The notes beneath the pieces were generated by a model. That model saw only the letters and a list, made by a program, of their open reading frames with translations. It did not search any database and was not told the DNA's origin. Of a stretch of DNA of 64,000 nucleotides, positions 1-64,000 are shown in pieces; the first letter of the stretch is position 1; every line of letters begins with the position of its first letter. This DNA comes from Caenorhabditis elegans (Eukaryota > Nematoda > Chromadorea > Rhabditida > Rhabditidae): contig NC_003280.10 of NCBI RefSeq assembly GCF_000002985.6, positions 372,001-436,000 on the forward strand. The letters run 5' to 3'. Made by a program: the position numbers and the translations under genes.

Positions 1-1455
1 TTTTATACTAGTTTTATCTGAGTTTTGATCTAAATTTGTATTAAAGTAATATGTCGTTGTTTAAAAGTTGTAGGTTTCAAAAACAAAATACAATATTTCA
101 AAAGTTTCATGCCAAACTAGTATCAACTGACCTTGAGTTATGTTAGCTGGTATACCTACCATGGCTGCCTAGGCAGGCTACGCAGGCACAGGTTCCCGGC
201 TGTCAGTCGAACGTTTTTTTCTTTAATCGATTATATATTTTTTTTTATTTTAGTTTAAAAATTTTCAATTTGTCGTAAATTCTTTCCAGGTACTTTTTAT
301 AATTTTTGCAGAATTTTCTCAATTTCTTTTGTAAGGAAATATTTTTGTAAATTTCGGAAAAAACTAAAAACACATGCTATACTAGCCGTCTGACCAATCA
401 GGAACGTTGTCCACGCCGATCGCGGCTCGCTGATTGGTCGACGTCATAGACGCGTATATGTGAAGGTTAGATGTTTGAAAATTATAATTCGGAAACTTTC
501 AAGTAATAGTTTTAGTTCGAGGTTCTATTTTTTCCACAAAAAAAATGCCAAAAAATATTAAATTAAAAAGAAAACATTTGAAATCGTAGTATTCTGCAAG
601 ACAGATTTTTTAGTTTAAAATTGAAAAGAAACAGTAAATATAAGATAAAAAACCGTGTTACTCAACTATTACAAAATTCAATGTATCAAGTCTCGATATT
701 TTTCTTGCCTCTTGAATTTTACCCGCAGTAATCGTTGTAAACCAGAAGCTAGCAAGTTTTTCTCGCCGCTTTTCAGATAGAGAAGGTCACGCTGTTCGTA
801 AAATATACGGCTATTGGCGGAGGAGGTGTGAGTGGCAGATATTCATAGATCAAAAATGGCAGAGAAGGTGATGGGAAGATGAATATGATTTTTTTGTAGA
901 GAAAAATTATAGTGGAACTGGAAATATTTTTTTTTAATTGAGGGTAATTTGTTTCAGAAGCAGCAACACAATATGTTTGAACTGACAATGAGTTTTATAA
1001 ATTTCAGGCATCAAAATTTTTCAAATTCACGTGTCTTTGCTTAAAATAATCTTAGATTTTTGTAGCTCCTGGTGTACAAAAAATCCGTGTTTTTTTTTCA
1101 GAAAAATACTACACACGACGATTTATTCAAGTGAAAAGGTATTTCCAGAACTTTACAAACATTTTTTAAATGTCCAAAAGTCTAGTTTTATATCAAAAGT
1201 TCAACAGTCACATAGACCACCCAGTTTATGAAAAAAAAAGAAGATGATATGATATCAACTATGTTCAAACTACATATGGCGCCAGCCTGGACAGGGTCAA
1301 ATGGTTAGAACTTATCAGTTTTATCAGTTTACTGTGTTTTGAACCAGATGAAGTCTTGAACTACAATGGAAAAATTGTGAAAAGAGGGTTTTAACATTTT
1401 TCCAGTATGAAAAAAATAGACAGGTGAAACTGTAAAACTTTGTATCCCCCGGTTT
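1..1455. other. Intergenic, no gene recognised
   Basis: AT-rich sequence with no ORF that looks coding. The only structured piece is a 10-bp perfect inverted repeat, GACCAATCAG at 392-401 and CTGATTGGTC at 430-439, around a GC-rich loop. It carries two CCAAT boxes in opposite orientation and could be regulatory or a transposon remnant. Confidence 0.5.
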
Positions 1456-1800
1456 GTGTTTAGGCATAGGCTTAGGCTTAGGCTTAGGCTTTGGCTTTGG
1501 CTTAGATCTGGGCTTAAGTTTATGTTTAGGCTTAGGGTTAGGCTTAGGCTTGAGCTTAGGCTTAGGCTCAGGCTTAGGCTTAGGAAAAGGCTTAGGCTTA
1601 GTCTAAAGCTTATGCTTACTATTAGGCTTGGCGTCAGAGCTAACGCTTGCCACTGACGCTATTTAGGCTTGGGTTTACAGCGTTTTTTTTTAATTTTTCA
1701 ATGAAGCTCAGGCTTAGGTTTAGGCTTACATTAGGCTTGGGCTTAGGCTGGGGCTTACTTCTAGGTTCAGGCTTAGGCTTAATGTTAGGCTCTGGTTTTC
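1456..1800. repeat. Interstitial telomere-like TTAGGC array (degenerate)
   Basis: Runs of TTAGGC and one-base variants (TTTGGC, TTAGGG) fill this stretch in the G-rich orientation on the + strand, interrupted near 1620-1700. TTAGGC is the nematode telomere repeat, and degenerate internal copies are typical of C. elegans chromosome arms. Open frames here (Arg/Leu strings) are repeat artefacts. Confidence 0.9.
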
Positions 1801-3249
1801 ATGGGAAAACAAAAGTTCCTGGTGTGAAAAATTACTAGAATACAAAAATTCTGAGAATTGATCATATTATACAAAAACAAAACCATTTTTCAGGTAGAAA
1901 AAAATTTTCAAGTTGGTAAAGACCAATTATTGAATTGCATTAAAAAAAAACGAACAGAGTACTAAAAGCAGTCAGTTTCAGCTATCGTCTAGAAATTCTA
2001 GAATTCCTAATCATCAGAATCACTCAAAAACCCGTTGCGCGCGGCGCGTCGCCCCCTGACCTTGTCAAGGAGACCGAGAACACGCCGCCCACTTTACACA
2101 ATTTTGAACGAGACTTGTTCTCCCTGTTGCAGATTTCGAATGTAATAACTGTTTTCACATACATACATACAGTTTCAGTGATGTGACTGAGAAAATTGTG
2201 ATAGTGGAGATCATGATCGGTGAATTATTAGTAACGGGGCTTGGGTTTGGGAAATTCTCCCAGCACAACTTTAAATAACGTACCTGCTGCTATAGTAACT
2301 TGGGTGGAGACATATCAAAAAATTTTGAATTTTCAGTATATGAAAACGCATCGTTAAAAATGCGTTTTATGTAACTAATACATCTATTGGCGGAGATTCG
2401 AATACATTTTTAAAATTCAAAAAAAAAATTGAATTCTAAAAGTTTTGCACTACCGATACAGGTTGATATAATTACCAGAGTATGTTCCTATTTTTATAGA
2501 TTTTATAGGTAACTACATACATTTTTCCAAACTTTCAAATTCAAGCCCCTTTCTTTTTATTCTTTTTTTTTGCGCTCGTTAGCGGAAAGTTCAACACTTT
2601 TGGTGGTTTGATCCGGCCCGTATATTTCACAATTATTATTCAATTTTCCTTCACGTTTTGTTATTCATATTAGTTATATGTATGACTCTTTGTCACTATT
2701 TCCTCTAATTTTTATCAACAATTTAATCAGAAGCGAGCTATATTTACACGAGTTGCGCACATGATCTTGTTGAGCTTTGATTCTGAACTCAGGTCGACAA
2801 GGAACTGTCAAAGGGCAACATCAGAAATATATAATAACCTCCGAATAGTTGTCAAATATATAAAAATATTTATGGATTTCAGGTTTCTTTGAAAATAATT
2901 TCATAGTCTCAGTGCGCTCTCAAATGTTTTCAGTTGATTAATTTAACATTCCTGGTCAGCTTTATTTCAAAATGTTCGGATTTTTAATTAACAAACTTAT
3001 ATGTAGTTTAATTTCAAATATGAATTTTTAAACTTCAGATTTTGGAAAATTTTTCATTCTACACTGTTTTTGGCAATGCTAAATAGGTGCAAATAATTTT
3101 TTAGCACTTGAAAATTGGAAAAAAAAACATCTATCACATTGTTTGTTTTCCAATGCTATCTGCGATGTTTTTCGTTTCAAACATTTGCATTTGAATGATA
3201 ATGATACCTGCCAACGATTGTTATCATTTTGTTCGAAAACCAATTAGGC
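1801..3249. other. Intergenic, upstream of the phospholipase A2 gene
   Basis: No coding sequence recognised. A short CG-rich island at about 2035-2095 contains TGACCTTGTCAAGG (an inverted pair of nuclear-receptor-type half-sites) inside otherwise AT-rich DNA. It may be a distal regulatory element; there is no direct evidence. Confidence 0.4.
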
Positions 3250-3835
3250 ATGTTCCTTTTTCCACTTGTTTTGGGGTTTTTGCTGCCAGAAACTCTGAAT
3301 ACTTTTGTACTCGAAATCCAATTTATGACACGTTGTATGACGCACCATGATGCTTGGGTGAGAAATTTTTAAAGTTCTAAAATTTGTTTACAATTTTGAA
3401 TTCCCAGATTTACAACGGCTACGGGTGTTATTGTGGAATTGGAGGTAGTGGAGACATTTTAGATGATATTGACGAGTAATAATTTAGGTTCTTCATGTTT
3501 TCATTTTCATATATACCTAATTTTATAGATGCTGTGCTAACCATGACAAATGCTATGAAGACCTTGATCTCAAAAAAACATGCTGGACAACTCCATTTGA
3601 ATACTTTCCAATTTACTCCTGGAAATGTCAAAATCAAACTATTCACTGTGATACACTAAGTGAGGCATCTGATCATCCAGTCTTAGCTCACGAGTGCAGT
3701 AATCAATTATGTGAATGTGATCGAAAACTCGTGGAGTGTTGGGCAAAGTACCCGGAGCCAACAGGACAGCTAAAGTGCCCACATCCCAGGCTTTCCCGGT
3801 TTTTGCTGAAATTGCAGAAGAAGATGTTGAGCTAA
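3250..3835 (+). CDS. Secreted phospholipase A2 (group I/II-like)
   Basis: Three exons (3250-3357, 3408-3475, 3529-3835) give a 160-residue protein. A hydrophobic N-terminus (MFLFPLVLGFLLP) looks like a signal peptide. The calcium loop YGCYCGIGG lies at residues 41-49. The catalytic helix motif CCANHDKCY is at 60-68, with His64 and Asp65 as the catalytic and Ca-binding pair. A later CECD motif supplies the distal Asp near 123. Cysteines are frequent, as expected for a disulfide-rich sPLA2 of normal length. It should hydrolyse the sn-2 acyl bond of phospholipids outside the cell. All catalytic residues are present, so it looks active. By memory this matches C. elegans C03H5.4 (unverified). Splice sites are canonical and phases agree. 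Confidence 0.93.
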
Positions 3836-3855
3836 TTTTTATTTGTTTTTTCTTC

Positions 3856-3861
3856 AATAAA
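3856..3861 (+). terminator. Poly(A) signal of the phospholipase A2 gene
   Basis: AATAAA lies 21 bases after the stop codon, at the usual distance for a short C. elegans 3' UTR. Confidence 0.75.
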
Positions 3862-3954
3862 GTTTTATAATTATAAGAACTTTTCAAGGTAACTTATGCC
3901 TATCTATGTATACTCAGACTTTTAAAGGTGAAGTAGCGCCAGTGGGGATTTTGT

Positions 3955-4300
3955 CTAAATACATTTATAATGATTCAAAATGACCGAATGTAATAATAAA
4001 ACAATCCAAAAAAATTCATATTTTTCGAAATTTCAGGTCAAAGTTGTGACAAGTTGCCAATGCAATGTCGCATGTTTTGACCCCTACAATGTTTTTATAC
4101 AAATAATTTAAAAAATTAAAACATAAAAAATTTAGGAAAAACTTTTATATTCGGTCGGCTTTCAAAGTTATGAGTGGCAAAAAAAATGAGTAATTGCCTC
4201 TTTTTGAGAGTAAATAAAAAATTTTCAAATGTTTTTTCGAAAACTTTTATTATGATATTCTGTCATTTTGGCACCATATGAGTAGTTTTTAACACTTTCC
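3955..4300. repeat. Dispersed repeat, copy 1 (second copy at 8820-9178)
   Basis: This stretch matches 8820-9178 over most of its length. Shared blocks include ATGTCGCATGTT followed by GACCCCTACAA, and near the end ATTCGGTCATTTTGGCACCAT...GAGTAGTTTTTAACACTT. Copy 2 lies inside intron 1 of the second chemoreceptor and ends immediately before exon 2. It behaves like a non-autonomous transposable element family. Confidence 0.75.
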
Positions 4301-4392
4301 CACTGGCTCGGCCTCACCTATAAACGAGATCTAAAGTTTTTGGAATCATTAGTACTCTAGGTCGTCCCACACTCCCAGGGGGCAGTAGAATA

Positions 4393-5047
4393 GTTGGCAC
4401 ATACAAGTTCTACGTCATAACATCTTGACAGTTTTTCCCCCACACACGAATTGTTGTCTGCATGCATCAGATTTTTTGAGCTCTAAAGCTGTTGTCAGGG
4501 CTCATATGCTAGATGTTACTCGCTCGCAGCAGGGATGTGCGGCTGTCGGCTGGGGCAGCCAGCCGACCTTTGTGTTAGAGTTTTCGGCTGGCGGTTTAAA
4601 TAAAAATTAACTGATTTTTGATATTTTTGAACACTAGTGGCAAGTTTTATATATGGAAAAAGTAAGCCGATGTGGTTATTTTTGTTGGATAAAGTGATTA
4701 AATATATTGCTATACCTTGTTTTTGTACTAAAAGTATGCTTAATCGCTCCGAAACACTTTAAGAAAACAACCTGCAAAAATACAGTTCAGCGACAAAACT
4801 CAACCATAAAGCTCAGTCGGCTGGCAGCGCCAGCCGACAGCCAAGAAATTGAGGATTTTCGGCTGGCGGCGCCAGCCGACAGCCGAAAAAATCAGCCAGT
4901 CGCACATCTCTGCCTCGCAGGAGAGGTAAGAGGCAATGGCATTGTCTGTGTATGTATCTCTCACTTCTCTCTACAGGCTCACAGGCCACTTTCTCTGTGG
5001 GAAAAAAACAGTCAAGATGCTGTGACGTAGAAATTATATGTACCAAC
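4393..5047. mobile_element. TIR DNA transposon with internal GGCTGGCGCCAGCC palindromes
   Basis: The ends form about 50-bp terminal inverted repeats. The left end begins GTTGGCACATACAAG and the right end, read on the other strand, begins GTTGGTACATATAAT. Both continue into TTCTACGTCA and CATCTTGAC. The interior has no transposase; it carries several copies of a CGGCTGGC/GCCAGCCG palindrome (about 4540-4575 and 4815-4900). A non-autonomous element of about 655 bp; no clear target-site duplication. Confidence 0.8.
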
Positions 5048-5876
5048 TTTCGCCATCACCAACCTTTATGACGTTGGTCGGATGGATTCATGTCACTATT
5101 GATTGGAGGTTTACGGGGCTGAAACAATTGTGGTTCCATTAAAAGTCGTATTCTTATTTAGTACACAATTAAAACATTTGCTCATCTAAGATTTTTAAAA
5201 TTCACCTTTTGAGATTGTTGAGAATGCCCCCTGAAAGCAATTACCCCTATTTTTGCCCAGAGTCATGTGCGAGGTATCTTTATTTTTATCCCATTATTAC
5301 TAATTTTCATGATTTGTAGCTAATGAGTAATTCCTAACGTCACTAAAAGTAAAAAGTAATTTATTTTCGGCTCTTCATAACTGCACACCCACACAAATCA
5401 TCAACTCCATATTTTCGAAAAAATAATATCACAAGATAAATGTAAGTTCACATTTACCCTTGAGACATCTCCTCTTCTTCATTGTTTGTTTCGAATTTCA
5501 ATTGAAGCTCTCTGTTTTCATAATTGTCGGAATATACTTTTTATTTTTGCTTCAGTTTCGATAGCCTTCTTAAAAATGGAGTAAAAAATGGAAGATTGAA
5601 GCAAAATGTGGTAAATGTTAAAGTTTCTATTTCAGTTTCAAAATGCATTTTTTGAATAGATTTTTTAGAATAGGGTTTTTTTCTAATTATACTCACTATC
5701 AGAATAGTCCAATAGAATCAAATAACATAAGTGAAACCCCCCCCCCCCCCCCAAAATGTTTAGGTTTACAAAATTTCGAGAAAAAAGTTTTCTACACTGC
5801 CAAATTTTCGAAAAGCAAATTAATACTATTTTTAATTAAAAAAAAACTATACCCTTTTAGAAAGATCTTCACAAAC
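5048..5876. other. Intergenic with a 16-base C tract
   Basis: No gene recognised. An uninterrupted run of about 16 C lies at 5737-5752 (poly-G on the - strand). The rest is AT-rich. Confidence 0.6.
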
Positions 5877-6409
5877 GAGGGGTGCGCAGCAATCGGAAAT
5901 TTCATGCAATCGACAATTTTGGAACACTTTTGGAAAAAATTTAAATTTGCGGCAACCGGTAATTCCGGCAACGGCCGAAATTGCCGATTGCCGGACATTT
6001 TAGGCAATTTTCAAACTTAATCATATTTCGGAAATTGAAAAAATGTCAACTTCCTTTTTTCCCATTTTATAACAAAAAACGTTCTGTCCCTCAAGGTTTA
6101 AATTATTTTGAGCTTGAAAAGAGAGAATTGTATAGTAAAATGCATGCTTTGACTTCCGGTAATCGGCAATTTTGGCAATTGCCGGTTTTCAAAATTTCCG
6201 GCAATGAGGCATTTTTGGCAATCGGCAATTTCGGCAATTGCCGGTTTTGAAAACTTTCGGCAATCGGCAATTTCGGCAATTTCCAGTTTTGGAAACTTTC
6301 GGCAATCGGCATTTTGGCGATTTGCCGGTTTGCCGGTTTGCCCAAAAATTTCGATTCCGGCATTTTGCAGATTTGCCGAAAAAGAATTGTTTGCAGCCCC
6401 CCACCATGC
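5877..6409. repeat. GGCAATTTCGGCAATTGCCGG repeat element
   Basis: Dense repeats of CGGCAATTT / AATTGCCGG bracketed by AGGGGTGCGC at the left and a G/C-rich GCAGCCCCCCACC at the right. The left edge is shared with the element at 7596-7977, so both belong to one palindromic C. elegans repeat family built from TTTGCCG units. All long ORFs here are by-products of the repeat. Confidence 0.8.
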
Positions 6410-6574
6410 CACTAACCTATTTTCAACTACATATATCCATGCTTTCCCTTCGCTTCATTAACAACAACTTTCCGAGCTTCTGATTGTTTGGCTCTTCCTA
6501 TGTACGCATGTCATAATTTTGTCTTCTCGTCCTTTCTCTCGCTCTCGTACTCTGCTTGCACATAACAATTACTT

Positions 6575-6593
6575 CACAAGTTAATCACAAGCC
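6575..6593 (+). promoter_or_regulatory. 19-bp element upstream of chemoreceptor 1
   Basis: CACAAGTTAATCACAAGCC occurs here, 57 bases before the ATG at 6651, and again identically at 8516-8534, 53 bases before the second chemoreceptor's ATG. Flanking bases differ, so this is a candidate shared promoter or 5' UTR element. Confidence 0.55.
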
Positions 6594-6650
6594 GCATCGA
6601 TTTTCAGCCGCTCCTTTTTGTTATATTCAAACTCGTTCTAGTGCTCCATC

Positions 6651-8361
6651 ATGTTCGTCATCTTCTACTATTACATGTATACAGCAATCGTGCTTGCTTT
6701 CTCAGTGATTCTGAACGGGGTCACTCTAGTAATCAACTTTTCCATCAGAAAAAGTGAGCGAGATAATAAGTACATAAGTTTAGTGAACCCCCACATCTAC
6801 ACCAGTATCGTGTTTTCCTGCATACAAGCCGTCGTTGATCCAGTAAGTTAAATCATCAGTTGTAAGGTTGTATTCTTTAAAACGTATTACCAACAGGTTA
6901 TCAGTGTCGAAAAAAATGTACTGTATATCTTCTCGGCACGCGAGTTTGTTTCAAAGAACTGGATGCAAGTGATGCTCTCAATCTACTTTGGCCTATACGG
7001 AACCGTTGCTATTCAACGTTTAATCTACAGTTTTTATCATTGGGACATGGTAGTTCAGTAAGTTCATTAAAAGTGGAGTAGGACTAGTTTTTTATCCGAT
7101 CATTTCCCAGCTCAACATTCCATTATTTCAAATATTCTCTTCATATCAAATGCTGGAACAGTTTCGCCTTCATGATTGGTCTACTTTGGAGTCTCTCCGT
7201 CTACCAAGTTTCTCACACTCCATACGTTGATTTTGTAATTCAAACACCTCTTAATGCAACCTACGGGGTCGACATTCAAAATGTGACCTATTCAGCACTA
7301 TTCTACAAATCTGGTGACATCTTGAATGTACTGGGAATTGCAACAGGATCCATCTTTTTGATAACCCTTTGCATAGCAATGATGGCCTACATTGTGTTGC
7401 ATTGGCAAATTTGGGGAACCCAAAAAAAAGTGAAAAACACAAGTGCATATCCTAACTTCAGACGCGATGTTCTCATATTGCTGGGGTCTAATGTAAATTT
7501 TTTAAATTTTACTTATATTGGTTTATCTGCTACTAGTGATCCTATATTAGTTTTGAAATTTTTGAGGCGTTGCGTATTTTATTATTTCTATAGAACGAGG
7601 GGTGCGCGGTTAATTTGCTAAATTTTCCGTTTGCCGAGCTCGGCAAATTCCATATTTGCCGATTACATCAAAACTTTCACTATACAATTTTGACCAAAAC
7701 TATTAATTTTGTCTCAAAAATTTTGTAAAATGACACAAAAATTAAGTTATTGTGGTGTTTAAGCAGACACACCCTACGGAACTTATTCAGAAACCTGCTT
7801 TGTGTAAAGAATTTTTTAGTTTTATACTCCAAAAACATTTTCGAAAATATGTAATATTTTTCGTAGTTTGTTAAACACGGCAAATTTGTCGAGTTGTCGT
7901 ACTCGGGAAATATTGGAAAAATTTATTTTCCGAATTTTCTTAGCTAGGCAAATTTTGAGATTTGCCGCACACTCCTGATTAGAGTGGTAGCTGAGACTCT
8001 TTTTGGTGTATTTCCTATTTAGATGAGCAAATCATGAGTGCTGAATTTGGAAAAAGCATTAACATATTCTTTATAAAACATTTTGCCCATTATTTTGCTA
8101 TAGATCAAGGCACAATTCCAGATCCTCATATCAGCTGTCTTCCTATTCTTCCCCGTCATACTGGCTCTCGTGCTTCCAATTTTTAATTTAGATGGACACA
8201 TCGCCTACCTATCCATTTCAATGCTATTGACCTTATATCCAGTCATCGTTGCAGGTGCTCGCTTGTACACCAGCCGTGTCTACCGAAGCGCAATCCATAG
8301 ATTTTTCTGTGGCTCGTGTGAAAATGACGAGGAGATTGAGGTCGAACGGATTACCGTTTAA
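6651..8361 (+). CDS. Str-superfamily seven-transmembrane chemoreceptor 1
   Basis: Four exons: 6651-6842, 6897-7057, 7111-7492 and 8104-8361, giving about 330 residues. Several hydrophobic segments span the protein. The last exon has a typical Str-type end: LPIFNLDGH, then LTLYPVI, then VYRSAIHRFF before a polar tail. The extracellular part has N-glycosylation sequons (NAT, NVT) in the block QTPLNATYGVDIQNVTY that is conserved in the downstream paralog. Exon 2 is 161 nt in both genes and exon 3 differs by 3 nt, showing a tandem duplication. The third intron (7493-8103) has been expanded by a TTTGCCG repeat. Likely an amphid-neuron odorant or taste receptor at cilia (family inference). The exact subfamily (str/srj/srd) is not resolved, and the donor after exon 3 is the least certain boundary. 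Confidence 0.8.
7596..7977. repeat. TTTGCCG palindromic repeat inside chemoreceptor intron 3
   Basis: Begins AGGGGTGCGCGG and ends GCCGCACACTCCT, forming short terminal inverted repeats. The interior has GCCGAGCTCGGCAAATT and other TTTGCCG units. It belongs to the same family as 5877-6409 and accounts for the unusual length of this intron. Confidence 0.75.
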
Positions 8362-8515
8362 CCAATTGGAGTTAGGCCTGTTTTTTTTTCAAAAGTTTTT
8401 AATACCTAACTGAATTTAGGTTTGTTTCATCTCTATCTCTCGCCACATTTTTCCAAGCCAGTAATTAATTTTCCTTCTTAGTCTACACACGCCCATTTTC
8501 AATATCAAAGTATAT

Positions 8516-8534
8516 CACAAGTTAATCACAAGCC
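8516..8534 (+). promoter_or_regulatory. 19-bp element upstream of chemoreceptor 2
   Basis: Second identical copy of CACAAGTTAATCACAAGCC, at nearly the same distance from the start codon as in chemoreceptor 1. Confidence 0.55.
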
Positions 8535-8587
8535 TTGTGCACTCTTCTCGACTTTTGAGCCACTCGCTCTTCATTCCTCATTTGAAA

Positions 8588-10041
8588 ATGCCCGCTATAA
8601 TAAGTTTCCATCAGATATTCAGTACCAAAGCCTTCGTTTTGTCAATATTCTTTAACTCAATTATTATTGCAATCAATATATTCTACACAAATGGTGTGAC
8701 TCAGATAAAATACCGGAATTTCATGAATTTCCATATAAGCATCCACCTCGTGTTTTCAGGCCTTCATGCGCTACTAGTCCCGGTAAGATAGAAACCTACG
8801 AATTTTTCATTTTCTGAAATTTTGTCTTAATACACAATACGACCGAATATCTTAATAAAACACTCCAAAAAATTTAAAAAATTTTAAATTTTTATAATTT
8901 CTGTTCAAAGTTTTGGCAAATAGCCAAGATTTTGAAAAATGTGAGCTTTTTAGGAAATCCAAAGCAATGTCGCATGTTCCGACCCCTACAACGTTTTAAT
9001 ACAAATAATCAAAACAAAATTACAGTATAAAAAATGTTGGTAAAAATTTTTTTTTGGTCGACTTCCATGTATGAGTATGTATGTATGAGTGCCAAAAACT
9101 GAGAAATTTTCAAAATTTTTGAAAAGTTTTCTTGTGATATTCGGTCATTTTGGCACCATAGGAGTAGTTTTTAACACTTAACAGATTATCGCCGTCGAGA
9201 AAAACGTGATGTACATCTTCACAGCCGTTCAATTTATCCCGACAAATATATTACAAGTACTCTTAGCTGTGTACTGTGGGGTTTTCGCTACTACAATCGT
9301 CATGCGTCTTGTTGCCGGATTTTATCGATGGGACAATAACTTACAGTAATCTATTAAGACTTTAGGACTTCCAATTTTTAACCCCGTTTCCGTTACAGTC
9401 CAACCCTCTACTACTTCGAATCGTACCTAACCTTCGTTTATTGGATTACTTTTGCGCTTCTAGTAGGAATTGTGTGCGGATGGACGGTTTCCTACAAAAT
9501 GGCACAAAACTCTTACGTGGATTCTATTATTCAAGCCCCTATTGCAAAAACCTTCAAGCTTAATTTACAAAATGTCACCTATGTAGCTCTATTCTATACA
9601 ACTGAGGATGGTTGGAACGAGACGGGAATCAAAATTGGATTCACTAGTCTTGCGGTAATTGTAGGATCAATGCTGGCGAGCTATATATTTAGCTTTGATA
9701 TTTGGGCACATTATGTGCAAAATATACAAGAACGTGCCCCTCCTGCTTATGATCGTGGCATGTTCAACAATTTGATCTCTCAGGTGAGATTCATTGTCAA
9801 TTTCTATGCTATGTACATTTTGAATTCTTTATTGCAGATTTTTATCAGCTCAATGTTCTCATATCTTCCAGTATTAACAGCTCTGTTGCTTCCAATTTTC
9901 CAGCTTGAAGGCCATGTTCTCTACTCGCAATTTTCAATTTTCTTGGCATCGTATTCAGTTATCAGTCCAATATCAGTTATTTGGAATAACAGATTTTATC
10001 TATATCCCGTGTGTACACATTTGTATCGATTATTTCATTAA
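8588..10041 (+). CDS. Str-superfamily seven-transmembrane chemoreceptor 2
   Basis: Four exons: 8588-8782, 9185-9345, 9399-9783 and 9838-10041, about 314 residues. The start at 8588 (MPAIISFHQIF) was chosen over an upstream in-frame ATG at 8537 because it aligns with the upstream paralog. It is a tandem duplicate of 6651-8361: intron positions and phases match, and LQNVTYVALFY aligns with IQNVTYSALFY. The C-terminus reads YLYPVCTHLYRLFH and stops earlier than in the paralog, losing the acidic tail. The +2 frame stays open after the stop, so a small frameshift near 10000 is possible. Intron 1 contains a dispersed repeat. Function inferred as a chemosensory GPCR. Confidence 0.75.
8820..9178. repeat. 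Dispersed repeat, copy 2 (in chemoreceptor 2 intron 1)
   Basis: Homologous to 3955-4300, in the same orientation. It fills nearly the whole intron and ends just before the ACAG acceptor of exon 2. Confidence 0.75.
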
Positions 10042-10365
10042 AGTTGTCGGAGGCTCTGAAACCAGGTCTGCTCGGCAATTCCGACAGCTTTTTAAGTATA
10101 AGCTCCGCAATTAACAATTCAGTAATTAAACAATTAATTTTATCCAGAGGCCGTTTCTCATTCGTATTTATCTTTGATACCTTTCCCAGGATTTTTCATT
10201 TTTTCCCCACATTTATCAATGACTTGAAAAATTTTCTGAAAATAAATAAAATAATGGACATTGTTCTAAAATTCAATTAGCTGTGATCAATTTCAATACA
10301 GCTGTAAAACTAATTTGAAATTTTATTTGTAAGAATTTTTAATATGGTATAATAAATCACATTAA

Positions 10366-13354
10366 TCATAAGCTACAATGATTCTCCACAAATCGATTAG
10401 CATCGTCCATTGAAATCTTAGCCACCTCTCTCATATAACACATCGCATCTTCCTGATCGATCTTCAGATTCTTATGAGCTTTACCGAGTACACCAATGAA
10501 CTTCCTGCCAAAGTCCGCAATTTTCTCATCGATTTTCGCAGATTTCTGAACAGTCTGTAGGATCTTGTGATACTTCATGATTAGGAAGACAAGAGTTTTC
10601 TGGCGATTTGCGTCAGGAAAGTCTTGGAAGATTTTTGTGAGCTTAGATGGTTTCACGGTGACCAGACGGTTCAGGAAACTATCGTATTGGCAGAAATAAT
10701 CGATATCTGAAGAAGTGGACACAGGCAACAAGGAAGTTGCACGAGCTTCCAAAGGTAATACAGGGCAAATTTTTAAGAGGCCCTTCAAATTTCTCAGGGG
10801 TTTCCATGTCGTGACGCGTTGGAGATAGAATACCATTGACTTCAAGTTTTGAGATTTCCAGTGTAGACTCAGTTTGTTATTGCGGGGAAGTTGTGGGATG
10901 AATGACGAGCTGAAAATTTGCTTTGTTCTAAATGTTTCCTGAAACAATGAGTATAAAGCCTTAAGACTACTAAACGGAGCCTGAAAAACTAAGCCTAAAT
11001 TTTTAATTAAAAATTAAAGCCCAAGTTTTAACCCAGGGAAGTTAATTTTCCATTCCTATGCTGTAAAATCTCAACCTTTTACGGCTGAAAATATAAACCT
11101 AAGTGCTGAAGCTTAAAAATGTAGGCCTACACTTTTTGACCGAAAACCTATGCCTACATTTCGGCCTACGTTATAAGCTTCGGCCTATATTTTTGCTGTC
11201 ATCTAAAAAAAATCGAATTTTGAGGGCTTACCATTCTGCAAAAAAGCTCAAAAACGTCTCAATTTTTGCCTCCTTCCAATCTTTCATTTGATTTGGATAT
11301 GTACTCTCAACATGCTTCGAAATTTCCGATGGAATTTCTAATTCTTTGGAGCTATTTGATATACAATATGCTATGCATGGGAGAGCATTGATCTTAAATT
11401 TCTCTGCCTGGAAGTTGCAATAATTTTAATTCTATGTAGAAAAAATGTAATAATGTAATATAATGTTACCTGCTCAACACTGCTGCTCAATACTTTCAAA
11501 AAGCGATCTACACTTTCCGCAAATCTTCCAATTATCAAATAGGCGAATCCAATTTGATATGTAACCCTTATCATTGTTTCAGTGCCCTGAATCTCTGGGG
11601 GCATTTGGTCCAAGATTTGTGAAGTACTTTGATGGTCTTGAAGAAATATGTGCATTCGAATAAGGCCGAGAAGTGACAGAGTTTTGAGATTGGCTTCTGG
11701 TTGTGAAGCTAGTGAGATTAGGGTGTTCAGAGCTGCATCCTTATTTGATACGCTTTCAGTTGAGATTATACTAGTCTGGAAATCGTTATCTAGATCTAAG
11801 ATATCATCCAGATGCTCACCTGAATCTGGAACACATATTCCTCCATAATATCCAAAATCCAATAATCAGGCAGGTTCAACTTTCCTGGTAGAATTGAAAA
11901 TATACTTTGATAGTTTTCAAGCATATCCTTATTTTGACGAGCTTCTGCATTCAGTCTTCGGTATTTTAATTCCTTGTATAAAACCATGAAGTCTTGATTT
12001 TCAGGACTTATAGACTTTCTGACAGTGATCTCATCTGGCCATGTGAATGAAGGAGGCAGTCTGAAAGTTTTAATAGCTTACAAATTAGTTTTTTTAACTT
12101 GGATTCCTCAGACTTACTGCTTCTGGACCGTCTCCAGTCGATCGTAGTAACAATTCTGGATTTCCAATAAATTATTTTCTGCAATCATCTTGGAGAAATG
12201 GGCAAGGTACTCGAGAACTATATCTGTCGCCTTTGTATCTTCATTGGGTGCTGAAATTTAGGTTTTAGGCGGGTTTTGAGTAGATCCACGTGGTGTCAGG
12301 TTGTCCCAATACGATTTGATCTACAAAAAAGGCGGGAATTTTTTGCTCAAAAAAATGTGACGTCAGCACGTTCTTAACCATGTGAAATCGTTGAGAAGTC
12401 TGCATCTCTTCTCCTGCGTTTTTTGTAGATCTACGTAGATCAAACCGAAATGAGACACTCTGACACCACGTGAGTAGAATAAAGCATACTTGGAAGTTCG
12501 CTCATTGTTTTAGAGTTAGCAGGTTTGGCAGAGTTATCTGGAAAAGAGAAAAGGTAAATAAAAATTTAATATTTTATAAAAATATCGGGGAATTACTAAT
12601 CCCAAGATCCATATTTTTCCCGCAAGAAAAACATTTATAAACACTAAATAATTTTTTGCACCAAAATGTTAAAATTTGGCAGATGCGATTTTTTCAGGCG
12701 CCCATTAGAGTAGGCAGGCACGTAGGCGGAAAACAGGAATGAATTATACTCTTGTGCCTAGTTACCGGCCTACCTGTGTACCTGTATCATACCTTCGTGC
12801 CTCCGTTCCTGCCTACCAATATACCTTATGTGTCTGCAACCTCCCTTTCTGTCTACTTATCTGCCTACATGCAAGCCTACCTATGTGTCTACAGCCTGCT
12901 TTTGTACCTACGTGCCTCCTACCTATGTGCCTGCAACATGCCTTCGTGCCTACTTGCCTGCCTCCCTATATACCAATGTGTCTGCAATCTGCCTTTTTGC
13001 CTACTCATCTGCCTACGTGCATGCCGGCGTGCCTGCCTGCCTATGCACCTACACATACCTACATGCCTACGCGCCTGCCTACCTTTTTAACCAAATCATT
13101 ACCTTTTATCGGCCGCCGCGAAGTTTGAGGTTCCGGGGTGATAAAGAGGCCGATATTCTCTGGTTTTGTCTGAAAATTCTTACTAAAAGCCTACTAAAAG
13201 ATTCCCTTACAATCTCCAAGGATCCTGTCTGCTTGTCCAGAAGAACTTTCAACTGTCGTTCAGCCTCCTTTCGCAGCTCCTTCTCTCTGGCCAGATCCTC
13301 TTTCAGTTTTTTGATTTTCTGGTGTAATCGATTTGTTTTAGTCTCAACAATCAT
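10366..13354 (-). CDS. Divergent eIF3 subunit L-like protein with N-terminal coiled coil
   Basis: Eight exons on the - strand: 13211-13354, 13103-13169, 12490-12537, 12118-12250, 11820-12060, 11470-11775, 11232-11407, 10366-10909. Frames and phases close to give 552 residues, about the length of animal eIF3L (roughly 560). Residues 5-45 are a strongly charged coiled coil (LHQKIKKLKEDLAREKELRK...). The core then follows eIF3L order: a helix around LEYLAHFSKMIAENNLLEIQ, then FMVLYKELKYRRLNAEA, LPDYWILDIMEEYVFQIQ, LLGLIRMHIFLQDHQ, and TYQIGFAYLIIGRFAESVDRF. These parallel eIF3L's ILYKELYYRHIYA, WLWDIIDEFIYQFQ and VGFAYLMMRRYQDAI blocks. The C-terminal PCI region is much more divergent. Function could be a non-canonical eIF3 variant or another PCI scaffold; only the family relation is supported. 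Intron 1 (41 nt) is very short, intron 2 holds a minisatellite and intron 3 a palindromic MITE. Confidence 0.72.
12287..12472. mobile_element. Palindromic MITE, CACGTGGTGTCAG family, copy 1
   Basis: Starts CACGTGGTGTCAGGTTGTCC and ends with the reverse complement TCTGACACCACGTG. The arms include TTTGATCTACAAAAAA and TTTTTTGTAGATC. It sits in an intron of the eIF3L-like gene. Further copies lie at 33484-33570 (half), 49522-49691, 60198-60375 and 62014-62191. Confidence 0.88.
12735..13085. repeat. CCTGCCTACCTG-type minisatellite in an intron
   Basis: Imperfect units related to TGCCTACCTGCCTAC, with TGTGCCTGCAACC variants. It lies in intron 2 of the - strand eIF3L-like gene. The large Cys/Leu/Pro-rich open frames on the + strand are repeat artefacts. 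It resembles, in reverse complement, the minisatellite at 43700-44180. Confidence 0.85.
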
Positions 13355-14238
13355 TTTTCTAAATATCGCCCGATTTGAAATATTTATAACTGGACGGAGA
13401 GGGTAAGGAAGTTGACAAAGAGGAAAGGTGTCACGTGAAGCATGCGACAACGACACTACGCTAAAATTTGGCACGGTGACCTAGAAAAAGCTCGGCCACC
13501 ATCGTAAAATGGATGAGAAGCACCGGCTCAACTGAATTGTACAATCGAATTTCGAAATTTCGCGGCAAAAATATACTCCTTATGCAATTTTTAAAATCAG
13601 GAAAAAAGAAAAATAAGTGGCCGAGTTCTCGCTTTTTCTCGGCCACGGGGCAAAATTAACCTGTACGGGATTTGCCAAAAAATAACTAAAAAATCTTCGA
13701 AAAATCCACTTGTCAATCGATTTTTCGTGCTCAACACTGAAATGCCAAAGTGTAAAAATGTGCTCCGGCCATCCGCAACTTTCTCCAAGTTATATTACAG
13801 CGTGTGTTGCGTTTTTTCTGATTCTCTCGTGCCTCTTGTTGTGTTTTTCTTGGTGAAAATCTATCAATTTGACGGGAACATGTTGAATTGTATAGGAATT
13901 TTAAGGAAATTGTGCACAAATTTCTCTGAAAATGGGATTACACGTGGAAATGTTGAGGAAAAACTGAAATTTGTTTAATTTCTGTACAATTAAATTGAAT
14001 TTTCAATTAAATTTGCAGAAATACCACTTCCTCGTGTAAAAATTTTATTATCAATTCTTAATATTTCACACCAGACCCTTTTCAGGTCTCGACACGACAA
14101 TGAAATTCAAATTCCTTGCATTTCCCTCCAAAACGACATTCAAGTCCGCAATTGCGCGTCAGGTGTTGCGCTTGCGTACTTTTATTTTTCTCTCCATTTT
14201 TTTTATTTTTCGCGACTTTTAACGGATTTCAATCGAAA
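13355..14238. promoter_or_regulatory. Divergent promoter region between two genes
   Basis: The 884 bases separate the start codons of the - strand eIF3L-like gene and the + strand nuclear protein gene. They must contain both promoters. A perfect hairpin GTGGCCGAG/CTCGGCCAC lies at about 13618-13647, with a related AGCTCGGCCACC at 13489-13500; this is a repeat-derived element. Confidence 0.5.
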
Positions 14239-15821
14239 ATGGGTATGTTTTTGGGTTTTTTTCGTAAAAAATAAATGAAATTTAAATTTTCAGTGTCTCT
14301 CCGCAGTGGAAAACGTGTCTCGCGCCCATCGCCGGTAGGAAAACTCATTTTTCAGTTTTTATCAACTAAATAATGAATTTCAGAGCACTCCGCTGGAAAA
14401 ACCAGCTGAAACATCCACAAATCCTATGGAAACACCTAAAAGAGCTGTAAAAGGACAGAAAACAGTTGAGGAAAAGGAAAAACTGCCGATTTCTCTAAGG
14501 AAAAGCGAGAGATTGGCGAAAAATTCGGGAGAAAACTCTTCGGCAGAAATTGCGGAGGAACACAAGGAAATCGTGGCGCCATCGCAAGAAAACTCAGTTG
14601 ATGATGATGCGGAATCCACACAACTTTCGGTAGATGTATTCGCAGATCCGTCAGATTTCGAGGATGATGACGACGAGGTTGTTCCGGAGACCGATTACGA
14701 AGACAACAACGAGGAGCCAAAAAATGATCAAAATCCTGTGGAAATCCCAGATAATTCCGATTCCGATGACGATGAGCCAATGGAAATTTCTTCCAAAAAT
14801 CCGGTTACTTCAATTGAAAATCCAGAAAATTCCGATTCCGACGATGATGAGCCAATGGAAGCCACTTCAAAAGCTCCAGAGATGTCAGTCGCTGAGCCAA
14901 AAAGTATAATTGAGAAGCTTCTGGAGAAAAAGGCCGAAAAATCGGCGAAATTGGCGGCCAAGAAGCTGAAGAAGAGAAGCAAGAAGAAGGAGGCAAAGAA
15001 GATTTCTGATGGAGTTTTTCAAGTTAAAATGAAGAAAAGGTTTATTTTTTGCTAATTTGAGTGAAAAAGTGAGAAAATTCCAATTTTTCTCTGCAAAATC
15101 GATATATTTTTGGCGAATTTGCATAATTTTGAGCTATTTTCGGCCGATTTTATGAAAAATTTTACCAAAACAATTTTTTGAAGCATTTTTGTGAAAACTT
15201 CTTTCCTTTTCTGCCTAATCTTTAAGCCTAAGCCTATGCCTATGCCTATCCCTATCCCTAAGCCGAAGCCTAAGATTAAGTCTAAGCCTAGGCGTAAGCT
15301 TAAGCCTAAGCCTATGTCTATGCCAATGCCTACGCCTATGCCTATGCCTGAACCTATACCTTAGCCTATGCCTATGCCTAAGCCTATGCCTGAACCTATA
15401 CCTTAGCCTATGCCTAAGTCTATGCCTAAGCCTATACCTATGCTCAAGCCAAAGCCTGAGCCTAAGCCTAACCCTATGCCTGAACCTATACCGTAGCCTA
15501 TGCCTAAGCCTAAGCCTATACCTGAACCTATACATTATCCTATGCCTATGCCTAAGGCTTAACCTATGCCTATGCATCTTCCTATGCCTAAGCATAAGCA
15601 TGAGCTTAAGCCTGAGCCTATGCCTATGCCTACGCCTACTAATTTTTTCTCATTTCAGCAAGGCAAAATTCAACGTTGTGACTCTCAAAGCTGGTGTCCA
15701 GAACATTTTAGAGCCACAAATCAACTTCCGCGAGGAGCTTCTCAAATCAAGAACCGCCGGAACTCGTCTTGCCGATACTGAAAAGTTTTTGCAACGTGGC
15801 AAATGGGTCTCGAAGCGATAA
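14239..15821 (+). CDS. Acidic/lysine-rich nuclear-type protein (possibly NOL7-like)
   Basis: Four exons: 14239-14242, 14294-14334, 14384-15039 and 15659-15821, giving 287 residues. After a short basic N-terminus (MVSLRSGKRVSRPSP) comes a long low-complexity acidic region with repeated SDSDDDEPME blocks. A lysine-rich segment follows (about residues 185-230, KKAEKSAKLAAKKLKKRSKKK). The conserved-looking C-terminal 55 residues contain FNVVTLKAGVQ, INFREELL and DTEKFLQRGKW. Acidic and basic tracts plus this tail suggest a nucleolar or chromatin protein. The tail could be that of the NOL7 family, but I recall that family too imperfectly to name it. The only ATG at the 5' end is followed by a one-base exon remainder, which is unusual but in phase. 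Intron 3 is 619 nt and filled with telomere-like repeats. Confidence 0.7.
15215..15645. repeat. Telomere-like GCCTAA/GCCTAT array in an intron
   Basis: More than 400 bases of GCCTAA, GCCTAT, GCCTGA hexamers (the C-rich strand of TTAGGC variants) inside intron 3 of the nuclear protein gene. Orientation is opposite to the array at 1456-1800. A higher-order unit of CCTATGCCTGAACCTATACC recurs, showing local amplification after degeneration. Confidence 0.88.
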
Positions 15822-16841
15822 TTTTCTCCTTTTTTTGTTAATTTTTCTGTTATTATTATCATTTCCAACTTGTTTTTTGTTATGAAAATGCGATTTTGTG
15901 TTTTAAACCGTGTTTTTTTTTTGCATTTTCCATTTTCGTCTCATGCCGTCGGTCCGAATTCGGTCAAGGTTATTTCTTATACCAACTATCCAATTTCTCT
16001 TCATCTCTTCACCGTTTATGTGAATTCCTTCAGATTTTCTTTTTGAAAAATGCCGATTTTCAAGCTAAAAAAGCTTCAAAACCGTGATTTTCCACAAAAT
16101 TGCCTCTCTCCACTAGAGACGCAGATGGTGAAAGCAGTGTGTAAACACACAGCTCAAAACGTGGCTTTTCGCATTCTAAATAGATTGGCGTTGCGTTTAA
16201 AAGCCAATTTTTTGTGTGAAAATTGGTTTTTTCTGGTTTGAAATTGTGCAACGTGGAGTTAATTTTTTCTAATTTTTCCTTAAAAAATTTAAAAAAAAAG
16301 TTTTTTCCAGGTTTTTTGAAAATTAATATTAAAAAAAAAAGGAAAATATTACACAGACGCGAAATGTCGCGTCAAGAATATGGTACCAGGTCTCAACGCG
16401 ATAATTTTTGGTTGAATTAAATTCGACATGCGCTTTTAAAGAGTACTGTAGCTTCAAACTTTAGTTGCTGAGGAATTTTCATAGTTTTTCACACTATTTG
16501 TTAAAATTATTTTTTTTTTTAATAATTAAATTAAAAATATTTTTAATAAATTAATCAATTTTGGCAAATTGTGAGAAAAACTGAATAAACTGAAAATTCC
16601 CCAACAACTAAAGTTTGAAGCTACAGTAATCTTTAAAGGCGCACGCTCGTTTTGTATCTGACAGAAAATTGTCGCGTCGAGACCCGATACCGTAGTTTTG
16701 GCGCAAAATTTCGCGTCGGTGTGATATTTTTTTTTTCAATTTTTGACCAATTCCGTTAATAATGGGTCTCGCCACGATAAAATTTCCTCTCTTTTTTTTA
16801 CAAATAATTAGTTTTAAAATCAATATTTCCAGGTAAAAACC
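15822..16841. other. Intergenic, mostly a palindromic repeat
   Basis: The 1020 bases between two same-strand genes. Most is occupied by the palindrome at 16343-16730. TTTCCAG just before the next ATG (16826-16832) is a good trans-splice acceptor candidate. Whether the two genes form an operon cannot be decided from sequence alone. Confidence 0.5.
16343..16730. mobile_element. Long palindromic MITE (ACGCGAAAT...ATTTCGCGT)
   Basis: Arms begin AAATATTACACAGACGCGAAAT and end ATTTCGCGTCGGTGTGATATTT. Inner arms carry TACTGTAGCTTCAAACTTTAGTTG against CAACTAAAGTTTGAAGCTACAGTA, and GGTCTCAACGCGA against GTCGCGTCGAGACC. A near-complete inverted repeat around a loop near 16540, with no coding capacity. 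Confidence 0.88.
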
Positions 16842-19800
16842 ATGAATCGAGCTAACGACACGAGCTCCAATCTGAAGCTCATCTCATTGGTCGTGCTCAT
16901 TGTGCAAACCACCGCACTTGTTCTCACCCTGAGATACAGTCAAACGCAGGTAGAAAATGCAGAAAAAATAGTGAAAAAATACCACAAAAATGGAAAAAAT
17001 AGCTTAAAATAAATAAAAAACTATTTTTTGGAATTTCAATTTTGTTTAATTTTCGGATTTTCAAAATTTTTAAAATACCTTTTAAAAAAGTTTAATTTAC
17101 GATTTTTTAGGCATATAATTATAATTTTTTTCGTAGAAAAAAATTATTTTCCAGAAATCCGAAGGACCCCGCTACCTGTCCTCCACCGCTGTCGTCTGCG
17201 CTGAAATTATCAAGCTTATCACATGTTTCTTCGTGATCTACCGGAATAATGGATATCGGTTCAGTGGAATGCTCAATGAGCTCAATCGGGAAATTTTCGC
17301 GTCTCCGCAGACCAGGGCTGACTCGTTGAAGGTGAAAATTAGAATTTTTCGGAGATTTTTGGAAAAAAATCAAAAGAATTTTAGACAGAATTTTTTAGCG
17401 ATTTTCAAAAATTCGAAATTTTCAAAATTTCAATAATTTTTGTATTTTTCCAGTTATTGGAATTAAAAAAATTTAAATGTAGCTTTAAAAAAATCAAAAT
17501 TTTCAATTTTTTTTAATTTTCAAAAAGTAATTATTAATTTTTTAGAACTTTTCTTTCGAAATTTACAGAATTTCAAGGGTTTCTAGGAATTTATAGACAT
17601 TTTTCAAAAATTTTCGATTTTTTTTGTATTTTAAGAATTTTTTAAAAATTAATTTTTTAAAAAATTGAATTAATTGAAATTTTTGAAATTTTTTAGTTTC
17701 TAACTTATTTCGAATTTTTAGAAATTTTGAAAGTTTGAAATTATCTGGAAAATTCAAAAATTCAAAAAATTGAATTTTAGGATTTTTTAGAAATTAAAAA
17801 AACAAAACTTGCGAAATATAATTTTTTATTTAAAAAAAATTAATTTCTAATTTTTTTTCCAAATTTCAGGTCGCAGTCCCAGCCATCATGTATGTTATCC
17901 AGAACAATTTGCTCTTTTTCGCTTTGAAAAAATTGGACGCCGCTACTTATCAGGTACAGTTTTCATGGTAAATTTTTAAAAAATTTTTTCAGGCAAAACT
18001 AACGAGTTTTTAACAAAATTTTGATTTTTCCGAGTTTTCAAAAAAAAATTGCACTGAAAATTTGACGAAAAAATGTTTTAAAAACCTTCAAAAATTAGAA
18101 AAATGGCCGAAAATCTTTTTTTTTTTCAAATTTTTTAAATAACTTTCCCCAAATTCCAGGTGACATATCAACTGAAAATCCTCACCACCGCGATTTTCTC
18201 CGTCACAATGCTCGGAAAATCGCTTCACCGGTACAATTGGATGGCTCTGATCCTTCTGACAGCTGGAGTTGCCCTGGTACAGTACCCCTCTGGAGATTCT
18301 ACTACTTCTAAGAGTACCGCAGCTGAACACGATGCTTCTGATAATATTTTAGGTAAAAATGAAAATTTTAAGCTCGTTTTTCGATTTAAAAAAAATTTGA
18401 AATTTTATTTCCAAAAGAAATTGGAAAATTATAGTAATTGTAAATTAAAAATTTTTTTTTATTCAAATATCGATGTTTTTAAACTGAAAATATTTATTAA
18501 AAAATTCAATTTTCGTAGATTTTAATTTTTTTTTTAAATCTAGATTTTTTCAAAAATTAAACCTGGTTAATGCATAATTTTTGCTATTCTTTTCGAAAAA
18601 ATTCTAAATTTTTTGACGAAATAAAAATCCCAATTTTTTTTTCCAAAAATCTATTTTTTGGGAGAAAAACTACTAAAATTCAATTTTTGTAGGAAAGTTT
18701 TAGTGAAAAACGTTTTAAAAATGTTCCTAAAAGTGTATGTACGTTTTAAAAGACAACATTTAAGAAATCGATAAAAAACCATTCAAAAATTTAAAAACGA
18801 ATAAATCAGCAAAAAAACGGCAAAAACCATTAAAAAAACAAAAAAAAAGAAAAACTGGAAATTACAAAAAAAAAATTCAAAAAATGTGGAAAAATATCAA
18901 TTTTCAATTGGAAACTGAAAATCTCAATTTTTTATTTAGAACGATTTTTCCGTTCCAAACTGGAAAAAATTACTAAAAAATCAGTTTCTATAGGAATTTT
19001 TTAGTGGAAAACTACGTTTCACAATTCAAAAAATCAACCTAAAAAAAATCGTTTCCAGGCCTCGGAGCAGTTCTAGCCGCCTGCTTCTCATCCGGATTCG
19101 CTGGTGTCTACTTTGAAAAAATCCTGAAAACATCGAAAGTCTCCCTGTGGATCCGTAATATTCAGTTGGCATTTTTCTCGGTATTCGGAGCACTTCTCGT
19201 CTGTTGGCTCTATGATTGGCAGGCAATTAGTGATGATGGATTTTTGAGAGGATATAATGGAGTTATTTGGATTGTCGTGCTTTTGCAGGTTGATTTATTG
19301 GAAAAATTTGAAAAAATAATGCTAGAAAATTGAAAATTTAATTTTAAAATTATAATATTCGGTTTTATCGAATTTTTTTAAGTTTTTGTTTTTGAAAATC
19401 GGAATTTTGTCTTATTTTTCTTTTAAAAAATTCAAACTAATTTCAAATTTATAGAAAATGAATTTTCCAGATTTTCTGTTTTTTTCCAGATTCTCTTTTT
19501 CCAGATTTTCTTTTTCTTTTTTTTTCAGATTTTCAGTGAAAATTACATTTTTTTCACAAGTTTTTCACAAAAAAACTTGCAATTTCTAATCTAAAAAATT
19601 TATTTATCTTTTATTGAATCGGTTGTTTGTTTTACAAAAATCCTTCAATTTTTCTTAATTTTTTTTTGCCAAAATTTCAAAAAAACCATTTTCTCTCAGA
19701 AAAACCTTCAATTTCCTATTAAAAATCTGAAAATCAAATAAATTTCAAATTTTCACAGAAAAAGAATTTGCTCCGATTTTCTGCGAGAAGTTTGATTTTT

Positions 19801-20538
19801 TTTTTGATTTAATAATTTTTAAACAAAATTTGAAATTTGTGAAGATCCCTACAAAAAAAATTTTTTTCTGAAAAATTTTTCAAAAAATTATTTTGTTTCA
19901 TCGAAATTTATTTCTTATTTATTTTGAATAAAAATGCTAAAATTCTGATTTTTTATAAAAAATCCGAATTTTCAGTTTGAAATTAAAAAATTATTAATTT
20001 TTCGATTTTTCCATTTATTTTGAAAAAAATTGAATTTTTCATAATTTTTTTACAAAAAATTGAAAATTCAGAGCTACAAAAACTTTTTTTTTTCTGAAAT
20101 TTTCTGCAAAAATTAAACAAAAAAATCAAAAAACTTTTTTTTAATTCAAAAATTTCCAGGCTTACGGAGGGCTCGTGATTGCTCTCGTCGTCAAGTACGC
20201 TGACAATATTCTCAAAGGATTTGCAGTCTCGTTATCAATTATTCTCTCATCATTCACTTCATGGCTTGTTCTCGGAGATTTGACTATTACAACGTATGGG
20301 ATTTTTTGGAAATTTTTTTTTGAAAAAGAATGGAAAATTTGGACGAAGTTCCGTTTTTGATATAATTTAAATTGAAATTTTTAAAAAAATTGACCAAAAC
20401 GAATGAAAATTTTACTTGAAATCCATTTAAAAAAATTGTTTCAGAACCTTCGCCATCGGAGCCACCGTTGTTATCTTTGCAACATTCCTCTATGGCCACG
20501 AGCCAAAATCGACACCAGCCGAAGCTCATAATGCCTGA
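16842..20538 (+). CDS. nstp-4: SLC35A-type nucleotide-sugar transporter (UDP-Gal/CMP-Sia family)
   Basis: Seven exons: 16842-16949, 17155-17331, 17870-17953, 18160-18352, 19059-19288, 20160-20293 and 20445-20538, giving 339 residues with about ten hydrophobic segments. Family landmarks are the first helix ending [31 protein letters not shown], the block [37 protein letters not shown], and [19 protein letters not shown] with the following [10 protein letters not shown]. These are the most conserved motifs of Golgi UDP-galactose, UDP-GlcNAc and CMP-sialate antiporters. It should import a nucleotide sugar into the Golgi in exchange for the nucleoside monophosphate. Substrate cannot be read from sequence. 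The symbol rests on memory that nstp-4 (C03H5.2) lies in this neighbourhood; a close paralog such as ugtp-1 is the alternative. Introns 4 and 5 are long and AT-rich. Confidence 0.93.
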
Positions 20539-23098
20539 TTTTTCTGTGATTTCTGTGATTTCCCAACTCCCTCGCTTATATGATTGCATTTTTCTAGTCT
20601 AAGTGCAGTTTAATATCAATATTTGTTGGTTTTCTCTTTCTGTAAGTGTAGGGAAGCACACACGTCATACAAATTGTAGAAAAATTGTCAATAATATCGT
20701 AAGTTTAAATTAAATAAATTATTGAATGAGCATACTATGACTTTTTAAAGAAAATTGAAGAAGAATTAAAGAATTGAGAAATTAAAATGTTTACAAAAAA
20801 TTCAAAGTTCTCTTTAAGACATTTCGAAGAAATAATTTTTCATAAGGAAATGCCTCCGAACAATATGAAATTTTACTTTATTAAATTCTAACTGTTTAAC
20901 AATTTGAGAAAAATAATTTTTCTTGACCACAAAATTATGATTATGAAGGCTGAGAAATGGGAAAAGCAAAAAAAAAACAAAAATACCAAAAGTTGCTGCA
21001 AATGACTAATTCATTTATGCTGAATTCAGAAAATCTAGGTGTAACACGTCGAATTATCGATAATAATTAAGAAACCTTCAGATTTTTCCGTGAAAAAGTT
21101 ATTTACTGCAATTACTCAATTTTTTTGATTTTTTTTCCAGTTAGTTTCGACATTTTTTTAATTCGATAACTTTCGAGGTGTCGAAAGTTTTTCGTGAATA
21201 CATATTTGGTGCTCTCTGTGTCTCTCCGCCCTCGGCACATCGGACCACCATCTCTTGTTTTGCAGGTGTCTCGTTCATTCACCGGTTGATCTACAGTGGC
21301 CAGGGAGAAATTAGATTTAGAAAAGACGACAGAGGGGGGAGGTGGGTGAAGATGGGCCATTGCGGCACTCATTCTGGACAATTTTCTGCTATTTTTGCAG
21401 GTTTTGCGTGTTTTTTTCTCAAGTTTTCCTACGTTTTTCCATCTTTCCATTTTACTTTGGCTCAATCTTCTTAACATACTTTGTTGCTTTTAGTTAGGTT
21501 AGGCTCTTTCCACTTTTATTTCCAAAATCCTGATGACTTCTTGACTTTCACTCAGAAACTTACACCTATAACTCAATTTTCAGAGCTTTGGTGAGAAATA
21601 TTGCAAAGTTCTGTGATCTGTGTTACTATAGATCCCTGTTAACTGACTGTACACTATCTCGGACAAAATTTCGGGTTTGAATCTGTAAAAAAGAAATACG
21701 ATATTGAACTTTAAATTATATTGAACATTCAAATATTTTGCTCCAGCAGCAAGTTTCCTTTACTCCCTTACAGGACCAACTCATTTAAAATTTTAGTTCC
21801 TCTAAAATTTTGACGTCCGGGTGGAACCTACCCTTAGAGATCAATCTTCAATGTTTACAGGTAGAATATTGTAAACATCTGTGATTTGAGTTACTGTAGG
21901 TTGTTTGATGTTTGCTTTGCACTAGGGATTTACGGTTTTTATTACGTTAAAGTCGAATTTTCAATAAGAATTTCAAAAACTTGCCCAGTAAATATGTTTT
22001 TTTAACCTCCATTTTCCTAGTCTTATGTTGTTGTTTTTTCGTGGTCTTCCAATTTGTAGCAAGTTGCCGCTTCAACTTTTAGGCATTCCAAGAAACTGTT
22101 TTTTGAAACCTTTTTTGTAGTTATTTATTAGACTTGATAAAAAGTGGTTTGCCTGGCTTCGCCCCTTTTCTAATATTTTGTAGCAAAATTGACGTTTCAA
22201 AACCACACAGCCTAAGGTTGTCCCTTTTCAGGAACTACCGCTCTGAGTTTTGTCAGTTCCAAGATACCCAGCTCACGAGTGAGCTCTTCGTTTTGTTACT
22301 CAAATGGGGTTGGTAACTTCCGGCTCCGCTTGGAAGCTTTTGAACAGAATAAGAACAGACTGGGAACTGTAAGGATGTTGGCGGTTCGAGACCTTTTTCG
22401 GAGATGTTCGGTGTCTTTTTTTCCTTTTTTATTTTGCAAAAATATTTGTAAAAAAATTTGACCGTGTGGTGGAGTTGAACTGATCCTTTTCAGGTGTTCT
22501 GTTTTCTGTTAGGTCTAGCTCGGACACGCTCACATTTTGACAAAAATTAGGCTTTGTACTTCGACTTTTCTTGCAACTTCCGAATGTTTATCGCTTTTCT
22601 TGAAATTATTGAGTTTTCTTTGAACTTTCGATGTTTCCAATTAAAAAAAATTATTATGATTATAAGTAAATTTCTCAGAATTTTCAATTTTCAATTTTTT
22701 CTCCAAATTTTCGGGAAATCTGCAAAGTTTTTTCCATGTTTTTTTAAATTATCGATTTCACTTTATATTTCCTGGAGATTATCAACTTTTCATTGATTTT
22801 TCTTGAAATTATCAAATTTTACTTCAAATTTTGGTTTTATTCATGGCTTTTTTAAAATATCGATTTTTCTACAAAATTCTTCGAAACTATTAATTATAGG
22901 ATTTTTTAATTTTAAATTATCAAATTTCTCGCAAACTTGAAAAAAGAATTTTCGATGTCTCTCTAATTTTTCTTAAAGTTTCCAATTTTTCCTTGAAATT
23001 TTCTGAAAGTAATCAATTGTTTCACTGATTTTTCTTGGACTTTCCAATTTTTCTTCTGTTTTTCTCAAATTTTCCGATTTTTTCTTGAAATTTTTCAG
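20539..23098. other. Intergenic, no gene recognised
   Basis: About 2.5 kb without a convincing gene. A block of GC-richer sequence at 21210-21380 has CTCTGTGTCTCTCCGCCCTC and a run AGAGGGGGGAGGTGGGTG, and could be promoter-like. The small open frame over it lacks family features. From 22550 to 23095 the DNA is T-rich with frequent TTTTTCTTGAAATT units. Confidence 0.5.
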
Positions 23099-23110
23099 AA
23101 AGGTTTCAGA

Positions 23111-23278
23111 AGCTACCACAAGCTCCACTACTGCATCGCCTGCGCCATCCACAGTAAGGTCGTCAGAAAACGTTCCCGTGAGGCCAGAAGAGATTGCAAC
23201 CCACCACCACGTTTCGGACAGCGCGCCGCTGCTGCTCGTCCAGGAGCTCCAGGACCACGTCCGTCCATAAGAAATTGA
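23111..23278 (+). pseudogene. Ribosomal protein S26 (rps-26) 3' fragment
   Basis: In one frame this reads [18 protein letters not shown], then [17 protein letters not shown] and an Ala/Pro-rich tail, which is the C-terminal third of eukaryotic RPS26 (the [15 protein letters not shown]...REARKDRTPPPRF region). It is preceded by TTTTTCAG and GTTTCAG, and no N-terminal exons with the zinc-binding cysteines are visible upstream. The end reads PRPSIRN, extended past the usual proline end. It looks like a segmental, not a processed, copy. Most likely a dead fragment, though fusion to the following small gene cannot be excluded. Confidence 0.85.
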
Positions 23279-23297
23279 AATGGACGTGTAAAGACGC

Positions 23298-23816
23298 TTA
23301 ATCCCAGTTGGTGTCTTCTACAACACGAAAGTCTCCAATATTCGCCAAACTATCAGAAAGGATAATTTACAGATGTGAGTTTTCTAAATATTATTTGTTT
23401 GAAACAATTCTTTATTCAGTTATATATCTGCGACCCCGAACAGTGAAGGAGTATTGGTCAAGTTCCGACTAACAAAAGTCGGAGAAATTGACTTTGGTGC
23501 CACCTTCAAGCCAAGCATCATTATCTGTCCATCGGATAATGTCCATCAGCGCCAACTTCTGGAAGAACATTTGTTTGCAAGTGGAAGAAGCCATAAAAAG
23601 AAGCGAGATGGATTTTGTGTTGGTTCGATGGAACCGCTAGAGCCAAGATTCATTGAGAATGAACAAATTGAAGAAGGAGATGGAACGATTGTTTTAGTTG
23701 GACCCGAGACAAAATTTCCGACTTCAGATGAGGGAAACCAAACGATTTTTGAAATGCTTGTTACAACAAATGATGTTGAACAGAAGAAGATTGGTATTAA
23801 GTTAATTTTGTCTTGA
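23298..23816 (+). CDS. Unrecognised small protein, two exons
   Basis: A probable first exon ends at 23372 (RLIPVGVFYNTKVSNIRQTIRKDNLQ...), with GTGAGT donor. A 45-nt intron ends TTTATTCAG, and the second exon runs 23421-23816 (YISATPNSEGVLVKFRLTKVGEIDFGATF... to KIGIKLILS). Both sides of the splice are in phase and the code is not repetitive, which favours a real or recently active gene. I do not recognise the family. No start codon is evident in the first exon, so it may be the 3' end of a larger or fused gene beginning near the rps-26 fragment, or a pseudogene. Confidence 0.5.
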
Positions 23817-24537
23817 AAGCTATCCTACGTTACAGTGTAAACTTCTCCCTATTTTCATTTTGATTATAGTTTTCATTAAGAATCTGTGCTAGTACTTTTT
23901 TATTTTTCTTAAACTTTTCTTTTTCTTAAAGCCATTGGGATAGTTTGCCCTACGGTTTTGAGGTATCACATGTGGTTTCATGATACCGTATTGGCGACGT
24001 TTGCATGTAGAATCTAGTCAACCCGCTAAAGATCTAAAGATCTGCAAGAAGTGATTGAGCTTGGCATCAGTCTTTCTGTGTTGGAGAATACGACACTTGT
24101 CAATCCCAATTGAGTGAGCTTAATTGAGAATTCAGTTCCCGGTTCGCTATCGATTTTGTTTGGATCTGAGAAAAAACGAAATCGTTCGATTTTGTTTTCG
24201 AAATCAAAGTTTTGCGTTCTTCTGATATTAAACGCTTTTGGAATGCTGGTCATGGTAACAATCTTGGTATGGTTGGTTTGACTGGTCTGGTTGGTGAAAA
24301 TAAGATTTTTCCAAGCCTGGAAATAGGGGACACAGTGCCCGTTCGGTTTGAAGAGTCTAAGAAATCATTATTTTATTATTAAATTACATATTTAAATATC
24401 AAAAAAAAACATTATTACTCAAATATTAAAGGCGCGGGAAGCTCGGAAAATTTGAAATTTGAGTGAAAACAAAAATGTGGCAGGGAGAAGTTGTAAATTT
24501 GATGAAAGAATTGTGGATTTGTAGAATAAATATTTGA

Positions 24538-24622
<85 letters not shown>

Positions 24623-24690
24623 TTAAAATGAATAGTTAAATTAAATTATACAATTTTGTAAAAAAAATTCGAAAAAAAACATCGCTAGAA
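23817..24690. other. Intergenic with an (AAT)n microsatellite
   Basis: No gene recognised. An uninterrupted AAT run occupies about 24538-24622. The small open frame on the - strand at 24026-24253 has no recognisable features. Confidence 0.55.
24538..24622. repeat. (AAT)n microsatellite
   Basis: About 28 perfect AAT units in a row. Expected to be length-polymorphic between strains. Confidence 0.97.
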
Positions 24691-27386
24691 CTATGTACGA
24701 TTCATCAAACCACCTACAGTACCACTACCGTAACCCTGGGTTACTGTAGTCGTACCTGTCGTGACATTGTTGGGGTTTTTCATGAGTGTTGTGTCGGATG
24801 AATATGTTTTACACGATGGGCACATCCATGTTACAGCTCCGCAGGTATTCGTGACTTTGCATCGGGAGCAGTGATGGGTTTGGAGACCTGGATTGTCGAG
24901 TAGGACGCCTAGACGATCCATCATTGCGGCCTTGGCTCGGGTGGAGAGACAGTCGTCTGGAATGTTGATGAGATATTGAATTTCAATTAACTTTGGTTTT
25001 ACCCTATCCGTTAATCTTTTAAACTAACAACGTTATTGTAGTTTATATACTGGCTAAGTAGCGACTTAATTTTAATGACTCCGTATCGAAAATAGTACCA
25101 ATCGGTGTAAAATTTAATTTTTAATAACTTTGCCTCTTGGACCGACTTTCTAGTTCTATTTTGAACGGAGTTACGGCAGTTATACAATTGGATGAGTAGC
25201 GACTGAACTTTAAACCAACATAACTTTGTTGAAAGTAATGCTATAAAAATAGTTCGAAAGACAATATTGTAGATTATAAAATTTTGCGTCGAAAAATATA
25301 AATTTTGATACGGAGTCATTGAAATTGGAGTCGCTACTCAGCCAAAATTCAAGCTATAATAACTTTGCTAGTATACAAGATAAAATGGTGGGGTAAAAAC
25401 TAATTTTATCCAAATTTAATTTTTTTTTTCAAAAAAAAAATATAAACTTACAAGTTGTCTGCTGCGTCATTTGAATCAAATTCTCGGGCCTCAAAACCAT
25501 TTGTAGACATTGTGGAAGCATCTCGTGGAGGAAACACCTATCGAGGAGGGATAACCTCACAAAAACTGACAATTGGGTGTGCGGTGAGAGCAGAAGATTT
25601 GCACATTTTCGGAGCAGAGCCGGTGATTCCATTTTGCAAGCTGACATTAGGATCGGGCCGATGTTTGTCTCTGAAAGTTGGAAATTATTTGGAAAATTTT
25701 TTAGAAATTGAAAAACCGCGCCGCACCCTCAAAATTTCAAAATTCGGGGCTTATTTTGAAGCTAGGAACTTAATGAATTCAAAAATCATACTTTCAACTC
25801 AAAATTCTCAAAACTTTTCGAAAAAAACCCACCATTAATCCTCAACTGTGGAGGATGTATCGCCATGAGAAATGCCTTAAGCTCTTCATGAGTACACGGA
25901 CAAAACATTTCCTCAATCCCACTGCTCGTTGTGCACAGCTTTTCTTCGAAAACATTACTCCAAGCGGCCATATAAAACGGATTAACATAATATAATCGGC
26001 CGGTTTTCGCGCGGACCGCCGCAAAATTCACGTCAGATTGTCGTTGATAAGGCTCAAGGTCTAACGGTGGCTCGAGAATTTCTTCTGGAGCAGCTGCTCC
26101 GTGTAGTCGTTCCAAAAGTAGTACTTTCACTCGATCCGACAGTGCATAGTACCTTGATCCGTTCAGATCAACTTTGGAATTGGGCCTCATCTCACGTAGA
26201 CATAGTACTAGAAGTCGATTTAACTTGTATCTATCCGCTATCCACACTTTTTCGAGAAATGGTAAATTATGACTGATCAGGAAACATTCACAACGGTGCA
26301 GTAATCCTTCCATCTGAAATTTGAGTATTTTTATTTTTAAACCAAGTTTCTAGAATAGAGCTTCAATATTGAACAATATTGAATATTGAATATTGAATTG
26401 AGTGCTTCAATATTTTCTCAGAAGCGACTCAATCTTTTGAGCTCCACATCAAATTTTGTACCAATGATGTAGAGTTTTATGTGGTACAATTTTAAGAATT
26501 TTTTTGAAAAAAAAGTTACGGCAGTTTTCGGCTGAGTAGCGACTTAACTTCATCGATAAATTAAATTTCAATTAAAAAAAAATATTTCAAAACACTCACC
26601 TGATAATCATAAGCTAACGGTAAAAGTATATGAACTGATTGGTCATCTACGGCTTTATATGTTGGATGTATACATTCTAACATTTCCAGAACATGCTCAT
26701 ATTGCACATTTGCCAATATTAACTCACGATCCGGACATTCTACACACCACGCCCTGAAAAATTAATAATTTAAAAAAATGAAAAAATAAACCGTTTTTAG
26801 CATGTTGCAAAGTGTGATCCAATGCAAATTTTCCGTGAATTTTCATTACAGCGCATTTGCAGTTTCCGAGCTTCGAAAATTTTAAATTTCGAATGAAAAT
26901 TGTTATTTTTCGTGTTGAAAGTGCGCTCCAAAGCTAATTGACAAAAAACTGAGCATCTTAATGTTGTTAGTGCGCTCTAATAAAGTTTATTGATTTTTCG
27001 TTAAATTCTCATTGGAGCGCAGTTGGGTTTTAAAAGAATTCAAATTTTTTTGTATAAAACTTCTTGTTGCAAATGCGCCCCCAAAGCAATTTTTCTCAAC
27101 CTCTCGCTGGAGCGCACATGCACCTCCCAACTAACCTCAAAACAGGACTCCAAACAGAAATATAATGTTCATCTACATATAATCGTCTATTCTCAACTAA
27201 AAGTGGCCTCGTCCTCTGCCCATCGGGCCTCGTAAAATCGACAGAAACTTCTATATGCGTGGGCGGTTGATATGGTGCACCAGGGGGTCCTGTCGACGAC
27301 GACGGCTGGCACGGAACGGTCTCATAGGCTCCGAGAGGACTACGAGACCGTTCACGTGCTGATGTTGGAGCTGATTGGTGATGCAA
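24691..27386 (-). CDS. Double-BTB protein with C-terminal Cys-rich ribbon
   Basis: Five exons on the - strand (27136-27386, 26600-26753, 25833-26313, 25452-25670, 24691-24956) with all phases matching, giving 456 residues. A Ser/Pro-rich head (about residues 1-45) is followed by a BTB/POZ-like fold: HIEVSVDF, LLVENRRLYVDEHYISVWSPV, VLEMLECIHPTYKAVDD, then ECFLISHNLPFLEKVWIADRYKLNRL. A second BTB-like unit starts about residue 205 (DVNFAAVRAKTGRLYYVNPFYMAAWS..F). The C-terminus has HHCSRCKVTNTCG..TWMCPSCKTYSS, a four-cysteine ribbon with CxxC pairs, then a Gly/Thr-rich tail. BTB proteins usually dimerise or adapt substrates to CUL-3 ligases, so an adaptor role is inferred. Introns contain the GAGTAGCGACT repeat. 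Confidence 0.8.
25011..25390. repeat. GAGTAGCGACT / ACTCCGTATC repeat, intron copy
   Basis: Alternating blocks of GGCTRAGTAGCGACT and TGACTCCGTATC with AACTTTG...GGAGTTACGGCAGTT between them. Related copies occur at about 26408-26545, 27488-27572 and 28445-28620. It appears to be a local repeat family shared between the introns and 5' flank of the BTB gene. Confidence 0.7.
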
Positions 27387-30300
27387 GGTGATACTAATCT
27401 AGTGTGAAGTGGAGGGTAATTCTGTAATTCAAATACATTTTAAATTGTTGGTCGATTGAGATAAAGTGTGATATATGGATTTGAATGCATTGAGTCGCTA
27501 CTCAGCAAATATTCAAATTTCAAATCAATAAATATACATTTTAACGTGATACGGAGCCAGAGTAGCGACTCAAAAACACCAAACTGACTGCCTAATCAAG
27601 GCCAATGAACCGGAAGAATAGAAAGCATAGGAAATGAGGGAAAAGTGTGAGAGTGAGGGGGGACCCTGTGAGCACTGAAAAAAAGAAATTGAGGGTCCTT
27701 TTTTTCGTTCTCTCTCTCTACTTTTTTTCGCGTCGTTGTTGGAATAAAAGGATAGAATGAGAGTAGGGTGTGCTCCGGAGAGCAAAAGGTCTCAAATTTC
27801 GTATGGACTTTTTTCGCGCACAGATACTTACATCACACGTTTTTGGGAGATGTAAATGTTTTAAAATATACACGTGGCAAAAAAATTCAAAAAGAGCGCC
27901 AGACCACGAAACTCTGCGAACTTATCATTGAAGCGCACTTGCAGAATGCGATCGGCAGGAAATTTGAATTTTTCATTAAAATGTGTGGTTTTGCACCGTA
28001 AGTAGTTAAATATATAATTTTTTGGAAAAATTGGTAAAATTCAAAAAAAGTTCAAAAACATTTAAAATTCTGCAAAATCGACTGGTTTCAGTCAAAACCC
28101 TCTATTTTTCACATCAAAAAATGTTTTATCCAACAAAAACAGAGGCAAAAGTCGTAGGGGGGTCCCGTCAATACCCATTACCCAGTTGTTGTGGTGTTGT
28201 GCACTCTCCTTTTTGGGGGGCTCCTGGAGCCAGCTCCGTAAGAAAAATGGGATTAGCTCTCAGAGGGGAGGGCTCGAATATTAATGGGTTCCGCCGGCCG
28301 CCAAAAAGTAGAGAAATACTGAATTTCTTATCTCTTCTCATGCTCTGCCCAAATTTCATCAAAAATTCAATTTTCGCACACACACCGAAATTATTGAATA
28401 ATACGTTTTTTCTTGGGGGCGTTTGGATAAATCTCCAAAAAAAATTGGCTGAGTAGCGGCTCAATGACTCCGTATCAAATTTTAGACCCTATATTTTAAG
28501 CTCTATAATCGTGCATCTTAAATCAAATTTCTAGCTCCACTTTGAAAAAAGTTATGGAAGTTTTTATATTGGCTGAGTAGCGACCCATATTAACCAGTGT
28601 GATACAGAGTTTCCTTAACATTTTTAGGTATTGTCAGGAAATTTCAGGGCTGATATAAATTAAATTGGGGTTTTTTAAAAATTAATTTCAAAGCCAGAAC
28701 TAGTTTTTTGCTAGAAATATGAGTAATTAAAAAAAATTAAATTTTTTGATAATTTTGTTTTCTAATTTTTGCGAAAATTAAAACAGCTGTTTAAAACGTT
28801 TTTAATAAATTCTAATGTCTAAAAAACATTAAATTTTTTTGGACGAAAAAAAAATTCAAAAATTTGAAATTTTCGAACCGATTTTTTAAAAAATATTTCA
28901 AAAAAAAATGTTAAAAATGACCTCCTCCAAAACATTCCTAGAACAATAAAAAAATCTTCAAAAAACCAGCTTTTAGAGCAAGATACAGGGTCTTGAAAGA
29001 AGTGAAAAAAAAACAGAAAAAAATTTAAATTTAGATTTTTTTTTCGAATTTTTTTTTCAAAAAAAATTTCAATAAATTTGATTTTATTCAAAATGTCGTT
29101 TTTTTTCAGATCTAAGTTCAAATTTTTAATTTTCCGGGAAACACCTGACCTAATCTTGCACCTAATTCAATTTCACCTGGAACCTGAAACCAAAAAAAAA
29201 AAAAAAAAAGTATGTATAGGTACTAAGAGTATCCTGAAAAAGCATGCAAGACGCCGTCGTCTTCTCCAAAAAAAGCAGCATCACAAGCGGCGGAAAAAAA
29301 GAAGAAAGTATGCGCGGGGAGAAGCCGAGAGATTTGCCTCTTTCTCCATCTCCCTCTCAGTCTCCAATACTTGTACGTCTTCATGTGCTCGGAGTTGTCT
29401 TGCTCCGCGAGCACCCGCCACTTCTTTTTCTTCTTCTTCTTTTACTCCGTAACAACACAAGAATTTGGAATTTGCGTGTAGTATGTAGAGAAGGAAGGAG
29501 GAGGAGGCGAGAAGCCCTTGGGAATTCTTTTTTTTTTTCGTTATTTAGTTGGGCGGCGCAAACACACTGAGATTGGCTTAAATTGATGTCAAATGTTTAT
29601 TAGGGAATTTTTTTTTGAGAAATTGGAGAAGAAAAAATTTTGGCCAAAAAAAATTTTTGTTTTTAAAAAAATTTGACGCTGATGTGAATGGTTACCTCTT
29701 TTGAAATCTGGAATCAATCTGAAAATGAGAAGTTTCTGAAAATCAGGGAAGCAAAATAATGACGAAAAAAATTCAGTTGGCTTTTTTTTGTTGCAAATTT
29801 TCCAAACCCCTGTTTTAAAACTTCCCAAATTATTTTTCAACTACATTTATGTACAACAGATCAAAAGTAAAAGTTATGTCTAGAAACAGTAAGTTATTTT
29901 TAAGTTATTTTTTGTGAGTTGTGAGTTAGTGTGAGTCAACCATTGTACACACACAGCGGTGAGAGGCGTCGGCTTGAGGCATGAGGGTTGAGGTCCGCAT
30001 TTCGCGCCTTACTCAGCTGGGAGGCCTACTTTGCATCATGGAAAGAAGCCATGATTCTTATCAGTAATTTTTAAATGAGTTTAAAATGGGAGAAGGACAT
30101 CATTTGAATTTAAAGAAACACGATATGAGTTTTCGATTGTAATGATCGAATGATCAATAACTTCTATAAACACAAGATATTAAACGTTTTTTAAAGGCTT
30201 TGCACTGGGATCCAGGAGTCAGGTAGGTAGCAATACTGCTCCCACTGGATTTCAGTTCAAAAACTGGAGGTAAACTTTGAAAATAAGTAAACTCTGTTAT

Positions 30301-30681
30301 TAATAAAACCAGTAAAACTGAAATAAAGCTGGAAAATTTTCAGAAACAGAACGGAGAAATTGCTATGATTCAAAATGAATTGAATCTTGGAACATTTTTC
30401 AAAATTACGTCTGAAAATCCACAATGTGTAAAGTAGGGGAAATGTCACGGATCTATGAGACTCCCTACAGTAACACAATTCACTTCACTTTGATGTTTCC
30501 TTTTTCCATTCCTCATTCATGTAACTTCATTGACCAATCATGCTTAATATCTACAACTCTGGTGATTGTAGATGTTTCATTTCATTCGGAAACTCTTATC
30601 GTAGCTCGTTAAATTTGAATTATTCCGCCAGCTTAAAACCATTCAAAACTGTCTGATAAGAATCACAACTTCCTTTCCATC
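27387..30681. other. Intergenic, 3.3 kb, repeats and low-complexity DNA
   Basis: Upstream of both the BTB gene (-) and the lectin gene (+). It contains GAGTAGCGAC repeats (27488-27572, 28445-28620). There is a CT/GA-rich block at 27650-27740 with an inverted pair GGACCCT/AGGGTCC, an 18-A run near 29193-29210, and a purine/pyrimidine-rich segment at 29250-29540. Open frames here do not resemble any protein I know. Confidence 0.5.
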
Positions 30682-32120
30682 ATGCAGGCAATCGCTGCTC
30701 TGCTTCTTATTTGGCTTGCAAATGTTGCAATTTCATCCAACACCCCAGTTTGTAAAAATGGATTCACACTAATTAACAACAAGTGTTTGCGTCTTTTCTA
30801 CGAAGAAGTAATCCACAGAGATGCTGAATTATCATGCAGAAACTATGGTGCAACACTTGTTACGGTCAAGAATGCTCAAGTAAGTAGATACTTTATTCGT
30901 ATTATAATTCGACTTCTAAATGGAGCGAATATAATACACAAGTACATATTATCATTTTCCTGACTGAGCCAAAGGTTTCAGGATAATCAAGATGTTGCTA
31001 CTATTGCTGGGAGTGCTAAACTTATTTGGCTCGGCCTGTCTTGTTTTGAAGATAGTTTTGGAAAATGTTTCTGGGATGATGCATCCGGCTCGGCAAACAG
31101 CTACAACAGTTTTTCTGGGGGTTGGTGGATTTTTCTGTTTCAAACATTTTCCTCAAACTTAAGGTTATCCTAACGTCCAAGTTGGACAATGTGTGTATTA
31201 TTCTACGCAGGGAGTGTTAGCTGGAAAATGGATCAGTGAGGATTGTGAACGCTATCGCATGCCTTACATTTGTGAGCTACCAACAACCTACCAGGGTACT
31301 CGAAATAATAAAACTGTCCTGTGAACTTCCAAAGATTTCAGATAGCTGTTCTTACAACTACAACGGGTACTGCTACACATTCAGCTCGACTGCCGTACCA
31401 TTTGTCACTGCACAGAAAATATGTGAACTAAGCTGTGGAAACCTTGTGTCTATACATTCTCCGAATGAACTTCAGTATATTGTTAACTTTGCTCCATTTG
31501 TGGACGACGGTTACTTTATTGGAGCGACATGGAAAAATAACTACAGCCTCAGTTGGCTGGATGATTCTCCGTGGGACTACGATAGAATTGATCCATCATT
31601 TTCAGTTAAAGTTGGCTATTGCTTTACGATATACACTGGTGTGGGCTCTAAAATCACTGGTTCCTGGTACAGCGTTGACAATTGGGAAATTCCTAATCAG
31701 TATATATGCAAGATACCTGCTGGTGTTCCATGCTCGCCTGCACCACCAGTAACTCCCACACCAAACTTATCAAATTGCAACGGACCGCGAATGATGTATT
31801 CAGGAGTTTTCACCTCTCCAAATTATCCAAATAACTACGATAACAACGAGGATTGCACTTACCTTATTTCCACATTGGGGCCCTACGGAATATTTTTGTT
31901 CATTGCACCATTTAGTACGGAACACAAGTATGATGTTGTGACCATTTACGATGGCCCAACAACAAGCCACAAAGTTTTGGCTCATTTAAGCGGAGAAATT
32001 GGTATTTCTATGATGACTTCAAGTGGAAACAGTTTGCTTGTAACCTTTAAGTCGGATAAAACAAACACTTTTTCTGGATTTAGCGCGAGATTTTACTCTA
32101 CTCGATTGATAAATGATTAA
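30682..32120 (+). CDS. Secreted C-type lectin, CTLD-CTLD-CUB
   Basis: Four exons: 30682-30879, 30982-31120, 31164-31295 and 31342-32120, giving 415 residues. The N-terminus (MQAIAALLLIWLANVAISS) is a signal peptide. CTLD1 (about 24-153) has C..GFTLINNKCLRLF, LIWLGLSC, and ends WISEDCERYRMPYICEL. CTLD2 (about 157-280) has SCSYNYNGYCYTFS, GYFIGATW, and ends with WEIPNQYICK. A Pro/Thr linker leads to a CUB domain (from about residue 302): CNGPRMMYSGVFTSPNYPNNY, then DVVTIYDGP and GNSLLVTFKSD. The canonical EPN/QPD calcium-sugar motif is not obvious in either CTLD, so sugar binding is uncertain. This architecture is common among nematode intestine-secreted, pathogen-responsive lectins. From memory it may be clec-10 (C03H5.1), unverified. 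The acceptor before exon 3 is AAG rather than CAG. Confidence 0.9.
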
Positions 32121-32160
32121 GATTTGTGTTTGATACGTGCAAATCTATCAACGATTGTTC

Positions 32161-32166
32161 AATAAA
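32161..32166 (+). terminator. Poly(A) signal of the lectin gene
   Basis: AATAAA lies 41 bases downstream of the stop codon. Confidence 0.7.
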
Positions 32167-34226
32167 TTTTTTGAAAATGGACTTACCGGCCGTGTCGTTT
32201 TTCGGTTGAAAATGTTAAAAAAAAAAAATCTTGTTTAACAAACCACGTTTCCTGTTAGCACATCAAAACACATCAAAATATTTGGAATAAATTAGAGCTT
32301 GATGTTCACTACTATCTGCAACTACTGATCTAATATTGGTTGATGGCAGGTTCCTTTGCAGATTTCTCTGATAAATTAGAAAAATTATTTAGAAGAAAAT
32401 TATTTTTAAGAGAAATTTTTGTAGCATGTAGCATTAAAAACATTTTTTGGGCTTTTTGAAACAAACATATTTTTTTCTATTTCTTCAGGTGGAACACTAT
32501 TTTGCTACTCGAATATAACCAATCTAAAATAATTTCCAAACGTATTAATGGTAGAAGCATTAAAAAACACACATTTTTCGAGTTTTTTTTTCAATGAATA
32601 GTGTAGTTACAGAAAAGGTGATACATCTAAGTATCCTAAGTAAGTAAGTAAGTTGCAGTAATTAAAATAATACCCAGAGTAAGTTTGTCAATTTAGTTAT
32701 AAACTTAACATGCTGTTTTTACGGGAAAAAAAATTCCGACTATTGTTTGCATGATGCACACTCCGCCAACGATATTAAGTTTGAGTCAATTGTTGTCAAA
32801 AAGTTTATCTGTGAATGTTTCGTCTTGGTCTGAAAAATGTTATTCAAGTAAATATGACAAACACTCAATTAAAAACTTGCTCACCCGTATGTTCTCACTA
32901 CGTAGTGTTGTCTGATTTCTCTAACCAAATCGAGTAGTACAGAGCACCCTGTGCTATTCCCACGGACAATAATTCTGAAATTTTTGTTAATGCACACCGT
33001 ACGAAAACAATCCGTACGCCGTACGATTATGACGAGGGCCTGTGCATGAAAGTACGACATACTTGATCAAGTTTTTTACAACATTTCGAATGAATATTGA
33101 ATTTTGAAGTTTTTGTGTGTTTTCTCAAACTACAGTAGACTACAGCGACCGTATACCTGAACTATGTATCCACAGCGCTCTTCTTCGCATGAGACTAATG
33201 TTTCTCATAGATTACAAACTACAAGACATACCTAACCAATGCGCAAAAATTTAAAGCCTGCTGAAGTGTTCAAAATTATTGGAGCGACACCTCACGAACT
33301 CCTGAATTTGAGGGAATAGGGAATTCGTTTTTTTTTTTGCATTTTTGGCTTCTATAAAAATGATTTTCAAGTTTTTTTGATTCATAATATTGTTGAGAAG
33401 CATTATACGAATCTAAAATGTGCAAAATATTGAAGTTTGGTTCTAAACTGAAGATTTTCTTTTTTAAAATGTATCAGAACCGTCACCTGGTGTGAGGGTG
33501 TCCCATTTCGGTTTGATCTACAAAAAATGCGGGGATTTTTTCCCGAGAAAAAAAATTGTGACGTCAGTGCCCGAGAAGTGGTACCTGTACGCAATTTGTC
33601 TTCCGTATACCTGACCGTTTGGTAGCGTTTTTCTCAAAAACGGCTGGTGCAACATTTTTGTAATGCATATAAAACATGTTGGAAAATAAATTCAAAATTT
33701 TTTGGACCAAAGCTTTTTTCTTAAAACGCGCCCAAACCTGGCTAAACTCAATATAGACCACAAAATTCAAAGAATGCGTACTGCGCAGCATATTTGACGC
33801 GCAAAATATCTCGTAGCGAAATATACAGTAATTCTTTAAATGACTACTGTAGCGCTTGTGTCGATTTACGGTGATCTCGACTTTTTCGTCATTATTGTGC
33901 TCTATTTCAATATTTTAATTAATTATTTAATAATGATTTGAGTAGCTCGACACCAGTGTAAAGAATTACTGTAGTTTTCGCTACGAGATGTTTTGCGCGT
34001 CAAATATGTTGCGCAGTACGCATTCTCAGAATATTGTGTTCCCGTAATATGGAATGATAGATTACCGACGGATCCCTGTAGACGAACAAAAAACATTGAT
34101 GTTCCATTTTTTGCTGCTAGTACATACGTGTTCAAAATTTAAATGTTAATATTCATATAAAAATAACTTGTATCAAAATCTTAGAAAAATTTTTTTCACA
34201 GGATGTTCAATTAATTCTTCAAAATC
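32167..34226. other. Intergenic between converging genes, repeat-rich
   Basis: No gene recognised. Holds half of a CACGTGGTGTCAG MITE (33484-33570) and a full palindromic element (33771-34026). Confidence 0.55.
33771..34026. mobile_element. Palindromic MITE (AGAATGCGTACTGCGCA arms)
   Basis: Begins AGAATGCGTACTGCGCAGCA and ends GCGCAGTACGCATTCT. Arms contain TTTGACGCGCAAAATATCTCGTAGCGAAA against TTTCGCTACGAGATGTTTTGCGCGTCAAA (read in pieces). Short ACTGTAG motifs lie near the centre. A typical C. elegans palindromic element with no coding capacity. Confidence 0.88.
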
Positions 34227-37200
34227 TCAATTCTTAGTCCATTTCACACAATTCTCAGCAATTGTCACAGTATTCCAGTTGGTGGCAGTTTCCGTCCAAT
34301 CAGACATTCCTTGACTCGTATGTCGATCCATGACTTGCATTGTTACCGGCTTCTCCTCCGTCGAGCACATGTTCGTAGAGCGGATGAACTGGGTCATCTG
34401 AAGGAAAATACAGAAATTAAAAAGCTGCAAACGCGCCCCAATGCAAACTTTTACCATTTTTGCACAATGCGGGAGCACTGGACCATTTTCCAGCTTCAGC
34501 TCGTATTCCGTGCACTTGGTTCCGGCTTTTGCGAATATATTCGATGATTTCTGGAAAAATTGACTTGTAATTTGAATTTCTAATTCAGAAAAATTGGCTA
34601 CCGTCAAGCTGAGCAACTGCCCATACAAAAATGGTGACGTGGCGATTAGAGTGGGCGGGATTTTCGTGTAGGGACCCGTTTTCTCGTGTACAACGTCCGA
34701 ATCCATCAGCGCGTTGAATAGAGCATGAATCTTGGAGCCATGGACTACAAGACACTGGAAACCGGCACGATCAGTCACTTGGGAAGAGAGTTCTCTGGAA
34801 AAATTGGAAATTTGGGCATAGTTTCCGCATCCCCGGTGACAAATGTGCTCTATTGCACCGAATTGTTGGTTGGAATACGGTATTTATTGCATGTTTCAGC
34901 CGAGAATACCGATATTCATACCATCAATTTGGATAGAAGCACATAAGTCACAGAAATTCATTTTTAGAGGCTACGGAAGCTACAGTAATCCTTATGGGAG
35001 TTATACGGCATTTTCAGAGCAATTTTCGGTGTTTTTTTAAACAAAAACTTCAAAATTTTGGAAAAAAACGGTGAAAATTGCTATTTTCTACAATTTTCCC
35101 AGAAAATTGAAAATTTGGGCATAGCTTCCGCATCCCCGGTGACAAATGTGCTCTATTGCACCGAATTGTTGGTTGGAATACGGTATTTATTGCATGTTTC
35201 AGCCGAGAATACCGATATTCATACCATCAAAATTGGATAGAAGCACATAAGTCACAGAAAATTAATTTTCAATGAGGGAAAAATAGGATTACTGTAGCTT
35301 TGCGCAGATCGCGGAGCTACAGTAATCCTAGGAGGAGTCACATTACACAGTTCGGGTTACTGTAGCGCCGGGCTATTGCCACGCAGCTACAGTAACCTTT
35401 TGTATGTACAGTAACCTATTGACTTTTTTAATGGAAAAAATCTTGAAAATCAAAATTTCGACGTTTTTCGGAAAATTTTAATTTTAAAATAGTAGTAGAT
35501 TTGAACTTTTTAGCGTAAAATTTGCAATTTTAAGGCAAAAAATCAAATTCCACAAAATATTTCAAATTTTAAAGTACAAAAATTTGGGGCTACTGTAGTT
35601 TTGAGCGCAGCTACAGTAACCTTTCGTGAAAAAACGGGGTTTGCACGAAAAAACTGTCAAAAACTATGATTTTTTGGGTTTTTTTTCCAGAAAGTTCAAT
35701 AAAAAAGCTTTTTTGCCTGGATAATGGCAAATTTTTACCTCGAAACAGTATTTTTCACTGTTCGCGGTGAGACCCCAATCTCATTCAACCATTGGTTCGC
35801 CAGCTTCATTGGACTCTCGTTCTCATCACTGTCTTGATCTTTTTTCAGCGGGCTTTCATCGGAATTTTCCGAATTTTCGATTCCACCGAATGTTGTTGGT
35901 CCCATTTGAGAGTTCTCCTTGGATTCTGAAGCCAAAAGGCAATCCAGTGTTGACTGATCATGATGGAGTTGTGGTGAACTGCTGACACGCTTCAGAGACG
36001 ATGTGGGCTTTGGAGCCTCGAAGTCGACGCCTGCAAAAATTGAAATTTCAGTTTAAAAATGAATATTTAATAGAGTTTCAGCTTTTTTGCCTATTTCAGC
36101 TTTTAAATCGACAAAAAAAACAGTTTTTGAGCTGAAATTCGCAATGGAGCACGTTTGCCGCACACTATAATTTGAAAAAAAAGTTTTTTTCCTCAAAAAT
36201 ATCATTTTACAGTAGGATTTTAAGTGAAAAAGTGCGTAATTTCGTATAAAATCCTGCAAAATCGGAATTTTCGAGGAAAATTGAGCCAATTTTGAAATTT
36301 TTGAGTGAATTAACCAAAAAATCTAAATTTTAAGCTAAAAAGGCATTTTTTAATTTGGGTCTGCTAAATCAAAAGTTGTAGTTTGTAGTCTAGCAGACCC
36401 AACATTTTCCATTTTCGCAATGAAAAAAAAGGAAACTTGATGAATTTTTCAATTTTTCAGCGGGAAAATGAAAATGTTTCGAATAGAAATTAGAAAAATT
36501 CATGTTTTTTGCGATTTTTAGTGGAAAAAAAAATGCAATTTTTGTATTTTAAGGCAAAAGTGCGTATTTTCAGATAAAATCCTGAAAAAAATCGGAATTT
36601 CTGGGGGAAAATTGATCTAATTTCGAATTTTTGAGTGAATTAAAATTGTATTCCAAAAAAACGAATCAAAAAATCTAAATTTTAAACTGAAAACAGGCAT
36701 TTTTAATTTGGGTCTGCTAAATCAAAAGTTGTAGTTTGTAGTTTAGCAGACCCAAAATTTACTATTTTTGCAATGAAAATTGATGAATTTTTCAATTTTT
36801 CAGCGGGAAAATGAACATTTTTTGAATAGAAATAAGAAAAATTCAAGTTTTTGCGATTTTAAGCTGAAAAATTTGCACTTTTTGTGCTTTAAGACCTTGT
36901 ACGGCTTGAAAAAAGTATTTTTTACCCACAATTTTCAATTTTATAGCATAAAATCAATCTGAAAATTGCTCAAAAATTCTACCCTGGCTTCTCAAATGCT
37001 CTCGGATCGCCGACGTCGTATGAGTGATCACAGCGACAAGCTTCTGCCCTCGAAAAGCCTGCGAGCAAGATTGTGACGTGTCATCTGCCGCCACATCATC
37101 ACCACCACCCGACAACGGCATTTTCGTAAAAAGCACGTTGCAAACAGCAGTCGCCACGTAAAAACTGCCACGTTGTCCCTTTTTATACGAGCTGTAGAGC

Positions 37201-38919
37201 TCCGCGTAGCACTCTTGCCATTGTTCCAACATTGTGCTCGTCACCAGTGGAGCCAGCGAGACACGGGACACGTTTCTGCAAAAAAATTCGAATTTTAGGT
37301 GTTGCAAGTGTGCTCCACCGTACTCTTGCTCTGCGGTGATTCTTGGATACATTTTGAGCCCTGGAATTACTGGAAACTGGTAGAAAAGCGAGGCAGCTTC
37401 AAGAATTGACATTGGAGACACTGGGAGAGGCACTGTCGGGTCCTGAAATTTGAATTTTTTGAAAAAAAAAGGGTCTGCTAGGCTACAAACTACAAATTTG
37501 TCAGAAAAATATCATTGAAAATGGTTTTTTCTTTCAATTTTGAAGTAAAAAATTATTAAAAACTTGATTTCAACTGAAAAATACTATGAAAACTGCTGAA
37601 AAAGCCACAAAAATATATTTTGAAGACTACAAACTACAAATTTTGATTTAGCAGACCTAAATGATTTTTTTTTTCGTTTTTCGACGATTTTTACACAATT
37701 TTATGGATTTTAGCTCAAAATTTGCGATTTCAGATAAATTTTCCCTGAAAATTCCGATTTTTTCAGGATTTTGTATGAAAATACGCACTTTTGTCTTAAA
37801 ACACAAAAATTGCAAAATTTTCCACTAAAAATCGCAAAACACTTGAATTTTTCTGATTTCTATTTGAAAAATGTTCATTTTCCCGCTGAAAAATTGAAAA
37901 ATTCATCAATTTTCCAATTTTCCATGCGAAAATTGAAAATTTTTGGTCTGCTAGACTACAAACTACACATTTTGATTTAGCAGACCAAAGTGGTTTTGAA
38001 GAGATTGGGTCTGCTAGACTACAAACTACAAATTTCGATTTAGCAGACCCAAGCCAACATTTGCTTGAAAAAACCGTTTTTCTCCAAAATTTTTGCTGCG
38101 AAGGCCATTTTTCTACACAGAAAAGTCAAAAATAGTAGATTTCGACCCACCTCATAGCCATTAAGAAACGTTTTATTAAAATATTGCATTCCATCGAATC
38201 GATCGTTCGTCTGAAACTTGACAATCACATTTCCCGTCGATTTTCTCGTATTCATCCATGGAAACGAGACTTTTGACACGATTCTCATCTTGCTTCCGAT
38301 CCGAAGATCAGTTGGAAGATCCTCGGCAGACTCCTGGGCTGGTTCTGCTGGTTTTTGAGCCGATGACGACGTGGCAAGGAGCGCGGAGAAGTCGACCGGA
38401 TGGAATTCTTGAAGAAGAGCCTGCAGAATTCAATTTTTGTTTAAAAAAAACCTCGAGAATTTTATATTTTCTCACTGGATCAAAGCTCTGGAATCTCTCA
38501 AACTTCTGTGGACTTTTTCTTTTCCGCGGGGAGCTTCTCACTCCTTTGGTGGGCGTTTTAAGTGGATCGGGGCTTCTGAAACTTAAAATTATTAGAGAAG
38601 ATTGCTCAAATTTCCAATTCAAACCTCGAAATACTCGCTGCAAACGGATCGTCTTGTGAGAAGGTCACCTGGGGTTTTTGTCGCTTCTTTTGCGGGGAAG
38701 AGACCTGAAAATCGACTTTTTAAAATAAAAATAAGTTCATTTCTCTACTTTAAACGGATTATTCGCTGTCGGAGCCGGACAACTATCCGTAAATCCCTCC
38801 AAGCCTTCAAAATCGGTAGGTGGCGGTGGAGGCACAGCGTTGAGAATGTTTCGGCAGCTTGATCGACGTTTTATTTGCGTTTTGAGCCGATTTCGAGGAT
38901 TATAGTGCTCGTCGGACAT
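34227..38919 (-). CDS. dnsn-1: DONSON ortholog, DNA replication initiation factor
   Basis: Ten exons on the - strand: 38749-38919, 38625-38704, 38476-38575, 38151-38420, 37324-37442, 36983-37275, 35739-36030, 34602-34794, 34455-34550, 34227-34397. The phases close to 594 residues. The N-terminal 170 residues are basic and Pro/Ser-rich. The folded part has PFMWMN-like VSFPWMNTRKS and the WQECYAELYSSYKKGQRGSFYV block, matching the DONSON W..a..SLY..L....C.yFYv motif. Later come LANQWLNEIG, KTGPYTKIPPTLIATSPFLYGQLLSL and KLENGPVLPHCAKM, which are DONSON C-terminal signatures. DONSON helps load GINS onto MCM/CDC-45 to build the CMG helicase and acts in the nucleus. Intron 5 (37276-37323) is only 48 nt and stays open in frame. 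Intron 7 (34795-35738) carries a tandem duplication. The symbol is recalled from the C. elegans literature (C24H12.5). Confidence 0.92.
34801..35245. repeat. Tandem duplication of ~145 bp in a dnsn-1 intron
   Basis: Copies at about 34801-34950 and 35100-35248 are about 96% alike, from AAAATTGGAAATTTGGGCATAG to GATAGAAGCACATAAGTCAC. Each copy has an open + strand frame including NVLYCTELLVGIRYLLHV. Two more diverged copies lie at about 59470-59580 and 62810-62920. Confidence 0.85.
36357..38050. repeat. 44-bp palindromes GGGTCTGCTA...TAGCAGACCC, dnsn-1 cluster
   Basis: Full copies at 36357-36400, 36710-36753, 37945-37986 and 38007-38050, and partial ones at 37471-37500 and 37624-37657. The core is GGGTCTGCTAAATC, then GTAGTTTGTAGTC, then TAGCAGACCC. 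The copies are in both orientations and lie in introns of dnsn-1. About 310 bp of related sequence links pairs of them. Confidence 0.92.
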
Positions 38920-39231
38920 TTTAATAGGCTGAAAATTACAGATTTAATGAGGAAAATACGTAAAAATCACTGAAAATGTCTGAAAATTAAAAAATTTATT
39001 AAATTCTTAGCTTCTCGCGCTTTTTCAATAGAGCGCGAATGCTTGCGCGCAAAGGGAGACTGCTGGCGCATTTCTTGATCGTTGGCGCGTTTTTGGCTCC
39101 ATTTTTGCGAAAAAATATAATTTTATTGTTTTTTCTTGTAATTCTAAAGTTTTTGATTGATTTTCGATGTTTCTTTTTGAAATTTTATAGCGAAAAATCG
39201 ATATTTCACTCTTTTTTCCAGGTAATTCATC
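38920..39231. promoter_or_regulatory. Compact bidirectional promoter, dnsn-1 / DDX56-like
   Basis: Only 312 bases lie between the divergent start codons. The middle contains CTCGCGC, GAGCGCGAATGCTTGCGCGC and GGCGCG, CG-rich words within AT-rich DNA (about 39015-39090). A TTTTTTCCAG acceptor-like site sits at 39213-39222 just before the helicase ATG, consistent with SL trans-splicing. Shared control of two proliferation-linked genes is inferred. Confidence 0.6.
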
Positions 39232-42200
39232 ATGGCACCCGACGAAGTCACCAAAAAGAAGCGAAAATCGGTGAAATTCGCCGAAGAAGAGCCACCAAAA
39301 GTGAAAGAAGCACCTAAAAAACAGAAAGCCGGCAAGAAAATCGAGGTTTCCGTGGAGTTGCGCGACAAAAATGAGGAGAAAATGGGCAGAAAGAGAAAAC
39401 ACCGAATGAAGAAGAGTCAGGCAGAGTAAGTCGATATTTTGGGTTGCAGAAAAAGAAAAAAATGTGTTATAATAATTTTTCAGAAAACGCCAGAAGCTTA
39501 TGGAAAGCCTAGTTGGTCCTCAAGTCGATGAGATGGATTTCGAGCCGGAGCACAAGACATTCGCGGATTTTGGTCTGGATGAGCGTATTCTGAAGGTTTT
39601 TTTTTGCAAATTTAGACTTAAAATATTAGAATTTTCTTGCAGAGCATCGGAGAACTCGGCTGGGAAAAGGCAAATCAAGTCCAAGAGTCTGTGATCTCTC
39701 TGGCACTGGAAAACAAGAATATTATGGGAAGAGCTCGTACTGGATCCGGAAAAACCGGCGCTTTTCTGATTCCTCTTGTGCAGAAGCTGATCGCCGAATC
39801 CAAGACGAATGATGGATCAGTTGGACCATCTGCTGTGATCATTGCACCCACAAAAGAGCTCATCACACAGATTTATAAGCTTTTCGTGAAGCTTTCGCAG
39901 GCCTTGCCGTTTTTGCAGGTAAAATATGCGGATTTTAGTGGAAAAAATCTAAAATTTTGGTATTTTCAGGCTATCAATCTGTGTGATATCAATGAAGAGG
40001 AGAACTCGGTTTGGCTGGAGGACAGAAGCCACGTGGTTGTCACAACACCCGGAAAATTGCTCAGAATGTGCTCTTTGAGACCAGAATATTGCACATTGGT
40101 CAGCTATTTGGTGATGGACGAGGCGGATTTGTTGCTCTCCTTTGGTTATGAGGAGGAAATGATGTTAGTAGACGGATTTTGAGCTGGAAAATCGAAAAAT
40201 TGACATGATTTAGCACTAGGACCTGGAAATTTGGGTCAAAATCGTATTTATTCTTTAAAAAAAATCAAAAAGTATTCAAATTTTCACTTGCTCCCAGTGA
40301 GAAATAGGAAATATTCGATGGCAAAACCACTTTGGTTTTTTTAAATATTGGTCTGCTAAATGAAAATGTGTAGTTTGTAGTCTAGCAGACCCAAAATTTT
40401 TAATTTTCGCATTGAAAATTGGAAAATTGATGAATTTTTTAAATTTTTCAGCGGGAAAATGAACATTTTTCAAATAGAAATTAGAAAAATTCAAGTGTTT
40501 TGCGATTTTTAGTGGAAAATTGGCCAAAAGTGCGTATTTTCATATAAAATCCTGAAAAAATCGGGACTTTCGGGGAAAATTGATTTAAATTTAAATTTTT
40601 GAGTGAATTAGCATTGTATTCCAAAAAAAAACGAATCAAAAATCGAAATTTTAAGCTGAAAACAGGAATTTTTTAATATTGGTCTGCTAAATCGAAAATT
40701 GTAGTTTGTAGTCTCCAAAATCAATTTTTGCGGCCTTTTTTAGCAGTTTTTATAGTATTTTTCAGTAAAAATCAGGTTTTTAATACATTTTGTGAGTTAA
40801 AATTTTAAAAAAGAATCCAAAATGAATAAGAAAAACGCCCTTTTCGTGAAAAATCTTCGTTTTCCCTCAAATTTGAGTTTAAAAGCTGAAATTTCAGTCA
40901 GTTCTCGTGAGAAATAAAGATTTTTAGCTGAAAAAAATGATTATTTTATTTAAAATTTCCAATTTTCCCCGAAAAAAACTCTAAATTTTAAGTTGAAATC
41001 AGGCATTTTTTATTTTGGGTCTGCTAAATCGAAATTTGTAGTTTGTAGTCTCCAAAATCAATTTTTGTGGCTTTTTTTAGCAGTTTCCATAGTATTTTTC
41101 CAGTTGAAATCAGGTTCCAAATTTTCTTTTTTAATTTTTTTTTTTTAAAAATCCAAATTTTCCTAAAAAAAATGGTTTTTCCTCAAATTTTGCGTTATAA
41201 AGAGATTTTTAGCTGAAAAATAATCATTTTTCCCGAAAAAAACCTCTAAAATTTCAGCAAAATCCGTTCAAAACTCCCTCCAACCTACCAATGCCTAATG
41301 ACATCCGCCACACTGAAAGACGACATGACAACACTCAAAAAGCTATTCATGACAGGACCAGTCATCACGATTAAGCTCACAGAAGGAGATCTACCGAATT
41401 CTGATCAACTGACCCAGTATCAGTTGACTTGTGGCTCCGATGAAGAGAGATTCGCGATTCTTGTGGCAATGTTCAAGCTGAAACTGATCGTCGGAAGATC
41501 CATTCTTTTTGTGAATACTATCGATAGATGCTACAAGCTTATGCTAATTTTGAGAGTTTTTGGACTCAAAAGTTGCATTTTAAATAGTGCAATGCCTGCC
41601 AATTCACGTTGCCACGTCATTAATCAGTTTAATGAGGTAAAAATTGCGAAAAAGCTGGAAAAAATGAAAATTTAGCCGAAAAAATCAATTTTTTACATGA
41701 AAAATCGTATTTTAGGCTCGAAAAATGCTGTAAATTCGAAAAAAAATTGTTTTGTAATTTTTTCAATGTTTTATATAGAAAAATAGGGAAAAATCAACAT
41801 AATTTTCCACTAAAAAATTGAAAAATAAATTTTCTGCTATAAATTAGTTAATTTTCATCCAAAACCTCTGAAAAATTTAGATTTTCCGCCTAAAATTCAA
41901 TTTTTACACGAAAATTGAAAAATTTGGCCGAAAAATTGTATTTTAGGCTCGAAAAATGATGTAAAGTCGAAAAAAAAAAATTGAAAAATTGCTTTATATA
42001 GAAAAGCCAACATAATTTTTCCCTCAAAAATTGAATAACAAAATTTCTGCTCTAAATTAGTTAATTTTTATCAAAAACTTCCAAAAAAGTAGATTTTCCG
42101 CCTAAAAATCAATTTTTAAACGGACAAATTAAGATTTAGGCAAAAAATTGTGTTTTAGGCTCGAAAAATGCCGCAAATTCGAAAAAAAAAATCAATTTTT

Positions 42201-44529
42201 AAACGGAAAAATCAAAATTTCAGTGGCTTTTAGCCAAAAACCACTTTAAAATGTCAATTTTAGCTCTAAAAACTTGATTTTCCGTTAAATTCCTTGTCAA
42301 TTCCAATTTTTCCAGGGTTCCTATCAAATTGTGATCGCCAGTGATGTTTCGGATGCGGATGGCTCGAAATTAAAGGAGGAAATCGCCGGAAAATCCGACG
42401 AAAAACCGGAAAAAGACGAGAAAAAGGGAAAAAAAGCGTCGAAATTGGATAAAGAAAGCGGAGTTTCGAGGGGAATCGATTTTCATCACGTTTCGAATGT
42501 TGTTAATTTCGATTTTCCCGAAACTACAGATGCTTATATTCATCGTGTTGGAAGGTTCGAAATTGATGCGCGAAATTCGAGAAAATTGGACGATTTTGGG
42601 CTGAAATTGACTGAAAATCGAATAAAATGCATAATTTTTAAGCTGAAACACAAAAAAACCAAGAAAAACTCAAAATTTGAGCGAAAATCGATGAAATTGG
42701 CTGAAAATAGTAGAAAAACGAAAAAAATCACTTGGGTCTGCTAAATCAAAATATGTAGTTTGTAGTCTAGCAGACCCAAAATTTTCAATTTTCGCTGTGA
42801 AAATTGAAAAATTGATAAATTTTTTTAATTATTCAGCGGGAAAATTAACATTTTTCAAATAGAAATTAGAAAAATTCAACTGTTTCTGCGATTTTTGTGT
42901 TTAAAGACAAAAGTACGTATTTTCATATGAAATCCTGAAAAAATGAGCTGAAATTGGCTGATAATCGAAGAAAAAACTGAAATGTTAAGCTGAAACACGA
43001 AAAAAACCAAGAAAATCGCAAATTTTGATATAAAATCTATAAAATTGGATGGAAATCGTCGAAAAACAAATAAATAACTTTGGTCTGCTAAATAGAATTT
43101 GTAGTTTGTAGTCTAGCAGACCCAAATTTCTAGAAATTCGTTGGGTCTGCTATATTTAATATTGTAGTTTGTAGTCTAGCTGGCCAAATCTTATCAAAAA
43201 TATTGGTCTGCTAAATCGAAATTTGTAGTTTGTAGTCTAGCAGACCACGTTTTTGAATTTCTCGATTTTCAACTCAAAAACCTTCAATTTTTTCCAAATT
43301 TTATATTTTTTTCACTAAAAAGTTCATAATTTCCTCTTTTTTTCAGAACCGCCCGTGGTTTCAACAAAGGAACCGCCCTTTCCTTCTGTATTCCATCGGA
43401 ACGTGCACATTTGGAGCAAATTCAGGAGGAAATTAATCAGCAAATGGGTCGAAAAGTGCTTCAACCATACGAATTCCGTATTAAAGAGCTCGACACTTTC
43501 CTCCTGAGAACCCGTGAAGCTTTGAGTAAATGCACAAAAGGAGTTATCAAGAAGGCTCGGCTGAAGGAGATTCGTCAGGAGGTACAATTTCAGAGAAAAT
43601 TTAGGGAAAATTAGAGTTTTAGACGAGAAATTTGGAGAAAATCGGATAATTTTCGACTAAAATCTGAAAAATCATGAAAAAAATATTTTTTTTGACGATT
43701 CTGAGCCTGTAGGCATGAGGTAGGCTTATAACCAGGCATGAGGTAGGCCTGTAGGCAGGCATGTAGTCAGGCATGAGGTAGGCCTCAGGGCTGTCGGCAT
43801 GTAGTCAGGTCAGTAGGCAGGCATGAACAAGGACTGTAGGTAGGCATGTGGGCAGGCATGAGGTAGGTCTGTAGGTAGGCATGTAGTCAGGCATTAGGTA
43901 GGCATGAGGTAGACCTAGCGCCAGGCATGAACAAAGCCTGTAGGCAGGCCTAAGGTATGCCTGCTGGAAGGCATGAGGTAGGCATATAACCAGGCATGAA
44001 CTAGGACTGTAGTCAGGCATGAGGTAGGCTTGAAGGCAGGCATGAGGTAGGCTTGTAGGCAGGCATGAGGTAGGCCTGTAGTCAGGCATGAAGAATGCCT
44101 GTAGTCAGACATGAAGTCAGGCATGAGGTAGGCCTGCATCCAGGCATGAAGTAGGTCTGCCTTGCCTACCTTATGCCTACAAAAGTTTAAACAGTAGGTG
44201 AAATTCGTAAAAGCAACCGCCGAAACTCCCAAATTCAACCTATTTTTTTACAGCTCATGCGCTCGGCCAACCTCCAAACGTTTTTCGCGAAAAACGAACG
44301 TGAGAAGCTTCTGATGCAGACGGATTGTCACCCTGTCATGCTGAAAATCAACTCTCCCGCAATCGCCGATGTCACATCCTACATGGTACCAGAAGCCCTT
44401 CGTGGAATGGATTTCTCGGCTCCCGGAGCCAAAAATCGCCGCTACAATATGGGACAGAAGCATCGGCAGAAGCTGAAACACAAATTCCAGAAAAAGGGAA
44501 AGGATCCGTTGAAGACTTTTAAGATTTGA
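39232..44529 (+). CDS. DDX56-type DEAD-box RNA helicase (Dbp9 family)
   Basis: Eight exons: 39232-39425, 39484-39595, 39643-39918, 39970-40163, 41258-41636, 42316-42554, 43347-43581 and 44254-44529, giving 634 residues. After a lysine-rich head come the helicase motifs in order. The Q-motif region [19 protein letters not shown] precedes motif I ARTGSGKT (133-140). Next are PTKELITQ (Ia), TPGKLL (Ib), DEAD (244-247), SAT (275-277), SILFVNT (IV), [18 protein letters not shown] (V) and HRVGRTARG (VI, about 461-469). A charged insert of about 40 residues ([23 protein letters not shown]...) splits motif V's region, as in the DDX56/Dbp9 family. The C-terminus is basic ([17 protein letters not shown]). 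It should act in nucleolar 60S subunit assembly. By memory this is C24H12.4. Introns 4-6 carry the 44-bp palindromes and intron 7 a minisatellite. Confidence 0.95.
40350..43246. repeat. 44-bp palindromes, helicase-intron cluster
   Basis: Full copies at 40350-40392, 42734-42777, 43082-43123, 43143-43184 and 43205-43246. Halves lie at 40681-40716 and 41017-41052, where the TAGCAGACC arm is replaced by TCCAAAATCA. The three at 43082-43246 are packed within 165 bp. All lie in introns of the helicase gene. Confidence 0.92.
43700..44180. repeat. GGCATGAGGTAGGCCTGTAGGCA minisatellite in helicase intron 7
   Basis: About 20 imperfect units of AGGCATGAGGTAGGC with CTGTAGKCAGGC linkers. The - strand open frames rich in Cys/Leu/Pro are repeat artefacts. 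Confidence 0.92.
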
Positions 44530-45348
44530 ATTGTTTTTCGTTTTGTTTTGTTGAGTTTATCGTTTTGTTAACATTGTTTTTTTTACGAATTTTCGAGATG
44601 AAGAATTTGATTCCTGTTGATACACCCTCATCTTTCAGAAAAAAGGCTTAATTTTGTCAACCGTGACGCCACAGCGACCGGAAATTCATTTTTATACACA
44701 TCGAATTGCTGTGGCTTTCAACAAAAAAAGTGTAGCTTTATACCAAATGCACCAAAAACGGCTTCTTAGGGTGTGCATGGTAAATAGCTGAAATCATAAG
44801 AAATACAATATCATCATCATTCATTCAATCTTTAAGCACACGAAATTTCAAGTAAATCTATTTGTCGGGTTTTACCCGTTTTCTCTTTTATTTTTCCCTC
44901 AACGCAAGCTCTTTTGCCATTTTGACACGCCAAAACCTCTGATTTCCTGCTCAACAAGTTTCGCGCCTTGCGATCTTCTTGACGCACTTTCAGTGCCTTG
45001 CGCACACGGCGACGCGAATCCAAGAATTCTCATCACTTCTCCCGCAAGAACGGGTGCAAGCCGGTCGACGCCGTGAGGCTCGCCGTTTTTCATAGGTTTT
45101 AAGGTTTCAATTGTTTCAAGTTTAAGGTTTTCCATTGTTTTCTAGGTTTAAAAAGGTTTTTTATTGTTTTTGGTATCTTGGTCTCGAATATTTCGAGATA
45201 TTTTGTCTCTCCTGGTTTTAAAAGACTTGTCTTTCTAATAAATTATTAGTAAGATATCAAAAGGTCTTCTGTTCTTGTTTTCTCAGTTTTCAAGGTTACA
45301 TTGCTACAATTTCACAATTAATAAGGTCTTGATTTATCGAAACCTTAC
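44530..45348. other. Intergenic between converging genes
   Basis: Contains a GC-richer block at 44900-45085 with an open, Arg-rich - strand frame (residues such as RRRVRKALKVRQEDRKARNL). I do not recognise it; it may be a transposon or gene fragment. To its right, AAGGTTTT/AAGGTTTC units repeat at 45100-45300. Confidence 0.45.
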
Positions 45349-46909
45349 TTATTGTTGACTGGATGGAAGATCACGCAGTGGGGTATCCGTTGTTGGCACA
45401 TGTTGAGTTGAAGAACGGGCTGGAGCGATGACGGTGGACGATGGTGGAAGAGGCTGTAAATTTAGGTTTAGCAAGCAGTTAAGTCTTTCTATTTTTTCTT
45501 GGCTGCGCTTGAGCCTGAATAAGAGGGACTTACGACAGGCTCTGCGCCTGACATGGGTTTCGCGCCTCACCGTGGACGGTAGATAGGCAGGCAGGCGTTT
45601 TTCGCGATGTTCAACTTTCAAGAATTGACAACTAGGTTCATGTGCAATTCTCTTAACGTACCTGTGTAGTAACTGGGTTGCGTGTCAACACATCGAGAGC
45701 CGCTTGTTCATTCAGATATCCAAGTACTGATCCCTGAAAGTTATGACATCATTTTGATTATTCTCAGCATCAAACTGTGAAACAATCTGCTCGGAAAAAG
45801 AAGAGTTCTACTGAAGCGAAAGAACCGCATTCTTTCTGGCTTATTCAAACTATAATATATACTCACACGAATGTCACTGTTCCAGTAATTTTGATCTGAT
45901 CTAATTGAAAGAGCATTAATCTGCGAATCGGCAGTTGTTATAGAAAGTTCTTCAGATTGGGTTGATTGGTTCTGGTTGTTGAGGCACCCAGCATCCTTTG
46001 TCAAGATCACAGCACAAATTAATTTGTTTTCCAATGTAGCCAGCTCTGAGATTTTCAGCTTAATCTACAATTTAGAAAATTCTGAATTATATGTTAAAAG
46101 GTATGAGTTGGAACACCTACATCTTCAATTAGTTTTGCTTTAGTTGCAACAACATTACTTTCTAAATCGTTGTTTTTATTTTTTCTACGATATCTATCGA
46201 TTCTGAAAGTTATTGCATTATATAGAGTGGATTGAACAAACTCTCACAGTCTTCGAATCGGATTATCGACATAGTGAAGATAATTGAGCCTCCATGACGT
46301 GATCAGATTATAAATCGCTAATGGTTCTGTAACGTCGATGTTAGAAACTTGTAAGTAAGGAAAACTTACGAGAAATTGAAAGTGGGAGCTCGACGCTCCA
46401 TATTGTTAACAATGCACCAGCATGATTTGAAATAACATCAGAAGGAAAAAAGCGATCCATTCCCACGTGTTGTAACTTTCAGTTACGTCTGAAAATGAAT
46501 GTTCATTTGATTGTGACTCTGTATAATCAGGATCAGTTCTTTCATTTTTGGGTGTCTTATCTTTGGCAAAGTTTAAAATGCTGAACAAAAACGCGTAGCT
46601 TTTCAGGTTATAAACTTTCTTTTGCAGTGTCATTGAAAAGGTGAAATCCGCTTCAAGCTATTTTATTAGATTGAGGAACCTACGGACCGAAGTTCGCAAG
46701 ATATGTGATGAAGTTTAGGAATAAATAACCGCAGGTTGCCCAAATTCCCAATACAGTCCTGTTCTCCGTGTTGTCTGAAATTATAATATTCATTTCACAA
46801 ACCACTTTAAAAACTTACTCTGAGGCCATTCATTCACATACAAAACGACAAACAGAATTCCTATGAGAAGAGTGACACATTCGGCAATAATGTGAGTAAA
46901 TTTACTCAT
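45349..46909 (-). CDS. Multi-pass membrane protein, unrecognised family
   Basis: The - strand start at 46909 gives MSKFTHIIAECVTLLIGILF, a first membrane segment. A second exon (RTVLGIWATCGYLFLNFITYLANF) adds another. A third region (about 46400-46640) has WEWIAFFLLMLFQIML, and at 46250-46330 comes LAIYNLITSWRLNYLHYVDNPIRRL. Further exons encode a charged cytoplasmic-type tail: RIDRYRRKNKNNDLESN, then KLKISELATLENKLICAVIL, then GSVLGYLNEQAALDVLTRNPVTTQ. The tail ends PLPPSSTVIAPARSSTQ...LPSSQQ at 45349. A four-helix nematode membrane protein is the best description. The join near 46405-46420 is not clean: the third helix runs into a stop in one frame while the downstream sequence is open in another. 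There is therefore either a short intron of about 41 nt or a frameshift. Exon details are provisional. Confidence 0.55.
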
Positions 46910-47177
46910 TTTACTAAGCACTAATTTTTAATAAACAGGCTTGTTTAAAACAAGTCTTATCATCACGTCGAAATCATGAAAAGTTCACGCTTCAGATTGT
47001 ATAAATTGTATAAATTGTAATAATATTAAAATTAATTTTCAACGTGAGCCAAGAACTTTCTCTGTATATTTTATTTTATTTTTTTGATTTTCCGCAAGAA
47101 GTTGGTGCAAAAGGACAACGTTAACACAGATTCAAGATGAACATTCTTTATGAGCCAAAAAATGTGTTTAATAGGTT

Positions 47178-48568
47178 TTATTCGTCTGTAATAGAAATCG
47201 AATCAAAATCAGAGAAGTGATACAGTATTCGGGGATCCGTCGGGAATCTATCATGCCATATAAGAAAGTACATGCCTTGACCGGAGATATTCATAGAAGT
47301 TACTAAAATAGTTGCAAGTAGACCATCACTTCTCTCGATATCTCGTCCTTTTGAACAATCCACGACTTCCAGGTCATCACTGAAATTAATGAATGGAAGG
47401 TGAAGTGAACGATTTTGCAATTCCCCATCACTGGCTAAGATAGAAGTTCGAATTACACTTTAAATACATCTTATTTGCAATTGTGACTAATCACCTCATT
47501 TGAATATCCGCCCGTTTGACCAAAAAAAATCAAGTGAGGAGATTAGTCACAATTGAAAATCAGCCCAAACCAACCGAATTTTTTTCCAACTTAATAGATT
47601 TTTTGGGTAGGCTTTGGCTTAGGAATAGGCTTAGCCTTAGGCTTAGAGTTCGGCTTAGAATTAGGCTTAAACCTAGGGTTAAATTTAAGTGGGGTGAGCT
47701 CTGCGCTATTTTTTTCGAACGATCAGAGAAACATACCAGTAGATCCTTGCTCGGCGTTTTGAATTCCATTCCGAATGTGGTAATCCATTTAATAAGTCGC
47801 CTGTAAATTCATCCCACCAGTAGTTTAATTGAAATCTTTTCAATTTTGGCAGATTTCCAGACTTTAAACCGACTTTAATCCGGGCCCTCTGAAGCAGTTA
47901 AACTTTTTGAAGTGGTTATCAATGGCACCCTTCTATCGAAATAAAATCATATCAGAGTCCGAGAATGAGTTGTAACCCTTCCCTTGTTATGCATATTACG
48001 TTTGAATAATATGGACGAAATTTCATGTGAAATTTCAAGGCACCGAAAAAAAAATTTACCAAAAATAGTTAATCCAATGATTAACATCATAGTGTGTTGC
48101 CCAGTCGACTCCTTGTACTCGTGCCTTATTCATCATAAATTGATATATAAATTGCATATCTCTCTCTGTTTCCATTATAATTATTCTTTGATAAAAGGGA
48201 ACAAGTTTTCTGTCAGTAAAATCTGCGTGGCATTCAATAATTAGGTTGAAGATATTTCGATTCACTTTTTTCAATTTGCAACGGAAGTTAGTCGAAATCC
48301 TAGCCATATTGATTCTGAATATTTTAATAGTAGGGTACACATTCTTACGTTTTTTTCAACTCACAAATCATTAATATCCGGAATAATTATTACATTTTTG
48401 AATGCAAGAAGAGGTAATTGTGTTAGTCGGAATAGTTTTTTCTGTAAAGGGAGGAGTTTTTGATTACAATTAAGGTAACAAACTTACACGAAGTCTGATT
48501 ATTACAACTGCAATTATTAAAAGAACGGAAATTAGTAATAGTAAAAAAGTTAATAAATATTCAAACAT
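47178..48568 (-). pseudogene. Membrane-anchored F-box/FBA_2 gene, exon-loss copy (F1)
   Basis: Exon 1 (start 48568) encodes a single hydrophobic helix, MFEYLLTFLLLLISVLLIIAVV. Exon 2 gives the F-box start KKLFRLTQLPLLAFKNVI, and exon 3 (to about 48058) continues INMARISTNFRCKLKKVNRNIFNLIIECH. The two middle FBA_2 exons present in the paralogs (SQELI..LLD..., IPRLD...LTLDDLKMMN) are missing. Only LPKLKRFQLNYWWDEF...EWNSKRRARIYW (about 47737-47865) and the last exon (47178-47389, DCSKGRDIERSDGLLATIL, WHDRFPTDPR) remain. Splicing could still make a shorter protein, but loss of the FBA core suggests a pseudogene. The intron before the last exon holds TTAGGC remnants. Confidence 0.72.
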
Positions 48569-48654
48569 TTTAAATTTTCTCCAAACAGATATCGATCAAG
48601 ACATTCGAGAGAAAGAGGTCTTCTATATGCAGGTGGGCAAGACTGAAGGGGGAA

Positions 48655-48667
48655 AGGTCAACAGATG
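48655..48667 (-). promoter_or_regulatory. CATCTGTTGACCT element upstream of F1
   Basis: AGGTCAACAGATG on the + strand (E-box CATCTG on the gene strand), 87 bases before the F1 start. The same 13-mer lies upstream of F2, F3 and F6. Confidence 0.55.
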
Positions 48668-48679
48668 CACAATGTCCAC

Positions 48680-49432
48680 TGTAAGAACGTACCGATTAGT
48701 GTGTTGTACTCGCAGCAATATTCTTTTAATTAAATCGGTTCTCATGGAAATTGATGATAATAGTTAACGAGGAAGAATGATACACATGACATTTGTTTTA
48801 TAGAGGCAAAACACTCAAAAAAGTTCCGAAAATTTCGAGATTTGCCGTCTCTTTAACTTAAACGACAAAAATCCAAAATATTTGTTTAAATTGTTTCAAA
48901 TAAATTAATTTCACAAATAGAAACACACTCTAAAAATGTGTAATGATACATAGTTTGTAATATGAATTGACGTAACTTTGAGATTCAAAAGTTTGAAGTC
49001 AACTTTATGGTTTTCAGTTGAAAACAGCAGTTTCGCATATGCAAACTGTTATATCTCGAAGAAAAAAAAAATCACAAAGAGTGACAAGTAATTATGGAAA
49101 CGTTTCAGCGGCAAAAAACGGTGATCAATGTTTTTATTCATCTGTAATTGGAATGGAAACATAATCCGAAAAGTGAAACACAAAATAATGTACATTTACA
49201 TACAAATTACAAGTTCACTAACAGCCTTTTGTATTTTCAGAAAATGTTGAGTCCAATCAAACAATTTCGCTACTCCCACCTTTAATTTGATGCAACTATG
49301 CACTGAAATAGAGACACTTTATAAAAAAACGAATTGACAAATGCTTTCAGCTTTGAAAAGTGCGTATGAGAGATGCGAGAATACGGAATGTCAGATAATT
49401 CAGGAAATTCAACAAGAAATGAAAAAAAAAAT
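48680..49432. other. Spacer with a duplicated F-box last-exon tail
   Basis: No intact gene. At about 49132-49180 a piece of the FBA_2 last exon (the VSIPITDE-type ending) recurs, then again at 49433-49500 in F2, showing a small local duplication. Confidence 0.5.
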
Positions 49433-51142
49433 TTATTCATCTGTGATTGGAATGGAAACCGAATCTGAAAAGTGAAAGAATGTTCTGGGATCCGTCGGAA
49501 AAAAAAACAAATCTTTAAGCTCACGTGTTGTCAGGTTGTCCCATTACGATTTGATCTACAAAAAAGGCGGGAATTTTTTGCTCAAAAAAAATGTGACGTC
49601 AGCACGTTCTTATCCATGCAAAATCCGTTGAGAACTGTTTTTTGTAGATCTACGTGTATCAAACCGAAATGAGGCGCTCTGACACCACGTGTAAGCTACT
49701 TCTTATTGTCAGAATTATGACCCAAAAATTTAACTCAAGGGAATACTTTTTTTCCCCCAAAACGACAACTATAAATAAACCGATTAGTTTTGCAGTTTTA
49801 ATTTTTTGATAAAGCTGAAACAGTTTTTGAAAAATAAGTTTTTATTCTTTTGTGGTATTTCAGAACAAACTAAACTTAGAATAGGCTCTTGTGCTCACCT
49901 GTAGTATTATACAAAGCCCAATTTTTAGCCGCTCTGCTTGGGCCTTGGCCTAGGATTTGGGCTTCGGCTTGGGCGAATAGAACTCACCAGAAAATTCTTG
50001 CTCGCCGTTTTGGATCCCATTCCAAAAGCGGTAAACCAACCAATAAGTTGAGAGTCCATTCTTCAAACCAGTAGTTTAATTGAAACCTTCTCATTTTTGG
50101 TAAGTTGCCAGCTAACCAGTATCTAATGTACTCGTTGAGCATCCTCGATGAGATTGAAAACAAATCAAAAAAACTAAATCTTTTCGAAATTCATTACTTT
50201 CAAATCGTCCAATGTTAAATCTGGGTCTCGTTGGAAATCCAATCGTGGAATATCGGCCCACTCAAATGTTAAAGTTATCATAATTTAACAATTTTATTTT
50301 CAACTTACCAGTTTTCGGTCAAATCCGCGTTTTTGTAAACAGCGATGTAAGAATCCATATTTCAAAACTCAACGCGGACTGAAACTCCCCATAGATCTCA
50401 TCACGGTCAATTGCCAAATCGACATGATCGATTGAAAATGAGTCGTTCAAAATATTCAAGTAACTGATTAACTCTTGTGAAGTTTTGTATGACGTACATG
50501 GCAAAACGTTCATTTTATTGTAGTGCGTGCTGAAAACTTTAAACTTGTACTCGGACTTGACCACTTAGTGGTTTTATAAGAGAATATGCCTTCAAAAAAC
50601 CTACCAAAAGAAGTTTATATAAAAGTTTACGTCAAAGTGAGTTGCCCACTCAATTCCTTGTTTTTGGGCCTTATTCATCATAAAATGATATACATATTGC
50701 ATATCTCTCTCTGTTCCCATAACTATTATTCTTTGGTAATAGGGAACAATTTTTTTGGGGGAAAAGTCTGCGTGCCATTCAATGATTACGTTGAAAATTT
50801 TACGATTTACGAGTTTTAATCTACGTCGAACGTTTTTTGAGGTCTGAGCCATAGTGACTCTGAAAAAAATATTAATTGTATTAGTATATACAGTGCCTCC
50901 AAATTACGCACTTTGGCCAAAAATAAATAGACTTACACATCATTAATAGCCATTTGATTGATTACATTTTTGAATGCAAGGTGCGGTAGCTTCATTATTT
51001 GAAAAGGCTTTTTCTGTAAGAAATCGCAGTTTTCATGTACAATAAAACTAGAAAAACTAACTAGAAGTTTTAATATTATTGCTATTGTAACAGCTATTAC
51101 AAGGCCGATGGTTAATAGTAAAGCCAACAAATATTTGAACAT
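49433..51142 (-). pseudogene. Membrane-anchored F-box/FBA_2 pseudogene (F2)
   Basis: Exon 1 (start 51142) gives MFKYLLALLLTIGLVIAVTI, exon 2 the F-box start KKPFQIMKLPHLAFKNVIN, and exon 3 (50601-50850) TMAQTSKNVRRRLKLVNRK. Exon 4 has lost about 30 codons relative to its paralogs: SALS is joined directly to a frameshifted LKYGFL..RCLQKR segment near 50370. Exon 5 has an in-frame stop after LDDLKVMNFEKI (about 50185). The last exon is cut by a CACGTG palindromic MITE at 49522. Several independent lesions make this a pseudogene. Confidence 0.85.
49522..49691. mobile_element. Palindromic MITE, CACGTGGTGTCAG family, copy in F2
   Basis: Bounded by CACGTGTTGTCAGG and CTGACACCACGTG. It separates the F2 last-exon tail (FPTDPR side lost) from upstream sequence. 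Confidence 0.88.
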
Positions 51143-51244
51143 TTTGAGACTTATTTGAAATGAATATCGACCCAGACAGTACTACAATGATGTCTACAGA
51201 GAAAAAGAGCACTGAGATGTCTTCTGTGTGAGTAGGAAGAGGAG

Positions 51245-51257
51245 AGGTCAACAGATG
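51245..51257 (-). promoter_or_regulatory. CATCTGTTGACCT element upstream of F2
   Basis: Same 13-mer as at F1, 103 bases upstream of the F2 start. Confidence 0.55.
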
Positions 51258-52205
51258 TACTCTGAATCTGACTCTGTATCTAACAGACGTATCTGACAAT
51301 GAAAGGATGCCAGTGTACACCTCATGTCAGACCTAAAATAGAGACGTATCAAAATTTGAACATTTATAATTTCAATAGTTTCTCGCAAAACTGGCAGAAT
51401 TAATAAAAATGAGCCAAAAGTATTTATTTTATTTTAAAAATTGTTAGAAACTTTCTAATTTTGACGGCAAAGTTTATTCTCACAATCAGAAATTAGAAAT
51501 CCCACCAATTTTAGAAATCCCACAAATTTTCATAAATTTGAATTTGCCGCCAAAATTTATGGAGGAAATAAATATTCATATTTTGTAAAATAAATGCAGT
51601 AAAATAGATCAGAATTAAGGCTGTCAATCATCAGTAATTGGAATCGATACAGAATCAGAAAAGTTAAACAATGTTCGAGGATCCGTTGGGAATCTATCAT
51701 GACATACGAGAAAGTACATTGCATTGGGTTCGATTAAAATAGTTGCGAGTAGACCATCACTTCTCTCGATATCTCGTCCTTTTGAACAATCCACTTCTTC
51801 GAGATCATCACTGAAATTCATTGGTACATATTTTAGGCTGATCCTTGAGCGTAGGCTTAGGTCTTAGCTCATACCTAATGTTCTGTGCTACCTTTGTCAA
51901 ACAATCAGAAATACTTACCAGTAGATTCTTGCTCGGTGTTTTGGATTCCATTCCAAATGCGGTAAACCACTCAATAAATCATCAGTCCACTGATTCCACC
52001 AGTAGTTCAATTGAAATCTTCGTAACTTCGGCAAATTGCCGGCTAACCAGTAATAAATGTACTCGTTGAGCTGTATCGTCGGGATTGAACAATCAAATAA
52101 TCGGATCTTTTCGAAGTTCATCATTTTCAAATCGTTTAATGTTAACTCTGGGTTTCTATTGAAATCCAATCGGGGAATATTGAGCCACTAGAGTGAAAAA
52201 CATAG

Positions 52206-52535
52206 TACAGTGCATCCAACTTCAATAGCACCTCCCTATAATTAGGGTTTTTCAAAATATTTATTGAAAAAGTGTTAGTGCAGTTCGATAGCAAATGTTG
52301 GAAAACATATGCTCCTTACATGGGAAGTCGATACATTTAATGTCTGACTTTGGCATGACATAGTATATAGAATATAGAAGTTGGACGGCAATTATTCCGA
52401 TATTTTTGATTATAATTAACATTAAGGAGCATATGTTTTTCAACGTTTGCTATCGAACTGCACTAACACTTTTTCAACAAATATTTTGAAAAGCCCTAAT
52501 TAGAGGAAGGTGCTATAGAAGTTGGACGCACTGTA
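52206..52535. mobile_element. Tc1/mariner-type MITE in F3 intron
   Basis: Flanked by TA on both sides, with long inverted arms starting TACAGTGCATCCAACTTC and ending GAAGTTGGACGCACTGTA. Inner arms GTTAGTGCAGTTCGATAGCAAA and TTTGCTATCGAACTGCACTAAC match. About 330 bp, non-coding. TA target and TACAGTGC ends fit the Tc1/mariner superfamily. Confidence 0.88.
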
Positions 52536-53300
52536 CAACTGTGACTATTTATTTGGAACTTACCAGTTTCCGGTTGAACTCCCGTTTCTGTAAACAACGA
52601 GTCAAGAAACCATATTTTAAGTCAAAGTGATTTAATATAAAATCCATATCTTCTGTGCTAATCCACGAATCATCTCCAAGAAGTTTGAAAAAATGGCACT
52701 TCCGAAATAATGAATGACTCAACGTGGATCGAAATTCCCCATAGAGTTGATCACGATCTATTGCCAAATCGACATGATCAATTAAAAACGAATCATTCAA
52801 AAAATTCAAAATATTGATTAACTCTTGTGACGTTTTGAAAAACAGACATGGAGACTTGTTCATGTTTTTGTAGTGCGTGCTGAAAGTTTTGGCAACGGTT
52901 GGAAAGACTTTAAGCTTGGCCTTTTTAATTAGGCCTAAATAGGCTTAGGACATCCAGGGTGCGCCATAATTATGGTAACACGTTTGCAAATGGATCTCGG
53001 ATGATTTTGTGAAAAAAATTCAATACAAATCCGATATCCATCTCTGAAAATAGAGACTCAGAAATAAGCGCTTCCTATCTACTAAATAACGAATATGTGG
53101 TGACAATAAATTATGGGAATTTGTAAAAACGCATAAAAACGTTGAAACTTGAGAAAATGTTTCAAAACTTTTTATGTTCGAAAAAAAGTCTGATTATAAA
53201 TTCCTGTACACTAGGGTTACAGATAACTTCCGGGTCAAAATACATAAATTTATTCGCTGTGTTTAAATTCTTCTGAAAATGTGAGAATTTATGTTGGTAT

Positions 53301-53362
53301 CTTTAGTATGTTAGTATATTTAGTATGTTAGTATATTAGTATGTTAGTATGTTAGTATATAA
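53301..53362. repeat. (TTAGTATG)n short tandem repeat
   Basis: Imperfect TTAGTATG/TTAGTATAT units in the large F3 intron. Confidence 0.8.
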
Positions 53363-54104
53363 CTTGACAATAATTTCAAAATGTTTATATGTACCACCTC
53401 AAGCGTTTTCATACGTCTTACTATCAAATGCAAAGTAGACATAACTTTTGGCCAACTTTTCAGTTTTTTGTGAAATTTCTCGAGATCAAAATTTGAAACG
53501 CAAATGTTTCGTATGTGTGAAAATTTTTCACACTTGATGACATCATTTTTGTATCATATGTATAACAATTCAACAATAATTTGGCAAAAAAAAAATTTCG
53601 AAGATGTTTTTTTCGCCAACCGGCAAAAAAAATTTTTGAACAAATTTTTTTTCTAAAAAGTTTATTGTATTTTTGCATACTTATAAAACCTAATATTTTA
53701 TGTGAAAATTCTTTAAAATTGTGTAGCTTTGCCTCAAACAGACACTAAAATTGAATATTTAAATGAAATTCTATGAAATCATTGAAGAATTAACAAGAAT
53801 ACCATCGAATCAATTAAAAATTTGGGGTGGCTTTCGCAACCAAAAAATGGTGCCGTACTAATTTTCGAAAGGCCAGAATTTGTTGAAGTTTCCACAAAAT
53901 GTTGCTGGTCTGGCAGAAAGAGGCGAGCAAGACTAATAGAAAAATACTGTAAGCACAATTTACACATAAATCTCAAGTCAAAATTATAAATGAACGAAAT
54001 TGGGCGAGGGGCTGAAAAAAGTGGTTCCGAGTAAAGGAACATACATATGTAGATAATAACATAAATTCCCACAATTTCAGAAAAATCGATTGAGCAAATG
54101 AAGT

Positions 54105-54412
54105 TACCGTATTTCCTCTATTAGTCTCGCATGCAAGACTAATTTTCGATTGACCCGTGGGGGTGCAAGACTAATTTTTGAAGATCAAATAGCTTTGTAA
54201 AATTGACCATTTATCGTCGAAACCTGACTTGAAATAGTCTAAATCATGCAAAATGCATACTTTATATTGTTTTATCAATTATTGACAATTTCGACATTTT
54301 TTAGCTAAAAAAATGGCGAAATTGTTGAAGTTTTCGCAAAATACTGTTGGTCTGGCAAGAATAGGGGTGCAAGACAATTAGAAACTGCAAGACTAATAGA
54401 GGAAATACGGTA
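54105..54412. mobile_element. Repeat with TACCGTATTTCCTCTATTAGTC ends
   Basis: Begins TACCGTATTTCCTCTATTAG and ends with the reverse complement CTAATAGAGGAAATACGGTA, with GCAAGACTAAT motifs inside. Very short versions (about 57 bp) of the same ends are at 57632-57688 and 58385-58441. Confidence 0.82.
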
Positions 54413-55121
54413 TGCATTCCGACCAGGAACTTATTTTAACTTCTAATATAAAACATATTCTAGTGCTGCTTTATTTTTGTAAAACTAACCAGAAGAAATT
54501 AATATAAAAATTGACGTCGAAGCGGGTTGCCCAGTCGATTCCTTGTATTCGTGCCTCATAAATTGATTTACATATTTCATATCTCTTTCTGTTTCCATTA
54601 CAATTATTCTTTGGTAATAGGGAAAAATTTTTTTGAGCGAAAAGTCTGCGTGCCATTCAATGATTACGTTGAAAATTTCACGATTTACAAGTTTCAATCT
54701 ATGTCGAACGTTTTTTGATGTCTGAGCCATAGTGACTCTGAAAACATATCAAATGTATTAGTATATACAGTGCCTCCAAATTGCGTACTGTAGCCAAAAA
54801 TAAATAGACTTACACATCATTAATATCCATAATATTGATTACATTTTTGAATGCAAGGTGCGGTAGCTTCATTATTTGAAAAGGCTTTTTCTGTAAGAAA
54901 TCACAGTTTTCATGTACAATAAACACAGCAAAACTCACTAGAAGTTTGAATATTATTGCTATTGCCAGAGCTATTACAAGGCCGATGGTTAACAGTAAAG
55001 CCAACAAATATTTGAACATTTTGAGATTTACTTGAAATAAATATCGACCCAGACAGTACTATAATGGTGTGTACAGAGAAAAAGAGCACTGAGATGTCTT
55101 CTGTCTGAGTAGGAAGAGGAG

Positions 55122-55134
55122 AGGTCAACAGATG
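55122..55134 (-). promoter_or_regulatory. CATCTGTTGACCT element upstream of F3
   Basis: Same 13-mer as at F1 and F2, 103 bases before the F3 start. Confidence 0.55.
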
Positions 55135-55602
55135 CACATTACTCTGACCAATCATGTTAGATCTAAAATAGAGACACATCTAATTTGAACATTTACAGAT
55201 TCAATAATATCTTACAAAACTGACAGAATTATTAAAATTATTCCAACAATTTTTTATTTTAGAAAAATTCTAATTTTGACTGAAAATTCGAATTGAATTC
55301 GGAACATTTGAAAAAATGTACGAAATGTAACAAAAATTAGTGAAATTTTATCCCATAAATTGTGAATTTCCGGCAAAATTCTCACAATCAGAAATTAAAA
55401 ATCCTGCCAGAAATTTTAATTTACCGCCAAAATTTATGGATCTCACCATGATGGGTCTTGCCACGATTGAAGTTTGAACACAATTCAAAGTTGAACACGA
55501 ATATTCTGTTTTCAAAGAAATGTGGCATTCTGTTTTAATTAATTTACAGTGTTTCAAAAAAAATTCATTAAAAAAAAGTAAAATAAATGAGAATTAATGC
55601 TG

Positions 55603-57152
55603 TCAATCATCTGTAATTGGAATCAATACAGAATCAGAGAAAGGGAAGAATGTTCGGGGATCCGTTGGGAATCTATCATGCCATACTAGGAAGTGCATGG
55701 TATCGGATGCGCATAGTATTGTTGCAAGTAGACCATCACTTCTTTCGATATCTCGCCCTTTTGAACAATCCACGAATTCCAGATCATCGCTGAAATTGAC
55801 ATATTTTTTCGAATGATTTCACGGCTAAACCTATAGGCTTCAACTTAAAAGGCATACTCAGACATTTCTTATGACTAAAATATGAACTAATAGTAAGATT
55901 AACCTGTATATTTTTGCACGACGTTTCGGATTCCATTTCGAATGTGGTGGTAAATCAATCAGCAAATCCTCAGTTCAGTAGTCCCGCCAGGCATTTACTT
56001 GAAATCTTCTCAATTTTGGCAAATTCCCGGCAAACCAATAACGAATATACTCGCTGAGTTGTTTTGCCATGAACATACAATTAAATAGTCGAATCTTTTC
56101 ACAGTTCATCATTTTCAAATCGTCCAATGTTACTGAATCTCTGTTTAGATCCAATCGAGGAATATTGAACAGCTGAATTTTATTCAAGTTCTAAGTGTTT
56201 ACACGTGATGTTTTAAACTTACCAGTTTATTGTTAAACTCCATTTTATATAGACAGCGGGTCAAAAATCCATATTTCAAATCGAAATTCTTCAATATAAA
56301 TTCTATATCCTCTGTGGAAATAAACGAATCATCTCCAAGAAGTTTGACGAAATTACATTTCCGAAATAATGGGTGGCTCAATGCGGATTGAAAATTCCCA
56401 AAGAGTTGATCATGATCAATAGCTAAATTGACATGATCGATTAAAAAGGAATTATTTAAAATATCCAAGAGATGTGTTAATTCTTGAGAAGTTTTGAAAG
56501 GGATAACTGGAAATTTGCTCACTTTCTTGTAGTTCGTGCTGAAAAAGTAAAGTATGAGGTTTGAGGTGAGACTTAGACCAATGTCTAAACTCCTCGGGTT
56601 ATGGCTCAAATTCAGACTTTCTATTAATCTCACCAATAAAAATTAATATAGTGATTGACATCATAGTGTGTTGCCCAGTCGATTCCTTGTTTTTGTGCCT
56701 TATTCATCATAAATTGATATACATATTGCATATCTTTTTCTGTTTCCATAACTATTATTCTTTGACAATAGGGGGCGGTTTTCCTGCCAGAATAGTACTC
56801 GTGACATTCAATGATTAGATTGAAAATTTTACGATTTGCTTGTTTTAATTTGCATCGGAAATTGGTTGAGATCCTAGCCATATTGATTCTGAACATATTG
56901 AAAATAATAGAAAGCGTAAAATTTTACATGCTCAGCTAATGCAAACTTACACATCATTAATATCCATTCTATTAAGCACGTTTTTAAATGCAAGGTGTGG
57001 TAGTTTTGCCAGTCGAAATGGTGTTTTCTGTAAAAAAAAATTCCAGTTTTTGATCATAAATGAATTAGCAAACTTACTCGAAATTTGATTATCATCACCA
57101 CCGCAATTATCACAAGAACGGCAATTAGTAAAAGCAACAAATATTCAAACAT
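55603..57152 (-). pseudogene. Membrane-anchored F-box/FBA_2 gene with one in-frame TGA (F5)
   Basis: Six exons on the - strand: from 57152 (MFEYLLLLLIAVLVIIAVVMI), 56951-57027 (KTPFRLAKLPHLAFKNVLNRMDINDV), 56634-56888, 56223-56538, 55904-56172 and 55603-55789. All splice sites are canonical and in phase. The domain order is hydrophobic anchor, F-box (about residues 27-75), then FBA_2-type region with IPRLDLNRDSVTLDDLKMMNCEKIRL, QLSEYIRYWFAGNLPKLRRF and the last-exon block DCSKGRDIERSDGLLATIL...WHDRFPTDPR. A single TGA at 55975-55977 replaces a Trp found in the paralogs (Q-W-T-D-D-L aligned with *-T-E-D-L). Otherwise it is open. Hence a very recent pseudogene, a truncated but functional protein, or a strain polymorphism. 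Confidence 0.8.
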
Positions 57153-57293
57153 TTTCAGAATTGGTGAGATCGATAAGTCTTCTGACAAACAGTATGGGCC
57201 GCAGCAGAAAGACACCTTATGAGATCAAGAAAAAGAGTGCACAATACCCCCCAGCCTATTGGAAATTGCAGACAGCGTGCTCAGCTACTTAAA
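57153..57293. promoter_or_regulatory. Head-to-head promoter between F-box copies
   Basis: The 141 bases between the F5 start (-) and the first + strand copy start. CGCAGCAGAAAGACACCTTATG (57192 on) through TCAGCTACTT is duplicated at 57787-57880 upstream of F6. Confidence 0.55.
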
Positions 57294-57785
57294 ATGCTCC
57301 TCGACTATCTCTTGCTTTTAATAATCACCGCCCTTTTAATATGTGCAGTTATAAAAATAAAATTGAATGTGAGTTATTTCCTTATTATGTACAGGAAAAT
57401 TCCAAAAAAAATTTTAACAGAAAAAACCATTCCAACTGAAAAAACTGCAGCATGTTGCATTCAGAAATGTAATAAATTCCATGGATATTAATAAAGTGTA
57501 AGTTTTTATCGTTTATGGTTGGTTGGAGCCTCCATTTTGTGGCCGGGGCCTAATAAACTAGAAAATCAATGTCTTGCAGATTTGATTCTAATATTTCGCT
57601 GTGAAATTCAAATTTTTAGGCAACAAAAATCTACCGTATTTCCACTGTTAGTCTTGTACCCCTAAGGACTAATAGAGGAAATACGGTAATTATCAAATAT
57701 TTCTTAAACAAATCAACAATTTTTAAAAAGTTTCCAGAATCGATTTGGCCAGTACATCAACTCGTTTCCGACAAAGACTGAGGCA
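57294..57785 (+). pseudogene. Truncated F-box copy (first two exons) upstream of F6
   Basis: Exon 1 57294-57368 (MLLDYLLLLIITALLICAVI), exon 2 57421-57496 (KKPFQLKKLQHVAFRNVINSMD), and the first few codons of exon 3 (57738 on, IDLASTSTRFRQRLRQA). The sequence then switches at about 57785 to a second copy of the upstream region. This is the 5' unit of a tandem duplication whose junction lies in exon 3. Confidence 0.82.
57632..57688. repeat. 57-bp hairpin with TACCGTATTTCC ends (copy 1)
   Basis: TACCGTATTTCCACTGTTAG pairs with CTAATAGAGGAAATACGGTA. It lies in the intron after exon 2 of the truncated copy, with the matching element at 58385-58441 in F6. Confidence 0.78.
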
Positions 57786-57879
57786 AGCGCAGCAGAAAGA
57801 CACCTTATGAGATCAAGAAAAAGGGTGCACAATACCCCCCAGCCTATTGGAAATTGCAGACAGCGTGCTCAGCTACTTA

Positions 57880-57892
57880 CATCTGTTGACCT
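57880..57892 (+). promoter_or_regulatory. CATCTGTTGACCT element upstream of F6
   Basis: The same 13-mer as upstream of F1-F3, in the same orientation relative to the gene, 121 bases before the F6 start. Confidence 0.55.
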
Positions 57893-58384
57893 CTCATAGC
57901 AAGAATCTTATTGGGTCTCCCCATCTGTCCGTGACGTCACTAACCCTTGCTCTGTTTCTTTTATTGTGTTACCTTGCCGATCAATATTCTTTAATGTACG
58001 AGCCATTTTCAAAATGCTCCTCCACTATCTGTTGCTTTTAATAATCACCATCGTTTTAATATGTGTGGTTATAAAAATTCAATTAAATGCGAGTTGATCT
58101 CTTATTATGTACAGGAAAATTTCAATGATTTTGTTACAGAAAAAACCATTCCAACTGAGAAAACTGCCGTATATTGCATTCAGAAATGTAATAAATTCAA
58201 TGGATATTAATAAAGTGTAAGTTTTTATCGTTTATGGTTGGTTGGAGCCTCCATTTTATGAGCCTTATAAACCAGAAATTAAAATTTTCCAACTTTCAGA
58301 AGTTTGTTGGCGCAAAGTTCGAATTTGATTTGTTTCTAATATTTTGCGGTGAAATTTAAATTTTTATGGTTAGGCAAAACTATC

Positions 58385-58441
58385 TACCGTATTTCCTCTT
58401 AATGGTGTTGCTCCCTAACAACTAACAGAGGAAATACGGTA
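58385..58441. repeat. 57-bp hairpin with TACCGTATTTCC ends (copy 2)
   Basis: TACCGTATTTCCTCTTAATG and CTAACAGAGGAAATACGGTA form the arms. It is the duplicate of 57632-57688, inherited with the tandem duplication. Confidence 0.78.
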
Positions 58442-59155
58442 ATTAATCCAATTTTTTTGAACAGTGAAACAAATCAAAAAATTTTAAAATATTTCCAGAA
58501 TTGATTTATCCATGAAATCTACTCGTTTCCGACGGAGTTTGAAACAAGTAAATCGAAAAATTTTCAACCTGATCATTGAACGCTATAAAAAGTATTCTTC
58601 CAAATTGGGAGAAGATTCCTGGTATCGAAGAATAATTGTGATGGAAACAGAGAGAGATATGCAATTTGTGTATCACTTTATGATGAATAAGGCACGAATA
58701 GAAGGATACGGCTTGGCAACTCATGATGGCGTCAATGATCATATAGGCTTCTTTTGGTTAGTTTTTTCTAGAGTGTTCGAGCACAAGCCATGAAAAACTA
58801 ATTAGATCTTGAGGACACACTCACAAGTGAATTTTTTCCGATTTTTTTGCTATGATTTGAAGTTTGAGCAGAATTAAAGACTCTTTTTTTTAGCACAGAA
58901 TATAAGGAAGTGAACAAGTCGCCATGTATGTCTTATGGAACTTCACAAGAGTTAATCAAACTTTTGGATACCTTAAACGGATCTTTTTTAATCGATCATG
59001 TTGAATTGACAATAGACCGTCATGAAATCTTCGGGGAATTTAAATCCGCGTTGAGCCATCCTTTATTTTGAAAATGCCATTTTGTTAAACTTCTTGGAGA
59101 CGATTCGTATATTTCAACAGAGGATATGGAGTTCATATTAAAGAATTTTGATTTC

Positions 59156-59697
59156 GCAAAAGCCGGAACCCAGTGCACCGAATACGTGCTGAAGCTGGAA
59201 GGAGGACCGGTGCTCCCGCATTGTGCAGAAATAGTAAAAAAAATTTGCATTAGAGCGAGCTTTCAGCATGAATTTTTGTGAAAATCATTATTTTTTACAC
59301 TTTAAAATGTTATTTTATTCACTTAAGCACAAGTTTAACAAGCATACAGGGAATTCAATATCCCTGTAGTTCCAGAAGCTACAGTATCCAGAAACAACTC
59401 TAATCTCAATTTCCGTTCAAAATCCCGGAAAAAAATCCCCGATTATATATTGTTTTAACCAATATGTAATCTGCGAGCTTCTATCCAAATTGATGGCTGG
59501 AATATCGGTATTCTCGGCTGAAACATGCACTAAATACCGCATTCCAACCAACAATTTGGTGCAATAGAGCACATTTGTCATCGGAAATGAAAAAAAGAAA
59601 AAGGAAGCTAAGCACAAATTTTCCCCAGAAAAACCAAAATTTACTTCCGATGACTCAGTTCATCCGCTCTACGAACTTGTGCTCGACAGAGGAGATG
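59156..59697 (+). pseudogene. dnsn-1 exon 8-9 fragment inside F6
   Basis: Reads AKAGTQCTEYVLKLEGGPVLPHCA, the counterpart of dnsn-1 AKAGTKCTEYELKLENGPVLPHCA, then a derived intron containing the NVLYCTELL-type repeat (antisense, 59470-59580). The start of dnsn-1 exon 9 follows (CAGTTCATCCGCTCTACGAA). It is flanked by a 155-bp direct repeat of F-box exon 4 (59001-59155 and 59698-59852). Confidence 0.88.
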
Positions 59698-60197
59698 TTG
59701 AATTGACAATAGACCGTCATGAAATCTTCGGGGAATTTAAATCCGCGTTGAGCCATCCTTTATTTTGAAAATGCCATTTTGTTAAACTTCTTGGAGACGA
59801 TTCGTATATTTCAACAGAGGATATGGAGTTCATATTAAAGAATTTTGATTTGAAATATGGATTTTCAAATAGTTGTTTACACCGAGCCGGTTTCAACAAA
59901 AAACTGGTAATTCGGAAGTGTACCACATATTTTAGTACATAATGTGGTCGTTTAAAAAAAACGGGAAAATTCCAAGAAGGGGTTTTGTGTAAAAATCGGT
60001 ACCAAAAACCGAAAAAATGAATTATGTCCTTTTGGTAGAGTTGATCTCTGAACAGTTTTATATATACTTTTTGCGTAAATGAGTAGTTTTACCGGATTTT
60101 TTCAAGATATTCATAAAGTATGTGTTTGATGAAAAATTTTGCACTTGCTTGCTTCCTAGTTTTTTTCCTGAAATTTCCCTGTTTTCTTTGCTAGAAG

Positions 60198-60375
60198 CAC
60201 GTGGTGTCGGAATGTCCCATCTCGGTTTGATCTCCGAAAAGTGCGGAAATTTAGACGCAGACTTTTAAACTGATTTCGCATTGTTAAGAGTGTGCTGACA
60301 TCACACGTTTCTGTGGAAAAAAACTCCCGCGTTTTTTGTAGATCAAGCTGCGATGGGATAGCCTGACACCACGTG
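60198..60375. mobile_element. Palindromic MITE, CACGTGGTGTCAG family (left arm)
   Basis: Bounded by CACGTGGTGTCGG and CTGACACCACGTG, in the F6 intron. Duplicated as part of the inverted repeat at 62014-62191. Confidence 0.88.
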
Positions 60376-60972
60376 TAGAAGTTTTAGTTTAAGTACCTAT
60401 TCTATGCGTATCAGAATTTTCTCACATCCACTATTATTTTTTTAGTGGGTCAACATTCCACGATTGGATTTCCAAAAATGTTTTCCGAACTCAACATTAA
60501 CATTAGACGAATTGAAAAAGATGAATTACGAAAAGATTCGATTCGATTATCTTGGTGGATTCTCGGGAATGCAACTAAACGAGTACATCCGATACTGGTT
60601 AGACGGGAATATGTCAAAACTACGAAGATTTCAAATAAATTTCTGGAATGATCAGTGGGCTTATGACTTATGGAATCGTTTACCGCACTCTTCCGAGTGG
60701 AATCCAAAACGCCGATCAAGATATTTCTAGTGAGTTTGATCTGACAAGAGAAGTATTAAAACCTGATTAAATGTACCTCAAAAATTTTGAAAAAATGTAT
60801 TTTAATCGAACCCAGTTAGTGGCTGAAAAAAATTTGGGCAAAAATAAAAAGTTGTCTAAATTTGTTGAAAACGGGTGATTCATATATGCCGATTTTCATA
60901 TGGCATGACAGATTCCCAACGGATCAACAAACATTTTTCGACTTTTCGGAATATAAATCACTATTTTCTTGA

Positions 60973-61492
60973 TTCTTTCTGTTAACTTGTTGAAACCTGT
61001 GAGCTAACACGAGCATGTTTTCAGCCATCTATTGTACATACACATGTGCTCTTTTAGAGCAAAAAAATATTTTCTGAATTTGGTCAATACTAATGAAATT
61101 TGTAAATTTTGAGACCTCCCGCAACAATATTGCTCATTTTAAAGAAAGTTCTTAATTTTTAATTTTTACTATAAATGACCCATTTTTGGCATTTTTACTA
61201 ATTTTTGAATTGTTATCAACAAATTTAGACAACTTTTTATTTTTGCCCAAATTTTTTTCAGCCACTAACGACTGACCTTTTTTTTTGGCAAAAAATATTA
61301 ATTTTCCTGAAAATGTTCGAAACCATTTTATACTAGAAAAGGACAGTTTTTTAGAGTTCGGAGATCAATTTTGAGTCCTCTAGCTACAAAATTAACAATT
61401 TTAGAAGAGTTTCAAAATTTTCAATTTTTGCCAGAAATTGTCCATTTTTGCCACTTTCTACTGGTTTTTGATGGGTTAAACCTAGATTTTCT
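60973..61492. other. Spacer of the inverted duplication
   Basis: AT-rich sequence downstream of the F6 last exon. A partial extra copy of the inner arm sequence (TTTAGACAACTTTTTATTTTTGCCC...CAGCCACTAA) lies at about 61222-61270. No gene recognised. Confidence 0.6.
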
Positions 61493-63234
61493 AAAATCGG
61501 CATATATGAATCACCCGTTTTCAACAAATTTAGACAACTTTTTATTTTTGCCCAAATTTTTTTCAGCCACTAACTGGGCTCGATTAAAATACATTTTTTC
61601 AAAATTTTTGAGGTACATTTAATCAGGTTTTAATACTTCTCTTGTCAGATCAAACTCACTAGAAATATCTTGATCGGCGTTTTGGATTCCACTCGGAAGA
61701 GTGCGGTAAACGATTCCATAAGTCATAAGCCCACTGATCATTCCAGAAATTTATTTGAAATCTTCGTAGTTTTGACATATTCCCGTCTAACCAGTATCGG
61801 ATGTACTCGTTTAGTTGCATTCCCGAGAATCCACCAAGATAATCGAATCGAATCTTTTCGTAATTCATCTTTTTCAATTCGTCTAATGTTAATGTTGAGT
61901 TCGGAAAACATTTTTGGAAATCCAATCGTGGAATGTTGACCCACTAAAAAAATAATAGTGGATGTGAGAAAATTCTGATACGCATAGAATAGGTACTTAA
62001 ACTAAAACTTCTACACGTGGTGTCAGGCTGTCCCATCGCAGCTTGATCTACAAAAAACGCGGGAGTTTTTTTCCACAGAAACGTGTGATGTCAGCACACT
62101 CTTAACAATGCGAAATCAGTTTAAAAGTCTGCGTCTAAATTTCCGCACTTTTCGGAGATCAAACCGAGATGGGACATTCCGACACCACGTGCTTCTAGCA
62201 AAGAAAACAGGGAAATTTCAGGAAAAAAAACTAGGAAGCAAGCAAGTGCAAAATTTTTCATCAAACACATACTTTATGAATATCTTGAAAAAATCCGGTA
62301 AAACTACTCATTTACGCAAAAAGTATATATAAAACTGTTCAGAGATCAACTCTACCAAAAGGACATAATTCATTTTTTCGGTTTTTGGTACCGATTTTTA
62401 CACAAAACCCCTTCTTGGAATTTTCCCGTTTTTTTTAAACGACCACATTATGTACTAAAATATGTGGTACACTTCCGAATTACCAGTTTTTTGTTGAAAC
62501 CGGCTCGGTGTAAACAACTATTTGAAAATCCATATTTCAAATCAAAATTCTTTAATATGAACTCCATATCCTCTGTTGAAATATACGAATCGTCTCCAAG
62601 AAGTTTAACAAAATGGCATTTTCAAAATAAAGGATGGCTCAACGCGGATTTAAATTCCCCGAAGATTTCATGACGGTCTATTGTCAATTCAACATCTCCT
62701 CTGTCGAGCACAAGTTCGTAGAGCGGATGAACTGAGTCATCGGAAGTAAATTTTGGTTTTTCTGGGGAAAATTTGTGCTTAGCTTCCTTTTTCTTTTTTT
62801 CATTTCCGATGACAAATGTGCTCTATTGCACCGAATTGTTGGATGGAATGCGGTATTTAGTGCATGTTTCAGCCGAGAATACCGATATTCCAGCCATCAA
62901 TTTGGATAGAAGCTCGCAGATTACATATTGGTTAAAACAATATATAATCGGGGATTTTTTTCCGGGATTTTGAACGGAAATTGAGATTAGAGTTGTTTCT
63001 GGATACTGTAGCTTCTGGAACTACAGGGATATTGAATTCCCTGTATGCTTGTTAAACTTGTGCTTAAGTGAATAAAATAACATTTTAAAGTGTAAAAATA
63101 ATGATTTTCACAAAAATTCATGCTGAAAGCTCGCTCTAATGCAAATTTTTTTTACCATTTCTGCACAATGCGGGAGCACCGGTCCTCCTTCCAGCTTCAG
63201 CACGTATTCGGTGCACTGGGTTCCGGCTTTTGCG
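61493..63234 (-). repeat. Right arm of the inverted duplication (F-box exons, antisense)
   Basis: Reverse-complement copy of 59155-60896. Holds an identical FBA exon at 61661-61937 (-), the MITE at 62014-62191, and an F-box exon 4 part at about 62490-62691 that joins dnsn-1 exon 9 sequence at about 62692-62697. Confidence 0.93.
62014..62191. mobile_element. Palindromic MITE, CACGTGGTGTCAG family (right arm)
   Basis: Mirror of 60198-60375. Confidence 0.88.
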
Positions 63235-63415
63235 AAAATGTTCGATGATTTCTGGAAAAATTGACTTATATTTGAATTTCTAATACGAAAATATTCGCTA
63301 CCGTCAAGCTGAGCAATTGTCCGTACAAAAATGGTGACGTGGCAATCAGAGTGGGCGGGATTTTCGTGTAGGGACCTGTTTTCTCATGCACAAAATCCGA
63401 AAACATTAAAGCTTT
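62697..63415 (-). pseudogene. dnsn-1 exon 7-9 fragment joined to F-box sequence
   Basis: On the - strand: part of exon 7 (VHEKTGPYTKIPPTLIATS, FLYGQLLSL; about 63299-63398), the intron 8 equivalent, exon 8 (about 63160-63255, SSNIFAKAGTQCTEY) and the first codons of exon 9 (DSVHPLYELVLDRG frame). It extends about 180 bases beyond the inverted-repeat boundary at 63234, so this is likely the older of the two dnsn-1 fragments. Compared with dnsn-1, intron 8 is enlarged by the NVLYCTELL repeat. Confidence 0.88.
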
Positions 63416-63448
63416 GTATAGCAGCAGCTGGTTAAGATCTTGAGCAGC

Positions 63449-63535
63449 AAGGTGCACAATACAGGTGACACTAATTGAAAATCAATATATGGTGTCTGTT
63501 TGTAGTGTGTATCAGACACGAACATTGTGCACCTT
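63449..63535. mobile_element. 87-bp element with AAGGTGCACAAT inverted ends
   Basis: AAGGTGCACAAT at 63449-63460 and ATTGTGCACCTT at 63524-63535 form perfect 12-bp inverted repeats. The interior is unremarkable. Confidence 0.65.
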
Positions 63536-63790
63536 CCTCGCAAAAATGAAAAGGGAAGCAACGCATTTTTGCATAACCCATATGGCATGGGAAAAGGGGT
63601 AAGGAAGAATGTGCAAAACGATGCAATGACTAAGCAGGTTCAGGTCGCTTGAAGGCTCAGAGGGCGGAGGGTCTCCCGTAAAGGACACCTTAAAATATTT
63701 ACAACATACCAGTTTCAGTTAGTTAACAGAACGAATCACGAAAATAGTTCTTTATATAAAAAATTGCAAGAAGCATATAAATATGTATTA

Positions 63791-63870
63791 ATTTTCCGAG
63801 AAGTGGAACAATGTTTGTTGATCCATCGGGAATCTATCATGCCATATGAGAAAGTACATGGTTCTGGATT
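63791..63870 (-). pseudogene. Last-exon fragment of another F-box/FBA_2 copy
   Basis: Reads MYFLIWHDRFPMDQQTLFHFSEN on the - strand, matching the family's last exon (WHDRFPTDPR...FSD). The preceding DCSKGRD block is not visible here. It may be a fragment or part of a copy continuing beyond the window. Confidence 0.7.
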
Positions 63871-64000
63871 TGATTAAGATAGTTCGATTAAAATAGAAAT
63901 TCCAGAAAAATAATTGTTTTGACCAAAAAAAACATGGCTGAAAAATAGGAAAACCAAAAATAATTTTTAACATATTAAAAAAAAGGGAGTAATGCATATA

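Follow-up and report, generated by a model that had tools for sequence, protein, structure and literature searches.

An F-box gene of Caenorhabditis elegans (F) carries in its exon 4 an insertion of 697 bp, made up of a 540-bp segment resembling dnsn-1 (D) and an exact 157-bp duplicate of the exon (X2), and on balance we favour the view that template switching produced a complex inverted duplication, of which the insertion forms one end. The stretch of DNA analysed, hereafter the window, comprises 64,000 nucleotides (C2:372001-436000), and the whole-genome searches covered 100,286,401 bases in 7 contigs. Two further loci recur below: G, an F-box paralog of F, and P, a dnsn-1-derived copy situated right of the window. 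Positions are those of the window unless preceded by a contig name.

Table 1. Coordinates of the features at the rearranged F-box locus and of the related loci
Feature	Position	Strand	Remark
dnsn-1 gene	about 34-38 kb	-	exons match 8OUW_F
dnsn-1 3' part, ancestor of P	34089..36050 (ends approximate)	-
X1, native part of F exon 4	58998..59154	+	in-frame TGA at 59069-59071
J1, exon-4/dnsn-1 join	59152..59154	+	TTT common with right arm, only TT with P
D, dnsn-1-derived	59155..59694	+	end of one exon, intron, start of last exon
Dispersed repeat in intron of D	59477-59589		113 bp
J2, D/X2 join	59694/59695
X2	59695..59851	+	exact repeat of X1
T, remainder of F exon 4, intron and last exon	59852..60815	+	adjoins X1 directly in paralogs
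Satellite piece (dispersed)	60816..60895	-	inserted in F 3' region
Left palindrome arm	59152..60896	+
Spacer	60897..61492	.	native F 3' flank first, satellite at end
Satellite stretch	61212..61573	+	inverted relative to 60816-60895; putative J3 fold-back in its last 82 bp
J3, spacer/right-arm border	61492/61493
Right palindrome arm (T', X', D')	61493..63237	-
X3	62539..62695	-	third exact exon-4 copy
D', dnsn-1-derived part within right arm	62696..63237	-
R, dnsn-1-derived	63238..63421	-	runs on past right arm, without mirror on left
Inverted copy of G-downstream DNA (C2:443632-444095)	63421..63884	-	452/464 identical
Satellite copies near the locus	60816-60895; 61212-61573; 63935-64219
P, inverted partial copy of dnsn-1 3' half	C2:436783-438862		just right of window

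The insertion in exon 4

The dnsn-1 exons at ~34.4-34.8 kb matched residues 443-538 of PDB chain 8OUW_F, 'Downstream Neighbor of SoN homolog' (E 5.9e-58). Membership in the F-box cluster was tested with G and not with F itself: the joined exons of G matched Pfam PF07735 (FBA_2) at E 4.7e-9. For upstream exon pieces of F, Pfam yielded nothing at E ≤ 0.05, leaving the F-box motif itself unconfirmed.

The initial annotation of this DNA had described an exon-4 frame passing ungapped into dnsn-1-like sequence, and the description was borne out: ILKNFDF is directly followed by AKAGTQCTEYVLKLEGGPVLPHCA at 59154/59155, with the resemblance to dnsn-1 recovered between 59153-59279 and 34410-34535 (81%, E 5e-25). 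The frame is open across this join, about 50 codons past the in-frame TGA. The direct repeat also reported there does flank the insert exactly; its length had been given as 155 bp and is 157 bp (X1 and X2, 100% identical). When the 157-bp repeat was used as the query, the whole genome contained 11 matching places: three agreed at 100%, G reached 96% and the remaining seven 77-86%. Five paralogs, out of the eight places other than the X copies, were aligned across the join, and with the flanks of the insert joined in silico the exon ran ungapped at 59154/59852 in all five. Since the exon is uninterrupted in the paralogs, the insertion comprises both D and X2. Its content is chimeric, combining an F-box exon with a dnsn-1-derived exon.

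The exon-4/dnsn-1 junctions are confirmed in the sequence and belong to one end of a larger structure. It was this end only that the initial annotation had caught; the third exon copy X3, the palindrome arms, the closer relative outside the window at C2:437884-438601 and the TGA at 59069-59071 had escaped it.

The palindrome and its satellite

The insert lies in the left one of two inverted arms, which are identical in 1739 of 1746 alignment columns, are separated by a spacer of 596 bp and share an identical D/X join. Similarity to G is found on both sides of the border between left arm and spacer (60400-60795, 358/397; 60893-60977, 66/85), and T on the left is therefore in its native place. 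The DNA right of F is an inverted mosaic of P-like DNA and of DNA from downstream of G.

Assembly is known to have trouble with inverted repeats that are nearly identical, and a mis-joined arm in the reference would be conceivable on that account. We nevertheless consider such an artefact decidedly unlikely, as the arms differ by 5 substitutions in 1740 positions plus gaps, P has differences of its own, and the right arm continues as dnsn-like sequence to 63421 and then into the inverted G-downstream copy, both of which the left arm lacks. On sequence grounds, the differences between the arms together with those of the third copy speak against a single segment pasted twice, without the junction being proven thereby.

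The satellite match is unbroken over the right-arm border at 61492/61493, and its inverted partner at 60816-60895 ends the left arm (among the best 39 of 1288 candidates); the arm border at 61493 thus falls within the satellite stretch, that is, inside an inverted repeat. This satellite has many copies on several contigs, with an array at C4:221207-225307 and a period of about 305 bp among the matches listed. Both copies at the arms appear to be older than the rearrangement, and their layout is what would be left by a fold-back through inverted copies.

Descent of the dnsn-1-like segment

P lies about 30 kb from dnsn-1 and is inverted, partial and decayed, matching dnsn-1 in three blocks (92%, 85% and 82%). 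The 3' part of dnsn-1 is ancestral to P and therefore also to D. The dnsn-like stretch at 62695-63421 agrees with P at 708 of 727 positions, and the closer relative mentioned above is at C2:437884-438601. P carries a stop codon where the right arm and dnsn-1 encode serine, the change being private to P.

These comparisons bear on the donor, which the initial annotation had taken to be dnsn-1. Left D differs by 3 substitutions in 539 positions from right D and by 5 in 531 from P, both of them nearer to the insert, while P is separated from dnsn-1 by 53 in 403. With the right arm and P far closer, direct donation from dnsn-1 was rejected on the grounds of identity.

Further, the whole arms differ less from each other than the mosaic does from its sources. 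Right D plus R shows 11 substitutions in 718 positions against P, and the G-downstream copy 12 in 458 against its source; the arms, with 5 in 1740, are separable from the former (p = 0.0012) and from the two pooled (p = 7e-6), a contrast in age that presupposes equal rates and no arm-to-arm conversion and owes its strength to the sequence outside D together with the F-box part of the arms. If only D is considered, the arm difference of 3/539 gives no significant separation from a P distance of 5/531 (p = 0.50) or 6/531 (p = 0.34).

At the level of single sites, 13 alignment columns of D are common to the arms against P, mostly gaps, with base changes at 59301, 59347, 59648 and 59676. At 59648 P agrees with dnsn-1 and both arms differ, which groups D with D'; at 59676 P alone differs. 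The left arm agrees with P against the right at 59547 and 59557, and the right arm with P against the left at 59233. When P and dnsn-1 served as outgroups, changes private to one arm turned up on both sides: at 59233 and in one gap on the left, and at 59547 and 59557 on the right. The two arms probably go back to a common source that is younger than P, a reading that depends on few sites. The mutation rate is about 2.7e-9 per site per generation, and the arm divergence of 0.29% would correspond to roughly half a million generations, an age that would be too young if the arms had converted each other.

State of the gene and of the fusion

The TGA upstream of the fusion is present in all three exon-4 copies, and its residue is arginine in the five other paralogs aligned there (two of the ten matches stop short of the site). 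Because all exon-4 copies have the TGA in common, the nonsense change predates the copying of the exon or was spread by conversion; F would accordingly have been broken before the fusion formed, unless conversion carried the TGA to all copies. No open frame runs from the gene start through the fusion, as the TGA interrupts it. Furthermore, in the left copy the dnsn-1 exon no longer has its final G in front of the splice donor and ends in A (ATAGTAAAA), where the right arm, P and dnsn-1 have G as the last exon base (ATGGTAAAA), and the splice donor is thereby weakened. A live fusion gene was rejected on account of the TGA common to the exon-4 copies; judged from the upstream stop and the altered splice-donor base, a working fusion protein is unlikely.

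The notion of an exon-shuffling event in progress, put forward in the initial annotation, has to be given up on these grounds. A dnsn-1 exon copied directly into a working F-box exon, with shuffling under way, would agree with the frame that stays open past the join, about 50 codons after the TGA; it is hardly credible when the insert stands much nearer to P and to the right arm than to dnsn-1, the TGA stands upstream in 3/3 exon-4 copies and the splice donor is weakened. We read the structure as a scar of faulty DNA copying, left in a gene that was no longer intact, and not as the birth of a new gene; no function is needed to account for it.

Proposed formation and its alternatives

In the sequence of steps that we favour, synthesis would leave exon 4 at 59154 and, with TTT as the overlap (J1), continue near 63237 on the mosaic's opposite strand. 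D would then be copied, with a return into exon 4 at 58998 over the 1-bp join J2, followed by copying of X and T and on through the 3' flank of F. A fold-back via the inverted satellite copies at 61493-61574 and 60895-60816 (J3) may have followed, after which T'-X'-D' would be copied backwards and the mosaic rejoined by homology inside D', continuing into R. That the switches made up one event, and their order, we infer from this arrangement. Besides J1, J2 and J3, the locus holds two joins of greater age, one at 63421 and the other at about 63884, and the donors P, F and G are still present.

Template switching, as suggested by the initial annotation, remains the best mechanism and is supported; it is not proven, and dnsn-1 is not the nearest donor. 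The joins overlap by 3 bp in the case of J1 and by 1 bp each in the cases of J2 and the older 63421 join, and the region-wide chance of such overlaps at random joins is 0.073 for at least 3 bp and 0.467 for at least 1 bp. Since they are within chance, they give no proof of switching driven by microhomology, and microhomology was set aside as proof of the mechanism.

The same overlaps of 1-3 bp would suit end joining of broken pieces, and the 113-bp dispersed repeat inside D and the satellite at J3 could be taken to point to end joining or to transposon-mediated capture in place of replication-type copying. Both are very improbable: the donor segments are all in place, so that material was copied and not moved, and mirrored arms with a single common D/X join require copying. 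As for capture, terminal inverted repeats and a short target duplication were looked for by eye at the D edges in the left arm, the right arm and P, and neither was seen; the earlier statement that no transposon ends bound the insert agrees with this inspection, and transposon capture was rejected on it, by eye only.

The main rival concerns the order of events. In a first step, an inverted F copy (T'-X') would have become attached to the right-hand mosaic; later, repair of a break at 59154 would have used the right arm as template for D-X and ended by re-annealing in T, with conversion from arm to arm keeping the two alike. One non-homologous entry, over the TTT common with the right arm, and one homologous exit would suffice, and the D part of the arms (3/539) shows no age difference from their F-box part (2/1201; p = 0.18). 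Against this, X' offered the broken X end 157 bp of identical sequence, yet the join sits at the D/R border, and we hold two separate events to be possible, if rather unlikely.

Comparison with known rearrangements

Returning to the single inverted duplication made by template switching, the locus is a well-preserved case of an already known kind of rearrangement. In C. elegans, a spontaneous rearrangement at rcan-1 is described from long reads as five tandem inversion/duplications (PMC7058356). According to that account it is likewise local, with several junctions, inverted and duplicated gene pieces and truncated copies, and a palindromic sequence is noted at its site; unlike here, it was caught de novo and changed a working gene, whereas the present locus involves pseudogene pieces and an event old enough for substitutions to have accumulated. 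A review covering the work of Katju and Lynch (PMC3449122) reports that partial and chimeric gene duplicates abound in C. elegans. Like the chimeric ones described in that review, the present structure draws on more than one genic source and adjoins its sources; it differs from the duplicates described there in that the exon taking part in the join was defective beforehand, and in its palindromic layout, which holds three copies of the exon.

Inverted triplications whose junctions fall within inverted repeats have been described as DUP-TRP/INV-DUP structures (PMC4352052), and small ones have been reported too (PMC13334657). Inverted copies and a junction within inverted repeats, as outlined in PMC4352052, are shared by our locus, where D, D' and P stand in direct-inverted-direct order. 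Unlike in such triplications, T has two copies and not three; as to the ages of D, D' and P, the site at 59648 groups D with D', and the D-only distances do not separate them. Pack-TIR capture, as presented in PMC8277862, offers a further parallel in gene pieces, template switching and short common sequence, from which the present case differs in that inspection of the surroundings of D showed no terminal repeats of a transposon. Moreover, several junctions and pieces copied from nearby templates that stay in place are features in common with FoSTeS/MMBIR rearrangements.

Implications and neighbouring repeats

Mosaic formation among clustered gene families of a worm chromosome arm can be read at this locus where, in the formation that we favour, an old pseudogene copy acts as donor, a satellite as fold-back point and a broken exon as landing place. 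About 40 kb span all the sources, copies and junctions, so that the order of the steps could be worked out from wild isolates. It should be added as a caution that an open-frame exon fusion can mimic the birth of a gene if the upstream stop is missed.

Recent duplicates and pseudogenes are among the reported targets of ERI-6/7-dependent siRNAs (PMC3213143). Were the spacer transcribed, the 1.7-kb arms would form one long hairpin, and the dsRNA could silence P as well as the relatives of F, although we regard this as doubtful; if true, the scar would act as a small-RNA silencing locus for recent duplicates. Silencing of dnsn-1 in trans is less likely still, because the longest exact match between the left dnsn-derived segment and the dnsn-1 locus, the dispersed repeat excluded, is 21 bases.

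Several other repeats were recorded in the window. The dispersed repeat of ~113 bp found in D (59477-59589) also occurs in the dnsn-1 intron (34828-34940 and 35109-35244); it takes 42 of the 47 genome matches and, among the best 40 of 119 candidates, is located on contigs C2, C4 and C6. Many related repeats, direct and inverted, occupy dnsn-1 introns and nearby DNA at 36177-43341. Upstream of F, a 92-bp direct repeat (57200-57291 and 57788-57879, 99% identical) is accompanied by longer direct repeats (57412-57541 and 58131-58260, 94%), and these direct repeats at the 5' end of F represent another local duplication.
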